From: Streptomyces sp. CB02923
GTDB lineage: Bacteria; Actinomycetota; Actinomycetes; Streptomycetales; Streptomycetaceae
Direction: 5' to 3'
DNA: 64,000 nt
Assembly (NCBI RefSeq): GCF_001905005.1
Contig: NZ_LWKZ01000027.1
Span: 1 to 64,000, forward strand
The first letter of the stretch is position 1. Every line of letters begins with the position of its first letter. The notes beneath the pieces were generated by a model. It was not told the origin of the DNA, did not search any database, and saw only the letters and a list, made by a program, of their open reading frames with translations. Shown piece after piece: positions 1-64,000 of the stretch. A program made the translations under genes and the position numbers.

Positions 1-150
1 TGTGTGTGCCACCCGCATCACTAACGATGCCGGTGGGCTTTTCAAAGGAACCTCGTCCCAGCTGATGCTGGAGACGGGGTATCAACATATCTGGCGTTGA
101 CTTTTGGCACGCTGTTGAGTTCTCAAGGAACGGACGCTTCCTTTGTGCCT
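1..150 (-). promoter_or_regulatory. rRNA operon leader, upstream of 16S rRNA (16S lies outside the window)
   Basis: Read on the minus strand this stretch contains the box TTGAGAACTCAACAGCGTGC, then a block ending in GATATGTTGATACCCCGTC and small hairpins with CCCACCGGCATC-type arms. This is the layout of Streptomyces 16S leaders, which hold the antitermination box and the RNase III processing stem. The 16S gene itself would lie to the left, beyond position 1, transcribed leftward. The assignment rests on recognising leader motifs, since no 16S sequence is present. Confidence 0.75.
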
Positions 151-192
151 GTTTCACCAGGCTCTCCGGGCGCTTCCCTTCGGTGTTCCACC

Positions 193-221
193 ACTCTATC
201 AGGCCGTTTCGGGCTTTCGAA
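193..221 (-). promoter_or_regulatory. Candidate rrn promoter (leftward)
   Basis: On the minus strand a TTCGAA -35 (216-221) and a TAGAGT -10 (193-198) are separated by 17 bases, a good match to a principal-sigma (HrdB) promoter. It lies about 50-75 bases upstream of the antitermination box of the leader. Streptomyces rrn operons usually have several tandem promoters, so others may lie between 222 and 400, but I could not pick convincing ones. Confidence 0.55.
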
Positions 222-407
222 CCACCGTGTTTTCCGCAGGCATGCAGAAACGAGGCCGAAAATCTCGATCAGTTCTGAAGGAGTGCCGCCCGCCGTTCGC
301 TCCGCGATGTGATCGCGTTCTGTCGAACCGGGGCAGGTGTCAGACAGTACAGGGATGCGTCGGGCGGGGCAAATCGATTCCCCGGTGGCCGGTGCTCCGG
401 GGCCGTG

Positions 408-438
408 TTGCGCGTGCGGAACCCTCACTTCTTATGAC
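408..438 (+). promoter_or_regulatory. Candidate crr-ptsI promoter
   Basis: TTGCGC (408-413) and TATGAC (433-438) could be a -35/-10 pair, but the spacer is 19 bases. It would start transcription about 70 bases before crr. The call is weak and based on pattern only. The crr ribosome binding site, GGGAGGA, is just upstream of the ATG at 516. Confidence 0.3.
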
Positions 439-515
439 TTACGCTCTGATCGGTGCGCCGTCCAGGACAGGTAGTGACGGCGGCCTGATAGATCTCCACC
501 CCTGGGAGGACTCCC

Positions 516-965
516 ATGACCACCGTGACGTCCCCGCTCGCTGGACGCGCCATCGGACTCGCGGCCGTGCCCGACCCCGTGTTCTCCGGCGCGATGGTGG
601 GTCCCGGTACCGCCATCGACCCGGTACGCGAGCCGTCCGAGGCCGTTTCGCCCGTTGACGGTGTCGTTGTCTCGCTGCACCCGCACGCGTTCGTCGTCGT
701 CGACAGCGAGGGCCACGGCGTGCTCACGCACCTCGGTATCGACACCGTCCAGCTCAACGGCGCGGGCTTCGAGCTGCTCGTCAACAAGGGCGACACCGTG
801 ACCCGCGGCCAGGCCGTCGTGCGCTGGAACCCGGCCGCCGTCGAAGAGGCCGGCAAGTCTCCGGTCTGCCCGATCGTCGCGCTGGAGGCGACCGCCGACT
901 CCCTCGGCGATGTCGTCGAGGACGGCGAGGTCAAAGCCGGCGAGCAGCTCTTCAGCTGGCAGTAA
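516..965 (+). CDS. crr: PTS system glucose-type EIIA component (EIIA-Glc/Crr)
   Basis: A 149-residue cytoplasmic phosphocarrier of the phosphoenolpyruvate:sugar phosphotransferase system. It takes phosphate from HPr and passes it to sugar-specific EIIB domains. The active-site histidine is H72 in VLTHLGIDT, and the second, stabilising histidine is H57 in HPHAF. The length matches a stand-alone EIIA of the Crr type. A strong GGGAGGA site precedes the ATG. ptsI follows 78 bases downstream on the same strand, so the two are probably co-transcribed; the HPr gene (ptsH) is not in the window. In Streptomyces this pair serves N-acetylglucosamine and fructose uptake rather than glucose, as known for the genus. 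Confidence 0.95.
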   Translation: MTTVTSPLAGRAIGLAAVPDPVFSGAMVGPGTAIDPVREPSEAVSPVDGVVVSLHPHAFVVVDSEGHGVLTHLGIDTVQLNGAGFELLVNKGDTVTRGQAVVRWNPAAVEEAGKSPVCPIVALEATADSLGDVVEDGEVKAGEQLFSWQ

Positions 966-1043
966 GCGCCTGCGCCGTCCTGACGGCACGTACGACAACC
1001 ACCGCGGCGGCAGTGACCGCCGCACCAACCGGAGACGGGTGAG

Positions 1044-2714
1044 ATGGAGACAACGCTGCGAGGCGTCGGCGTGAGCCACGGTGTGGCGATCGGCGAGGTG
1101 CGGCACATGGGCACGGCGGTCCTGGAACCGCCGGCCAAGCAGATTCCGGCGGAGGACGCGGAGCGCGAACAGGGGCGTGCCCGCAAGGCCGTGGAAGCTG
1201 TGGCCGCCGACCTGATCGCGCGGGGCAACCTGGCGGGCGGCGAGGCCCAGGCCGTCCTGGAGGCCCAGGCCATGATGGCCCAGGACCCCGAGCTGATGGC
1301 CGACGTCGAGCGGCGCATCGTCGTGGGCAGTACCGCCGAGCGCGGTGTCTACGACGCCTTCGCCGCCTACCGGGCGCTGCTGGCGGGTGCCGGGGAGTAC
1401 CTGGCCGGGCGGGTCGCCGACCTCGACGACGTGCGCAACCGCATCGTCGCGCGGCTGCTGGGCGTGCCGATGCCGGGCGTGCCGGACAGCGACGAGCCGT
1501 ACGTGCTGATCGCGCGGGACCTGGCGCCGGCCGACACGGCGCTGCTGGACCCGACGCTGGTGCTCGGTTTTGTCACCGAGGAGGGCGGGCCGACCAGCCA
1601 CAGCGCGATTCTCGCGCGGGCGCTGGGCGTGCCGGCCGTGGTCGCGCTCCCGGGCGCGGGCGAGCTGGTCGAGGGCATGGTCGTCGCCGTCGACGGCAGC
1701 ACGGGCGAGATCTTCGTGGACCCGACCGCCGAGAAGCGTGCCGAGCTGGAGCAGGCCGCGGCGGCCCGCAGGGCCGCGCTGGCGGGTTCGACCGGCCCGG
1801 GTGCCACGTCGGACGGGCACAAGGTGCCGCTGCTGGCGAACGTCGGCGGTCCCTCGGACGTGCCGGCGGCCGTGGAGGCGGGCGCCGAGGGCGTCGGGCT
1901 GTTCCGTACCGAGTTCCTCTTCCTCGACGACAGCAAGCAGGCGCCGTCGCAGGAGAAGCAGGCCGAGGCGTACCGCAAGGTGCTGGAGGCCTTCCCCGAG
2001 GGCCGGGTCGTCGTGCGGGTGCTGGACGCGGGCGCGGACAAGCCGCTGGACTTCCTGTCCCCGGGCGACGAGCCGAACCCGGCGCTGGGCGTGCGCGGGC
2101 TGCGGACGCTGCTGGACCACCCCGAGGTGCTCCGTACGCAGCTGGCCGCGCTGGCCGAGGCCGCCGCGGGGCTGCCGGTCTACCTTGAGGTCATGGCGCC
2201 GATGGTGGCGGACCGTACCGACGCCAAGGCGTTCGCGGACGCGTGCCGCGAGGCCGGGCTGCAGGCCAAGTTCGGCGCGATGGTGGAGATCCCGTCCGCC
2301 GCGCTGCGCGCCCGGTCGATCCTGCAGGAGGTCGAGTTCCTCTCGCTGGGGACCAACGACCTGGCGCAGTACACCTTCGCCGCCGACCGCCAGGTCGGTG
2401 CCGTCTCGCGTCTCCAGGACCCGTGGCAGCCGGCGCTGCTCGACCTGGTGGCGATCTCGGCCGAGTCGGCGAAGGCCGAGGGCAAGAGCTGTGGTGTCTG
2501 TGGCGAGGCGGCCTCCGATCCGCTGCTGGCCTGTGTGCTGACGGGTCTGGGCGTGACGAGCCTGTCGATGGGTGCGGCGTCGATTCCGTATGTGCGCGCG
2601 ACGCTGGCGAAGCACACGCTGGCCCAGTGCGAGCGTGCCGCCTCCGCGGCGCGGGCAGCGGACACCGCCGAGGACGCGCGCGCCGCCGCGCAGGCAGTGC
2701 TCTCCGGGGAGTGA
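1044..2714 (+). CDS. ptsI: Phosphoenolpyruvate-protein phosphotransferase (PTS enzyme I)
   Basis: A 556-residue enzyme I that autophosphorylates from PEP and passes the phosphate to HPr. The phosphohistidine is H186 in GGPTSHSAILAR. The C-terminal PEP-binding barrel contains the GLFRTEFLF motif, and the catalytic acid is C486 in SCGVCGEAA. Length and domain order (HPr-binding helical domain, swivelling His domain, TIM barrel) are normal. The gene follows crr, giving the conserved actinobacterial crr-ptsI order, and ends at a strong hairpin (2784-2816). Confidence 0.96.
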   Translation: METTLRGVGVSHGVAIGEVRHMGTAVLEPPAKQIPAEDAEREQGRARKAVEAVAADLIARGNLAGGEAQAVLEAQAMMAQDPELMADVERRIVVGSTAERGVYDAFAAYRALLAGAGEYLAGRVADLDDVRNRIVARLLGVPMPGVPDSDEPYVLIARDLAPADTALLDPTLVLGFVTEEGGPTSHSAILARALGVPAVVALPGAGELVEGMVVAVDGSTGEIFVDPTAEKRAELEQAAAARRAALAGSTGPGATSDGHKVPLLANVGGPSDVPAAVEAGAEGVGLFRTEFLFLDDSKQAPSQEKQAEAYRKVLEAFPEGRVVVRVLDAGADKPLDFLSPGDEPNPALGVRGLRTLLDHPEVLRTQLAALAEAAAGLPVYLEVMAPMVADRTDAKAFADACREAGLQAKFGAMVEIPSAALRARSILQEVEFLSLGTNDLAQYTFAADRQVGAVSRLQDPWQPALLDLVAISAESAKAEGKSCGVCGEAASDPLLACVLTGLGVTSLSMGAASIPYVRATLAKHTLAQCERAASAARAADTAEDARAAAQAVLSGE

Positions 2715-2783
2715 TCCCCGGCAGGGTCCGGCGCGGAAGTGCCCGGCCGGACCTCGCCGGTGCGCAGCTGAACGCTGGTTGTG

Positions 2784-2816
2784 ACGGCCGTCCCGCCTTT
2801 GTGGCGGGGCGGCCGT
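2784..2816 (+). terminator. Hairpin terminator after ptsI
   Basis: ACGGCCGTCCCGCC (2784-2797) pairs with GGCGGGGCGGCCGT (2803-2816) across a 5-base loop, with 13 Watson-Crick pairs and one G-T. No long T tract follows, as usual in Streptomyces. The downstream gene is convergent, so the hairpin may serve both directions. Confidence 0.7.
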
Positions 2817-2830
2817 CCGGCGTTCCCGGA

Positions 2831-3817
2831 TCAGTGGTGGCTGTGGTCGTGGCCGTCCGTAGGCGGTGGGTCGGGGAGGGCGAGGCCCGGGTGGTGGTCG
2901 ACGCCGGGCTCGGGTGGGACGGGCTCGCCCGTGGCGGCGTCGGTGCAGTAGGCCGTGAAGACTTCCGCGGCGCTGAGCGGATGCAGCCAGGCGTCCCGCA
3001 GGAGCCAGCCGCGGACCGCGTCGCGCCCGGCGGTCTCAGCGGTCCCGCCCGTCCCAACGGTCCCAGTCATCCCGGCGGCCCCGGCGGTCCCGGCCGTCCG
3101 CGACACGATGCCGCCGGGGCTGCGCAGGGCGATGCCGGCGGCGAGGACCGTGCAGAAGACGAGGGTGTCGGCCTCGGACAGCTCCAGCCTGCCGCCGTCG
3201 CGGGAGTCGGCGTGCAGCACGGCGAGGAGCGGGGCACCGCTCGCGGGAACGCTGCACACCAGGTGGTGCGTACCGTCACCGAGGGTGTCCAGCAGGCTGG
3301 TGACCGCGCGGGAGGCGCGGGCGAAGGCGGCCCTGGCGAGGTCCTCGCCGCATTCCGCGCAGGCGCCCGTGCGGGCGAGGAGCGCCGTGGCGCGGTCCCA
3401 GGTCGCTTGGCGTTCCGCCTCGTCGACGAGCACGGGCAGCAGCCGGGCCAGGGATTCGCCGGTATACGGCAGGGTGGCGCCGGTGCAGGCCAGCTCCGCC
3501 GTGTAGCGCGAGCGGCTGTCGGGGCGGTCGGGGTCGAGGTCGCTGTCCGTACAGAACGTCTCGTACGCGACGGGGTCGAAGAGCGCGACGGTGGTGTGGA
3601 TGCCTTGGGCGGTCAGTGAGCGCAGCAGGGTCTCCATCTGCTGGAGGTAGGCGGTGTGGTCGTCGAACGGGAAGGTGCGGTAGCGGCGCATGGCCGCGAA
3701 GTCCTGCGCGTCCGCCAGGACGGCGGCGGTGCTGGGGATTTCGCGGCGCAGCATGCGGCGTGCGGCGGCGGGTCCGCGCGGGGTGGTGTGCGCGGTGTGT
3801 CGGGACGGTGTTGCCAT
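2831..3817 (-). CDS. Hypothetical protein with His-rich C terminus
   Basis: About 328 residues starting at the ATG at 3817, chosen because GAGGGGGAG lies just upstream; an earlier in-frame ATG at 3862 lacks such a site. I do not recognise a family. The N-terminal part is mixed alpha/beta, followed by a CAEC pair in RTGACAECGEDLA. A low-complexity Thr/Gly/Ala stretch (about residues 240-265) is encoded by near-repeats of a 9-base unit at about 3040-3105. The C terminus is DGHDHSHH, a plausible metal ligand. No signal peptide or membrane segment is visible. It is convergent with ptsI. Confidence 0.7.
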   Translation of the reverse strand: MATPSRHTAHTTPRGPAAARRMLRREIPSTAAVLADAQDFAAMRRYRTFPFDDHTAYLQQMETLLRSLTAQGIHTTVALFDPVAYETFCTDSDLDPDRPDSRSRYTAELACTGATLPYTGESLARLLPVLVDEAERQATWDRATALLARTGACAECGEDLARAAFARASRAVTSLLDTLGDGTHHLVCSVPASGAPLLAVLHADSRDGGRLELSEADTLVFCTVLAAGIALRSPGGIVSRTAGTAGAAGMTGTVGTGGTAETAGRDAVRGWLLRDAWLHPLSAAEVFTAYCTDAATGEPVPPEPGVDHHPGLALPDPPPTDGHDHSHH

Positions 3818-3919
3818 GACTCCCCCTCGGTCGGTGCGTGCTGTTCGCTCCACGAACTGCACTTGTGACCGAGAGTAATCGGGGGGTCTGACAACGGCCG
3901 TCCGCGACGGCCCGCGCCG

Positions 3920-5944
3920 CTACCGCGTGTGCCCGGCCGCGGCGCGCTCGGCGGCGATCCGCTCGTAGAACCGCAGGAGTTCGAGGTTGTCGACGGAGCC
4001 CGGGTTGACGGCCTTCTCCAGCGGGGTGCCCTGGAGGAGCCGCTTGACGGGGACCTCGATCCGCTTGCCGGTCAGGGTGTGCGGGACGCCGGGGGCCTCG
4101 ATGATCTCGTCGGGGACGTGGCGCGGGGAGCACTGCGCACGGATGGTGTGCTTGATGCGGTCGCGCAGGGCGTCGTCGAGCGTGGCACCGGCTGCGAGGT
4201 GGACGAACAGCGGCATCCAGTAGCCGCCGTCGGGCAGTTCGAGGCCGATGACGAGGGATTCGCGGATTTCGGGGAGCCGTTCGACGGCCTCGTAGATGTC
4301 CGCCGAGCCCATCCGTACGCCCTGGCGGTTGAGGGTGGAGTCGGAGCGGCCGTGGATGACGACGGTGCCGCGTGAGGTGCGAGTGATCCAGTCGCCGTGC
4401 CGCCAGACGCCGGGGTAGGTGTCGAAGTAGCTCTCGTGGTAGCGGGTGCCGTCGGGGTCGTTCCAGAAGCGGGTCGGCATGGACGGCATGGGGTTGGTGA
4501 CGACGAGTTCGCCGACCTCGTCGGTGAGCGGCTTGCCGTGCGGGTCCCACGCCTGGAGGTCCGTGCCGAGGCAGGGGGCCTGGAGTTCGCCGATGTGCAC
4601 GGGCAGGGTCGGCGCGGCGCCGGCGAAGCAGCTGCAGACGTCGGTACCACCGCTGACGGAGGCGATCCACAGGTCGGCGGCGACCTCGTCGTGCAGCCAG
4701 CGGAAGCCGTCGGGCGGCAGCGGGGAGCCGGTGGTGGCGACGCACTTGACGGTGGTGAGGTCGAGGTCGCGGCCGGGGTGCACGCCGGCCTTGCGGCAGG
4801 CCATCACGTACGCGGCGGAGGTGCCGAAGAGGGTGGTGCCGGTGCGTTCGGCGATCCGCCACTGGGCGGCGGTGTCCGGGTGTCCGGGGCTGCCGTCGTA
4901 GAGGACGATCGTGGAGCCCGCGAGGAGGCCGGCGACGAGGAAGTTCCACATCATCCAGCCGGTGGAGGTGTACCAGAAGAAGCGGTCGTCGGGGCCGAGG
5001 TCGCAGTGCAGGCCGGTCTGCTTGAGGTGTTCGAGGAGGATGCCGCCCTGGGACTGGACGATGGCCTTGGGCAGGCCGGTGGTGCCGGAGGAGTACAGGA
5101 CCCACAGGGGGTGGTCGAAGGGGACCTGTTCGAAGACCGGCTCGGTGGCGGCGGAGGTCAGGCCGGACCACTCCAGGGCGCCTTCGGGGGCGGGGGTTCC
5201 CAGGAGGGGGATGTGGACGACGGCGCGGAGGGTGGGCAGTTCGCGGCGGAGTTCGGCGACGGTGTCGCGGCGGTCGTGTTCCTTGCCTCCGTAGCGGTAG
5301 CCGTCGACGGTGAACAGGACGACCGGTTCGACCTGCTGGAAGCGGTCCAGGACGCTGCGGGCGCCGAAGTCGGGGGCGCAGGAGGTCCAGACGGCGCCGA
5401 CGGCCGCGGTGGCGAGGAGGGCGACGACGGCCTGCGGGACGTTGGGGACGTAGCCGCTGACCCGGTCGCCGGGGCGTACGCCGAGGCGGCGCAGTTCGGC
5501 GGCCAGGGAGCCGACCTGGGCGCGCAGCTCGGCCCAGGTGACGGGGGCGGGGTCGTGGGTCTCGTCCACGTACAGCAGCGCGGGCGCGTCGGCGCGGGCC
5601 GGGTCCTCGGCGGCGCGCAGGGCGTGTTCCGCGTAGTTGAGGGTGGCGCCGGGGAACCAGCGGGCTCCGGGCATCGCGCGGTCGGCGAGGACGCTCTCGT
5701 ACGGCGTGGTGAAGCGGACGTCGAACCAGGCGGCGACGGCTTGCCAGAAGCGGGGCAGGTCGGTCACGGACCAGTGGTGCAGTGCGGCGTAGTCCGCCAC
5801 CGGGTCGCCGGCGGTGCGGCCGGGGGCTCCGTGGTGGGTGGCCGCCCAGTCGTGGAAGCGGGTGAGCTGGGCGCCGGCGATGCGGTCCGGGCCGGGCTGC
5901 CACAGGGGTTCCGGCTGCGGGACGGACTGCGGTGCGGTGGTCAT
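3920..5944 (-). CDS. Acetoacetate--CoA ligase (acetoacetyl-CoA synthetase)
   Basis: A 674-residue member of the ANL adenylate-forming family that activates acetoacetate to acetoacetyl-CoA with ATP. The start is the ATG at 5944, preceded by GGGAG; the frame is open further upstream but has no better site. The AMP-binding signature is VLYSSGTTGLPKAIV. The later motifs VSGGTDVCSCFAG and GDWITRTSRG are also visible, and the C-terminal GKRIEVPVKRLLQG supplies the catalytic lysine. The long N-terminal extension beginning LWQPGPDRIAGAQLTRF is typical of acetoacetyl-CoA rather than acetyl-CoA synthetases. It feeds ketone-body carbon into central or polyketide metabolism. Confidence 0.92.
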   Translation of the reverse strand: MTTAPQSVPQPEPLWQPGPDRIAGAQLTRFHDWAATHHGAPGRTAGDPVADYAALHHWSVTDLPRFWQAVAAWFDVRFTTPYESVLADRAMPGARWFPGATLNYAEHALRAAEDPARADAPALLYVDETHDPAPVTWAELRAQVGSLAAELRRLGVRPGDRVSGYVPNVPQAVVALLATAAVGAVWTSCAPDFGARSVLDRFQQVEPVVLFTVDGYRYGGKEHDRRDTVAELRRELPTLRAVVHIPLLGTPAPEGALEWSGLTSAATEPVFEQVPFDHPLWVLYSSGTTGLPKAIVQSQGGILLEHLKQTGLHCDLGPDDRFFWYTSTGWMMWNFLVAGLLAGSTIVLYDGSPGHPDTAAQWRIAERTGTTLFGTSAAYVMACRKAGVHPGRDLDLTTVKCVATTGSPLPPDGFRWLHDEVAADLWIASVSGGTDVCSCFAGAAPTLPVHIGELQAPCLGTDLQAWDPHGKPLTDEVGELVVTNPMPSMPTRFWNDPDGTRYHESYFDTYPGVWRHGDWITRTSRGTVVIHGRSDSTLNRQGVRMGSADIYEAVERLPEIRESLVIGLELPDGGYWMPLFVHLAAGATLDDALRDRIKHTIRAQCSPRHVPDEIIEAPGVPHTLTGKRIEVPVKRLLQGTPLEKAVNPGSVDNLELLRFYERIAAERAAAGHTR

Positions 5945-6338
5945 GATCGGCTCCCGGCTGTACGCGGCGTTGCGTGGACGCGGTGTGGGCGTGCGGTACG
6001 CGTGTGCGTGGTCCCCCGTCGGCGGTGGGGGGTCGCCCCGGCGCAGCGCGGGGGCGCGTGCGTGTGACACGGCTGGGCAGGACGATGCCACGTGATCGAC
6101 TTGTGCGCCAGGGTCGGCCTCACATTCGGGCGGCGGGCACGGCCGTACGAGCGGGGAACGGGCGCGTACCGGACACGGCCTCACAGACGGGTGAAGGCGT
6201 GAGCCGGGGGCATCCCGGCGGACGGAACCGGCCGTACGGACGCCGTCGGTGTGCCGCGGGTGGGGATCCGGTTCTTCCCAGGTGAACGGGAGTTGAACGG
6301 TCCCCCCGCCACGAGCCGTCGATGGCAGGCTGAGCAGC
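5945..6338. other. Intergenic region between divergent genes
   Basis: A 394-base gap between the acetoacetyl-CoA synthetase (leftward) and the GH31 gene (rightward). Short shadow frames cover it but none has a ribosome binding site. It should hold two divergent promoters. I see no convincing -35/-10 pair and no long inverted repeat. Confidence 0.5.
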
Positions 6339-8789
6339 ATGGACGGGCGTGATCAAGAGCGGTCGGTGCGGTGGCCGCGATGGGACGGGGCGGCCGGCGC
6401 GGTCCGGGCCGTCAGGGCACTGGGATCGGTACGGGGGCGGCGGACGTGGCGGTCGGCGTGGCGGCGGCGCCGGGCGGATGTGCTGGGGCTGTCGCGGCAC
6501 GGACCGGAGCGGGCGCGGGTGCCGGGGGCCGCGGTGCGCGCGGAGCCGCAGCCGGGTGGCGGGGTGGTGCATTTCGCGCGCTCGTCGCTGCGGGTGCGGG
6601 TGGCGGCGGGCGGTGCGGTGTTCTGCGGCTGGGACGGCGCGGCGCCGGAACCGTCGTACGCGCTGGCCGGGGCGTGTCCGGAGCCGGACGGCCGTGCGGT
6701 GCTGGAGCCCGACACGGAGGGCGGCTGGCGGGTGATGTCGGAGCGGGTGACGGTGACGGTGTCGCGGCACGGCGCGGTGGCGGTGCGGACGCCGGGCGGG
6801 GTGGTGTTGCGGCGGGAGCTGCCGCCGCGGTGGTGGGACCGGGCGCCCGGTGACGAGAGCGCAGCGTCTGGCGACGCGGGCGGGGGGCCCGGCGAGCGGT
6901 CCGGGGACTCGCGGTGGGTGCAGCGTTCCGAGGTGGCCGCCGACGCGCGCTTCTTCGGGCTGGGCGGCCGGTCGGCGGGGCCGCGGCTGCGCGGGGGGAC
7001 GTACCGGCTGTGGAACACCGACCCGGGCGGCGCGTTCGTGCCGGGCGACGATCCGCTGTCCGTGACGATGCCGGTGCAGTTCGTGGTGGCCGACGCCGGT
7101 ACGCATCTGGTCTTCCACGACAACTCCTGGGACGGCGCGGTGACGCTGCGCGAAGGGGCGGAGGGTGCGGGCTCCGGGCACGACCGGCCGGGCTGCTCTG
7201 TATTGCGGATGGACGGTGGACCGTTGCGGTACTGGGTCCTGGTCGGTACGCCCGCCCGCGTCCTGCTCGGCTGGACGGCGCTGACCGGCGCGCCTGCGCT
7301 GCCGCCCCGCTGGGCGCTGGGTCCGCAGCACGCCCGGTGGGGTTTCGGCAGTCAGGCGGAGGTGCGGCGGGTGGTCTCCGGCTATCGGGAGCGCGGTCTG
7401 CCGCTGTCCGCCGTGCATCTGGACATCGACCACTACGACGGCCACCGGGTCTTCACCGTCGACCGTACGGCCTTCCCCGACCTGCCCGGTCTCGCGCGCG
7501 AGTTGCGCGGGGAGGGGGTGCGGCTGGTGTCCATCGTCGATCCGGGGGTGAAGGCCGAGCCGGGCAACGCGGTGTACGAGGGCGGGGCCGCGGCGGACGC
7601 GTACGTACGGGACGCGCAGGGCCGGGAGGTGCGCGGGGTGGTGTGGCCGGGTGAGGCGGTGTTCCCGGACTTCACGGACGCGCGGGTGCGCAAGTGGTGG
7701 GGCGGCCTGTACGCGGAGCGGCTGGCGCAGGGCTTCTCCGGGGTGTGGCACGACATGAACGAGCCGGTGTCGTTCGCGGCGTTCGGCGATCCGTCGCTGC
7801 CGCGTTCGGCGCGGCACGCGCTGGAGGGCCGGGGCGGCGACCACCGGGAGGCGCACAACGTGTACGGGCTGGCGATGGCGCGCGCCGGGTACGACGGGCT
7901 GCTGGAACTGCGCCCCGAGGAGCGCCCGTTCCTGTTCTCGCGCGCGGGGTGGGCGGGGATGCAGCGGTACGGGGGCACGTGGTCGGGGGACGTGGCGACC
8001 GGCTGGCCGGGGCTGCGGGCCTCGTTGTCGCTGGTGCTGGGCATGGGGCTGTGCGGGGTGCCGTACAGCGGGCCGGACGTCGGCGGGTTCTCCGGGGTGC
8101 CGTCACCGGAGCTGTACCTGCGGTGGTTCCAGACGGCCGCGTATCTGCCGCTGTTCCGTACGCATTCGGCGATGTCGGCGGGGCTGCGGGAGCCGTGGGA
8201 GTACGGGGCGGAGGTGCTGGAGCACGCGCGGGCGGCACTGCTGGAACGGGCGCGGCTACTGCCGTACTTCGTGACGCTCGCGCAGCTGGCGCGGCTCTCC
8301 GGGGCGCCGTACGTGCGCCCGGTCTGGTGGAACACGCCCCGGGACCGGAAGCTGCGGGACTGCGAGGACGCCTTCCTCCTGGGGGACGCGCTGCTGGTGG
8401 CTCCCGTGCTGGGGCCGGGGGTGACGCGGCGGGCGGTGCGGCTGCCGCGCGGGCGGTGGTACGACACGGTGGGCGGGCGGGCGTACGACGGTCCCGGGGA
8501 GGCGGTGGTGGACGCGCCGCCGTCGCGGATCCCGGTGCTGGCGCGGGCCGGTGCGGTGCTGCCGGTCGTGGGCGCGGACGGTACGACGGAGCTGGAGGTG
8601 TGGGCCCCGAAGGACGGTCGCGGCGGTGGCGGCCTGGTCGTGCCGGACGCCGGTGACGGCTGGCAGCCGCCGGTGGTCGAGCGCTTCGGGACGCGGCGGG
8701 AGGGCGGGCGGGTGACCGTCGAGCGGCAGGGCGGCGGCGAGGTGGGGTACCGGGTGCGGGTGCGCGGGCTGCCGGGCGACGGCGTATAG
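6339..8789 (+). CDS. Glycoside hydrolase family 31 (alpha-glucosidase-like)
   Basis: An 816-residue GH31 enzyme. The catalytic nucleophile is D472 in GVWHDMNEPVSF and the acid/base is D551 in GGTWSGDVATGWPG. The substrate-site signatures ALPPRWALGPQHARWGFGS and HLDIDHYDGHRVFT are also present. There is no signal peptide, so it should act in the cytoplasm on alpha-linked glucosides or maltodextrins. It starts at an ATG with only a weak ribosome binding site. It stands alone, with the next gene 80 bases downstream on the same strand. Exact substrate (maltose, isomaltose or xyloside) cannot be told from the sequence. Confidence 0.9.
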   Translation: MDGRDQERSVRWPRWDGAAGAVRAVRALGSVRGRRTWRSAWRRRRADVLGLSRHGPERARVPGAAVRAEPQPGGGVVHFARSSLRVRVAAGGAVFCGWDGAAPEPSYALAGACPEPDGRAVLEPDTEGGWRVMSERVTVTVSRHGAVAVRTPGGVVLRRELPPRWWDRAPGDESAASGDAGGGPGERSGDSRWVQRSEVAADARFFGLGGRSAGPRLRGGTYRLWNTDPGGAFVPGDDPLSVTMPVQFVVADAGTHLVFHDNSWDGAVTLREGAEGAGSGHDRPGCSVLRMDGGPLRYWVLVGTPARVLLGWTALTGAPALPPRWALGPQHARWGFGSQAEVRRVVSGYRERGLPLSAVHLDIDHYDGHRVFTVDRTAFPDLPGLARELRGEGVRLVSIVDPGVKAEPGNAVYEGGAAADAYVRDAQGREVRGVVWPGEAVFPDFTDARVRKWWGGLYAERLAQGFSGVWHDMNEPVSFAAFGDPSLPRSARHALEGRGGDHREAHNVYGLAMARAGYDGLLELRPEERPFLFSRAGWAGMQRYGGTWSGDVATGWPGLRASLSLVLGMGLCGVPYSGPDVGGFSGVPSPELYLRWFQTAAYLPLFRTHSAMSAGLREPWEYGAEVLEHARAALLERARLLPYFVTLAQLARLSGAPYVRPVWWNTPRDRKLRDCEDAFLLGDALLVAPVLGPGVTRRAVRLPRGRWYDTVGGRAYDGPGEAVVDAPPSRIPVLARAGAVLPVVGADGTTELEVWAPKDGRGGGGLVVPDAGDGWQPPVVERFGTRREGGRVTVERQGGGEVGYRVRVRGLPGDGV

Positions 8790-8869
8790 GCGGACAGCAT
8801 CCGGTGTGCGTAGATGGGTCCGTTCCCGTGCCGGGGCCGGTGCGGGAACGGACCGAAGGGACGGGCACA

Positions 8870-9868
8870 GTGGGCAACGGTGACGGGCGGAGCATCGGGG
8901 CGGTCGCGGACCTGGTGACGCCGATGGCGGTACGGGTGGTGGCGACGCTGCGGGTGGCCGACCGTCTCGCGGACGGCGTACGGACCGCGCGGGAGCTGGC
9001 CGCGGCCACGGGGGCCGACGCCGGTGTGCTGGAGCGGGTGCTGCGGCACCTGGTGACGGTGGAGGTGTTCAGCCGTGACGCGGAGGGGCGCTACGGGCTG
9101 CTGCCGCGCGGCGAGGAACTGCGCGACGGCCATCCGTCCGGCGCGCGGCGGATGCTGGACGTGGAGAGCGCCATCGGCCGGGCCGACCTGGCGTTCGTGG
9201 AGCTCCCCCACTCCGTGCGGACGGGCGAGGCGGCCTTCCCGCGGCAGTTCGGGCGTTCCTTCTGGGAGGACCTGAAGGCTGACCCGGAGCGGACCGCCGA
9301 CTACGACGCGCAGATGGGTGTCGACGTCGCACGGTGGGCCGAGGCCGTGGTCCCCGCCTTCGACTGGGGCTCGCTGGGGCGGATCGTGGACGTCGGCGGG
9401 GGCAACGGCACGTTCCTCGCGGCGCTGCTCGCCGCGCATCCCGGGCTGCGGGGCACCGTGTTCGACCAGCCGGAGACGGTACGGGCGGCTCGTGCCACGT
9501 TGGCGGCGGCCGGGGCGGCAAACCGCGCGGACGTGGTGGCGGGCGACTTCTTCGAGGCGCTGCCCGCCGGGGCGGACGGCTATGTCCTCTCCGCGGTCCT
9601 GCACGACTGGGACGACGACGCGGCGCGGGCGATCCTGCGGCGGTGCGCCGAGGCGGCGGGCGCGCGGGGCCGGGTGCTGGTGGTGGAGCGGGTCGGCGCG
9701 GACGGCGAGTCGGTGCACACGGGCATGGACCTGCGGGTGCTCGTGTACTTCGGGGCGCGCGAGCGCGGAGTGCCGGAGCTGACGGCGCTGGCGGGCGAGG
9801 CCGGGCTGCGGGTGGCCGGGGTGCACCGGGCGGGCGACCTGGCGGTGGTGGAGATGGTGGCCGCCTGA
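8870..9868 (+). CDS. SAM-dependent O-methyltransferase (hydroxyneurosporene/plant OMT type)
   Basis: About 332 residues from the GTG at 8870, which has GAAGGGACGG upstream; an in-frame ATG at 8804 would add 22 residues with no family resemblance. The N-terminal winged-helix dimerisation domain (ADRLADGVRTARELAAATG) is followed by the Rossmann methyltransferase with the SAM motif VDVGGGNGTF and the catalytic-region motif LHDWDDD. Relatives methylate hydroxyls on secondary metabolites (carotenoids, anthracyclines, flavonoids). No biosynthetic cluster surrounds it, so the substrate is unknown. Confidence 0.88.
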   Translation: MGNGDGRSIGAVADLVTPMAVRVVATLRVADRLADGVRTARELAAATGADAGVLERVLRHLVTVEVFSRDAEGRYGLLPRGEELRDGHPSGARRMLDVESAIGRADLAFVELPHSVRTGEAAFPRQFGRSFWEDLKADPERTADYDAQMGVDVARWAEAVVPAFDWGSLGRIVDVGGGNGTFLAALLAAHPGLRGTVFDQPETVRAARATLAAAGAANRADVVAGDFFEALPAGADGYVLSAVLHDWDDDAARAILRRCAEAAGARGRVLVVERVGADGESVHTGMDLRVLVYFGARERGVPELTALAGEAGLRVAGVHRAGDLAVVEMVAA

Positions 9869-10049
9869 GAGCCGGAGTCACCGGCGTTCCTGGCGTGAAC
9901 CGCCCGCGCGGGCTGATCACTTCGGAGGCCCGGCGGCCCGGAAAACGGAAAACGGGTCGGTCTTCTATTTCTGTTCTATTGCCGCCCATTTTTACCGTGC
10001 GTTACTTTTGCCGGAGAATCCTTCCGTACAAAAACGGATGAGGGGCGAA
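9869..10049 (+). promoter_or_regulatory. AT-richer leader in front of the fulvocin C-like gene
   Basis: The 180 bases before the next gene are clearly less GC-rich than the surroundings (for example TTCTATTTCTGTTCTATTGC and CCCATTTTTACCGTGCGTTA). A small hairpin TCCGT-ACAAAA-ACGGA sits about 20 bases before the start, and the ribosome binding site GAGGGG lies 6 bases before the ATG. A promoter is very likely here, but I cannot fix its boxes. Confidence 0.5.
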
Positions 10050-11033
10050 ATGAGCGATCCGGCGACACGGTGGGTGTTGGCATTCGACGCCTCGTGCGAA
10101 CAGTGCAGGAAAGTCTCCGAAGCGGTCGAGCACGCCTGCGGGGGAAAAGTCGAACTGTTGTCGCTCTTCCATCGGGATGTTCACCGGTGGCGCGCCGAGA
10201 GCCTCGGCGACCGGGCCCCCTGGGCACCGACGCTCCTGCGCGTGGACACGGACCGGGTACGGGCCTGGGTGGGCCCGGCCATGGCGATGGCTCTCGTCCG
10301 GAGGCTGGGGCCGCGGGCGACGCTCCGTACGGTCGCCGCCCTCAACGACCTGCGCCGGCCGCCCCGGGCGGAGCACGGCCCGGGGCGCAAGCAGTTCCTC
10401 CGGCTCGCCGGTGGAGCCGCGGTCACCGCGGGGCTGCTCATCGGGGCGGGCAGGGCGACGGCCAGCGCCGCCCCCGGGGCCGGCGGTGACGAGGCCGAAC
10501 GGTGGGTCGAGGCCCACCGCGACGCCCTCCCGCAGGACTACGACGCGATGACCGCCCACCCCATGCACTACCGCCAGGCCATCTGGGCGGCGCTGCCGCC
10601 CGCCGTCCGCAGCCGGCTCTGGGTGGAACAGCTCACGCGCTACCGCCGGGCACACCCCCGCCTCTCCCCCGGGCAGACCGGCGTACTCGACGCGGTGCAC
10701 CGCATCGCCGCACAGGAAGCCGGTTTCGCTTTCGACCGGGTCGACGACCCGGGCCCGGACGAGCGGGCCCTCCGCGAATCCGCCGCACGGCATTTCGGGC
10801 GCGAGGAGGCGAATCTGCTGTTCGCGACGCTCGGCCCCGCCGAGCCGTCCGGGCGCCGCGGCGCAAAGGCCCTGAACTGCAATTGCAGCGTCGAATCCAA
10901 CTACTGTTCCACCAGCGCCTGCCACGACAACCAGTGCATGAAAGGCCGCTGCAGCTGCCGCGTCTACCAGCGGTCCTGCGGTTACCTCTGGCGCTATCCC
11001 TGCGACGGATTCTGCGCCTGCAGCTCCTGCTGA
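10050..11033 (+). CDS. Fulvocin C-related Cys-rich protein with redox-like head and Tat/TM-like segment
   Basis: 327 residues from the ATG at 10050, chosen for its GAGGGG site. Residues 1-100 look like a thioredoxin-fold or DCC-type head with C16-x2-C19 (FDASCEQCRK) and a WAPTLLRV strand. Residues 112-142 carry RKQFLRLAGG followed by a hydrophobic run and an ASAAPG end, like a Tat signal with Arg-Lys in place of Arg-Arg, or a membrane anchor. Residues 145-270 form an Arg/Ala-rich helical domain. Residues 276-327 hold 12 cysteines (277, 279, 286, 291, 296, 301, 303, 310, 318, 322, 324, 327) that resemble the 8-cysteine bacteriocin fulvocin C of Myxococcus fulvus in NCxC, the YC spacing and the terminal CAC. 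Function is unproven: a maturing bacteriocin precursor or a surface disulfide protein. No export or immunity gene is adjacent. Confidence 0.72.
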   Translation: MSDPATRWVLAFDASCEQCRKVSEAVEHACGGKVELLSLFHRDVHRWRAESLGDRAPWAPTLLRVDTDRVRAWVGPAMAMALVRRLGPRATLRTVAALNDLRRPPRAEHGPGRKQFLRLAGGAAVTAGLLIGAGRATASAAPGAGGDEAERWVEAHRDALPQDYDAMTAHPMHYRQAIWAALPPAVRSRLWVEQLTRYRRAHPRLSPGQTGVLDAVHRIAAQEAGFAFDRVDDPGPDERALRESAARHFGREEANLLFATLGPAEPSGRRGAKALNCNCSVESNYCSTSACHDNQCMKGRCSCRVYQRSCGYLWRYPCDGFCACSSC

Positions 11034-11102
11034 GTCGGCTCTGCGGCTCCTCCGGGCGCCGGGCTCTTACGCGCGGCACGGCGCCGGTGATAGACGAGTG
11101 CC

Positions 11103-11972
11103 ATGCCGAGACTCGCTGCCGCGCTGCGCGGCCTCGCCGTGACCGCCACTGCCGTCGCCCTGACCGCTGCCGCCGTACCGCAAGGAGAGGCCGCCGCACC
11201 GCGCGCTTCCGGCGGTACCGCTGCCGTGGCCGGTACGGCGGCGAAGGCGCCTGAGGAGTTCGTCGCCCTGCGCGACGTGGACCCGACGATCCGCCAGGAG
11301 ATGCGGTACTTCACGCCGCACAATTTCATGGGCGTACCCGTCACCGGCTACCGGCAGCCCCTGTGCATCCTGACCCGGGACGCGGCGCGGGCCCTCCACC
11401 GGGCCCAGCGCTCCTTCCTGCGCCGCGGCTACACGCTCAAGGTCTACGACTGCTACCGGCCACAGCGCGCCGTGGACCACTTCGTGGACTGGGCCGAGGA
11501 CCTGGGCGACCAGCGGATGAAGGGCGAGTTCTATCCACGGATCGACAAGTCGACCCTCTTCCGCGACGGCTACATCGCCGAGAAGTCGGGGCACAGCCGG
11601 GGCAGTACCGTCGATCTGACGCTGGTGCGGCTGCCGGGCCCGCCCACCCGGCCGTACATCCCCGGGGAACCGCTGGCGAAGTGCTACGCGCCGAAGGCGC
11701 AGCGCTTCCCCGACAACTCGCTCGACATGGGGACCGGGTTCGACTGCTTCGACACCCTCGCGCACACCCTCAATCCGCGGGTGCAGGGGCGGCAGCGGGC
11801 GAACCGGCTGCTGCTGAAGCAGGGGCTGGAGCGCGCCGGGTTCCGCAACTACGACAAGGAGTGGTGGCACTACACCTTCACGCCGGAGACCTTCCCCGAC
11901 ACGTACTTCGACTTCCCGGTTTCGCGGCGGTCGCTGAACACGGGGCACGGGGCACTCGACCCGGGGCACTGA
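11103..11972 (+). CDS. Secreted D-Ala-D-Ala dipeptidase, VanX/M15D type
   Basis: 289 residues. A signal peptide is visible (hydrophobic residues 9-25, likely cleavage near AAA-PRA). The zinc and catalytic residues of the VanX family are present: H164 and D171 in SGHSRGSTVD, E253 and H256 in EWWHY, and the conserved Arg in YRP (R119). It should hydrolyse D-Ala-D-Ala or related cell-wall dipeptides outside the membrane. Vancomycin-resistance VanX is cytoplasmic and sits with vanH and vanA, neither of which is here, so a role in peptidoglycan-peptide salvage is more likely. The C terminus runs into a 28-base tandem repeat. Confidence 0.88.
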   Translation: MPRLAAALRGLAVTATAVALTAAAVPQGEAAAPRASGGTAAVAGTAAKAPEEFVALRDVDPTIRQEMRYFTPHNFMGVPVTGYRQPLCILTRDAARALHRAQRSFLRRGYTLKVYDCYRPQRAVDHFVDWAEDLGDQRMKGEFYPRIDKSTLFRDGYIAEKSGHSRGSTVDLTLVRLPGPPTRPYIPGEPLAKCYAPKAQRFPDNSLDMGTGFDCFDTLAHTLNPRVQGRQRANRLLLKQGLERAGFRNYDKEWWHYTFTPETFPDTYFDFPVSRRSLNTGHGALDPGH

Positions 11973-12014
11973 AGCCGGGCCGCCGGACCCGGGGCGCTGA
12001 AGCCGGGCCGCCGA
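11960..12014 (+). repeat. 28-bp tandem repeat across the stop codon of the VanX-type gene
   Basis: The unit beginning CCCGGGGCACTGAAGCCGGG occurs at 11960-11987 and again at 11988-12014 with one substitution and one missing base. A further partial copy of the CCCCGGG-CGCTGA part follows. The vanX-like stop codon is inside the first copy, so the repeat may have extended or truncated this C terminus. Confidence 0.75.
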
Positions 12015-12036
12015 CCCCGGGCCGCTGAGCGGCGGT

Positions 12037-12081
12037 GGGCCGGGGCGCGGAACCACCCCCGTGGATCCCGCGCCCCGGCCC
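12037..12081 (+). terminator. Perfect 14-bp hairpin, likely terminator
   Basis: GGGCCGGGGCGCGG (12037-12050) and CCGCGCCCCGGCCC (12068-12081) are exact inverted repeats with a 17-base loop. It lies 65 bases after the VanX-type gene. Confidence 0.65.
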
Positions 12082-12268
12082 TGCCTTGGGGGACGCCGTG
12101 CGGCCGTATCCGGTTCAGCCGGTTTCACGGAGAACAGCATGATCCTTCCCGTTTCGCGGGAGCGGCCGCGCCGCGCGGGGTTCCATCGGATGCCGGTCGC
12201 ATGCCAGACTCCTGACGCCCCGTCAGGTTACGGACAGGGCTGGTCCGTTGCCGTTTCCGGGAGGGTCC

Positions 12269-12805
12269 GTGGCACGTACGCGCAAGCCGGTGGTGCCGGG
12301 GTGGTTCACCGATACGGAAACCGGCACGGACACCGGTCCGAGCACGGGTACGGGCGCCGGTACGGCCCCCGGTACGGACTTCCGCCTCCTGGGGACCCGG
12401 TGCGGTACCTGCGGGGCCGTCTTCTTCCCGCGGGAGGACTTCTTCTGCCGCAGTCCCGGCTGCGACGGGACCGAGCTGGCCCAGGTGCCGCTGTCGCGGC
12501 GCGGCACGGTGTGGTCGTACACGGACGGGCGCTACCGGCCGCCGCCGCCCTATCTCTCGGACCCCGGGGTGCCGTGGCAGCCGCGCGCCCTGGTGGCGGT
12601 CGAGCTGGCGGCGGAGCGGATGGTGGTGCTGGGGCAGGCCGCGCCGGGCGTGACCGTCGCCGATCTGCGGGTCGGCATGACGGCCGAGCTGGTCCCCGGG
12701 GTGCTCGGCGAGGACGCGGAGACCGTGTGGACCACGTGGTGGTGGCAGCCCGTCGGCACCGCCGCTGCCGGAGCGGGCGGGGCGGGAGGCGGCCGTGACC
12801 GGTGA
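12269..12805 (+). CDS. DUF35 OB-fold / zinc-ribbon protein (ChsH2-type partner)
   Basis: About 178 residues from the GTG at 12269, which has GGGAGG 5 bases upstream; an in-frame start at 12248 is less well placed. After a Thr/Gly-rich leader comes the rubredoxin-like zinc ribbon CGTCGAVFFPREDFFCRSPGC and then the OB fold with GTVWSYTDGRYRPPPPY. Such proteins are CoA-acyl-carrying partners of SCP-x-type thiolases in sterol side-chain and polyketide chemistry. The next gene is exactly such a thiolase and overlaps it by 11 bases, so the two very likely form one complex. Confidence 0.85.
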   Translation: MARTRKPVVPGWFTDTETGTDTGPSTGTGAGTAPGTDFRLLGTRCGTCGAVFFPREDFFCRSPGCDGTELAQVPLSRRGTVWSYTDGRYRPPPPYLSDPGVPWQPRALVAVELAAERMVVLGQAAPGVTVADLRVGMTAELVPGVLGEDAETVWTTWWWQPVGTAAAGAGGAGGGRDR

Positions 12806-13985
12806 CATCGCCGTGCTCGGGGCGGGGATGCACGCCTGGGGCAAATGGGGGCGCGGCTTCGTCGAGTACGGGACGGTGGCGGCCCGCGCGGCGCTGGCCG
12901 ACGCGGGGCTGGAGTGGGCCGACGTCCAGTCGGTCGTCGGTGCGGGCACCGTGCGCGGCGGGTATCCGGGCCATGTGGCGGGGGCGGCGTTCGCGCGGGC
13001 GCTGGGCTGGCAGGGCGCGCGGGTGACGAGCGTCTACGCGGCCTGCGCCTCCGGGGCGCAGGCCATCGCGAGCGCGCGGGCGCAGATCCTCGCGGGTCTG
13101 GCGGACGTGGTGCTGGTGGTGGGCGCGGACGCGGCGCCGAAAGGGTTCTTCACCCCGGCGGGCGGCGACCGGCCCGACGACCCCGACTGGCTGCGCTTCC
13201 GGCTGCTGGGCGCCACCAACCCCGCCTACTTCGGGCTGTACGCGCGGCGCCGGATGGCGCTGTACGGGGACACGGCCGACGATTTCGCGCAGGTGAAGGT
13301 GAAGAACGCGGCGGCGGGCGCGGCGAATCCGTACGCGCGCTACCGCAAGCCGGTGACGGCGGCGGAGGTCGCCGCGTCGCCCGTGGTCGCCGATCCGCTG
13401 CGGCTGCTGGACATCTGCGCCACCTCCGACGGCGGGGCGGCGCTGGTCCTCTGCGGCCTGGACCACGCGCGACGGCGGGGCGTTCCGGACCCCGTCCGCA
13501 TCCGGGCCGTGTCCACCGGGACGCCCCGGTATCCCCGTACGGACCTGGACCTGCCGGACATCGCGACCGACTCGGCGGCGGCCGTGCCGGAACCGCCGGC
13601 CGCCTTCCGGCCCTCCGTCGCCGCGGCCGCCTACGAGGAGGCGGGGCTCGGGCCGGACGATCTGTCGCTGGCGGAGGTCTACGACCTGTCCACCGCGCTG
13701 GAACTCCAGTGGTACGAGGATCTCGGCCTGTGTGCCGAGGGCGGCGGCGCGAAGCTGCTGCGCGAGGGGACGACGGCGCTCGGCGGGCGGCTCCCGGTGA
13801 ACCCCAGCGGGGGTCTGGCCTCTTTCGGGGAGGCGGTTCCCGCCCAGGCGATTGCCCAGGTGTGCGAACTGACCTGGCAGCTGCGCGGGCGGGCCGGGGC
13901 GCGGCAGGTTCCGGGCGCACGGGCCGGGATCACGGCGAACCAGGGGCTGTTCGGGCACGGTTCGGCGGTGGTCGCGGTGCGGTGA
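12795..13985 (+). CDS. Thiolase-like lipid-transfer protein (SCP-x/Ltp family)
   Basis: 396 residues from a GTG with GGGAGG upstream. It carries the thiolase fold with the nucleophile-region Cys in VYAACASGAQAIAS and the C-terminal NPSGGLASFGEAVPAQAIAQ and NQGLFGHGSAV motifs. Members act as thiolases or, with DUF35 partners, as retro-aldolases removing propionyl units from steroid side chains. No other steroid-catabolic genes are nearby, so the substrate is open. Confidence 0.85.
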   Translation: MTGDIAVLGAGMHAWGKWGRGFVEYGTVAARAALADAGLEWADVQSVVGAGTVRGGYPGHVAGAAFARALGWQGARVTSVYAACASGAQAIASARAQILAGLADVVLVVGADAAPKGFFTPAGGDRPDDPDWLRFRLLGATNPAYFGLYARRRMALYGDTADDFAQVKVKNAAAGAANPYARYRKPVTAAEVAASPVVADPLRLLDICATSDGGAALVLCGLDHARRRGVPDPVRIRAVSTGTPRYPRTDLDLPDIATDSAAAVPEPPAAFRPSVAAAAYEEAGLGPDDLSLAEVYDLSTALELQWYEDLGLCAEGGGAKLLREGTTALGGRLPVNPSGGLASFGEAVPAQAIAQVCELTWQLRGRAGARQVPGARAGITANQGLFGHGSAVVAVR

Positions 13986-14149
13986 CGGGGCGTACGGCGC
14001 GCCGGGGGTGCGGGGTCCCGGGTCCCGGGGATCAGCCCGGACCAACGGCACGCCCCGGGGCACGGGCGTCTGTTCGAGCGTGCCGGAAGGGTGCGTGAAC
14101 AGTACGTGAATCACGCACCGTTCGCGCTCCGAGCGGGCAGTCTGCTGCC

Positions 14150-15835
14150 GTGCCTGCCTGGACGGACCAGCTCCGATTCGCCTTCCAGCCCGTCGTGAAC
14201 CTGGCGACCGGCTCGGTCGCCGCCCTGGAGATACTCGCCCGCCCCGAACGCGGCGACGTGCTGACGGCCGCCCGCCGCTCCGCCGACGTGGACGCCGAGC
14301 TGGCCGGGCTCGCCGTGCGGTCGGCCGCGCATCAGGAGACCCTGCTGCCGCTGCACGTCAACGTGTTCGCGACGACCCTCGCGGAGCTGCCGGGCCTGAC
14401 CGCGCTGCGCAAGGCCGTGCACGACGTGGGCCGCCGCCCCTGGGAGATCACGATCGATGTCGGCGGGCCGTTCACCCACGTACCGCGGCGGGCGCTGCTG
14501 GAGGCGGTGGCGGGGCTGCGGCAGGACGGGTACCGCGTCTGCGTGGACGGGGTCGGCGACGGGGACCTGCCGCTGCGGCTGCTCGGCGACCTCGCCCCCG
14601 ACCTGGTGAAGCTGGACGCGTCGCTGTGCGCGGAGCTGGACGACGACCGGGGCGGGCGGGCCGCCGTGGCCGCGATGCGGCAGCTGTGCGAGGTGCTGGG
14701 CGGCGTGCTGGCGGTGGAGGGGGTGGAGACGGAGCGGCAGTACGCGGCGGTGCGCGCGGCGGGCGCGCAGCTCGCGCAGGGCTTCCTGTTCGCGCCGCCC
14801 GCGCGGCGTCCGGCGGCCCACGTGTATCTGCCGGAGCCGCGGGACGGGTACGGGCCGGTGGCGAGCGGTTACGCGGGCGGCATCGCGTCCGGAGCGCTCC
14901 CGCCGCCGTCCGGGCCGCCCGTGACGCAGTTCCTCCAGCCCGCGGCGTTGCTGCCGATGTCCGCCTCGGCGGGCTCGGTACGCAGCCACCTGACGGGGTT
15001 CCCGGGGGTCTCGGGCGTGCTGCTGGTGGACCCCGACGGCGTACCCGTACGGGCCATCGACCGGGACCGCTTCCTGCTGTCGCTGTCCGGCCGGTACGGG
15101 CACGCGCTGTACGCCGACCGCCCGGCGCTGCGGCTGGCGGACCGGCCGCGGACCGTGGGGGCCGACGCCACCGCCTGGGAGGTGCTGGACGTGGTCGCGG
15201 ACGGCGACCGTGACCGGACCGGGGACGATGTGGCGGTGGTGGACGAACAGGGGCGCTGCATGGGCGTCGTCCACTTGGCCGACATCCTGCGGGCGCTGGC
15301 CGAGAGCCGGGTGGAGGAGGCGGCGCGGCTCAATCCGCTGACCCGGCTGCCGGGTTCGGACGCGGTGAACGCGGAGGTGGACCGGAGGGTCGGGGACGGC
15401 CGGGCGTTCGCGCTGAGCTGGCTGGACGTGGACGGGTTCAAGCAGGTCAACGACGGGGCGGGGTTCGCGGCGGGGGACGCGCTGATCCGTGCCGTGGGGC
15501 AGGCGCTGGCGCGGACGGCGGCGGAGCTGCCCGCGTCGCGGGTGGGGCACATCGGCGGGGACGACTTCCTGGTGCTGGCCGGGCCGGACGATCTGGAGCC
15601 GTTCGCGGCGGCCGTGCTGGACGTGCCGTGGTCGGCGGGCGGGCTCCCGGTGACGCTGTCGCTGGCGACGGTGGTGTGCGCGCCGGGCAGTGTGACCGGT
15701 CACGCGCAGGCAGCGGCGGCTCTGGCGCCACTGAAGAAGGCTGCCAAATCCATTACGGGTGCCAGCAGTTGGGTGCTGGGACAGCCCCGCGCGCAGGGGC
15801 ACGAGGTGCGCCGGGGCCGGCGGCGCGGGGACTGA
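14150..15835 (+). CDS. EAL-CBS-GGDEF composite protein (c-di-GMP signalling, probably part-degenerate)
   Basis: 561 residues from a GTG, with only a weak ribosome binding site. The EAL domain occupies about residues 1-225. It keeps EILAR, the Asn of HVNVF, the Lys of VKLDAS and the Glu of VEGVET, but has ITIDV where ITE is usual and VDGVGDG where DDFGTG is usual, so its metal site looks damaged. A CBS-pair-like region follows (about 255-395), then a GGDEF domain (about 400-555) with GGDDF at the active half-site and no RxxD inhibitory site before it. There is no membrane segment. A cyclase, or an effector with the EAL part as sensor, seems likelier than a phosphodiesterase. Confidence 0.85.
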   Translation: MPAWTDQLRFAFQPVVNLATGSVAALEILARPERGDVLTAARRSADVDAELAGLAVRSAAHQETLLPLHVNVFATTLAELPGLTALRKAVHDVGRRPWEITIDVGGPFTHVPRRALLEAVAGLRQDGYRVCVDGVGDGDLPLRLLGDLAPDLVKLDASLCAELDDDRGGRAAVAAMRQLCEVLGGVLAVEGVETERQYAAVRAAGAQLAQGFLFAPPARRPAAHVYLPEPRDGYGPVASGYAGGIASGALPPPSGPPVTQFLQPAALLPMSASAGSVRSHLTGFPGVSGVLLVDPDGVPVRAIDRDRFLLSLSGRYGHALYADRPALRLADRPRTVGADATAWEVLDVVADGDRDRTGDDVAVVDEQGRCMGVVHLADILRALAESRVEEAARLNPLTRLPGSDAVNAEVDRRVGDGRAFALSWLDVDGFKQVNDGAGFAAGDALIRAVGQALARTAAELPASRVGHIGGDDFLVLAGPDDLEPFAAAVLDVPWSAGGLPVTLSLATVVCAPGSVTGHAQAAAALAPLKKAAKSITGASSWVLGQPRAQGHEVRRGRRRGD

Positions 15836-16109
15836 GCGGCTTCCCTCCCCGGCACCTTGACGCCCCGTCACCTGCGGTGAACACTTCCGGGTGTCCGTCG
15901 GCACCGTCACAGCCGGGCGACCCGGCCACGTGGCAGCGGTACGCGCTGCCCGACTTCCGCAGGGCGGTTCCGGCGCACCGGCACGCTCGACGCGGACGCC
16001 GCGCGGGGCGCGGTGGCCGAGCGCCCGCCGCCCTCCCCGTGGCACGGGAAGCACGCACCCTGCACGGAGGACCGGGGGCACTCCCCCGGGCCAGGGACAA
16101 GGAGCCGCC
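15836..16109 (+). promoter_or_regulatory. Leader of glpFK
   Basis: A 274-base non-coding stretch before glpF. TTGACG at 15857-15862 could be a -35, but the hexamer 17 bases on (AACACT) is a poor -10. A short GC hairpin CGGGGG-CA-CTCCCCCG occurs about 30 bases before the start, and the GGAG ribosome binding site is at 16101-16104. In Streptomyces glpFK is normally controlled by the IclR-type GylR; no such gene is next to this copy. Confidence 0.4.
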
Positions 16110-16877
16110 ATGTATTCCAACGGGGACATTTTCGTCGGTGAGGTCATCGGGACCGCGCTGCTGATTCTCTTCGGTGCCGGCGTGTGCGCCGCCGTCACCC
16201 TGCACCACTCCAAGGCGAAGGCGGCGGGCTGGGTCGTCGTCGCGTTCGGCTGGGGGCTCGGCGTGCTCGCCGGGGCCTACACCGCGGCGCCGCTGTCCGG
16301 CGGGCACCTGAACCCGGCGGTGACGCTGGGCTCGGCGGTCGCGGAGGGTACGCCGTGGCCGAAGGTGCCGCTGTACGTCGCCGCGCAGATGGTGGGCGCG
16401 CTGCTCGGCGCCGTACTGGCCTGGGCGCTGTACTACGCGCAGTTCGCGGCCAACAAGGAGGCGGACAAGGCGCAGCCGACGCTGGGGATCTTCTCGACCG
16501 TCCCCGAGGTCCGCAATCCGGCGGCCAACCTCGTCACCGAGATCATCGCGACTGTGGCGCTGGTGCTGCCGCTGCTGTTCTTCGGCAAGAACGAGGGCAT
16601 CGGGATCGGGCAGGTGCCGGACGCGGACGCGGGTGTCTACGGGTCCGGCATCAACGTGCTGCTCGTCGCGCTGCTGGTCGTCGGCATCGGCCTCTCCCTG
16701 GGCGGGCCCACCGGCTACGCCATCAACCCGGCCCGGGACCTGGGGCCGCGCATCGCCCACGCACTGCTTCCCATCCCCAACAAGGGCACCTCCGACTGGT
16801 CCTACGCCTGGATTCCGGTGGCCGGCCCGCTGATCGGGGCGGTCCTCTCCGGCCTGGTGTTCACCGCGGTCTTCTGA
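16110..16877 (+). CDS. glpF: Glycerol uptake facilitator (MIP/aquaglyceroporin)
   Basis: 255 residues from the ATG at 16110 with GGAG upstream; the frame is open 220 bases earlier, but that part is not protein-like. Six membrane helices and the two half-helix motifs HLNPAVTLG and [11 protein letters not shown] are present. The Asp after the second NPAR marks a glycerol-conducting rather than a water-only channel. glpK follows 56 bases downstream. Confidence 0.95.
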
Positions 16878-16933
16878 CCGGCCACCAGGGCACGGCAGGC
16901 AGCCCGACCAGCAACGAGGAGTCAGGAGACGTC

Positions 16934-18463
<1,530 letters not shown>

Positions 18464-18484
18464 CCGCTCCGGCGGCCGACGGGT

Positions 18485-18523
18485 GTACGGCCCGTACTCC
18501 GGACGGCGGAGTACGGGCCGTAC
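18485..18523. terminator. Bidirectional hairpin between glpK and cvnD
   Basis: GTACGGCCCGTACTCC (18485-18500) and GGAGTACGGGCCGTAC (18508-18523) form a perfect 16-bp stem with a 7-base loop, placed exactly between two convergent genes. Confidence 0.85.
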
Positions 18524-18534
18524 GTCCGCGTGCC

Positions 18535-19146
18535 TCAGGGGAGCGCGGGCTCGCGCCGCCGGGCGCCGACGTGCATCGCGTGTTCCACGACCGCGATGAG
18601 GACGTCCTTGGCGGAGTCCTTCTCCCGTGCGTCGCAGAGCATCACCGGTACCTCGGTGTCCAGGTCCAGCGCGTCGCGAACCGTTTCCGCGGGGTAGCGG
18701 TCCGCGCCGTCGAAGCAGTTGACGGCCACCATGAACGGGATGCCGCGGCGCTCGAAGTAGTCGATGGCGGCGAAGGAGTCCTCCAGGCGCCGGGTGTCGG
18801 CCAGTACGACGGAGCCGAGCGCGCCGCGGGCCAGCTCGTCCCACAGGAACCAGAAGCGGTCCTGTCCGGGCGTGCCGAAGAGGTAGAGCACCAGGTCGTC
18901 GCGGAGGGTGATGCGCCCGAAGTCCATGGCGACGGTGGTGGTCCGCTTGCCCTCCACCCCGATGAGGTCGTCGACCGGGCGGCCCGCCTCGGTCAGCCGT
19001 TCCTCGGTGCGCAGCGGTTTGATCTCGCTGACCGCGCCCACCAGGGTCGTCTTGCCCACTCCGAAGCCGCCCGCCACCAGGATCTTGAGGGTGACGGGGT
19101 CGGGGGCCTCCTGCTTGCGGCGTCGTTCAGAGCGCCCGAAGACCAT
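18535..19146 (-). CDS. cvnD: Conservon GTPase CvnD
   Basis: 203 residues. A small Ras/MglA-like GTP-binding protein with P-loop GGFGVGKTTLV (about residues 26-36), the switch region TTTVAMDFGRI, a G3-like FGTPGQDRF, and VAVNCFDG for base recognition. It is the fourth gene of a conservon, in which a sensor kinase-like protein, a roadblock protein, a DUF742 protein and a GTPase form a membrane complex resembling eukaryotic G-protein signalling; this is known in Streptomyces, where conservons influence aerial growth and antibiotic production. A gap of about 134 bases from cvnC is longer than usual. Confidence 0.93.
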   Translation of the reverse strand: MVFGRSERRRKQEAPDPVTLKILVAGGFGVGKTTLVGAVSEIKPLRTEERLTEAGRPVDDLIGVEGKRTTTVAMDFGRITLRDDLVLYLFGTPGQDRFWFLWDELARGALGSVVLADTRRLEDSFAAIDYFERRGIPFMVAVNCFDGADRYPAETVRDALDLDTEVPVMLCDAREKDSAKDVLIAVVEHAMHVGARRREPALP

Positions 19147-19280
19147 GGCTGTCTTCTCCCGGTTCGCCGCTGGTGCTGTTCTCTCGCATTCTCGGTCCTC
19201 GCAGTTCGTGGGGGTGCGGCCCGTGGAGGGCGGCGGGCCGACGGGGCGTCACCGCCGTGCGGCGGTGCGCACGCGTGCGG

Positions 19281-19691
19281 TCACAGCGCCCGGAGCCCGT
19301 CGATCACCTCGCGGAGGATCTTCTCGTCGGGCAGCTCCGCCGGTGGCACGGGCCGGCTCACGTGGACCAGCTCCGCGTCCAGCAGGTCGCCGATGAGGAC
19401 CCGTACGACGCCGAGCGGCAGGTCCATCTCGGCGGCCAGTTCCGCGACGGACAGCGGGGCGTCGCGGCACAGGCCGACGATGTCCACGTGTTCCGGCGAC
19501 AGGGTCTGGTCATCGAGCGGTTCGCCCTGCCGGTCCTCGGCGATCACCAGGGCGATCAGGTCGAGCCGCGGTTCGGCCTCGGTGCTGGTCCGGCCGCGGG
19601 TCATCGCGTAGGGGCGCACCACGGGGCCCGCCTCGTCGTCGTACCAACTGGCGTCCCCCTGCCCGTGCCGGGCCGGGCCGTCTGTGGTCAT
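19281..19691 (-). CDS. cvnC: Conservon DUF742 protein CvnC
   Basis: 136 residues with the DUF742 pattern VRPYAMTRGRTS, a helix-turn-helix-like segment LCRDAPLSVAELAAEMDLPLGVVRVLIGDL, and the usual C-terminal ILREVIDGLRAL. Third gene of the conservon. The role is unproven; members contact CvnB and CvnD in two-hybrid studies of Streptomyces. Confidence 0.93.
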   Translation of the reverse strand: MTTDGPARHGQGDASWYDDEAGPVVRPYAMTRGRTSTEAEPRLDLIALVIAEDRQGEPLDDQTLSPEHVDIVGLCRDAPLSVAELAAEMDLPLGVVRVLIGDLLDAELVHVSRPVPPAELPDEKILREVIDGLRAL

Positions 19692-19717
19692 GGCGTCACC
19701 GTGCCGTCATCCTCCGG

Positions 19718-20167
19718 TCAGCCGCCGGCGGGCTGCCCGGCCCTGGGCGCGGTGCCCAGGTGGGCGCCCACCCGCTTGACGAGCAGCGTCATCTCGTACG
19801 CGACGAGCCCCACGTCGGAGTCCGCGTCGGCGAGGACGGCCAGGCAGCTGCCGTCGCCCGCGGCGCTGACGAAGAGGAACGCTTCGTCCAGCTCCACCAG
19901 GGTCTGCCGGACCCGGCCCGCCTCGAAGTGCCGGCCGACGCCCTTGGCGAGGCTGTGGAAGCCGGAGGCCACCGCCGCGAGGTGCTCGCTGTCCTCGCGG
20001 GTGAGGTCGGCGGACGCGCCGGTGGCCAGGCCGTCGCTGGAGAGGATGAGCGCCTTGCGGATGCTGCCCACCCGGTCGACCAGCTCGTCGAGGAGCCAGC
20101 TCAGCTCACCCGACCCCTGCGGGCCCTTCGACTCGGCACTGGCCGCTGCTGCCTTCGGTGCGGTCAT
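19718..20167 (-). CDS. cvnB: Conservon roadblock/LC7 protein CvnB
   Basis: 149 residues from the ATG at 20167 with GGGAGGGGACGG upstream. Roadblock/LC7 fold: ELSWLLDELVDRVGSIRKALILSSDGLATGAS. Proteins of this fold are partners or activators of MglA-type GTPases, here presumably CvnD. The start overlaps the stop of cvnA by ATGA, indicating translational coupling. Confidence 0.94.
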   Translation of the reverse strand: MTAPKAAAASAESKGPQGSGELSWLLDELVDRVGSIRKALILSSDGLATGASADLTREDSEHLAAVASGFHSLAKGVGRHFEAGRVRQTLVELDEAFLFVSAAGDGSCLAVLADADSDVGLVAYEMTLLVKRVGAHLGTAPRAGQPAGG

Positions 20168-22905
20168 CGACCGTCCCCTCCCGATGTGGTTCCTGGTGCT
20201 GTGCTTGGGCTGCCGTCCCGCCCGTCGTCCTCGCCGTTGTCCCGCCGGCCGCGCTGCCAGCCGCGCTGGAGCGAGGCCATGCGGGCGCGGACCTCCTCGG
20301 CGTCGCGGTCGTCCGCGGTGCCGTCGGGTCCGGTGCCCGGCGCGTCCTGTGCGGCGGGCTCGGCCTTGAGCTGGGGAGCGAGGCTGGCCTGCCGTACGCG
20401 GCGGGGCAGCCCTCCTGCCTTCGTGGCGGGCCGGCCGGACGGGGCAGGGCCCGTTTCCGTTGTCGTACCGGTGTCCATGTCCGCATCCGTGTCGCCGTCG
20501 GTTTCCGCGTCGGAGCGTACGTCGGCGCGGGCCGCGCCGTCGACCGGCCTGCCGTGATCGGAGACGAGCACGGGCGGGCGGTGCCGTCGCGGCAGCGGCG
20601 CGGGCCCGTCGTCGGCCGGTGTCCGGTCGCTGGTCTGCTCGTGCTGTTCGGGGGTGCCTGCGGGCGGTACGGGGGCGACGGGCGGGGGGCCTTCGCGGAG
20701 GGGCCGTGCGCGGTGCAGGGTGCCCGGCTCCCGGTCGGTGCCGCGGGCGGTGTCCCGTCGGCCGAGGTGGGCGGGCCGGCCGCGGAAGAGGTTGTCCTCG
20801 TCGTCCGTCTCCGTCCGTCGCGCGAGTTCCGCGCGGGTCAGCGGGGGTTCCAGTTCGACCGGTCCGTCGATGACGTCCGGGGTGCGGTCCGCGGGTGCGG
20901 GCAGCGGCACGGGCACCTGGGCCAGCGCGGCGAGCTTGCCGCCGGGGGCTTCCAGTTCGCCGGTCCGGCCGCCGTCGAGCCGCCTGCTGCCGGTGTCGTC
21001 GTCGCGGCCGGTGTCCTCGGTGAGGAGCGGGGCGGGCAGGAAGACGACGGCGGTGGTGCCGCCGTACGGGGAGGGCTGGAGGGAGACGCGGACGCCCTGG
21101 CGCTGGGCGAGGCGGCTGACCACGAACAGGCCGAGCCGGTCGGTGTCGGAGAGTTCGAACTCGGGGGTCTCGGCGAGCCGCAGGTTGGCGTCGAGCAGGA
21201 CGTCGGGTGCCATGCCCAGGCCCCGGTCGTGGATCTCCAGGGTGAAGCCGTTGGAGACCCGCTCGCCGACGACCTGTACCGCGGTGTGCGGGGGCGAGAA
21301 GACGGTGGCGTTCTCCAGGAGTTCGGCGATCAGGTGGGTGAGGTCGGAGACCGCGGGGCCCTGGACGGCCAGCCGCGGCAGCCGGCGTACCTCGATGCGC
21401 TCGTAGTCCTCGACCTCGGCGACGGCCGCCCGCACCACGTCCATCAGCTGGATGGGCTTGCGCCACTGCCGGGACGGTGCCGCGCCGGAGAGGATCACCA
21501 GGCCCTCGGCGTGCCGTCGCATACGGGTGGTGAGGTGGTCCAGGCGGAAGAGGTCGGCGAGTTCGTCGGCGTTCTCGGTACGCCGCTCCATCGCGTCCAG
21601 GAGGGTCAGCTGGCGGTGCAGCAGGACCTGGCTGCGGCGGGCGAGGTTGACGAAGACCTCGGAGACGCCGCGGCGCATGTCGGCCTGTTTGACGGCCGCT
21701 TCGACGGCGGCCCGCTGGAGGGTGTTCAGGGCCTGTCCGACCTGCTCGGTCTCGCTCTGGCCGAACTCCAGGCGCGGCGCCTCGGTCTCCACGTCGACCT
21801 GCTCGCCCGCGGCCAGCCGCCGCATGACGCTGGGCAGCCGGACGCCGGAGACCTCGTGGGCGTCCTTGCGCAGCCGGATCAGGTCCTTGACGTGCTTGCT
21901 GCCGATGCGGACGGAGACGATGACCGAGACCAGCAGGGCGACGAAGCCGAGGACGCCCGCGACGCCGGCCTTGACGAGGACGGCCACGGCGACCGGCTCG
22001 ACGCGCTCCTTGTAGCGGTCGCCGGCCTCCCGGCCCATCCGCTGGAGGTCGCCGAGGACCTTGCCGGCGGCGGCGTTCCAGCGTTCGGCGTTGACGGCAC
22101 GGGGGGCTGCGGAGGGGCCGCCGCCGATGATGCGGTCCTCGTAGGAGGTCAGTTCGCGGGCGGGTGCGGAGCGCCAGTAGTCGGCGAAGAGGCCGCGGTC
22201 GTCGCCGGGGAGCACGGGCAGGCTGGTCGCGTACAGGACGCGGCGCTCGGCGACGCGGTCGGCGAAGCCGCGCAGGTCGTGCGTGCTCATGGTGCCGGAG
22301 ACGATCGCCGCGGACATCAGCGCGTCCTCGCGGGAGACGGCCTCGCGGGCGCGGGTGACGTTGACCAGAGCGCGGCCCTGCTTGTCCATCTCGACGTTCT
22401 CCAGCGCGTGCAGCGCGGCGAGGAACTCGTAGTTCGGGTCGACGAGGCCGTTGTACGCCTCGAACGCCGCGTCGCGGGAGATGGTGTTGTCCTCGACCTG
22501 GGTGCGCAGTGCGGACAGCCGGCCGAGGCTCTTGACGACGTCGTCCATGCGCTCGCCGGCGACGCCGTTGAGGTCGTCGCGCACGGCGGGCTCGGCGGCG
22601 TTGTCGCGCAGCTTGTTGACGATCTTGTCAGTCTCGCGGGTGCGGTCGCGCAGTTCGGCCAGGGAGTCGGCGCCGCGCCGGTCGGCGAGGTAGAGGAGGC
22701 TCTGCCGCCGTTCCTGCTGGAGTGCCTGGACGGCGTCCTCGGCCGGGTAGCCGAGTTTGGCGACGACGTGGCCGACGCCGAGCAGCTGGTTGGCGTCGCG
22801 TCCGGTCAGGTACGTGGCGAACGCCCACATGGCCGTGAGGGACACCAGTGGCACCAGCAGCAGCGCTGCGATCTTCCGAGTGATCGTCTTCCCTCGAAAG
22901 CGCAT
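20164..22905 (-). CDS. cvnA: Conservon sensor histidine-kinase-like protein CvnA
   Basis: 913 residues from the ATG at 22905. N-terminal membrane segment (KIAALLLVPLVSLTAMWAFATYL), an extracytoplasmic nitrate-sensor-like helical domain (about 40-310), a second membrane segment (VLVKAGVAGVLGFVALLVSVIVSV), HAMP, and a GHKL ATPase with N box (LIAELLENATVFSPP) and G boxes (DRGLGMAPD, GLFVVSRLAQRQGVRVSL). There is no clear phospho-accepting His box of the classical kind. The last 280 residues are a disordered Pro/Arg/Asp-rich tail containing a run of Thr/Asp repeats. First gene of the conservon. Confidence 0.94.
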   Translation of the reverse strand: MRFRGKTITRKIAALLLVPLVSLTAMWAFATYLTGRDANQLLGVGHVVAKLGYPAEDAVQALQQERRQSLLYLADRRGADSLAELRDRTRETDKIVNKLRDNAAEPAVRDDLNGVAGERMDDVVKSLGRLSALRTQVEDNTISRDAAFEAYNGLVDPNYEFLAALHALENVEMDKQGRALVNVTRAREAVSREDALMSAAIVSGTMSTHDLRGFADRVAERRVLYATSLPVLPGDDRGLFADYWRSAPARELTSYEDRIIGGGPSAAPRAVNAERWNAAAGKVLGDLQRMGREAGDRYKERVEPVAVAVLVKAGVAGVLGFVALLVSVIVSVRIGSKHVKDLIRLRKDAHEVSGVRLPSVMRRLAAGEQVDVETEAPRLEFGQSETEQVGQALNTLQRAAVEAAVKQADMRRGVSEVFVNLARRSQVLLHRQLTLLDAMERRTENADELADLFRLDHLTTRMRRHAEGLVILSGAAPSRQWRKPIQLMDVVRAAVAEVEDYERIEVRRLPRLAVQGPAVSDLTHLIAELLENATVFSPPHTAVQVVGERVSNGFTLEIHDRGLGMAPDVLLDANLRLAETPEFELSDTDRLGLFVVSRLAQRQGVRVSLQPSPYGGTTAVVFLPAPLLTEDTGRDDDTGSRRLDGGRTGELEAPGGKLAALAQVPVPLPAPADRTPDVIDGPVELEPPLTRAELARRTETDDEDNLFRGRPAHLGRRDTARGTDREPGTLHRARPLREGPPPVAPVPPAGTPEQHEQTSDRTPADDGPAPLPRRHRPPVLVSDHGRPVDGAARADVRSDAETDGDTDADMDTGTTTETGPAPSGRPATKAGGLPRRVRQASLAPQLKAEPAAQDAPGTGPDGTADDRDAEEVRARMASLQRGWQRGRRDNGEDDGRDGSPSTAPGTTSGGDGR

Positions 22906-23284
22906 GGCCTCCCCTACGTCAACCCCGGCGCACGGGGATGGTGTTCCGTCAACAAACGGCGCGAGCCTACTACTGACGAGGGACCTGACCGAAGTCCTGT
23001 CCGGGCGCCGGATCCGCAGGTCAGGGGAGGATCGTCCGCAGTTGTCGGCTGATTCCCGGACAACCCGCCCACACATGTGGCCTCGAACACCTCCCCCGCG
23101 CTCGCCCGTACGCCGGAGCGGTTGGCCGAAAATCACATCGACCGGGAACCGGACGGCGCTCCCGTTCGTGACCATGGTGGGTGGTGGTGCGTCCCGGAAC
23201 GGACATGCATCGGGTGAAAGCAGGGCAGGCACCCGGAATGCGGGGCAGGCGGGTACGTGCGGGTACGGGGAGAGTGACGCCGAG
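22906..23284. other. Intergenic region between cvnA and a small membrane-protein gene
   Basis: A 379-base gap between divergent genes, which should hold both promoters. On the minus strand a TAGTAGGCT element about 65 bases before cvnA could be a -10. No conserved repeat was found. On the plus strand GGGGAGAG precedes the next start by 10 bases. Confidence 0.4.
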
Positions 23285-23692
23285 ATGGTCCACGATGACG
23301 GTGACGCTTACCTGGGCGACGGCAGGCGCGCGTTGTGGCAGGAGGAGCCGGCGGCCCGGCGCCGGATGGCCGACCCGGTGCGCACGGCGGCGGTGCGCGC
23401 CGTCATCATCGCGGCGCTGACCCTCATTCAGGCCATGGTGGCCTTCTTCTGCACGATGGCGGGTGCCTGGTTCGCCTTCCCCGCCGTGCTCAGTACGGTC
23501 GCCAGCACGGTGGTCGCGACCTGGGCGGTGCTGGACGTCTGGGTGACGCGCCAGGTGTGGGTGCAGCGCAACGGGGTGCGCTCGCAGCCGAGCAGTACGG
23601 CCAGGAGGCTGCGCCGGGAGCGCCGCCAGGCGCGGCGGGCGGCCCGCAAGGGACGGGAGCGTCCGCCACGGGTCGGCGGCGCGGCGGCGTGA
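23285..23692 (+). CDS. Small two-helix membrane protein, unknown
   Basis: 135 residues from the ATG at 23285 (GGGGAGAG upstream). Two membrane helices (about residues 37-60 and 64-87) are flanked by a basic loop. The C-terminal 40 residues are very Arg-rich (RRLRRERRQARRAARKGRE). I know of no function for it. It is divergent from the conservon and convergent with the ferredoxin gene. Confidence 0.7.
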   Translation: MVHDDGDAYLGDGRRALWQEEPAARRRMADPVRTAAVRAVIIAALTLIQAMVAFFCTMAGAWFAFPAVLSTVASTVVATWAVLDVWVTRQVWVQRNGVRSQPSSTARRLRRERRQARRAARKGRERPPRVGGAAA

Positions 23693-23722
23693 CGCAGTGG
23701 TGACGCCCGGCGGCCGCGGTCC

Positions 23723-24097
23723 TCAGGCGTAGGCGTCTTCCCGCGCGGTGGGCTCCGGTGTGACGGGCTCCCGGGTGGCGGGCTCCCGGGTGGCGGGCCG
23801 GACATGGATCATGCCGTCGGCCTCGGTGACCTCGTGGGTGCGCACGGGGCGGCTGGCCGGCAGGCAGCCGGGCACTCCGGTGCGCAGGTCGAACAGCGCG
23901 GCGTGCAGCGGGCATTCGACCTGGCAGTTCTCCACCCAGCCGTCCGAGAGCGAGGCGTCCTGGTGGCTGCAGGTGTCGTCGAGGGCGTAGAGCCCGCCTT
24001 CGCTGCGGAAGACGGCTATCGCGGGTGTGGTGGCGTCGATCTCGATCCGTACGGCCCCGCCTTCGGGCAGGTCCTCCGTGCGGCAGACGGGAATCAT
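23723..24097 (-). CDS. Rieske-type [2Fe-2S] ferredoxin
   Basis: 124 residues from an ATG with GAGGGGGCC upstream. The Rieske ligands are in CSHQDAS and VECPLHAA, about 16 residues apart. It is soluble with no membrane anchor, like ferredoxins that feed aromatic-ring or betaine oxygenases. It sits back to back with the IclR regulator of the betaine island, so it may be the electron donor for the GbcA-like oxygenase, which lacks a visible reductase partner. The last 25 residues are repeats of the type ATREP encoded by a 15-bp tandem repeat, an unusual tail for the family. Confidence 0.85.
   Translation of the reverse strand: MIPVCRTEDLPEGGAVRIEIDATTPAIAVFRSEGGLYALDDTCSHQDASLSDGWVENCQVECPLHAALFDLRTGVPGCLPASRPVRTHEVTEADGMIHVRPATREPATREPVTPEPTAREDAYA
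23765..23794 (-). repeat. 15-bp tandem repeat in the ferredoxin 3' end
   Basis: GGGCTCCCGGGTGGC is present twice in direct succession (23765-23779 and 23780-23794), with degenerate neighbours on both sides. It encodes the ATREP units of the ferredoxin tail in frame, so copy-number change would only lengthen or shorten the tail. Confidence 0.8.
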
Positions 24098-24140
24098 CTG
24101 GCCCCCTCAGCGCTCATCGGTATCATGGCGTTCTGAATAA

Positions 24141-24164
24141 CGCATCGCGTAGCGCATTGCGCAA
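24141..24164. promoter_or_regulatory. Candidate operator between ferredoxin and IclR genes
   Basis: CGCATCGCG (24141-24149) is followed 12 bases on by CGCATTGCG (24153-24161), and the second copy runs into the palindrome TTGCGCAA. It shares the ATTGCGC core with the perfect palindrome at 25133-25160. On the minus strand TTGCGC (24159-24164) could also be the -35 of the ferredoxin gene. The likely binder is the adjacent IclR protein. Confidence 0.5.
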
Positions 24165-24270
24165 CAGAATCCAGTCCGGGGAGTGTGCCGTCAAGGGGCT
24201 GCCGACGCTTCTTGGCCGGGCCCCCTTCGACGGGCCCCGCCGGGGCCAACGGGTGGTGACGCAGGAACCC

Positions 24271-25077
24271 ATGGCGAAGACGACCGAGGCGGCCGACGAC
24301 CGGTCCGAGGAGAAGCGGGGTGCGGCCGGATCCGTCCAGTCCGTGGACCGCGCGGTGAGCGTCCTGGAGATCCTGGCCCGCCTCGGCGAGGCCGGGGTCA
24401 CCGAGATCGCCGAGGAGCTGGGGGTGCACAAGTCCACCGCCTTCCGCATCCTGGGCGTCCTGGAGCACCGCGGACTCGTGGAACAGGAGCACGAGCGCGG
24501 CAAGTACTACCTGGGCGCCGGGGTGTTGCGGCTGGCGGGCGCCGCCGCCATCCGGCTGGACATCTCGCAGGAGGGCCAGCCCGTGTGCCGGGCGCTCGCC
24601 GACGAGACCGGGGAGACCGCCAACATCGCGGTCCTGGACGGGGACGCCGCGGTCAACATCATGCAGGCGCGGGGCGCCGCCGCGGTCACCGCGTACAACT
24701 GGCTGGGCCGCCGCACCCCCCTGCACGCCACCGCGAGCGGCAAGGTGCTGCTGGCGCACCTGCCGCGGGAGCGGCGCGAGCGCCTGGTGGAGCGCAAGCT
24801 GGCCCGGTTCACCGCGGGCACCCTCACCACGCCCGGCGAGCTGCGCCGTCAGCTGACCGCGGCGGCCGAGGCGGGGTACGCCTGTTCGTGCGAGGAGCTG
24901 GAGATCGGGCTGAACGCGGTGGCGGCGCCGGTACGGGCCCACGACGGCGCCGTGATCGGCGCGATCGGCGTCTCGGGGCCGGCGTACCGGATGGCGGAGC
25001 CGCTGCTCGTGGAGCTGGCCGGGCAGGCGGTGAAGGCGGCTGCCGACCTGTCCCGCCGGATGGGTTTCGCGGGCTGA
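24271..25077 (+). CDS. IclR-family transcriptional regulator of the C1 island
   Basis: 268 residues from the ATG at 24271; a GTG at 24256 is an alternative. N-terminal winged helix (VTEIAEELGVHKSTAFRILGVLEHRGLVEQ) and C-terminal GAF-like effector domain (LHATASGKVLLAHLP, EELEIGLNAVAAPVRAHDGAVIGAIGVSGP). It lies between a divergent ferredoxin gene and the demethylation operon, so it most likely controls both. The effector would be a betaine, dimethylglycine or a related methylamine; this is inference. Confidence 0.9.
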   Translation: MAKTTEAADDRSEEKRGAAGSVQSVDRAVSVLEILARLGEAGVTEIAEELGVHKSTAFRILGVLEHRGLVEQEHERGKYYLGAGVLRLAGAAAIRLDISQEGQPVCRALADETGETANIAVLDGDAAVNIMQARGAAAVTAYNWLGRRTPLHATASGKVLLAHLPRERRERLVERKLARFTAGTLTTPGELRRQLTAAAEAGYACSCEELEIGLNAVAAPVRAHDGAVIGAIGVSGPAYRMAEPLLVELAGQAVKAAADLSRRMGFAG

Positions 25078-25132
25078 GGGGCGGCCACCCGGTCACCTCT
25101 TGACGGATCGCTCACGGACTTCCAGCATGTCT

Positions 25133-25160
25133 CTCATGACGCAACATTGCGCGTCATGAG
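25133..25160. promoter_or_regulatory. Perfect palindrome upstream of mscR, likely IclR operator
   Basis: CTCATGACGC (25133-25142) and GCGTCATGAG (25151-25160) are exact 10-base inverted arms around AACATTGC. Nested inside is a second palindrome CGCAA-CA-TTGCG (25140-25151). A possible promoter is TTGACG (25100-25105) with CAGCAT (25123-25128) 17 bases on, which would place the palindrome at the transcription start, as expected for repression. The gene start follows about 190 bases later. Confidence 0.65.
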
Positions 25161-25349
25161 CAACACAAGGGATTCCCTTGGGCGTTCATCCGTCTCCACG
25201 GCTCCCTGCGCCTCCTCCGGTTCCCCCTGAGACCCGTGCGGTTGCCCGCGTCCCGTGGACCCCGTACGCCCCGGCAATCCCCCATAACGGCATCCGCGCC
25301 AGCTCCACACACCCGCCCCTGCCCCGCAGGCGCTGTTTAGGAGTGAGTC

Positions 25350-28909
<3,560 letters not shown>

Positions 28910-29001
28910 CCCGCCGCAGATAGTCCGCCGCAGGCAGTTCCCAGGCCCAGACATCGCAGCCCGCAGCCCGTCGGGTGTCCCCGCCGACCCGGGAGGTCCG
29001 C

Positions 29002-30195
29002 TTGTCCCCCACCTATGACGTGATCGTCCTCGGCCTCGGCGGCATGGGCAGCGCCGCGGCCCATCAGCTGGCGGCGCGCGGTGCCCGCGTGCTGGGCCTG
29101 GAGCGGTTCGGCCCGGTGCACACCCGCGGCTCCAGTCACGGCGGTTCCCGCATCACCCGCCAGTCGTACTTCGAGGACCCGGCGTATGTGCCGCTGCTGC
29201 TGCGCGCCTATGAGCTGTACGAGGAGCTGGAACGTTCCACCGGGCGGCGGATCGCCACCCTGTGCGGCGGTGTGATGCTGGGGCCGCCGGACAGCCGTAC
29301 CGTCGCCGGGTCGTTGCGCTCGGCCCGCACCTGGGACCTGCCACACGAGATGCTCGACGCGCGGGAGGTCCGCCGCCGCTTCCCGACGCTCGCCCCGGCC
29401 GTCGGCGAAGTCGCCCTGTACGAGGCCCGCGCCGGTTTCCTGCGCCCGGAGAACACCGTCGCCGCGCAGCTCCAGCTCGCCACCCAGGGCGGCGCCGACC
29501 TCCACTTCCAGGAGCCGGTCACCCGGTGGGAAGCGCTGCCCGGCGGCCGCGGCGTGCGGGTCCACACACCCGAGGACGTCTACACCGCAGGGCAGCTGGT
29601 GATCTGTCCCGGGGCGTGGGCGCCCGCCCTGTTGTCCGACCTGGGGGTGGCGTTCACCGTCGAGCGCCAGATCATGCACTGGTTCGAGCCGGACGGAGGC
29701 ACCGGCCCGTACGTCCCGGAGCGGCACCCCGTCTACATCTGGGAGGACGCCGACGGCGTACAGATCTACGGCTTTCCCGCCATCGACGGGCCGGGGCACG
29801 GCGCGAAGGTGGCGTTCTTCCGCCGGGGCGCCGTCTGCACGCCGGAGACCGTCGACCGGACCGTGCACGAGGACGAGGTACGGGCGATGGCCGGGCAGGC
29901 GGCCCGGCTGCTGCCGTCCCTGCCCGGCCGCCATCTGAAGTCCGTGACGTGTATGTACACCAACACTCCCGACGAGCACTTCGTCATCGCGCGGCACCCG
30001 GGGCACGCCGAAACCGTGACCGTGGCCTGCGGCTTCTCCGGACACGGCTTCAAGTTCGTGCCGGTGGTGGGCGAGATCCTCGCCGACCTGGCGCTGACCG
30101 GGCACACCGCGCACCCCGTGGAGCTGTTCGCGCCCGAACGCCTGCTCACGACCGCTGCCGCAGCCGCCCCGTCCGCCCCAGGAGGCGCCCGATGA
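29002..30195 (+). CDS. Monomeric sarcosine oxidase / N-methyl amino acid oxidase
   Basis: About 397 residues from a TTG at 29002, which has GGGAGG 5 bases upstream; a GTG at 28975 would add 9 residues. Rossmann motif [21 protein letters not shown]317 in [13 protein letters not shown] matches the cysteine that binds FAD covalently in MSOX, and [15 protein letters not shown] is also conserved. The likely reaction is sarcosine to glycine plus formaldehyde plus H2O2. N-methyltryptophan oxidase (SolA) is the near relative. A catalase gene is not adjacent. The stop overlaps the next start by ATGA. Confidence 0.88.
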
Positions 30196-31487
30196 CCCTC
30201 GCTCCCGAGACCGCCGGGACCACCACGGGTGCCAGCCTCACCAGCACCCTTCCCGGCTCCCTCTACACCGATCCCGCCGTCTTCCGCCAGGAACAGCAGT
30301 ACATCTTCGAGTCACTGTGGTGCTGCGCGGTGCGCGCCGCCGACCTGCCGCGGCCGGGTGCCTTCCGTACGGTGCAGGTCGGCCGGGAGAGCGTGCTGAT
30401 CGTCCGCAACCGGCGCGGCGGCTTCGGCGCCTATCTGAACGTGTGCCGCCACCGGGGCGCCCGGCTGTGCACCGACGCGTCGGGCGAGGTGCGGCGCAAC
30501 CTCCAGTGCCCGTACCACGCCTGGACCTACGACCTGGACGGGCGGCTGGTGGCCGCGCCCAACCTCCGGCGGATGCCGGACGTGGACCGCTCGGAGCGCG
30601 GGCTGCTGCCGGTCCGGCTGCGCGAGTGGCTGGGCTATGTGTGGGTGTGCCTGGCCGACGAGCCGCCGTCGTTCGAGGAGACGGTGGCCGGGGCGGTCAG
30701 CGAACGGCTGGGCGGCGCCGGGGCGATCGAACGGTACGGGATGGCCGGGCTGGACCTCGGCCGGCGCATCACCTACGACGTACGCGCCAACTGGAAGCTG
30801 ATCGTCGAGAACTTCATGGAGTGCTACCACTGCGCCACCATCCACCCCGAACTGACCGACGTCCTGCCGGAGTTCGCGGACGGGTTCGCCGCGCAGTACT
30901 TCGTCGGGCACGGCGCGGCGTTCGCGGCGGAGGCGGAGGGGTTCACCGTCGACGGCAGCGGCGGCTTCGCCCGGATCGCGGGCATCGAGGAGAGCCAGGA
31001 CCGCCGCTACTACGCGATCACCGTCCGCCCGCAGGTCTTCCTGAACCTCGTACCCGACCATGTCATCGTGCACCGGATGTTCCCGCTGGCCGCGGACCGT
31101 ACCGTCGTGGAGTGCGACTGGCTGTACGCGCCGGAGGTCATCGCCGCGGGAGCCGACCTGACCCGGTCGGTGGAACTCTTCCACCGGGTCAACGCGCAGG
31201 ACTTCGCGGCCTGCGAGCGGACCCAGCCCGCGATGGACTCGCGGGCCTACCGGGCCGGCGGGGTGCTCGTCCCCAGCGAGCACCACATCGGCGACTTCCA
31301 CCGGTGGGTCACTCGGCTGCTGCCGGGGAGTCCTGGTGTTCCTGAGGCTCAGGAACACCAGGGGCCTCAGGAACCTCTTGAGACGCCTGAGACTCCGGAC
31401 GGGCCTGCTCCGGACGGGCCTGCTCCGGCTCCGGCCGGGCCTGCGGCTGCTCGTCCTCCGGGCGCCGGTACATCCGCGTCGCCGTGA
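30192..31487 (+). CDS. Rieske oxygenase alpha subunit, glycine betaine demethylase (GbcA)-like
   Basis: 431 residues from an ATG with GGAGGC upstream. The Rieske cluster ligands are [11 protein letters not shown] and [12 protein letters not shown]. The mononuclear iron site is [16 protein letters not shown] with a later Asp. In GbcA-type enzymes this removes one methyl group of glycine betaine as formaldehyde using O2. Context (dimethylglycine and sarcosine enzymes next door) favours betaine over aromatic substrates. No GbcB-type reductase is present, so the Rieske ferredoxin at 23723 may stand in. The last 60 or so residues are a Pro/Glu/Ala tail lying antisense to the end of the SMC gene. 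Confidence 0.88.
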
Positions 31488-34400
31488 TCTTCCCGTGCAC
31501 CGGCTCCGACTCGGGGTCCTGCTGCGGCAGTCCGGGCCGCAGGTGCTCCTCGACGCTGATGTACTTCAGCCCGGCCCGCAGGTCCGCGTCGTTGCGCAGG
31601 CGGATGACCAGCGGGAACTCGGCGAGCGCCGTGGTGTCGAAGAGGCCGGTGGTGTAGAGGAGCTGGACGCCGAGCGCGTCGGCGACGGCGCGCTGGAGCT
31701 CCAGCAGGTACGTCGCGTTGGCGCGGCCGATGGGGTTGTCCAGGAACAGCGTGCCGGCGTGCCGCTGCTTGTCGCGGCCGCGGTCGTTGCTGCGCAGGGC
31801 GGCCATCGTGCAGTACAGCGCGATGGCCGCGGTCAGCAGCTGGCCGCCGGAGAACACGTCGCCCATCTGCCCGACCGGGACGCGCTCGGCGCGCAGCACC
31901 GCGTCCGGCTTGAGGATCTCCACGGCCACGCCGCGCGGCTGGAGCGCCGCGGCGACCCCGCGCAGCAGCAGGGACATGCCGTCCCGCCGCAGGTCGCTGT
32001 TCTTCTTGACCGCCGAACTGGTCGCCTCGTCGATGACCTCGCCCAGCCGCTCGGTGAGCGTGGCCTGGTCCGGGTCGTCGAAGCGGATGCGCAGGAACTC
32101 CTGGCCCGACCACTCCCCCAGTCCCTCCGGGAGCCGGGACAGCCGCTGGGCGGAGCGCAGCGTCGTCAGGGACGAGTCGACCAGGCCGCGCAGCCGGTCC
32201 ACGATGCTGTCGCGGTTGCGCTCCAGCTGGGTGAGTTCGTCGGTGAGCACCCGCAGCCGGGGCGCGAAGGCGTCGGCCCACTTGGCGGCGTGCTCGGGCA
32301 GCGCCGCCGCGGGCAGTTCGCGGATCTGCTGCCGGGCCGGGGTGCGGACCTGCTCGTACTTGGTGGAGTTGGCGTGCCGTACGAGCACGTCGCTCGCCTC
32401 GCGGACCGCCGAGTCGGCCGCCGACAGGTCGCTCGCGCAGCCGCGCAGCGAACGCCGGGACTCGGCCGCGGCCTGCCGCGCGTCCTCCAGGCGGCCCGCG
32501 TACGGCTCGGGGCGCTCCCCCTCGTCCTCCTGGGTGTCGCGCAGCAGGTCGCGCAGCATGGCGGCGGTCTCGTCGAAGCCGGCGGCGGCGTCCTCGGAGG
32601 CGCGGTGGGCGCGCAGCAGCTCGGTGTGGGTGGCGCGGGCGGTCTCCAGCGCGTCGTCGGCGGTGGTCAGTTCGCCGTTGGCGGTGCGCAGCAGTTCCTT
32701 CGCGCGCTCCGCGTCGGCGGGGATCATGTCCGCGGGCAGCTCGGTGTGTGCCTCGCCGTCGGCCGGGGCGAGCCGTTCGGCCTCGCCGCGCAGCCGGCCG
32801 AGCTGTTCGCTGGCGGCGGAGGCGCGGCCCTCCAGGCGGGAGACCAGGGCCTCGGCGCGGGCCGCGGCGGCCTGCCGGGACGGGCCGTCGGCGGCGTCGG
32901 GGCTCTCCAGGAGCTGTTCGGCGCGGGAGCGGACCTTGTTGGTGAGGCGGTTCAGCTCGGCGAGCGCGGCGCTCTCGTCGCCTTCGGCGCGGGCCTGCTC
33001 GGCGCGCAGGTCGGCGCCGACGCCCACCTTCTCGTACAGCTGGGAGGCGGCGCGGTACGCCTCGCGCAGCGAGGGCAGCGAGCCGGCCGCGGGCTCGGCG
33101 GTCTCGCCCACGTCGTCCGGCACGCCCGCGATCTCGGCGCGCTCGGCGCGCAGCGCGTGGGCGGTGCGCCGGGCGTCGTCGGCGGCGCGCTGGGCGGTGC
33201 GGCGGTCCTCGTCCGCGGCCCTTGCCCGGTCGACGCACTCCTCGGCGCGGGCCTCCAGCTCGGCGCCCTCGTCGGCCAGTTCACGCAGCCGGGCCTGCCA
33301 GGAGGCACGTTCGCGCAGCCGGTGGGCGAGCCCGGCGAGGGCGTCGGCGACGCGGCGGGCGCGTTGCGCGGCCTCCTGCCGTTCGTCGCGCACCCGGGCG
33401 GTCTCGGCGGCCTCCTCGTCGGCCTCGGCCCGTACCGTGCGTACTTCCGCGAGTTCACCGGCGGCGGTGTCGGCGGTCGTACGGGCCTGTTCGGCGGTGG
33501 TGGCCAGTTCGGCGAGGCGGCCGGGCGGGCAGCCGGTGCGCCAGGAGGAGAGGCGGGCGGCCAGCGCGCGGTCGCCGGACAGCCGGGCGGCCAGCGTACG
33601 GATCTCGTCGTCGCGCTCTATGGCGCGGGCCCGCAGCGCCTGGCGCTCCTCGTCGGCGGCGGACTCGTCGTGCATGGCCGGGTTCGGCGGGACGAGGAAG
33701 ACGCCGCTGTCCTGGGCGTCCGGGGCGGGGGTGGGCGCGAGCAGGGCGGCGGCGGTGCCGACGGCGACGGTGGAGCGCGGCAGCAGCGCGGCCTGCGCGA
33801 GCACGTCGCGGGCCCGTGCGTGGGTCTCCGGGTCGGTGATGATGACGCCGTCGACCAGCTCGGGTCGGGCGGCGAGGACGCGGGTGTGGTCGGCGGGGTC
33901 GACGGACTGGGCGAGGTAGCGCCAGCCGGGCAGCGCGGGGACACCGTGCTCGCCGAGGTATTCGACGGCGGCGAGCACGTCGGGTCCCGGCGGCAGCAGG
34001 CCGCCGTCGCCCAGCGCGCCGAGGATGCGGGCGTCGTCGGCAGCGGCGGTGCGCAGGTCGAAGAGCTGGCGCTCGGCGGAGGCCACGCTCTCGTCGAGCA
34101 GGTCGCGCAGGTCGTCCGCGTTGCGGTCGAGTTCTTCGGCGGTCAGGGGGCCGTCGGAGGCGGGGCGCGGGATGCCGCCGTCCGCGTCCCCGTCCGCGGA
34201 GGACGGCCGGTCCTGCGGCGTGTCGCCGTCCTGGGTACGGGAGTCCGCGGCCGACTGGCCCATGCGCGGTCCCGGCACGCCCGCCTTGGGCGCTGCCTGC
34301 GGCAGTCCGAGCAGGTCGGCGAGCCGCTGCTCGGCGCCGATCGACCCGGCGGCCTGACGCTCGGCTTCGTACGCACGCTCCGCGGCCTGGGCGGCGTCCT

Positions 34401-36150
34401 CGGCGCGGGCGGCGGCCAGTTCGGCGGCGGCGAGGCGGGTGGCGGCCTCCCGGGCCCGGTCGGCGGAGCGGGTGGCGGCCTCGCGCGCGGCGTCCCAGCC
34501 CTCGACGGTGGACTTCTCGGCGTCCGACGCGGCCAGCGCGGCGCGGGCCGGGTCGGCGTCCGGCGCCGAGTCGTCGAGCCAGCCGGCCCGTACGGCCTCG
34601 GCGGTCTCCTGCTCGACCTCGGCGAGGCGCTGCTTGAGGTGTTCGGCCTCGCTGCGGGCGCGCTGGGCGTGCGTGGCGGCGGCGGTGGCGTCGCGGTGCG
34701 CGGTGTCGCCGGTCTCCTGGAGGGCGGCGGAGCGCTCCTCCTGCTCGTTGGCGATTCCCTCACTGACGTCGGCGGCGCCCTGGAGGGCGCGCACCAGCTC
34801 GGTGGCGGCCTTCGTGCGGGCGGCGAGTGCGGGTGCGGCGTCCCGCTCGGCCTCGCGGATCGCGGCGGCGACGCGGGTGGCCCGGTCGGCGGCGGCGCGG
34901 TGGCGCAGCACGGTCTCGGCGGCCTGCCAGGCGGAGTGCAGGGTACGGGCGTCGTTCAGCTCGCGGCGCTGGGCGGCGGCGCCCTTCTCGGCGGCGGCGA
35001 GCGCCAGCGACGCGTGCCGGTAGGCGATCTCGGCGGAGATCAGCGCGCGGCGCTCGCGCACCCGTTCGGCGTCGGTGACCGCGTGCGCGGCGGTGGCGAC
35101 CTGCTCGGCGAACTCGGCGGCGCGGCCGCGCTCCTCGGTGCCGCGGGCGTGCAGCCGGTGGGCGAGCGTGCGGGTGCGGCGTTCGGCGCCGGCGTGCACG
35201 TCACGGGCGGTCTCGCGCTGCTCGGCTGCTGCCGCGATGCGGGAGAGGAGGTCCAGGGAACCGGCGGTGAAGTCGCGCTCGGCGGTCAGTTCGGCGCGGC
35301 GGCCCAGCTTGTGCGCGAAGCCGTGCACGAGGTCGGCGAGGCCGTCGGTGTCGCGGGTGTCGGTGACGGCGCGGAGCAGCAGGTCGGTGAAGTCGGAGTC
35401 GTTCTTGACGGCGAAGAGGCCGGCGGCCTCGCCCTCGTCGGCGTTCATCTCCCGCTGGTAGCGGAAGAGTTCGGGGTCCAGGCCCAGCTCGCCGAGGTGT
35501 TCGTTCCACCGCTCGTGGATCTCGACCCAGGAGACGTCCAGGTTGGGGTAGTTCTTGCCGGCCTCCACCAGGGCGTCGCGGAAGCCCTTCATCGTACGGC
35601 GGCGGCCCCGGGCACCGGAGAAGCCCTCGGCCCGTTCGCCGCGCTGCCGCACCACCGATGCCTCGGCGACCGGCAGCGAGTCCAGGCTCATGCCGGGGCC
35701 GGGGCGGAAGCTGTACCAGGCCTCGGCGAACTTGCGCGGGTCGTTGGAGACCTGCCGGCCGCGCCATTCGCTGACCTTGCCGACGACGATGGACTCGCCG
35801 GTGAGGGTGTGCTGCCACTCCAGGGCGACGTGGCCGCAGTCGTCGGCGAGCAGGAACTTGCGCAGCACGCCGGAGCTGGCGCCGCCCAGGGTGTTGCGGT
35901 GGCCGGGCAGCATCACCGAGAAGATCAGCTTGAGCAGGACGGACTTGCCGCCGCCGTTCTCCAGGAAGAGGACGCCGGCGGGGGCGGGGCGGCGCGGCGG
36001 GCCGACCGGTTCGTCCTCGAAGAAGTCCGCCTGCGCCGGCGCCGGGTCGGGCACGGGCGCGCCGACTCCCCGCAGGTCCAGCACGGTGTCGGCGTAGCGC
36101 GCACCGGCTGGCCCGATGGAGTAGAGGCGGACCCGGGACAGCTCGTACAT
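31309..36150 (-). CDS. Giant SMC/MukB-like coiled-coil ATPase
   Basis: 1613 residues from an ATG at 36150. The N-terminal ATPase half has Walker A ENGGGKSVLLK (residues 65-70 core). About residues 290-700 and 840-1320 are Ala/Glu/Arg-rich heptads of coiled coil, broken near 700-840 by a globular segment (PALPGWRYLAQSVDPADHTRV and GVIITDPETHARA) that fits a hinge. The C-terminal half has the signature FSGGQLLTAAIALYC and Walker B TLFLDNPIG. The Glu normally after the Walker B Asp is replaced by Asn. It is the third gene of a kleisin-like, winged-helix, SMC order as in MukFEB, MksFEB or JetABC. Likely role: DNA loop handling or defence against plasmids. The C-terminal Pro/Gln tail overlaps the GbcA-like gene. 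Confidence 0.82.
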   Translation of the reverse strand: MYELSRVRLYSIGPAGARYADTVLDLRGVGAPVPDPAPAQADFFEDEPVGPPRRPAPAGVLFLENGGGKSVLLKLIFSVMLPGHRNTLGGASSGVLRKFLLADDCGHVALEWQHTLTGESIVVGKVSEWRGRQVSNDPRKFAEAWYSFRPGPGMSLDSLPVAEASVVRQRGERAEGFSGARGRRRTMKGFRDALVEAGKNYPNLDVSWVEIHERWNEHLGELGLDPELFRYQREMNADEGEAAGLFAVKNDSDFTDLLLRAVTDTRDTDGLADLVHGFAHKLGRRAELTAERDFTAGSLDLLSRIAAAAEQRETARDVHAGAERRTRTLAHRLHARGTEERGRAAEFAEQVATAAHAVTDAERVRERRALISAEIAYRHASLALAAAEKGAAAQRRELNDARTLHSAWQAAETVLRHRAAADRATRVAAAIREAERDAAPALAARTKAATELVRALQGAADVSEGIANEQEERSAALQETGDTAHRDATAAATHAQRARSEAEHLKQRLAEVEQETAEAVRAGWLDDSAPDADPARAALAASDAEKSTVEGWDAAREAATRSADRAREAATRLAAAELAAARAEDAAQAAERAYEAERQAAGSIGAEQRLADLLGLPQAAPKAGVPGPRMGQSAADSRTQDGDTPQDRPSSADGDADGGIPRPASDGPLTAEELDRNADDLRDLLDESVASAERQLFDLRTAAADDARILGALGDGGLLPPGPDVLAAVEYLGEHGVPALPGWRYLAQSVDPADHTRVLAARPELVDGVIITDPETHARARDVLAQAALLPRSTVAVGTAAALLAPTPAPDAQDSGVFLVPPNPAMHDESAADEERQALRARAIERDDEIRTLAARLSGDRALAARLSSWRTGCPPGRLAELATTAEQARTTADTAAGELAEVRTVRAEADEEAAETARVRDERQEAAQRARRVADALAGLAHRLRERASWQARLRELADEGAELEARAEECVDRARAADEDRRTAQRAADDARRTAHALRAERAEIAGVPDDVGETAEPAAGSLPSLREAYRAASQLYEKVGVGADLRAEQARAEGDESAALAELNRLTNKVRSRAEQLLESPDAADGPSRQAAAARAEALVSRLEGRASAASEQLGRLRGEAERLAPADGEAHTELPADMIPADAERAKELLRTANGELTTADDALETARATHTELLRAHRASEDAAAGFDETAAMLRDLLRDTQEDEGERPEPYAGRLEDARQAAAESRRSLRGCASDLSAADSAVREASDVLVRHANSTKYEQVRTPARQQIRELPAAALPEHAAKWADAFAPRLRVLTDELTQLERNRDSIVDRLRGLVDSSLTTLRSAQRLSRLPEGLGEWSGQEFLRIRFDDPDQATLTERLGEVIDEATSSAVKKNSDLRRDGMSLLLRGVAAALQPRGVAVEILKPDAVLRAERVPVGQMGDVFSGGQLLTAAIALYCTMAALRSNDRGRDKQRHAGTLFLDNPIGRANATYLLELQRAVADALGVQLLYTTGLFDTTALAEFPLVIRLRNDADLRAGLKYISVEEHLRPGLPQQDPESEPVHGKITATRMYRRPEDEQPQARPEPEQARPEQARPESQASQEVPEAPGVPEPQEHQDSPAAAE

Positions 36151-36219
36151 GGCGGCGGACTCTCGTTGTGTGGGCGGACGGTGGGGCGGGCCGGGTGGCT
36201 GGTGCCCGGCCCCGGGCGG

Positions 36220-37170
36220 TCAGGAGGAGTGGAAGGGCAGACCCGCGTCGGAGACCAGGTCGAGGTCGTCGGAGTCCTCGGCGGGCAGCAGGGTGGGGCT
36301 GCCGTCGCCGACGGGCACGACGCCCAGTTCCAGCAGTTCGGCCATGGCGGCGCTGCCCGCCATGTCGCGCACCTGGAGCTGGTAGCGGGCGGTGGTGCGG
36401 TACGCGCCGCCGGCGTCGTCGCCGGTGCGCTGGAGGAAGCCGGAGTCGACGAGGAAGGCGACGGCCTTGGCGATGATGCCGGTGGTCGAACCGGCGAGCC
36501 GCCGCGCGTCCTTGGTGGCGCCGGTCGCGCTGCGCCGCGCGTAGGTCCGCCAGGCCGCTTCGAGGCCGGGCGCGTCGCTGGCGGGGTCGGTGTTCTCGCC
36601 CTGTTCGTCGGCGCGCTCCTCCAGGCGGCGGCACGCCTGCCGGACGAACGCGTCCACGCCGTTGACGGTGATGCGGCCGATGTAGCCGTCGTCGGCGAGG
36701 TCCTCGGGGCGGGGGAAGGACATGGCGGCGACGGCGAGGTGGGCCAGGCCGTGCAGGAAGCGGTCGGCGGAGTCGGCGGAGGCGCGGCGGGCGTAGTCGC
36801 CCATCCGGACGGCGAAGACCGAGTCCTCGTCGGCGGTGACGGCCATGCCGGCGCGCGGGGACACCTCCAGGACGACCAGGCCGAGCCCGGTCGCGACGGC
36901 GTCGGCCAGGCGCGCGAACGCGGGTTCGTCGCGGTAGCGGCGGAGCAGTTCGCCGTACTCGGCGTCCCGGGCGGGCAGCAGCTTGGGCTGGAGGCCGAAG
37001 GAGACGAGCCGCGCGGCGTCGGCGGCGTCGGCGGGCGTCACGGGCGCGGGGCCCGAAGGCGCGGCGGCGGGGCCGGGCGCGGACCGTCCCGGGTGCTCCG
37101 CCGCGGCGGCCGGGTCCCCCTGTGCCGTGTCCTCGGCGCCGTCCTCGACGCCGGTTCCGTACTCACTCAC
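36220..37170 (-). CDS. Winged-helix (MukE/KITE-like) partner of the SMC complex
   Basis: 316 residues from a GTG with GGAGGTACGGG upstream. The N-terminal 45 residues are a disordered Ala/Pro/Asp stretch. The body is helical, and the segment TTGIIAKAVAFLVDSGFLQRT followed by YRTTARYQLQVRDM looks like a winged helix. No known catalytic motif. By position (second of three) and fold impression it matches the MukE/MksE/JetB role of bridging kleisin and SMC; sequence identity to those families is not evident to me. It lies 69 bases upstream of the SMC gene. Confidence 0.7.
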   Translation of the reverse strand: MSEYGTGVEDGAEDTAQGDPAAAAEHPGRSAPGPAAAPSGPAPVTPADAADAARLVSFGLQPKLLPARDAEYGELLRRYRDEPAFARLADAVATGLGLVVLEVSPRAGMAVTADEDSVFAVRMGDYARRASADSADRFLHGLAHLAVAAMSFPRPEDLADDGYIGRITVNGVDAFVRQACRRLEERADEQGENTDPASDAPGLEAAWRTYARRSATGATKDARRLAGSTTGIIAKAVAFLVDSGFLQRTGDDAGGAYRTTARYQLQVRDMAGSAAMAELLELGVVPVGDGSPTLLPAEDSDDLDLVSDAGLPFHSS

Positions 37171-37246
37171 GCCCGTACCTCCATGCGAACTTCCTTGTGC
37201 CGCCTTGCTGACGGCGTCCTGCGCGCGCCCTGCCCGGCCGGCGGCA

Positions 37247-38788
37247 TCACGCCACCTCCGAGCGGTCGGCCGCCATGCCCGCCGCGTCCAGCAGGGCCTT
37301 GCCGACGACGAGGTCGGCGCCGCCGAACTCCGGGTCGTCCAGCACGGTGCCGTCGTCGACGGCGAAGAGCAGGTGCTGTTCGCCCTGGCGGTAGGCCGTG
37401 CCGACGGGCGGGCTGGCCGCGTGCACCGCCAGCAGGGCGACGAGATACGGCAGGTCCGGGTCGCCGCGGCGGGCCTCGGCGAGCAGTCCGGACAGCCGGC
37501 GGGGCGCGTCGGCGGGCAGGTCGAGCAGGGCCTGGGCGGCTTCGAGCTGCTCCTCGGAGAAGCGGCTGTCGTCGGGGGTGGCGATCAGGTCCGGCTCGGG
37601 CATCTCGGCGCCGAGGTGCTCGCGCTCGACGGGCGGCTGGAACAGCAGGCCGACCAGGTCGCCGAGGCGTACGGAGGTCCCCGTGCGAAAGCCCGTGCCG
37701 CGCGCGAAGAAGGCGTCGGTGACCCGGATCGCCTGCTCCACGGGGAGCGGCAGGACCGGGGCGACCAGCTGGCCGTACAGGTCGAGGCCGGAGCGGCCGG
37801 CGGGCGGCGCGAACGCCTGGCGGTCCTGCTCGGCGCGGAAGAGGGGGCCCGCCTCCAGCAGCCGGGACTGGAGCTGGGTGTGGCGGCGGATGCAGTCCTT
37901 GACGATGTCGACCAGCTCGGCGGCGCGGCGCTTGTGCTCGTGGTCCTCGGCCTCGTCGCGGGCCTTGCGGATGTTGGTGAGGATCGCGTTCTCGTGGCGG
38001 TAGCGGTCGGCCACGTGGTCGAGGGCTTCGGCGATCATGTCGGGGACGGCGCGCAGCCAGTCCACCGCGCGGACGTTGCGGCGGGTGGCGTCCAGGGTGC
38101 GGCGCAGCGTCTCGGCGTACTGCACGGTGCGGTAGCGGGCCTGCTCGGCGGCGAGCTGGGCGTCCGCCAGCCGGCCGCGGCTGATGAGCACCTCCAGCTT
38201 GACCTCGGCGGCGATCTGGGCGCTCGTCACGTCCGTGTCGAGGGCGCCGACCAGGACGTTGACGGCTTCGTCGGTCGTACGGAGGTAGACACCGCCGCCG
38301 GGTCCCGGGACCTCTTCGATGAGTTTGAAGTCGTAGTCGCGGCGGACGTACTCGCCCTCGGGGCCGAACGTGCCGTACACGGCGCGGAAGCCGCGGTCGA
38401 CGCTGCCGACGTTGATCAGGTTCTCCAGCACCCAGCGGGCGACGCGCTCGTGCTCGGTCGCGGGGCGCCGCGGGGTCTGGGCGGCGATGCGCGGGAGCAG
38501 CCTGGCCACTATCTGCTCGTGGTCCGCGCCGGTGTCGAAGTCCATGTGGAGGGTGACGAGGTCGATGGCGGCGAGCGCCACCTCCGCCATCGCATACACC
38601 CCGTACTCACCGGCGAGGTTGGCCTTGCGCGCGTCCAGGTCGTGCAGCGGCGCGGTGCACGCGAGGGCGCGCAGCCGGCGGGCCAGGCCCTCGTCGGCGG
38701 CCGGGCCCGGCGCGGGCCGCGACGGTCCCTCGGGCCGGGCCGGGCCGTTGAGCTGGGACGCAGCGGTCCCCGGGGCAGGAAAAGTCAC
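37247..38788 (-). CDS. Kleisin-like (MukF/JetA-like) subunit of the SMC complex
   Basis: 513 residues from a GTG at 38788. The first 30 residues are Pro/Ala-rich. Then comes a winged-helix-like region (HERVARWVLENLINVGS, RDYDFKLIEEV), a helical stretch (QIAAEVKLEVLISRGRLADAQLAAEQARYRTVQYAETL and on to residue 300), and a C-terminal domain with VDDGTVLDD. The length and helical middle fit MukF/JetA kleisins. There is no ribosome binding site, and TACTCT lies 7 bases before the GTG, suggesting a leaderless mRNA. First gene of a three-gene operon. Confidence 0.72.
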   Translation of the reverse strand: MTFPAPGTAASQLNGPARPEGPSRPAPGPAADEGLARRLRALACTAPLHDLDARKANLAGEYGVYAMAEVALAAIDLVTLHMDFDTGADHEQIVARLLPRIAAQTPRRPATEHERVARWVLENLINVGSVDRGFRAVYGTFGPEGEYVRRDYDFKLIEEVPGPGGGVYLRTTDEAVNVLVGALDTDVTSAQIAAEVKLEVLISRGRLADAQLAAEQARYRTVQYAETLRRTLDATRRNVRAVDWLRAVPDMIAEALDHVADRYRHENAILTNIRKARDEAEDHEHKRRAAELVDIVKDCIRRHTQLQSRLLEAGPLFRAEQDRQAFAPPAGRSGLDLYGQLVAPVLPLPVEQAIRVTDAFFARGTGFRTGTSVRLGDLVGLLFQPPVEREHLGAEMPEPDLIATPDDSRFSEEQLEAAQALLDLPADAPRRLSGLLAEARRGDPDLPYLVALLAVHAASPPVGTAYRQGEQHLLFAVDDGTVLDDPEFGGADLVVGKALLDAAGMAADRSEVA

Positions 38789-38844
38789 GTCGCACAGAGT
38801 AGGCGCTCACACTGACAACGGACGAAACGGCACGGGGCCGAGCG

Positions 38845-39498
38845 TCAGTGTGTGGCACCTCCCACAGCCTTGATGTCCGTATTTGTACGTGCGGCGGTGG
38901 CGGCGATCACACGCAGCCCCTCGGCGACGGCGCTCACCGGTAGTGAGGGCAGCGACCGGCCGGTGACCTGTCCGGGAGCGTACGGCACGTGGATGAAGCC
39001 GCCGCGCAGCGCGGGCCGCTCGGTCGCGATCAGGTGCATCAGGTCGTAGAAGATGTGGTTGCAGACGAAGGTGCCCGCGGTGTTGGAGACGGAGGCGGGC
39101 AGTCCCGCCTCGCGCACGGCGGCCACGCACGCCTTGACGGGCAGCGCGGCGAAGTACGCCGCGGGGCCGCCGGGGACGACCGGCTCGTCGATGGGCTGGG
39201 CGCCCGCGACGTCGGGGATGCGGGCGTCGTCGATGTTGACGGCGATCCGTTCCACGGTCAGGTCGGGCCGCCCGCCCGCCTGTCCGACGCACAGGACGAG
39301 GTCGGGGTCGTACGCCGCGACGGCCTCGCGCAGCGCGGTGCGCGAGCGCCCGTAGACGCAGGGCAGTTCGACGGCGGTGATCTCCAGGCCGGCGGGCGGC
39401 TCGGCGGCGGCGGCCCGCACCGCCTCCCAGGAGGGGTTGGAGCTCTCGCCGTCGAAGGGCTCGAATCCGGTGAGCAGGATGCGCGTCGTACGCGTCAT
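38845..39498 (-). CDS. pcp: Pyroglutamyl-peptidase I
   Basis: 217 residues from an ATG with AGGGAACG upstream. A cysteine peptidase (C15) that removes an N-terminal pyroglutamate. The catalytic triad is visible: Glu in TVERIAVN, Cys in NTAGTFVCNHIFY, and His in GGFIHVPY. The Pcp start LLTGFEPFDGESSNPSWEAV is typical. It is the last gene of the DUF969-DUF979-pcp operon, so it releases the 5-oxoproline that the rest of the island consumes. Confidence 0.94.
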   Translation of the reverse strand: MTRTTRILLTGFEPFDGESSNPSWEAVRAAAAEPPAGLEITAVELPCVYGRSRTALREAVAAYDPDLVLCVGQAGGRPDLTVERIAVNIDDARIPDVAGAQPIDEPVVPGGPAAYFAALPVKACVAAVREAGLPASVSNTAGTFVCNHIFYDLMHLIATERPALRGGFIHVPYAPGQVTGRSLPSLPVSAVAEGLRVIAATAARTNTDIKAVGGATH

Positions 39499-39551
39499 GG
39501 CGTTCCCTGTGGTTCTTGAGCCGCGCGGTACCCCCCGGTCCGTGTGCGGTT

Positions 39552-39579
39552 CGTGTCGTGCGGTGCGTGTCGTGCGGTG
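39552..39579. repeat. Two tandem copies of a 14-bp unit
   Basis: CGTGTCGTGCGGTG is present at 39552-39565 and 39566-39579, in the gap between pcp and the DUF979 gene. No open frame or hairpin is linked to it. Confidence 0.7.
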
Positions 39580-39598
39580 GTGGGTGGGGCGGGAGCGG

Positions 39599-40567
39599 TC
39601 AGAAGGCGAACAGGGCCATAACCACGATGTTGCAGCCGAGCAGCACGCCGGCCGTGGGCAGTTGGGCCTTGATCGGGCCGTACTGGTCCTTCAGTTCCAG
39701 CAGCGCGGACGGGACGATGTTGAAGTTGGCCGCCATCGGGGTCACCAGCGTCCCGCAGAACCCGGCGAGCATGCCGATGGCCAGGACGGCGGGCGCGTCG
39801 CCGTGGAAGTGCTGGATGAGCACCGGCCAGCCGACCGCCGCGGTCATCACGGGGAAGGCGGCGAACGCGTTGCCCATGATCACGGTGAACAGGGCCATGC
39901 CGATGCAGTAGACGACGACCGCGACGTACAGGGAGTCCTCGGGCAGGACCGAGGTGGCCAGCTTGCCGACCTGGGTGCCGACGCCGGAGAGCTGGAAGAT
40001 GGTGCCCAGGGTGGCGAGCAGCTGCGGCAGCAGCATCGCCCAGCCCATCGACTCCAGCATGGAGCGCCCGGCCTGCACGGGAACCGCTATCCGCTTCTCG
40101 CGCAGCATGATCATGCCGACGACGAGGGCGACGACGGCGCCGATGCCGAGCCCCAGGATGGTCTCGCTGCCCTCCTGGAGGACCGGCTCACCGCCGATCG
40201 AGAGCTTCTTGACGCCGACGGCGCACACCAGGGCGACGGCCGGGATGGCCAGCGCGGGCACGAACAGCTTGTTGCCCAGTTTCCGGGCGCTGGCCTCGCG
40301 CTGTTCGGGCGTGGTGGTCTGCGGTTTGCCGCGCCCGGTGAACCCGAAGCCGGCCAGGACGACCATGACCAGGACGGCCGCGCCCAGCGGCTCGGCCGGT
40401 GCCTTCTTCTCGACCACCCAGCTGCTGTAGATGAAGCCGACGCCGAGCAGGCCCCAGAAGGCGGTGGTGCCCAGCCGCTTGGGGTTGCTGCGGTCGGTGA
40501 GCATCTGGGAGGCCATCACCAGGAAGCTCAGGCCGACCAGCCAGTAGAACCACTCTGCCTTGATCAC
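39599..40567 (-). CDS. DUF979 membrane protein, probable half of a 5-oxoproline transporter
   Basis: 322 residues from a GTG with GAGGGAG upstream, overlapping the stop of the previous gene by GTGA. About 9-10 membrane helices, for example WLVGLSFLVMASQML, LGLGIGAVVALVVGMIML and LAIGMLAGFCGTLVTPMAANFNIVPSALLELK. DUF979 and DUF969 genes are consistently paired with pcp and with the pxp oxoprolinase genes in many bacteria. They are probable permease subunits for oxoproline or pyroglutamyl peptides; this is inference from context. Confidence 0.85.
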   Translation of the reverse strand: MIKAEWFYWLVGLSFLVMASQMLTDRSNPKRLGTTAFWGLLGVGFIYSSWVVEKKAPAEPLGAAVLVMVVLAGFGFTGRGKPQTTTPEQREASARKLGNKLFVPALAIPAVALVCAVGVKKLSIGGEPVLQEGSETILGLGIGAVVALVVGMIMLREKRIAVPVQAGRSMLESMGWAMLLPQLLATLGTIFQLSGVGTQVGKLATSVLPEDSLYVAVVVYCIGMALFTVIMGNAFAAFPVMTAAVGWPVLIQHFHGDAPAVLAIGMLAGFCGTLVTPMAANFNIVPSALLELKDQYGPIKAQLPTAGVLLGCNIVVMALFAF

Positions 40568-41271
40568 TTGGCTGCTCCCTCGGCGACGGGCTCGATGTTG
40601 GCGGTGACCAGCTCGCGTTCCAGGTACCGGTCCAGGCGCAGCAGCCGCCAGCCGTGCACGGCGAAGGCGCACAGCGCGGACGGGATGGCCCACAGCGCCA
40701 GGTGCAGCGGCTCCAGGTGGGTGTTGTACGTGGTGTTGACGAAGCTGGTGATCAGCAGGATCGAGCCGACGGCGAGGAAGACGTCCTCACCGAAGAACAG
40801 CCCCACGTTGTCGGCGCTCGCGGAGAACGAGCGGACCTTCTCCCGGCCCTTCTCGGTCAGCCGTCCGTGCTTGCGCTCGGCGGCGCCCTCGGCCATCGGC
40901 ACGGCCAGCGGGCGCACGGTCTGCGCGTGTCCGAAGACGTGCGTCAGCCCGACGGCCGCGCCGATCTGCCGCATGCCCAGGTAGAGGGCGAGGAAGCGGC
41001 CGGTGGTCAGTTTGGCGAAGCGCGCGATCAGCCGGCGGGCCTGCTCCTGGAGGCCGTAGCGCTCCAGGAGGCCGATCACGGGCAGCGTGATCGCGAAGAT
41101 CGTCACCGCCCGGCTGCTCGCGAAGCCGGTGCCGAAGGCCGCCAGGACCTCCTGCGGCGACAGGCCGCCCAGCAGGCCGGTGACGATGCCCGCAACGCCC
41201 ACGACCAGCAGGGCATTGCGTTTGGTGGCGAAGCCGACCACGACCACGAGCACGCCGAGAAGCACGATCAT
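40564..41271 (-). CDS. DUF969 membrane protein, probable half of a 5-oxoproline transporter
   Basis: 235 residues from the ATG at 41271 with GGAAGGCGG upstream. About six membrane helices. The signature RQIGAAVGLTHVFGHAQTVRPLAVPMAEGAAE and the loop SASADNVGLFFGEDVFLAVGSILLI are typical of DUF969. First gene of the operon. Its promoter carries the GntR operator at 41334-41348. Confidence 0.86.
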   Translation of the reverse strand: MIVLLGVLVVVVGFATKRNALLVVGVAGIVTGLLGGLSPQEVLAAFGTGFASSRAVTIFAITLPVIGLLERYGLQEQARRLIARFAKLTTGRFLALYLGMRQIGAAVGLTHVFGHAQTVRPLAVPMAEGAAERKHGRLTEKGREKVRSFSASADNVGLFFGEDVFLAVGSILLITSFVNTTYNTHLEPLHLALWAIPSALCAFAVHGWRLLRLDRYLERELVTANIEPVAEGAAK

Positions 41272-41324
41272 GGGTCCGCCTTCCGCATACGGGACCCCAC
41301 GCGGACCGTGAGGAGGATGCGAGG

Positions 41325-41354
41325 AGATTAGGCGATTGTTCAACGATCCGACAA
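41325..41354 (-). promoter_or_regulatory. Promoter with embedded GntR operator (DUF969-DUF979-pcp)
   Basis: On the minus strand TTGTCG (41349-41354) and TAATCT (41325-41330) are separated by 18 bases. The spacer contains GATCGTTGAACAATC (41334-41348), a 7-1-7 inverted repeat with one mismatch. The same -35, spacing and operator occur in front of pxpA. Confidence 0.72.
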
Positions 41355-41393
41355 GGGGTTGACGGGAGCGAAACGTGAGTGCTCCCGTACGCC

Positions 41394-42119
41394 CTATTGC
41401 GCCGCTATGCGCTGGGCGTACGCCCCGGAAAGCTGTGCCCGCGAATCCTCCAGATAGGACTCCAGCAGCTGCTCGGCGGCGGCCCCGTTCCCGGCCTCCA
41501 GCTCTTCGAGGATCTGCCGGTTGCGGGTCAGGTACGGCGCGTGGAAGCGGCGCGGATCATCCATGACGTGGAAGACCAGCCGCAGTTCCGCGAGCACCCC
41601 GCGCATCAGCTCGTCGGTGCGCGGACTGCCCGCCAGGCCCACCACCGCCTGGTGGAAGCGGAGGTTCGCGGTGCCCAGGTCGCGCCAGGCGCGCTCCTCG
41701 AAAGCGGCCTCACCGGCCACCACGGCCGCCTCCATCGCCTCCACCGGGTGCGGCGGCTCGCCCAGACTGCGGACCGCGGCGCACTCCACGAGCGTACGGA
41801 TCCGGTAGATGTCGTCCAGGTCCGCCACCGTCACGATGCGCACGAAGACGCCGCGGTTGAGCTGGTGCACCAGCAGGCGTTCGTGCGTGAGCAGGCGGAA
41901 CGCCTCGCGCAGGGTGTTGCGCGAGACGCCCAGGGCGCCGCCGATACTCTCCTCGGACAGCCGCGCGCCGGGCGGGAAGTAGCCCTCGGTGATGCGGTCC
42001 CGGAGAATGTCGGCGACCCGCTCCGCGGTGCTGGACCGTCCCAGCAGCACCCGGTCGCCTGCCAGCTCCGAGACCTCGGCGAGCCTGTGCCGATCGCCCC
42101 GTGTCGTCCCGCCCGCCAT
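41394..42119 (-). CDS. GntR-family (FCD-type) regulator of the 5-oxoproline island
   Basis: 241 residues from the ATG at 42119 with GGGGAC upstream. N-terminal GntR winged helix (VADILRDRITEGYFPPGARLSEESIGGALGVSRNTLREAFRLL) and an all-helical FCD effector domain with the metal/ligand His pattern (ANLRFHQAVVGLAG, NRQILEELEAGN). It lies between the two operons that carry the shared operator, so it is very likely their repressor, with 5-oxoproline or a derivative as inducer. Confidence 0.9.
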   Translation of the reverse strand: MAGGTTRGDRHRLAEVSELAGDRVLLGRSSTAERVADILRDRITEGYFPPGARLSEESIGGALGVSRNTLREAFRLLTHERLLVHQLNRGVFVRIVTVADLDDIYRIRTLVECAAVRSLGEPPHPVEAMEAAVVAGEAAFEERAWRDLGTANLRFHQAVVGLAGSPRTDELMRGVLAELRLVFHVMDDPRRFHAPYLTRNRQILEELEAGNGAAAEQLLESYLEDSRAQLSGAYAQRIAAQ

Positions 42120-42206
42120 CGCCGTCCCCGCTTTCGCCCCGTACGTGCACCCCATGTGCTGTGAGCGGCAGTCAATCCCAGATGGCAGAACGAGACAACA
42201 CACCTC

Positions 42207-42236
42207 TTGTCGGATCGTTGAACGATCGCTTACGTT
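42207..42236 (+). promoter_or_regulatory. Promoter with embedded GntR operator (pxpABC)
   Basis: TTGTCG (42207-42212) and TACGTT (42231-42236) are separated by 18 bases. The spacer holds GATCGTTGAACGATC (42213-42227), a perfect 7-1-7 palindrome. Over 23 bases (42206-42228) it matches the minus strand of 41333-41355 with a single mismatch. The regulator gene starts about 95 bases to the left and may be under the same control. Confidence 0.75.
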
Positions 42237-42372
42237 GGCCTGACCACCGGCCGGCCCGAGTGCCCTCAGGGGGAGAGCCACTACGGATACGGGCCGGCCG
42301 GTTCCCACCAGTGATCTGCCTGCCTGTGCGCCCATCCGCGCGGGGCACCTCCGGAACGGACTTGCGACTTCT

Positions 42373-43149
42373 ATGAGCGACCCGGTGACCACCCCCCTCG
42401 TCGACCTCAACGCCGACCTCGGGGAAGGCTTCGGACGCTGGGAGCTCACCGACGACGAGGCCCTGCTGTCCGTCGTCACCAGCGCCAACGTGGCCTGCGG
42501 TTTCCACGCCGGGGACCCGAGCACCATGCGCCGGGTCTGCGAGCTGGCCGCCGGGCGCGGCGTGGCCGTCGGCGCCCAGGTCTCCTACCGCGACCTCGCC
42601 GGATTCGGGCGCCGCGCCATGGACGTCCCGCCGCGCGAGCTGGCCGACGAGATCGCGTACCAGATCGGCGCGTTGGAGGTCTTCGCCCGCGCCGCCGGGA
42701 CCCGGATCGCCTACGTCAAGCCGCACGGCGCGCTCTACAACCGCTGCGTCCACGACGAGGCGCAGTCCGCCGCCGTCCTGGAGGGCGTACGGACCGCCGG
42801 GACCCCGCTGCCCATCCTCGGCCTGCCCGGCTCCCAGCTGCACGAGGCGGCCCGCCGCGTCGGCCTGCCCGTCGTCGGCGAGGCGTTCGCCGACCGCGCC
42901 TACACCCCCGAAGGCACCCTGGTCTCCCGCCGCGAGCCGGGCGCCGTCGTCCACGATCCCGACGAGGTCGTCAAGCGCGCGCTGGGCATGGCGACGGAAG
43001 GCACCGTCACCGCCGTCGACGGCAGCATCGTGAAGATCGAAGCGCGCTCCCTGTGCCTGCACGGCGACACCCCCGGCGCCGCCGACCTCGCCCGCCGGGT
43101 GCGCGACGAGCTGACGGCGGCCGGCGTGCGGATCGGCAGCTTCGCGTGA
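42373..43149 (+). CDS. pxpA: 5-oxoprolinase subunit PxpA (LamB/YcsF family)
   Basis: 258 residues. Signature VDLNADLGEGFGRWELTDDE, ACGFHAGDPSTM and VKPHGALYNR of the LamB/YcsF fold. With PxpB and PxpC it cleaves 5-oxoproline to glutamate using ATP. Its stop overlaps the start of pxpB (GTGA). The ribosome binding site is weak and distant. Confidence 0.93.
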   Translation: MSDPVTTPLVDLNADLGEGFGRWELTDDEALLSVVTSANVACGFHAGDPSTMRRVCELAAGRGVAVGAQVSYRDLAGFGRRAMDVPPRELADEIAYQIGALEVFARAAGTRIAYVKPHGALYNRCVHDEAQSAAVLEGVRTAGTPLPILGLPGSQLHEAARRVGLPVVGEAFADRAYTPEGTLVSRREPGAVVHDPDEVVKRALGMATEGTVTAVDGSIVKIEARSLCLHGDTPGAADLARRVRDELTAAGVRIGSFA

Positions 43150-43838
43150 GCACCGGCACGCCCGGCGGCCGCACCCCGGCCGGCCGGTCGCGGCTGCCCC
43201 TGCGCCCCCTGCCGGTCGGCGACCACGGGCTGCTCGTCGAGCTGGAGGACGCCGCGGCCGTCGAGGCGTTCCACTCCGAGCTGCTGCGCCGCGCCGCCGC
43301 GGGCACCCTCCCCGCGGTGCGCGAAATCGTCCCGGCCGCCCGCACGGTCCTGCTCGACGGAGTGGCCGACCCGGGACGGCTGGCCGCCGAACTGCCCGGC
43401 TGGGACATCCCGCCAGCCACCGCGGGCGACCGGCCCGCCATCGAGATCCCGGTGCGCTACGACGGCCCGGACCTCGCCGACGTGGCCGCCCTGTGGGACA
43501 CCACGCCCGAAGACGTGGTCCGCATCCACTCCGGTACGGAGTTCCACGTCGCCTTCTGCGGGTTCGCCCCCGGCTTCGGCTACCTGACGGGCCTGCCGGA
43601 GCGCCATCACGTACCGCGCCGCGCCACGCCGCGCACCAAGGTCCCGGTCGGCTCGGTCGCCCTGGCCGGCCCGTACACCGGTGTCTATCCGCGTTCGTCG
43701 CCGGGCGGCTGGCAGCTCATCGGCACCAGCGACGTCGACCTGTGGGACCCGGACCGCGATCCGGCAGCCCTGTTCGCCCCCGGCACCCGCGTCCGCTTCA
43801 TCCCGGTTTCAACGCAATCACCCCAGGAAGCCCGATGA
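43146..43838 (+). CDS. pxpB: 5-oxoprolinase subunit PxpB (KipI family)
   Basis: 230 residues from a GTG overlapping the pxpA stop. KipI signature EFHVAFCGFAPGFGYLTGLP and RTKVPVGSVALAGPYTGVYPRSSPGGWQLIG. The N-terminal RPLPVGDHGLLVEL strand is also typical. The stop overlaps the pxpC start by ATGA. Confidence 0.93.
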   Translation: MSTGTPGGRTPAGRSRLPLRPLPVGDHGLLVELEDAAAVEAFHSELLRRAAAGTLPAVREIVPAARTVLLDGVADPGRLAAELPGWDIPPATAGDRPAIEIPVRYDGPDLADVAALWDTTPEDVVRIHSGTEFHVAFCGFAPGFGYLTGLPERHHVPRRATPRTKVPVGSVALAGPYTGVYPRSSPGGWQLIGTSDVDLWDPDRDPAALFAPGTRVRFIPVSTQSPQEAR

Positions 43839-44698
43839 CCGACCGCGCCTTCTGTGCCGTACGCGCCGGAGCCCTGACCACCGTCCAGGACCTCGGCCGC
43901 GCGGGCCACGCCCACCTCGGCGTGCCGCGCGCGGGCGCCCTGGACGAGCCCGCCCACCGCCTCGCCAACCGCCTCGTCGGCAACCCGGACACCTCCGCCA
44001 CCCTGGAGACGACCCTCACCGGCTGCGCCGTCCGGGTCCGCACGGACACCGTGGCCGCGGTGACCGGCGCCCCCTGCCCGGTCACGGTCGACGGCCGCCC
44101 CGCCCCCTGGGGCGCGCCGGTACGCGTCCCGGCGGGCGCGGTACTGGACGCCGGCCCGGCCACCGCCGGTCTCCGCTCGTACGTCGCCTTCGCCGGCGGC
44201 GTCGACACGGAGCCGGTGCTCGGCAGCCGCGCCGCCGACCTGCTCTCCGGGATCGGCCCCGCACCGCTGTCCGACGGCGGTGTGCTGCCGCTCGGCACCC
44301 CCTCCGGCCCGCCCGCCCGCGTGGACGCCGTGCCGCGCTCGGCACTGCCGCTCGCGGAACTGGTGCTGCCGTGCGTGCTGGGGCCGCGCGACGACTGGTT
44401 CACCGAGGCGGGCCTGCGCACCCTCGCCACCGGCCGCTTCCGTGTCTCCTCGGCGAGCAACCGCATCGGGCTGCGCACGGAGGGCCCGCCTCTGGAACGG
44501 TCCAAGGACGGCGAACTGCCCAGCGAGGGCATGCCGCTGGGGGCACTCCAGGTCCCCCCGAACGGCCTGCCCGTGCTGTTCCTCAACGACCACCCGACGA
44601 CGGGCGGTTACCCGGTCGTCGGGGTGGTGCCTGAGCGTTTCCTCGCCGCGGCCGCGCAGGCGGCGCCGGGAACGCCGGTCCGGTTCGCCCCCAGGCGT

Positions 44699-44716
<18 letters not shown>
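43835..44716 (+). CDS. pxpC: 5-oxoprolinase subunit PxpC (KipA family)
   Basis: 293 residues from an ATG with AGGAAG upstream. KipA/biotin-dependent-carboxylase-like signatures [24 protein letters not shown] and [19 protein letters not shown], ending [21 protein letters not shown]. Its last 18 bases overlap the convergent oxoprolinase gene. Confidence 0.93.
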
Positions 44717-48340
<3,624 letters not shown>

Positions 48341-48697
48341 GCCGCCATTGTGGCAGCGGACTTGGCCGAGCCGGCGCTTTCCGCCCCGCCGCCGCGCCCG
48401 GCCGGGTACGGCGGCGGGGCGGCGGACCGTCCGCGAACGGCCGGGAAGCCTCCGGCGCATCTCCGGCGCATTTCAGCTCATCGCCTTTACGCTCCCCCCG
48501 AAGCCTCGCGGAAACGTCACTTCCGCGATATGCCCATCACTCCATACTAATTCCCCACTTACCGCTTCCACCTGCCCCGACTCCTCAAATGGGTGTTGCT
48601 TCCCGGATTCCTTTTACTCTCTCTTGGTTTCCTGGGACCGTCGGGTCAAGAACATCCCAAGGACCCGCGCCCCGCGGGCCCGGGAGGCAGGAGAGAC
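48341..48697 (+). promoter_or_regulatory. Upstream region of the lyase-SBF operon, AT-richer
   Basis: A 357-base gap with lower GC than its surroundings. CGCGGAA (48507-48513) and TTCCGCG (48521-48527) form a small inverted repeat. The segment CCATACTAATTCC just after it is a plausible -10, with TTCCGC as -35 about 16 bases before. The oxoprolinase promoter on the other strand should also lie here. Confidence 0.45.
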
Positions 48698-49561
48698 ATG
48701 CAGCACGGCAGCGCCCTGCGCGAAGCGGTCCGGTCCCCCCGCACCACCCCCCTCATCGGTATCTACGACATGTATTCGGCTTCCATCGCGGCACAGCACT
48801 ACGACGGCATGTTCGTTTCCGGATTCGGATTCGCGGCATCCCATTACGGCCTGCCCGACATCGGATTCATCGCCTGGCCGGACATGGTGCAGTTCGTGGA
48901 ACGGCTGCGCCTGGCCTTCCCGGCCCACCACCTCCTGGTGGACATCGACGACGGTTACGTGGACCCCGAGGTCGCCTGCCACGTCGTCCAGCGCCTGGAG
49001 CGCGCCGGTGCCTCCGGCGTGATCCTGGAGGACCAGAAGCGGCCCCGCCGGTGCGGGCACGCGGACGGCAAACTGATCCTTCCGCTGGAGGAGTACCTGG
49101 CCAAACTCGACCTCGTGCTGAGCAGCCGCACGGACCTGGTCGTGGTGGCGCGCACGGACGCCACGGAGGAAGCGGAGATCGTCCGGCGAGCGGCGGCACT
49201 CGCGGAGACCGACGCGGACGTCGTCCTCGTCGACGGGGTGCGCAGCGTGGAGTGGATCGAACGGATCCGGTCCGTCGTGGGCGGCAAACCGCTGCTGTTC
49301 AACCAGATCGCGGGCGGCAAGTCGCCGCGCCTGTCGCTGACCGAACTCACCGACCTCGGCGTGGACGTGGCGATCTACAGCACCCCCTGCCTGTTCGCCG
49401 CGCACGGCGCCATCGACGGAGCGCTGGCCGACCTCAAGACCGCCGACGGCCGGCTGCCCGACACGGGCCAGACCGGAAGCGTCGAACTACGGGGCGCCAC
49501 CGAGCTGTTGGAGAAAAACATCAGCAGGCGACACGCGCACCGCGAACCGGCACCCGTCTGA
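48698..49561 (+). CDS. Isocitrate lyase/PEP mutase superfamily protein
   Basis: 287 residues from an ATG with GGCAGGAGAG upstream. TIM-barrel motifs: GFGFAASHYGLPDIGF, VDIDDGY with the metal Asp pair, and EDQKRPRRCGHADGK (residues 111-125). The Cys in RCGH (C119) is the catalytic acid of isocitrate and methylisocitrate lyases. True PEP mutases have EDK and no such Cys. A lyase of a 2-alkyl-malate or isocitrate-like acid is therefore likelier than a phosphonate enzyme. It heads a three-gene operon of unknown purpose. Confidence 0.82.
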   Translation: MQHGSALREAVRSPRTTPLIGIYDMYSASIAAQHYDGMFVSGFGFAASHYGLPDIGFIAWPDMVQFVERLRLAFPAHHLLVDIDDGYVDPEVACHVVQRLERAGASGVILEDQKRPRRCGHADGKLILPLEEYLAKLDLVLSSRTDLVVVARTDATEEAEIVRRAAALAETDADVVLVDGVRSVEWIERIRSVVGGKPLLFNQIAGGKSPRLSLTELTDLGVDVAIYSTPCLFAAHGAIDGALADLKTADGRLPDTGQTGSVELRGATELLEKNISRRHAHREPAPV

Positions 49562-49576
49562 GAAGAGGTCGTCCCC

Positions 49577-50026
49577 ATGGCACCGAACCCCTTCCGGGGC
49601 GGCGCCGGGCAGCCCCGGGACCGCGGCAAGCGGTCCCGGGGCGTGCGCCCGTCCGCCCTGTCCGTCGCCGTCGCGGCGGTGATGAGCGTGCTGTGGGGCG
49701 GCACCGCCGCCCAGGCCGCGACACCGTCCCCGCCGGTCCCGCCGTCACCGCCGTGCACGTCCCACGACGACGAGGAGGAGGAGACCCCGCCGCCGCCCCG
49801 CGCGGGCACGTCCGTCGGCCTGCTGGTGGTCGACAACTCCTCGGCGGACTCCTGGCTGGAGATCGACCGGACGCTCAACACCCTGCTCGCCGGCAAGGGC
49901 ACGGCAGGCAGCGACCACGACGGAGGCGGCGGCGCCATCGACGTACGGACCCGGGACGCGACCGGGCCGGGAGCCGATCCGTCACGCGTCGGGCACCCGC
50001 CCTGGCAGACCGGCGACGACGAGTGA
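49577..50026 (+). CDS. Small secreted protein of unknown function
   Basis: 149 residues from an ATG with GAAGAGGTC upstream, 15 bases after the lyase gene. A signal peptide is likely (hydrophobic SALSVAVAAVMSVLWGG, then AQAATP). The mature part has PPSPPC, an acidic run (DDEEEE), and LLVVDNSSADSWLEIDRTLNTLLAG, followed by a Gly/Asp-rich tail. One cysteine only. I do not recognise a family. It overlaps the next start (GTGA), so it is co-translated with the transporter. Confidence 0.7.
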   Translation: MAPNPFRGGAGQPRDRGKRSRGVRPSALSVAVAAVMSVLWGGTAAQAATPSPPVPPSPPCTSHDDEEEETPPPPRAGTSVGLLVVDNSSADSWLEIDRTLNTLLAGKGTAGSDHDGGGGAIDVRTRDATGPGADPSRVGHPPWQTGDDE

Positions 50027-51063
50027 CCCGGTGCCGCCCGGACCGGCTGAGGCGGGCGGTCGACCCCTATGTCGCCGCCCTCCTCGGCACGGTCCTGCTC
50101 GCCACCCTGCTGCCGGCGACCGGGCGGGGCGCCGTGGCCGCGGGCACCACCGCCGACCTCGCCATCGGACTGCTCTTCTTCCTCTACGGCGCCCGGCTGT
50201 CCACCCGGGAAGCGGTGCACGGGCTACGGCAGTGGAAACTCCACCTGCTGACCGGGGCGAGCACCTTCGTCCTGTTCCCGCTGCTGGGCCTGGCGGCCGG
50301 CGGACTCGTCCCGTTCCTGCTCACCGACCGGCTCTACACAGGGCTGCTCTTCCTGTGCGTCGTCCCCTCGACCGTCCAGTCCTCGATCGCCCTGACCTCC
50401 ACGGCCCGCGGCAACGTCCCGGCCGCCATCTGCGCCGGCACGTACTCCAGCCTGGTCGGCATGGCCGCCACCCCACTGCTCGCGGCCTGGCTGATCGGCT
50501 CCGCCCCCGGCTTCTCGGCGGCGGGCCTGCTGTCGATCGCCACCCACCTTCTGCTGCCGTTCCTCGCCGGGCAGTCGCTGCGCCGCTGGACCGGCGGCTT
50601 CCTCACCCGCCACAAGAAACCGCTCGGCCTCCTGGACCGCGCCTCGATCCTCCTCGTCGTCTACACGGCCTTCAGCAAGGGCATGACGCAGGGCATCTGG
50701 CAGCAGGTCACCCCCGTACGGCTGCTCGCCCTGCTGCTCCTGGCCGCGGGCCTGCTGGCCACGGCCCTCGTCACCACCTCGCTGGCCGCGCGCCGGCTGG
50801 GCTTCTGCCGGGAGGACCGCGTCACCATCGTCTTCTGCGGTTCGAACAAGAGCCTCGCCACGGGCCTGCCGATGGCGGCGGTGCTCTTCGGCGGCGCGGC
50901 CGGTCCGGTCATCCTGCCGCTGATGCTCTACCACCAGCTCCAGCTGATGGTGTGCGCGGTCATCGCCGCCCGCTGGTCCCGCCGGCCGGAGACCGCCGCG
51001 GCCGCACCGGAGCCGCCGCTGCGTCCGGTGCCCCGGCCGGTCGAGGGGGAACCGTCGGCCTGA
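50023..51063 (+). CDS. Bile acid:sodium symporter family (SBF-like) transporter
   Basis: 346 residues from a GTG overlapping the previous stop. About ten membrane helices; motifs LFFLYGARLSTREAVHG, LLFLCVVPSTVQSSIALTSTARGNVPAAICAGTYSS and VTIVFCGSNKSLATGLPMAAVLF are those of the SBF-like subgroup. Substrates of relatives are organic acids or ketopantoate, so export or import of the lyase substrate or product is plausible. The last 104 bases are antisense to the end of the glycosyltransferase gene. Confidence 0.85.
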   Translation: MTRCRPDRLRRAVDPYVAALLGTVLLATLLPATGRGAVAAGTTADLAIGLLFFLYGARLSTREAVHGLRQWKLHLLTGASTFVLFPLLGLAAGGLVPFLLTDRLYTGLLFLCVVPSTVQSSIALTSTARGNVPAAICAGTYSSLVGMAATPLLAAWLIGSAPGFSAAGLLSIATHLLLPFLAGQSLRRWTGGFLTRHKKPLGLLDRASILLVVYTAFSKGMTQGIWQQVTPVRLLALLLLAAGLLATALVTTSLAARRLGFCREDRVTIVFCGSNKSLATGLPMAAVLFGGAAGPVILPLMLYHQLQLMVCAVIAARWSRRPETAAAAPEPPLRPVPRPVEGEPSA

Positions 51064-52279
51064 CCTCGGGTACGGGCGTCAGGGCGGCTTGTACGGGCGT
51101 CAGGGCGGCGTCGTGCGCGTCGAGGAAGGCCGCCACGGCCGGCTGCCAGCCGTAGCCCTCCGCGCGCTGCCGGGCCGCCGCACGGCGGTGCGCCTCCGGA
51201 CGCGCGAGGACGCGCAGGACCGCGTCGGCGTAGGAGGCACCGTCGTCGAGGGCGGTGTCCCCGCCGGGGCCGACCAGTCCGGCGAGTGCCGAGGCGGCAC
51301 TCGCCACGACCGGGGTGCCGCAGGCCAGGGCCTCCAGGGCCGCCAGGCCGAACGTCTCCGCCGGGCCGGGCGCCAGCGCCACGTCCGCAGCGGCCTGGAG
51401 GGCGGCAAGCTCACCCGCGTCGGCGACGTGCCCCAGGAACGCCACGGGCAGCCGCTCGGTGCGCGCGCGGGCCGTCAGGCGGGACCGCAGCGGCCCGTCC
51501 CCCGCCACCACCAGCGCCGCGTCGACGCCGCGCCACCGCAGCTCCGCCAGCGCGTCCAGAGCGCGTCCAGGCCGCTTCTCCGGTGACAGCCGCGAGCACA
51601 GGAGCAGGAGCACACCTGCGCCGCCCGCGCACCGCCGCCGCAGTTGCGGACTGTGCAGGGCGGGGTGCCGGGCCGTCAGGTCGACGCCCAGCGGCGCCCG
51701 TACGACGTTGCGCGCACCGACCCGGGCGAATTCGGCCGCCGCCCATTCCGTCGTGCACACCACCCGGCTGTAGACGTGCGCGGTCCGCGCGTTGATCCGG
51801 TCGGCGGCGTCCCGCGCCGGTCCGCGCGGTACGCCCCAGGTCCGCAGCACACCGTCCACGCTCTCGTGGGAGACCATCACCGCCGGTACGCGGGCCCGCC
51901 GCGCCCAGACGCCGGTCCACCGCAGCGTCGTACGGTCGGAGACCTCCAGCCGGTCGGGGGCCAGCGCCTCCAGGACACGACGGACCCGGCGCCGGTCGGC
52001 CAGCACCCGGTAGCCGCCCGTGCCGGGCAGGACCGGGCCGGGCAGGGTGATCACCCGTCCCTGGTCGGTGTCCTCGTCGCGTACGGCCGGGCCGGGCACG
52101 ATCAGGACCGGGTCGTGCCCCGCGGCGCGGTACCCGGCACCCAGGGCGCGCAGGGCGGTCCGCAGCCCGCCGGACTCCGGGGTCACGAAGTTCGCGAGCC
52201 GTACGATGCGCAGTCCGGCACCGGTGTAGCGGGTCTCGTCGAGGACGAAGGGCGCGGACGTGCCCGGCGGTGGCGTCAT
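50960..52279 (-). CDS. GT4-type glycosyltransferase
   Basis: 439 residues from an ATG overlapping the upstream glycosyltransferase by ATGA. GT-B fold with VTPESGGLRTALRALGAGYRAAGHDPVLI at the N-terminal acceptor side and LLCSRLSPEKRPGRALDALAEL, FLGHVADAGELAALQAAADVALAPGPAETFGLAALEALACGTPVVAS in the nucleotide-sugar domain. It probably adds mannose or another hexose to a lipid carrier together with its partner. The last 50 residues are a Pro/Thr/Arg tail containing a 7-residue duplication (ALTPVQA-ALTPV) from a 19-bp repeat. Confidence 0.88.
   Translation of the reverse strand: MTPPPGTSAPFVLDETRYTGAGLRIVRLANFVTPESGGLRTALRALGAGYRAAGHDPVLIVPGPAVRDEDTDQGRVITLPGPVLPGTGGYRVLADRRRVRRVLEALAPDRLEVSDRTTLRWTGVWARRARVPAVMVSHESVDGVLRTWGVPRGPARDAADRINARTAHVYSRVVCTTEWAAAEFARVGARNVVRAPLGVDLTARHPALHSPQLRRRCAGGAGVLLLLCSRLSPEKRPGRALDALAELRWRGVDAALVVAGDGPLRSRLTARARTERLPVAFLGHVADAGELAALQAAADVALAPGPAETFGLAALEALACGTPVVASAASALAGLVGPGGDTALDDGASYADAVLRVLARPEAHRRAAARQRAEGYGWQPAVAAFLDAHDAALTPVQAALTPVPEVRPTVPPRPAGAPDAAAAPVRPRRSPAGGTSGRR
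51070..51109. repeat. 19-bp direct repeat, period 21
   Basis: GTACGGGCGTCAGGGCGGC occurs at 51070-51088 and 51091-51109. In the minus-strand glycosyltransferase it encodes two copies of ALTPV with a linker. It starts only 7 bases after the stop codon of the convergent transporter, so the glycosyltransferase tail has grown across this site. Confidence 0.8.
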
Positions 52280-53403
52280 ACGGCCACCGCCGTCCGGTCC
52301 GCGAGCACGTCCTCGTAGTGGCCCAGCAGCTCGTCGCCGACCACCTCCCAGGTACGGTGCTCGACCGCCGTACGGCCCGCCGCGCCCAGCCGTGCGCGCG
52401 CGGCGGGGTCACCGGCCAGCAGCCGTACCGCGTCGCGCAGCGCCTCCCCGTCCCCCGGCGGCACCAGCAGCCCCGTACGGCCGTGCTCCACGAGATCCAG
52501 CGGGCCGCCCGCGGCGGGCGCCACGACGGGCACGCCGCTCGCCATCGCCTCCTGGACGGTCTGGCAGAAGGTGTCGTAGCGGCCGGTGTGCACGAACACG
52601 TCGAGGGAGGCCACGATCCGCGCCAGTTCGTCGCCCGTACGGCAGCCGAGAAAGCACACGCCGGGCAGCGCGGCGCGCAGGCCGGAAGCGCTCGGCCCGT
52701 CCCCGATCACCACGGTCCGTACGCCGGGCAGCCGCGAGGCCGGGGCCAGCAGCCGCACCTCCTTCTCCGGCGCGAGCCGCCCGACGTACCCCACCAGCAG
52801 ATCCCGGCCCGCGGCGAGCGAACTGCGCAGGACCGTGTCGCGCCGGGCGGGGTGGAACCGCGCGGAGTCCACCCCGCGGGGCCACAGCCGCAGCCGGGGC
52901 ACGCCGTGCGCGGCCAGGTCGTGCAGGGCCGAGCGGGACGGTGCGAGCGTCCGGTCGGCCGCGGCGTGCACCGTCCGCAGGCGCCGCCAGGCCGCGGTGC
53001 CTCCGGCGCCCAGGTAGGCGCGGGCGTAGCGGCCCAGGTCGGTCTGGTAGACCGCGACGGCGGGCACGCGGCGCCGGACGGCCGCGGCCACGGCGCGGGC
53101 CCCGAGGACGAAAGGGCCGGCCAGGTGCACGATGTCCGGGCGGTGCCCGTCCAGCGCGGCGGCCAGCCTGCGGCCCGGCAGGGCCACTCTGACCTGCGGA
53201 TAGCCGGGCAGCGGCACGGAGGGCACGCGGACGACGGGGCAGGGCCCGGCCCGCTCGCCGTCCGGTGTCCCTTCGGCGCCGTGCGGGGCGACGACGAGCA
53301 CGTCATGGCCGCGCCGGACCAGGTGCCGGGCGGTTTCCAGGGCGCAGTGGGCGACGCCGTTGACGTCGGGCGGGAAGGACTCGGTGACGATGACAACACG
53401 CAT
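52276..53403 (-). CDS. GT4 mannosyltransferase (PimB/MgtA-like)
   Basis: 375 residues. MRVVIVTESFPPDVNGVAHCALETARHLVRRGHDV is the hallmark start of GDP-mannose-dependent alpha-mannosyltransferases. The C-terminal half shows VGYVGRLAPEKEV, FLGCRTGDELARIVASLDVFVHTG and YDTFCQTVQEAMASGVPVVAPAAGGPLDLVEHGRTGLLVPPGD. Likely makes a mannosylated glycolipid. Its product and the next gene's product probably act in series. Confidence 0.88.
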   Translation of the reverse strand: MRVVIVTESFPPDVNGVAHCALETARHLVRRGHDVLVVAPHGAEGTPDGERAGPCPVVRVPSVPLPGYPQVRVALPGRRLAAALDGHRPDIVHLAGPFVLGARAVAAAVRRRVPAVAVYQTDLGRYARAYLGAGGTAAWRRLRTVHAAADRTLAPSRSALHDLAAHGVPRLRLWPRGVDSARFHPARRDTVLRSSLAAGRDLLVGYVGRLAPEKEVRLLAPASRLPGVRTVVIGDGPSASGLRAALPGVCFLGCRTGDELARIVASLDVFVHTGRYDTFCQTVQEAMASGVPVVAPAAGGPLDLVEHGRTGLLVPPGDGEALRDAVRLLAGDPAARARLGAAGRTAVEHRTWEVVGDELLGHYEDVLADRTAVAV

Positions 53404-53538
53404 ACGGCTGTTGTCGGCCCACCGGGCGTGGCCCCGGCCAAGGGGATCTTTCCAGCCGGGGAACGTCCCATGAGCGTTGGCGCCCGCGCCGGGGCGCGAG
53501 CCCGGGGCGCGGGCGCCGGGCGGGCGCCCCCGGCACGC

Positions 53539-54963
53539 TCAGAGCGCCGGCGCGTCCGGCCCGAACCGGCTGCGTACCGCCGTCTGCACCTCGGCTTCCT
53601 CCGCCGGATCGGCGGCCAGCCGCCGCAGCTGCTCCACGACCCGGTCGTCACCGGTCGCCGCGTGCCGGGCGGCCAGTTCCCGGGTGCTCTCCTCGCAGTC
53701 CCAGAGGCACTCGACGGCGAAGCCCGCCGGGAAGCCGGGGTCGGTGACGGCCAGCGCGCCCGCGGCGCGGCCTCTGAGGTGGGAGGAGGAGGTCTCGCGG
53801 TAGATGTGGCGCAGCACGGGCGCCGCGCAGGCCACGCCCAGGCGGCCCGCCCCGTCGACCAGCTCCCACAACCCGTCCGCGTCCGGGCCCTCCGTGCGTA
53901 CCGTACGGCGCAGAGCGGCCAGCACGAGGGCGGCGTCGCCGCGGCCGCCGCGGCGGGACAGCATGGTGGCACCGGCCGCGCCGAGGGGATCGGGGCGCGG
54001 GGCCCACCGGCGGGCCCGCTCGATGGCGGCCACGCCGCGCATCCGCTCGAAGGCGGCGAGCGCGGCCTCGGCGAGCGGCCTGCTGGAGAAGGGGTCGGCG
54101 GCCGCGGCCTCGACGAGGTCGAGGGCGTCCGGGTCGCCGCGCTCAGCGAGGTGGCGCAGGGCGGCGGCGCGGGCGGCGTCCGGGCCGGTGCGCGCGGCGC
54201 GCAGCAGCTCGGGGCGGTCCTCCGGGCCCGCCACGGCCGCCAGGCAGCGCGCGGCCGGGACCTGGCGCCACTCCTCCGGGTGGAGCTCCAGGCCCTGCTG
54301 GGCCCAGTCCAGGACTTCGGTGACGCTCCAGCCGGGGCGCGGTCCGCTGGGCCGCAGCTGGCGCTGCCAGCGGTCGAAGCAGCCCTGTTCCTGGGCGGCG
54401 CGGATGCGTTCGCCGTAGCGGGGGTCCTCGGCCCACAGCCGCCACGGGCGCGGTTCGAAGGCGTCGCGGACGGCGGCGGCCAGCTCGGCGTCGCCCTCCG
54501 CGGTGCGCGGGAAGCGGGCGAGGACGGCGGGGGCCAGGGTCGCCAGGCCCGTGTCGTCGTCACGCAGCGCGAGCTCGTCCAGGGCCCAGCGCCAGTTCGT
54601 ACCGGCGGCGGCGTAGCTGCGCAGCAGCAGGAGGGCGGCGTCGCGGCCGTACGCGGCGAGGTGGCCGAGCACGGCGAGCGCGAGTCCGGTGCGCTCCTCG
54701 CCGGGGTCAGTGAGGTCGTCGGGATGGAAAAGATGCCGTTCGATCTCTTCGAGTCCGCCGTCGAGCTGCATGTAGAGGCGCGCGTAGTACAGGGAGCGGT
54801 TCTCGACCTGCCAGTCGCGGCGGGGGTCGCGCAGCACGCTGTCGTTCAGTGCCGCGAGCGCCTCGGCCCGCGGCGCCGCGAGGGCGTGCAGGGTCCCGTC
54901 GCCGCGGCCTCGCTGCAGGAGGCCGAGCAGGGTGCCACTGGGCGCTATGTCTGGATCGAACAT
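53539..54963 (-). CDS. HEAT-repeat-like protein
   Basis: 474 residues from the ATG at 54963; no ribosome binding site is clear and the frame is open for 99 bases further upstream. Repeated two-helix units such as RAAALRHLAERGDPDALDLVEAAA and AALAAFERMRGVAAIERARRW suggest a HEAT/ARM solenoid. It starts MFDPDIAPSGTLLGLLQRGRGDGTLHALA. No catalytic motif. Function unknown; probably a protein-interaction scaffold. Confidence 0.8.
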   Translation of the reverse strand: MFDPDIAPSGTLLGLLQRGRGDGTLHALAAPRAEALAALNDSVLRDPRRDWQVENRSLYYARLYMQLDGGLEEIERHLFHPDDLTDPGEERTGLALAVLGHLAAYGRDAALLLLRSYAAAGTNWRWALDELALRDDDTGLATLAPAVLARFPRTAEGDAELAAAVRDAFEPRPWRLWAEDPRYGERIRAAQEQGCFDRWQRQLRPSGPRPGWSVTEVLDWAQQGLELHPEEWRQVPAARCLAAVAGPEDRPELLRAARTGPDAARAAALRHLAERGDPDALDLVEAAAADPFSSRPLAEAALAAFERMRGVAAIERARRWAPRPDPLGAAGATMLSRRGGRGDAALVLAALRRTVRTEGPDADGLWELVDGAGRLGVACAAPVLRHIYRETSSSHLRGRAAGALAVTDPGFPAGFAVECLWDCEESTRELAARHAATGDDRVVEQLRRLAADPAEEAEVQTAVRSRFGPDAPAL

Positions 54964-55287
54964 GAGGTCAGCATCCGGTGCGGGGGACAGGCTGGGCAAC
55001 GGGATTTCCGCTGACCGGCATTCTTGCCGGTGACCACGGGTCGTATGCGTCGTTCCCACCATGGATCGGTGGGGGCGAGTGCGCTACGGCGGCCGCAGCC
55101 TAGCCTGGAACGCTTCCTTCCGCCGATTCGGCCGAGGGTTGCCCCAGGGAGGCCGGGGGCATATGCCGAATGCACCACCGTATCGGGTAATGCCAAATCC
55201 CTTACGGGCGGTCGCAGCCTGTGCAACAGTCGTTACCGGCCCTTCCGTCAGACCTGGCCCCGGCGCCGCCTGATATCGGAGTACGTC
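54964..55287. other. Divergent intergenic region
   Basis: 324 bases between the HEAT-like gene and the PP2C gene. It contains a 7-bp hairpin ACCGGCA-TTCT-TGCCGGT just left of 55035 and a short AT-richer patch (ATCGGGTAATGCC). No promoter could be fixed. Confidence 0.45.
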
Positions 55288-56754
55288 ATGCCGTCCCACC
55301 TCTTCGCGGACCGCCCAGCCGCCCAGCCGCCCGAGCGCGACGTGGTCGAGGCCCTGATCACCCAGGCCCGCCGACTCCGGGGCGGCCTGGACGCCGTACG
55401 CCGGGAGACCTCGGCCGCCGGCGACGAGCCCGCCGACCCCCGTCGGCGCTGGCAGCGGGCGCTGTGCGACCTCGCCGTCCACCACCTCGACGACCTCGGC
55501 GGGCACCTGGACCAGCTCCGGGAGGGCCTGCCCGCCGACGAGACGGCCGGGCAGGCGGACGGCGACCGGCTGCCGGTGGCCCCGCCCGCGCCCGCCGGAC
55601 ACCCGCGCGGTTCGCTGCTCAGCCGGGTCGGCAGCGCCGAGTGGAACCTCCTCACCGACGAGGTGAGCTGGTCGGAGGAGCTCTTCGGGATCTTCGGCCG
55701 GGAGCCGGCCGATGGCCCCCTGACACTGGACGAACTGCCGTCCCTGGTCTTCTGCGAGGACCAGCAGCTGCTGACCACGATGGTCACGGACTGCCTGGTG
55801 GACGGCCGGCCGATCGACGGCGAGTTCCGCATCGTACGGCCCGATCAGAGCGTGCGTACGGTGCACATGGTGGGCGAGCCGGTGCTCGAAGCCGACGGCA
55901 GCACGGCGTGCATGTGGGCCGTGCTGCGCGACGTCAGCGAGCTGCGCCGCAGCCAGCGGGCGGTGCGCGAGACCCGTGACTCGCTGCAGCGCCAGCGGCA
56001 CAGGGCGCAGACCGAGCACCGGCTTGCGGTCGAGCTGCAGGAAGCCGTGCTGCCGCCGTGGCGCGGCTCCCTGCGGTTCCCGCAGGGCGGGCCCGTCGCA
56101 CTCGACCTCGCCGCCCGCTACCTCCCTTCCGGCACCAGCGCCCTGATCGGCGGCGACTGGTACGACGCACTGCAACTCCCGGACGGCAAGACGCTGTTGA
56201 GCGTCGGCGACCTCACCGGCCACGGCGCCACGGCCACCTCCGGCATGGCCATGGTGCTCGGCGCGCTGCGCGGCATGGCGGTGTCCGGTCAGGAGCCGGG
56301 CCCGCTGATGGGCTTCCTGAACCAGCTGCTCGACACCTCCGCGCAGCCCGCCCTGGGCAGCGCGGTGTGCTGCCGTTTCGACCCCGCCTCCCGTCAGCTC
56401 GTCTGGGCCCAGGCCGGACACCCCGCCCCACTGCTGTTCCGCGGCGGCACGGCAAGCCCGCTGGACCCCCCGGAGGGCGTCCTGCTCGGTGCCACCTCCG
56501 GAGCCGTCTACGCGCAGCGGTGCGAGCAGTTGCAGCCCGGCGACCTGCTGGTGCTGCACACGGACGGCCTGGTGCCGCGCCGGTCGCACGGCACGCTCGC
56601 GCCCCACGAGGGGACCGAGCGCCTCCTGTCGCTGGCACCGCGGTTCGCCACGGCGCGTAACGCGCAGGACTGTGTCCGCGTCATCGCCGAGGAGTTCGGC
56701 AGCGCCGAGCGCGAGGACGACGCGTGTGTGCTGATCGCCAGGGTGAGCGGGTAG
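55288..56754 (+). CDS. PAS-domain PP2C/SpoIIE-type serine phosphatase
   Basis: 488 residues from the ATG at 55288 (GGAG upstream). The N-terminal helical region is followed by a PAS domain (WSEELFGIFGREPADGPL) and a SpoIIE phosphatase domain with metal motifs GGDWYDAL, SVGDLTGHGATAT and the C-terminal EREDDACVLIARV. In Streptomyces such proteins regulate anti-sigma factor antagonists and stress responses. No anti-sigma factor gene is adjacent. Confidence 0.92.
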   Translation: MPSHLFADRPAAQPPERDVVEALITQARRLRGGLDAVRRETSAAGDEPADPRRRWQRALCDLAVHHLDDLGGHLDQLREGLPADETAGQADGDRLPVAPPAPAGHPRGSLLSRVGSAEWNLLTDEVSWSEELFGIFGREPADGPLTLDELPSLVFCEDQQLLTTMVTDCLVDGRPIDGEFRIVRPDQSVRTVHMVGEPVLEADGSTACMWAVLRDVSELRRSQRAVRETRDSLQRQRHRAQTEHRLAVELQEAVLPPWRGSLRFPQGGPVALDLAARYLPSGTSALIGGDWYDALQLPDGKTLLSVGDLTGHGATATSGMAMVLGALRGMAVSGQEPGPLMGFLNQLLDTSAQPALGSAVCCRFDPASRQLVWAQAGHPAPLLFRGGTASPLDPPEGVLLGATSGAVYAQRCEQLQPGDLLVLHTDGLVPRRSHGTLAPHEGTERLLSLAPRFATARNAQDCVRVIAEEFGSAEREDDACVLIARVSG

Positions 56755-56979
56755 CGGAGAGCGGCACCGCTGCCGGTCACGGGAGCGCCCCGCCGCGGGA
56801 CATGGCCGTGGACACGTACGTACAGGTACGCACGTTCGCGTACGCGGTGTCGGTACGGCGTATCGGTGTCGGTATGGCATGCCGGTGCAGCCAGGACCGG
56901 GGTCACGGGTCTTGGCTTCTCGGTCACGGTAGTCGGTACGGGATGACGTGGCGTCCTTTGTGCGCCGTGTCGGCGGAGG

Positions 56980-58488
56980 TCAGATCCGCAGGCTGGTGCC
57001 CACCGGTCCGAGCCCCGGCCCCAGCCCCTTGGCCTTCGCCTTCGGCATGACCCGCTGGATCTCCTCCCGCAGGTCCTTGATCGCGGCGTAGTCGGCGTAC
57101 TGGCCGGTGAGCCGGTACATCTCCCGCAGCCGGTCCCAGGTGCGATGGGAGGAGTTCTCCTTGATGGACACCAGCGCCAGCCGGGCGTAGCGGTCGGCCT
57201 GTTCGGGGTCGTTGCCGATGAAGCAGGCGGAGGCGAGCGAGAGGTAGTCGAAGATCTGCGAACGCTGCCGGCCGTCGTCGCGCAGCCGCAGCGCCTGTTT
57301 GGCGTGCGCCTGGGCGACCTTCGCGGCCCTGGGGTCGTGCTCGGCCAGCGTACGGAAGGCCAGCGCCTGCATACCGTGCAGGTCCGCCTCGTCGAACATC
57401 TGCATCCAGCTCGGCGGCGGCACATCGCCCCGGTCGGAGACGAACAGCTCCTCCGCCCGGCCCAGGGTGCGGCGCATGGCCTGGCCCTGGCCCTTGCTCG
57501 CCTGGGCCCACGCCTCGATGGTGTAGAGCATCGCGCGGGTCCGGGGCAGGGTCTCGCCGCCGGAGCCGGACTTGGCCAGTTTCATCAGGTCCAGGGCGTC
57601 GTCGGGACGGCCCAGGTGCACCATCTGGCGCGCCGCCCGGGAGAGCGCCTCGCCCGCGCGCGGCCGGTCGCCGCCCTCGCGCGCCGCGTGGGCGGCGATG
57701 ACGAAGTACTTCTGGGCGGTGGGCTCCAGCCCCACGTCGTGGGACATCCAGCCCGCCAGGACGGCGAGGTTGGCCGCCACCCCCCACAGCCTGCGCTGGA
57801 GGTGCTCCGGGTGGCGGTAGGCGAGCATGCCGCCCACCTCGTTGAGCTGGCCCACCACGGCCTTGCGCTGCAGTCCGCCGCCGCGGGCCGCGTCCCAGGC
57901 GCGGAAGACCTCGACCGAGCGCTCCAGGGCGTCGATCTCCTGCGACCCCACGGGGGCCGCCTCGTAGCGGTCGAATCCGATCTGATCGAAGGTGTTGTCG
58001 GCGAACGGGTCATCGAATCGGGGGGCGTCGGCTGCCAGCGCCGGGTCGGTGTGCAGCCAGTCGTGCATGGCGCTGCTGAGTGCGGAGCCCGCGGCGAGCG
58101 CCGCGCCCGCGCCCACCAGGCCGCGTCGGTTGAGCATGAGGTCCATTCCCGTGAATTCCGTGAGGACCGCCGCCGTTCGCTCGGGCGGCCACGGGAGACC
58201 GTCCGCGGCCTGTTTCCTCCCCGCGCGCCCGGAACGACCGAACCCGAGGTCCTCGATGGTTACGACACGGCCGAGACGCTCGGTGAACAGGGCGGCGAGC
58301 ACCTTGGGCACCGGGTCGCGCGGGGTCTCCCCCGTGTCGATCCAGCGCCGGACCCGCGAGGTGTCGGTCGCCAGCTGCGGATGCCCCATGGCGGCCGCCT
58401 GCCGGTTGACCAGTCTCGCCAGCTCGCCCTTGGACCAGCCGGCCAGGCCGAAAAGATCCGCGAGACGGGTGTTCGGCTCCCTGTCCAC
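56980..58488 (-). CDS. NsdA/NsdB-type TPR regulator
   Basis: 502 residues from a GTG at 58488. The N-terminal DNA-binding-like part, LAGWSKGELARLVNRQAAAMG and DTSRVRRWIDTGETPRDPVPKVLAALFTERLG, is the NsdA/NsdB signature. From residue 150 come TPR-like helical repeats (EALSRAARQMVHLGRPDDALDLMKLA, QALRLRDDGRQRSQIFDYLSLASACFIGNDPEQADRYARLAL). Family members repress sporulation and antibiotic production in S. coelicolor. It is divergent from the APH-like kinase gene and the 3 x 10-bp repeat lies between them. Confidence 0.88.
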   Translation of the reverse strand: MDREPNTRLADLFGLAGWSKGELARLVNRQAAAMGHPQLATDTSRVRRWIDTGETPRDPVPKVLAALFTERLGRVVTIEDLGFGRSGRAGRKQAADGLPWPPERTAAVLTEFTGMDLMLNRRGLVGAGAALAAGSALSSAMHDWLHTDPALAADAPRFDDPFADNTFDQIGFDRYEAAPVGSQEIDALERSVEVFRAWDAARGGGLQRKAVVGQLNEVGGMLAYRHPEHLQRRLWGVAANLAVLAGWMSHDVGLEPTAQKYFVIAAHAAREGGDRPRAGEALSRAARQMVHLGRPDDALDLMKLAKSGSGGETLPRTRAMLYTIEAWAQASKGQGQAMRRTLGRAEELFVSDRGDVPPPSWMQMFDEADLHGMQALAFRTLAEHDPRAAKVAQAHAKQALRLRDDGRQRSQIFDYLSLASACFIGNDPEQADRYARLALVSIKENSSHRTWDRLREMYRLTGQYADYAAIKDLREEIQRVMPKAKAKGLGPGLGPVGTSLRI

Positions 58489-58550
58489 GTCAAGCCCCCA
58501 GGTTCCTCGACTGACTTGACAGTAACGGGCCGTCCCGGACGCTTGCGAGC

Positions 58551-58580
58551 ATTCGCCAGGGTTCGCCAGGGTCCGCCAGA
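58551..58580. repeat. Three tandem 10-bp units upstream of the NsdA/NsdB-type gene
   Basis: ATTCGCCAGG (58551-58560), GTTCGCCAGG (58561-58570) and GTCCGCCAGA (58571-58580) follow each other exactly; TGGTCTGCCA (58581-58590) may be a fourth, decayed copy. The 10-bp period puts all copies on the same face of the helix. They lie about 60 bases before the regulator's GTG, just upstream of a TACTGT -10 candidate, which fits an activator or autoregulatory site. Confidence 0.7.
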
Positions 58581-58748
58581 TGGTCTGCCACCCGCGCCCG
58601 CGTGTTCTGTTAGGAGAGCAGCCCCCGGCCCGGTGTCGGTACCGCATTCCCCAGGGTGCGGACACCGGAATCGGGGCCTTCGGGCCCCGTTCGTCGGGCC
58701 GGGAGCGGCACTGCAACTCGTCGGCGCACGAAGGGATCTGTCTCACCC

Positions 58749-59882
58749 ATGTACGCAGCATCGTCCGCCGTGAGCGCCCCGAACCGGCCGTACCGCCCGC
58801 AGCCTCCGGGAAGCGGACCGTATCTCGACCCTTCCCAGTCTCCGGGGGCGGTCTCCGGCCTCAGCGGCGGCCGCAACCGGCGGGTGCAAGGGGGAGGTGC
58901 CCAACCGCTCAGCGGGAGACTCGACTTGTCCGGCCCCCAGGGCGCCCAGCTGCGCGCCGCGGTCGCCTCCGTGCACCGCATCTGTCCCGAGTTCCATCCG
59001 GTCCAGGTGCTGCGCCGGAGCGGCAAGTCCGTCCTCCTGGTGGGCACCACCGGCCGCACGACCGCGGTCGCCAAGTGTTTACTGGATCACTCCCCCGCGT
59101 GGGCCGAGCGGTTCCGGCACGAAATAGCTGCTTATCGGGCCTTCGTACGCCACCGTCCGCCGGTGCGCGTACCGAGGCTCGTCGCGGCGGATCCCGACAA
59201 CTGCACCCTGGTCGTCGAGCGGATGCCCGGCCGGGTCGCCTCCCTTCAACGGCATCCGACCGAAGCGCCACCGCGCGCGGACGTCCGGGCCGCGCTCGGC
59301 GCGATCTGCCGGGTCAACCTCTGGCGGCCGCCGGCCGGGATGTTCGACGCGCCGCTGGACTACGCGGGCCGCATCGGGCGCTTCCACGACCTCGGCCTGC
59401 TGACCGACCGGGACCTGGGCGACCTCCAGAAGCTGCTGCACGGCCTGGCCCACACCCAGGGGCAGTTCTGTCACGGCGACGCGCTGCTGAACAACGTCCT
59501 GCTCTCCCCCGCCGGCCCGGTGCTGCTCGACTGGGACCACGCCGGCTGGTACCTGCCGGGCTACGACCTCGCGACGCTGTGGTCGGTGCTCGGTGACGCC
59601 CCCGTGGCGCGCCGTCAGATCAGCCAGCTCGCGCAGGCCGCCGGACCGGCCGCGCGGGACGCCTTCCTGGTCAATCTGATGCTGGTGCTGACCCGCGAAA
59701 TACGGCGTTACGAGACCGCCGTACAGCGCACCATGCGCGAGCCCACGCCGACCGGCACGCCGGGGCCGGGACACCCCGGTGCGCTCGCGGCGGGCGAGGA
59801 GCAGCGGCTGCTGCTGCGCCGGCTGCACGACGACTGCCAGATGGCGCGGCGTGCGGTACGGGCGGCGGTCGGCACCCGCTGA
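58749..59882 (+). CDS. Aminoglycoside phosphotransferase (APH)-like kinase
   Basis: 377 residues from an ATG at 58749. The first 70 residues are Pro/Gly-rich and disordered. The kinase core has the nucleotide Lys in [10 protein letters not shown], the Brenner catalytic loop [13 protein letters not shown] and the metal Asp in [10 protein letters not shown]. Such proteins often act as choline/homoserine or unknown small-molecule kinases, so resistance is not implied. It lies back to back with the NsdA/NsdB-type gene; co-regulation through the shared repeats is likely. Confidence 0.85.
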
Positions 59883-59899
59883 TCTGCCAAGGGGGGTAT

Positions 59900-59933
59900 G
59901 TGAGCGGCACGCCGTACGAGGCGTGCCGCTCAC
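59900..59933 (+). terminator. Perfect 14-bp hairpin after the kinase gene
   Basis: GTGAGCGGCACGCC (59900-59913) and GGCGTGCCGCTCAC (59920-59933) are exact inverted repeats with a 6-base loop. It starts 17 bases after the stop. Confidence 0.8.
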
Positions 59934-60029
59934 GTGTGTCCGGGGGCCGGAAGACCATGGCGGCACCCCGCTCTCGTACGGGGTTGCGGAAGGCGTGCTG
60001 ACATACGAAACCCTTGGGGCGCACGGTGA

Positions 60030-60058
60030 TTGACGGATCGTCGGCCAGGCGATAGCTG
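60030..60058 (+). promoter_or_regulatory. Promoter of the cell-wall hydrolase gene
   Basis: TTGACG (60030-60035) and TAGCTG (60053-60058) with a 17-base spacer form a good principal-sigma promoter. The start should be near 60065. The gene begins at a TTG 77 bases on, with AGGAGG (60131-60136) just before it. Confidence 0.6.
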
Positions 60059-60141
60059 TAGGAATCACGTTCCGCGCACGGCCGTATGCACACCATCCGC
60101 CAGACGCCCCGGCTCGTTCCGGTCGGCCACAGGAGGCTGCG

Positions 60142-62142
60142 TTGCGAGGATCCGACGAGAAGAGAACCCCCCGTTCCAGAGCGCGCAGGGCCGCCACCGC
60201 CGTCGCGGCGGCGGCCTTGCTGCTGCCCCTGGTCTCCGCCGCGCCGTCCGGCACCGCCGGGCAGCCCCGCGCCACGGCGGCGCTGCCCGCCGCCGACGCC
60301 CTCCAGCAGGCGTTCGCCGACGCCGCCGCGCGGTACGGCGTCCCGCAGTCCGTACTGCTGGGCGTCGCGTACATGGAGTCGCGCTGGGACGGGCACGACG
60401 GCGCGCCCAGCGTGTCCGGCGGCTACGGCCCGATGCACCTGACCGACGCCCGGACGGCACTGGCCGAACGGCCGCACCACGGTGACGGCGACGAGGACCC
60501 GCGCGGCGACGACTCCCGTGCCCGCAAGCGGGTCCGCGCGCAGCTTCCGACGGCCACCGAGGTGCCCGCCCGGCTGCGCACCCTGGAGCGGGCGGCGCGG
60601 CTGACCGGGCTGCCCGCCGAGCGGCTGCGGCGGGACGCGGCGGCGAACATCCGCGGCGGCGCGGCGCTGCTGGCCGACGCGCAGCGCCGTCTCGGCGTGC
60701 GCTCCGCCGACCCGGCCCGGTGGTACGGAGCCGTCGCCCGCTATTCGGGTGCCGACGACGCCCGGACGGCGGCGGGCTTCGCCGACGACGTGTACGACGT
60801 CCTGCGGCGGGGCCAGTCCCGTACGACCGGTTCGGGCCAGCGGGTGACGCTGGGCGCCGCGCCGGGGCTGGCGGCGGACCGGGCGCAGCTCGGGCGGCTG
60901 GGGCTGCGGTCCGCCGCGGCGCCGGCGGGCGGGTCCCGCCTGGAGTGCCCGCGTACGGTCTCCTGTGTGTCCGTCCCCGCGCCGTACGAGGAGTTCGGCG
61001 ACGGCGACTACGGCAACCACGACAAGGCGGACCGCCCGCGGGACCAGCGGATCGACGCCATCGTCATCCATGACACCGAGGGGTCGTGGGAGACGACGCT
61101 CAAGCTCATCAAGGACCCGACGTATGTGTCCTGGCACTACACGATCCGGTCCGCCGACGGGCTGATCGCCCAGCACGTGCCGACGAAGGACGTCGCCTGG
61201 CACGCGGGGAACTGGTACGTCAACGCGCACTCCGTGGGCATCGAGCACGAAGGTTTCCTCGCGGCTCCGGACGCCTGGTACACCGAGGCGATGTACCGGG
61301 CCTCGGCGCGGCTGGTGCGCTATCTGGCGCACCGGTACGACCTGCCGCTGGACCGGCAGCACATCATCGGCCACGACAACGTGCCGGGCACGACGCCCGC
61401 CACGATCAAGGGCATGCACACCGACCCGGGCCCGTACTGGGACTGGGCGCACTACTTCCGGCTGCTGGGCCAGCCGTTCGTCCCCACGGCGGGCCCCGGG
61501 GGCGGCCTGGTCACCGTCCGGCCCGACTACGACCGGCACCGGCCGGTCTACACCGACTGCGTCAAGCCCGGCCAGCCGTGCGCGCCGCACGGCTCGACCG
61601 CGGTGCGGCTGTACACGGAGCCGAGCGAGAGCGCGCCGCTGGTCAAGGACATCGGGCTGCGGCCGGACGGCAGCCCCTCGACGACCGGCGTGAACGACAC
61701 CGGCGCCCGCGCCACCACCGGCCAGCGGTACGCGGTCGCCGAGCGCCGGGGCGAGTGGACCGCCATCTGGTACCTCGGCCAGAAGGCGTGGTTCCACAAC
61801 CCGGCGGAGCGGCCCACCGCCGTCGACGCGAAGGGGCTGGTGATCACGCCGAAGGCGGGCCGGGCGGACATCCCCGTCTACGGCCGGGCGTATCCGGAGC
61901 AGGCGGCCTATCCGGCGGGCGTGCCCGTACAGGCCGTCACCCCGCTTCCGTACAAGCTGCTGTCCGGCCAGCGCTACACGGTCGGCAACCGGGTCCACGG
62001 CGAGTACTTCTACGCCCCGACGTACGACCTCTCCCGGCACGCGGTCGTACGCGGCAAGGACGTCTACTACGAGATCCAGGTGGGGCACCGGGTGGGCTAC
62101 GTACGGGCGGCGGACGTCGACGTACGGCCTTCGGGCAAGTAG
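60142..62142 (+). CDS. Secreted cell-wall hydrolase: transglycosylase-like domain plus N-acetylmuramoyl-L-alanine amidase
   Basis: 666 residues from a TTG with a full AGGAGG site, so the rare start is well supported. The signal peptide is RAATAVAAAALLLPLVSAAPS. Residues 50-230 resemble a soluble lytic transglycosylase, with YMESRWDGHDG and GGYGPMHLTDA. Residues 300-450 are an Amidase_2 zinc amidase: VIHDTEGS, AWHAGNWYVN, and HIIGHDNVPGTTPATIKGMH. The C-terminal 150 residues contain SH3-like repeats for wall binding (RLYTEPSESAPLVKDIG and TTGQRYAVAERRGEWTAIWY). It would cut peptidoglycan at both glycan and peptide bonds. Confidence 0.86.
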   Translation: MRGSDEKRTPRSRARRAATAVAAAALLLPLVSAAPSGTAGQPRATAALPAADALQQAFADAAARYGVPQSVLLGVAYMESRWDGHDGAPSVSGGYGPMHLTDARTALAERPHHGDGDEDPRGDDSRARKRVRAQLPTATEVPARLRTLERAARLTGLPAERLRRDAAANIRGGAALLADAQRRLGVRSADPARWYGAVARYSGADDARTAAGFADDVYDVLRRGQSRTTGSGQRVTLGAAPGLAADRAQLGRLGLRSAAAPAGGSRLECPRTVSCVSVPAPYEEFGDGDYGNHDKADRPRDQRIDAIVIHDTEGSWETTLKLIKDPTYVSWHYTIRSADGLIAQHVPTKDVAWHAGNWYVNAHSVGIEHEGFLAAPDAWYTEAMYRASARLVRYLAHRYDLPLDRQHIIGHDNVPGTTPATIKGMHTDPGPYWDWAHYFRLLGQPFVPTAGPGGGLVTVRPDYDRHRPVYTDCVKPGQPCAPHGSTAVRLYTEPSESAPLVKDIGLRPDGSPSTTGVNDTGARATTGQRYAVAERRGEWTAIWYLGQKAWFHNPAERPTAVDAKGLVITPKAGRADIPVYGRAYPEQAAYPAGVPVQAVTPLPYKLLSGQRYTVGNRVHGEYFYAPTYDLSRHAVVRGKDVYYEIQVGHRVGYVRAADVDVRPSGK

Positions 62143-62217
62143 CGCGCGGGCGGCGCCGTGCCCGGTGGACGGCCGGGTACGGCGCTCGGCCGGTGCGCGC
62201 TCCCGGCCGGGCCGCCC

Positions 62218-62748
62218 TCAGGACAGGGCGGTGTACTTCGCGAAGGCTTCCCGGCAGTCGGGGACGAAGTCCCACTGCCGCATGGCCTCCCGGAGGGCGG
62301 GCGCGGGCAGCCAGGTGTGCCAGGCGATCTCCGCCGGGTCCGGTACCACGTCGTCCTCGATGACGGCTTCGTGCACGCCGAGCCAGTACGGGCTGATCGC
62401 TCCACGGCACAGGAACCTGACGGCGGGCCGGACCGCGGCTCGTACGCCGAGTTCTTCCGCCAGTTCCCGGGCGGCGGCGTCCTCGTACGATTCCCCCGCG
62501 TTCACCGCGCCGCCGATCAGCCAGTTGTATCGGCCCGGGAACCGCGAGACGTCCGCCGGCCGCCGGTGGACCAGTATCCGGCCCGCCCGGTCATGGCAGA
62601 CGACGGTCGCCACCCGGTGGAGCCACCCTTCGCGGATGGCCTGCCCTCGGTCGACGACGCCCACCACCCGGTCCCGCTCGTCCACCCGGTCCACCGGCTC
62701 GCCCGTCGCGTCCGCGCTGCCGGGAGCCCGGTACGCGGGAGCGTGCAC
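62218..62748 (-). CDS. Nudix hydrolase
   Basis: 176 residues from a GTG. The Nudix box GGAVNAGESYEDAAARELAE with EELGV completes the consensus. The N-terminal DRVVGVVDRGQAIREGWLHRVATVVCHD is like isopentenyl-diphosphate isomerase/MutT-type proteins (YfcD group). Substrate unknown. It ends close to the following unknown gene. Confidence 0.88.
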   Translation of the reverse strand: MHAPAYRAPGSADATGEPVDRVDERDRVVGVVDRGQAIREGWLHRVATVVCHDRAGRILVHRRPADVSRFPGRYNWLIGGAVNAGESYEDAAARELAEELGVRAAVRPAVRFLCRGAISPYWLGVHEAVIEDDVVPDPAEIAWHTWLPAPALREAMRQWDFVPDCREAFAKYTALS

Positions 62749-62755
62749 GCGCGGC

Positions 62756-63256
62756 TCAGCCCTGATGGAACATCTCCGCGGGCAGCGGCTTCAGGAGGGC
62801 GTACAGGTCGTCGGTGATCGGCCGGTCCCAGCTGGCGATGGTGACCAGCACGCCGTCGCTGCGGTCGAACTGCGCGCAGGAGATCCGGCCCTCCGAGCAC
62901 TTGACGCGCTTGACGATCAGCAGGTTGTCGTCGTGCATGACCGGGGTGTCCTCGGTCTCGACGACGGTGACCGGCTCGTCGTTGCCGAGCGCCGCGAGCA
63001 GCTGCGCCACCTCGAACGGCACCTGGTCGTCGGCCAGGTCACGCGCCGGGGAGCCCTCCGGGAGGTTGCCGATGATCATCGCGGGGCCGCGGCCGCCGAA
63101 CAGGTCGTAGCGCAGGAAGACCCCCTGGCAGCTGCCGTCGGGAGCGGGCAGCAGCCCCGCTCCGAGATTGCCGGGCCAGTCCCCGGGGTCCATGGCGAGG
63201 ACGTCGAAGTCAGGCCCGGCGGGCGTGGCTGCGCTGCGGCGGCGGAGGAAGGACAT
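62756..63256 (-). CDS. Conserved-looking hypothetical protein
   Basis: 166 residues. No domain I can name. It has FDVLAMDPGDWPGNLGAGLLPAPDG and VTIASWDRPITDDLYALLKPLP. The first seven residues are MSFLRRR. No membrane segment. It is read in the same direction as the Nudix gene with an 8-base gap, so they likely share an mRNA. Confidence 0.75.
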   Translation of the reverse strand: MSFLRRRSAATPAGPDFDVLAMDPGDWPGNLGAGLLPAPDGSCQGVFLRYDLFGGRGPAMIIGNLPEGSPARDLADDQVPFEVAQLLAALGNDEPVTVVETEDTPVMHDDNLLIVKRVKCSEGRISCAQFDRSDGVLVTIASWDRPITDDLYALLKPLPAEMFHQG

Positions 63257-63298
63257 ACCGCCATCGTACGTGGCCGCCGACGGCCCGCGGGCCCGGCG

Positions 63299-64000
63299 TC
63301 AACGCAGCGGCGGCCCGTCCGGCACGGTGGCGGCGGCGGACGTCTCCAGCAGCCGCGGCAGGCCCGCGTAGTCCGTGCCCATCTTGCGGCAGACGCTGGA
63401 CAGCAGGCGGGTCACGACCGTCTCCGGGGTGGCCAGCTCCTCGGCGATACGGCTGGTGGCCCAGCCCAGCGCGAGCCGTTCGGCGGCCGCCCTCTCCTGG
63501 GCGGTGAGTACCTCGGTACCGGTGCTGTGGAGCTGGAGCGGGCGCAGTCCGGCCGCGGACAGCTCGTCGCGGGCGCGTTCCGCGAGGCCGTCGGCTCCGC
63601 AGTGGACCGCGCCCTCCAGCCCGCGGTAGAGGCGTTCGGCGGCGTCCTGGGGCAGTCCGGCACGGCGCAGCGCCGCTCCGTGGTCGACCAGGGCCTCGGC
63701 CAGCGCGTATCCGGCGGGTGAGTGCTCCAGCTCCCGTACGGCTTCGGCGAGCAGCTTGAGGGCCCGGCCGCCGCCGATCACGGTGGCGGCGCAGTGCAGG
63801 GCCTCGCCGACCGCCGTCGCGGTGCCGAACCTGCGGGCCCGCCGTACGCCTTCCTCGGCCAGCTCGACGGCGCGCGGGCTGTCGGTGAGCGCCGTGGCAC
63901 GGGCGAGGTGCAGCTGCCAGGGGCACCAGGCGGGGTTGCGCATACCGCGGGCCTCCAGCCGCCTGCCGACCGCCTTGAGGTGGTGTTCGGCGTGCCGGTG
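63299..64000 (-). CDS. LuxR-family regulator, C-terminal part (truncated by window edge)
   Basis: At least 233 residues; the frame is open through the right end at 64000, so the true start is outside the window (the ATG at 63943 is internal). The C terminus is a LuxR helix-turn-helix (LTAQERAAAERLALGWATSRIAEELATPETVV). The preceding part is TPR-like helical repeats (ARATALTDSPRAVELAEEGVRRARRFG), as in large AAA-LuxR (LAL) regulators, of which this is probably the end. Confidence 0.78.
   Translation of the reverse strand, partial: HRHAEHHLKAVGRRLEARGMRNPAWCPWQLHLARATALTDSPRAVELAEEGVRRARRFGTATAVGEALHCAATVIGGGRALKLLAEAVRELEHSPAGYALAEALVDHGAALRRAGLPQDAAERLYRGLEGAVHCGADGLAERARDELSAAGLRPLQLHSTGTEVLTAQERAAAERLALGWATSRIAEELATPETVVTRLLSSVCRKMGTDYAGLPRLLETSAAATVPDGPPLR

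Follow-up and report, generated by a model that had tools for sequence, protein, structure and literature searches.

A predicted thioredoxin-fold head and putative export segment joined to a fulvocin C-related tail in Streptomyces and to unrelated, mostly cysteine-rich C-termini elsewhere

The window considered here, that is, the whole stretch of DNA analyzed, consists of 64,000 nucleotides of Streptomyces sp. CB02923. At positions 10050 to 11033 of its forward strand lies an ATG-initiated gene for a 327-residue protein, an actinobacterial member of the fulvocin C-related family which bears, in addition, an amino-terminal ‘head’. A likely ribosome-binding site, GAGGGG (10040–10045, forward strand), can be read from the sequence just upstream. 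The gene is flanked by those for an O-methyltransferase (8804–9868) and an M15 D-Ala-D-Ala dipeptidase (11103–11972), with the latter adjoining it downstream on the same strand.

The protein can be viewed as consisting of four parts, all encoded on the forward strand. The head, residues 7–102 (10068–10355), is predicted to contain strands at residues 7–12, 35–38, 61–65, and 70–74 along with helices at residues 17–30, 42–52, 75–86, and 88–102. Within it are found a CxxC motif, C16-E-Q-C19 (10095–10106), and P60-T-L (10227–10235), a motif like that of the thioredoxin cis-proline, both being invariant in alignments A2 and A3. A putative export segment follows, residues 113–142 (10386–10475), opening at R113 with R-K-Q-F-L-R, continuing as a hydrophobic stretch, and then A-T-A-S-A-A, with an A-x-A-like cleavage site as judged by eye. 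Next is a pro-domain, residues 144–275 (10479–10874), which in the model is helical. Last is the tail, residues 276–327 (10875–11030), with an 8-cysteine, fulvocin-type core plus four extra cysteines, such that 12 cysteines fall within the 51 residues spanned by C277 and C327. The open reading frame, CxxC, hydrophobic segment, and 12-cysteine, 51-residue tail are thus all as the preliminary description had them.

This layout is not a product of chance, as it recurs in full in a paralogue from the same genome (C9:50279-50704; 8 tail cysteines), and as an in-frame head is carried by 24 of the 27 actinomycete genes, including that of the window. Those 27 genes (28 loci) were found using a model of the back half alone, i.e., one which ignores the head. 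Of the three genes without an in-frame head, L011 has its head disrupted, L028 amounts to no more than a short stretch lacking a head, and L017 runs into the end of its contig, with a head present elsewhere in that genome on a second small contig. In L013 the head is present with the tail in another frame. L011, L016 (the same gene as L013), L017, and L028 were left out of the first list of members.

That the tail should resemble fulvocin C, as initially proposed, has been borne out. The NCBIfam model NF033852, ‘bacteriocin fulvocin C-related protein’, matches residues 175–322 with 103.2 bits, versus a cut-off of 35, spanning positions 1–149 of the model's 150. A search of plasmids yielded 14 RefSeq records with a match, 7 of which carry this same product name, Streptomyces homologues included. 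Judging by sequence, that is, the window gene belongs to an established family whose name RefSeq already uses. Cut out alone, the window tail matches model positions 108–149 (26.9 bits, E 7e-6), which is under the whole-protein cut-off of 35. What we take to be the sequence of the fulvocin C peptide falls on the same stretch, positions 108–148, with 29.5 bits, this too being below 35 for so short a piece. Aligned with that presumed sequence, the window tail agrees at about 40% over 43 columns with gaps.

Fulvocin C reportedly was described from Myxococcus fulvus by Tsai and Hirsch in 1981, as cited in PMC8708641. The tail of one family member from the Myxococcota (L086) is 75% identical to the presumed fulvocin C sequence, and STASDYCPILTFCTTGTACSY survives within a decayed copy from Myxococcus sp. 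CA023, in agreement with the presumed letters. The decayed gene lies at L045:4753-5025 on the reverse strand, in a genome with no NF033852 match at E ≤ 0.01. The window tail has in common with fulvocin C a CxC-x6-C start and a cysteine-rich pattern, but differs in possessing 12 rather than 8 cysteines. It likewise shares with NF033852 the pro-domain and cysteine tail, whereas the model omits both head and export segment.

Over 22 aligned actinomycete tails, including that of the window (alignment A1), the core reads CxC-x6-C-...-C-...-C-x6-CG-x7-C-x3-C with modest changes in spacing, its last part usually being C[ND]GxC. The family's arrangement of a helical pro-domain followed by a C-terminal cysteine tail, with CxC and the usual GCG...C[ND]GxC, is thus present, with the window protein having SCG for GCG. 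Cysteine counts are even in 20 of these 22 tails, and range from 4 to 14 among members with an in-frame tail. The predicted structure of the window tail, based on 6 sequences, has a pLDDT below 50, too low to be relied upon.

The head had been described as ‘redox-like’, which can be refined to a predicted thioredoxin-fold CxxC domain, going by sequence and predicted structure, for which absolute scores are weak. Over the 19 sequences of alignment A3, A-F-D-x-x-C-x-x-C, P-T-L, and W-x-G are invariant. Searched against Pfam, the window protein has no match at cut-off, nor does it reach the gathering score of 27.8 of the DCC1-like family (PF04134), for which the best value among headed proteins scanned is 19.4 bits. 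Relatives match DCC1-like weakly in 3 of 21 cases and thioredoxin weakly in 2 of 21. Comparison by hhalign of the head with the DCC1-like alignment gives a probability of 90.8. When a profile of the head is searched using hmmsearch against PDB sequences, thioredoxins make up 13 of 16 weak matches (E 0.03 to 1.4), with CxxC and P-T-L aligned in register with those of thioredoxin. The best such match (E 0.014), however, is not a thioredoxin but a metalloprotease fragment, covering only the later part of the head.

AlphaFold2 predicts the head with a pLDDT of 87 and pTM of 0.79, its strands and helices being ordered as in thioredoxins. In this model the CxxC opens helix 1, and a cis-proline loop is present. 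The 50 matches listed by Foldseek are, by title, nearly all thioredoxin, protein disulfide isomerase (PDI), glutaredoxin, or TlpA folds, the best among those listed having an E of 2e-3, with none at E ≤ 0.001, and query-normalized TM scores being 0.3–0.46. VIA comparisons reach a Z of 6.1 with the whole protein, and stay under 5 when just the head is used. We read the head as a probable, divergent thioredoxin-fold domain, weak though these absolute scores are. It shares with thioredoxins and with the DCC1-like thiol-disulfide oxidoreductases a D-x-x-C-x-x-C, the P-T-L, and the order of strands and helices, but differs from these in falling below Pfam cut-off, in being linked to a membrane segment, and in being fused to a presumably secreted cargo, with ‘cargo’ referring here to whatever C-terminus follows the export segment.

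The same head and export segment are found before other cargos as well, most of all in Rubrobacteraceae. A tblastn search of plasmids turned up a Rubrobacter radiotolerans ‘hypothetical protein’ with this head and segment and with a different cysteine-rich C-terminus. Matches to the head profile occur in at least 16 of 394 genomes of the class and at least 14 of 296 of the phylum, these being lower bounds as at most 12 or 16 candidates were scored per genome. The headed genes of family f58 would appear to be those of Rubrobacteraceae, with L180 reading as the R. radiotolerans protein. After dropping L151, L159, L161, L164, L165, and L168 (which are partial, cut by contigs, or in a wrong frame), and after merging duplicates, 45 different headed proteins remain. 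CxxC is found in all 45, a result which is partly circular as the motif was used in picking frames.

The segment following the head had been described as Tat-like, and this holds only in part. An R-x-x-[FILM]-[LIFM] motif is found ahead of the hydrophobic stretch in 42 of 45 headed proteins, a count which excludes the misplaced motif matches of L026 and L027. At the second position G is commonest (12 proteins), followed by R (10), A (9), K (8), and S (3). The twin arginine, that is, is seen in only 10 of 45. The Tat consensus is S/T-R-R-x-F-L-K, which R-K-Q-F-L of the window protein does not fit. Of 10 proteins scanned, only L169 scores above the cut-off of the Tat model TIGR01409, and that model does not report the window protein. 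The segment nonetheless looks like a Tat motif in which the second arginine has been relaxed, and it may make use of the Tat pathway. With its arginines on the N-terminal side of the hydrophobic stretch, the head should stay in the cytoplasm with the cargo ending up outside.

The 45 heads form a single BLAST component at E < 1e-3. Their cargos, by contrast, fall into groups of 24 (the fulvocin type), 10, 4, and 2, plus five singles. Of 20 non-fulvocin cargos, the truncated L171 being left out, 17 have at least six cysteines within their last 90 residues, versus one of 495 neighboring open reading frames, with rows in this comparison not being independent. The three which are not cysteine-rich are L178, L181, and L182. 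In L178, a 602-residue protein, the head and export segment precede an M23 peptidase domain, which is one of the five single cargos. In L181 and L182, from two genomes, the cargo is hydrophobic and basic and has two cysteines. Approximately 2 kb away from these two headed proteins are genes which also occur in the circular-bacteriocin stretch of genome G790, as described below. NCBIfam assigned no cargo family to 10 headed proteins or to the R. radiotolerans protein, and Pfam found over cut-off in 10 headed proteins only the M23 peptidase of L178. Matches of halocin C8-like type, which had been expected, were found in neither scan. As judged from these alignments, a CxxC head of apparent thioredoxin fold, an R-x-x-F-L segment, and a hydrophobic stretch make up one homologous unit, standing before unrelated and mostly cysteine-rich C-termini.

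In G790, of the Rubrobacter family, four headed genes are found within about 20 kb. Two of these, L179 and L183, possess heads which are 94% identical and cargos without detectable relation. On a maximum-likelihood tree of heads, the non-fulvocin cargo types interleave, and that with 10 rows requires at least six changes on well-supported branches, while fulvocin-type heads make up one group, with one change and modest support (65/92). Based on these change counts, cargos appear to have been exchanged within Rubrobacteraceae, whereas the tree is consistent, with support being modest, with the fulvocin cargo having been joined to the head about once in Actinomycetes and then inherited. Gene conversion of heads could give rise to the same pattern as cargo exchange.

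The four headed genes of G790 flank, on both sides, a circularin/uberolysin-type bacteriocin gene (38.1 bits, cut-off 30.7). The island, seen as L187 and L188, is G790:C1:2225000-2256000, with the circular bacteriocin at L188:1166-1513 on the reverse strand. Also within that stretch are ABC genes and a gene for a SpoIIM-family protein (47.8 bits with Pfam, versus a cut-off of 26.9). The ABC genes beside Rubrobacteraceae heads were considered as exporters of headed cargos, a role which was set aside as the same stretch holds the circular bacteriocin and SpoIIM-family gene, and it is the circular bacteriocin which the G790 ABC genes thus probably serve.

A profile (A7) of a second cargo type, searched against 39 genomes of G790's class, matched in 7 of these, with 11 rows representing nine genes. 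Beyond five already known to be headed, L230 is headed and L229 is cut by a contig start, while L231 (G804:C49:332514-332723) and L234 (G790:C1:2228864-2229304) are open frames without a head. About 0.75 kb upstream of L234 is a headed gene whose cargo is of the same type, and in this L234 is similar to the orphan cassettes of polymorphic toxin systems.

The family as a whole is patchily distributed. Within the genus, 12 of 199 genomes have an NF033852 match, as do 13 of 394 from the class (a sample overlapping that of the genus) and 14 of 195 Myxococcota genomes, the latter at 17 places. Of 296 genomes sampled from the phylum, none but that of the window passes the cut-off. Among viral contigs there were four pattern matches, with no relative among them. 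The Myxococcota are the source group of fulvocin C, and none of their 17 places carries a head. Instead, all 17 start in a signal-peptide-like manner, as judged by eye, with one resembling a lipoprotein signal, such that the myxobacterial members found differ in this regard from the headed window protein. A headless frame, of 155 residues, is found also in S. clavuligerus (L143). Homologues without a head, which the preliminary description had named among the findings that would refute its idea, do then exist in Myxococcota. With 0 of 17 places headed there, fulvocin function does not in general include the head.

What, then, might the head be doing? The reading which we favor, and to which we would give about an even chance, is that the headed module is a carrier of swappable, secreted, disulfide-rich, and probably antibacterial peptides, and that the head works in cis upon the thiols of its cargo. 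The gene product would be the precursor of a secreted, disulfide-rich, fulvocin C-related peptide, borne on an N-terminal module common to other cargos, with an export segment that is a signal of Tat type or descent, the head being in the cytoplasm and the cargo going out. The head would handle cargo thiols in cis before or during export, whether as oxidase, isomerase, or thiol-protecting chaperone. Signal peptidase would then cut after A-x-A, a second protease near residue 275 would free the peptide, and the freed tail would form six disulfides and act upon competing bacteria. The redox step, Tat dependence, and killing by headed members are what we infer. If export is of Tat type then the cargo may fold prior to export within the head's own compartment, and a thiol enzyme or guard acting in cis makes sense. 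Were export instead via Sec, then the head could not reach the tail once exported, and its role may be limited to docking the precursor or to holding thiols in the reduced state.

That a head should mature its own cargo was a guess in the preliminary description, and is a guess still. It gains weight from the same head being found on other, unrelated cysteine-rich cargos. It loses some weight from L025–L027, which keep the head's CxxC along with the pro-domain but have only four tail cysteines, thus arguing against a role purely in tail maturation. Two of the three, L026 and L027, have a lost or decayed export segment as well, and this subclade perhaps represents cytosolic relatives with another role.

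These same proteins may be pointed to, along with the headless myxobacterial members, in support of the head serving solely as a delivery or retention leader, i.e., one which docks the precursor at the membrane or which holds the peptide inactive for the safety of its producer. The CxxC in that case would be metal-binding or structural, with disulfides forming outside via the usual enzymes, presumably as in Myxococcota. Heads before cargos of few cysteines (L178, L181, and L182) fit with such a leader, as do the residues between the two CxxC cysteines, which vary freely over the 45 headed proteins. Yet both cysteines and P-T-L, the active-site pattern of thioredoxins, are invariant across the 19 rows of A3, and P-T/S-L/F is found in 44 of 45 headed proteins even while cargos turn over. 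So too the module is strongly biased toward cysteine-rich cargos (17 of 20). A leader and nothing else is, with this evidence, rather doubtful.

A different question is whether the tail is antibacterial at all, versus a disulfide-rich structural, metal-binding, or signaling peptide to which the family name wrongly carries over the function of fulvocin C. Neighboring genes and tail variability can be read that way. Over 25 actinomycete fulvocin loci (the window plus L103–L126, with crude calling of open reading frames), a search for conserved partner genes found, apart from the gene itself, none of the clusters listed in more than five loci. The commonest neighbors, both named by eye, are LysR-like regulators (5 of 25) and ABC ATPases (4 of 25), and these were set aside as partners. 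Clusters listed as having at least four loci do not take in the neighbors of the window gene, and no immunity, transport, or protease gene recurs in more than five. Tail cysteines, as noted, number anywhere from 4 to 14. Patchy distribution (12 of 199 genomes within the genus), variable tails, and cargo swapping are, however, typical of competition peptides. In G790 the circular bacteriocin has headed genes to either side of it, and an M23 peptidase is found among the headed cargos. On balance we consider a non-antibacterial tail unlikely. As for the window protein being an ordinary family member, its head a lineage-specific decoration which resembles that of Rubrobacteraceae through incidental sharing of a thioredoxin domain, the single group formed by fulvocin-type heads (one change, 65/92) fits with this, but what is shared is both head and R-x-x-F-L segment, in the same order (42 of 45), and the heads form one component at E < 1e-3 versus E of 0.03 or worse to PDB thioredoxins, rendering the idea quite improbable.

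A constant N-terminal delivery module with swappable C-termini is characteristic of polymorphic toxin systems, and to that extent the carrier proposed here is alike. It differs in that its cargos are small and mostly disulfide-rich, in its thioredoxin-fold head, and in having no immunity genes identified. A thioredoxin fold tied to bacteriocin genes also is known from the pneumococcal tdpA, a thioredoxin-like protein of a bacteriocin cluster (PMC4517551), and from the bacteriocin transport accessory protein 1zma, which is among the Foldseek matches of the head. There it is a separate protein, while here the thioredoxin fold is part of the precursor. No title or abstract opening within the literature looked at, on bacteriocins with thioredoxin, Rubrobacter, twin-arginine, or DUF393, described such a module, and it is the cargo-swapping, thioredoxin-headed module which, as far as those titles and openings go, appears to be new.

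Stated most fully, and only tentatively, at somewhat less than even confidence, the headed proteins may represent a polymorphic peptide system of Actinomycetota, one in which a single polypeptide brings together a foldase of thioredoxin fold, a Tat-type signal, and a C-terminus which is swappable, disulfide-rich, and antibacterial. Its head would oxidize or guard cysteines in the cytoplasm prior to export of the folded peptide, and the weapon would be changed by recombining cargos behind the same head. If that is so, then this would be a case of a built-in folding enzyme fused to its own cargo. The head, in addition, would provide a sequence handle by which disulfide-rich peptides unlike known bacteriocins may be found in streptomycetes and their relatives, and could serve as a portable tag for the production of disulfide-rich peptides.
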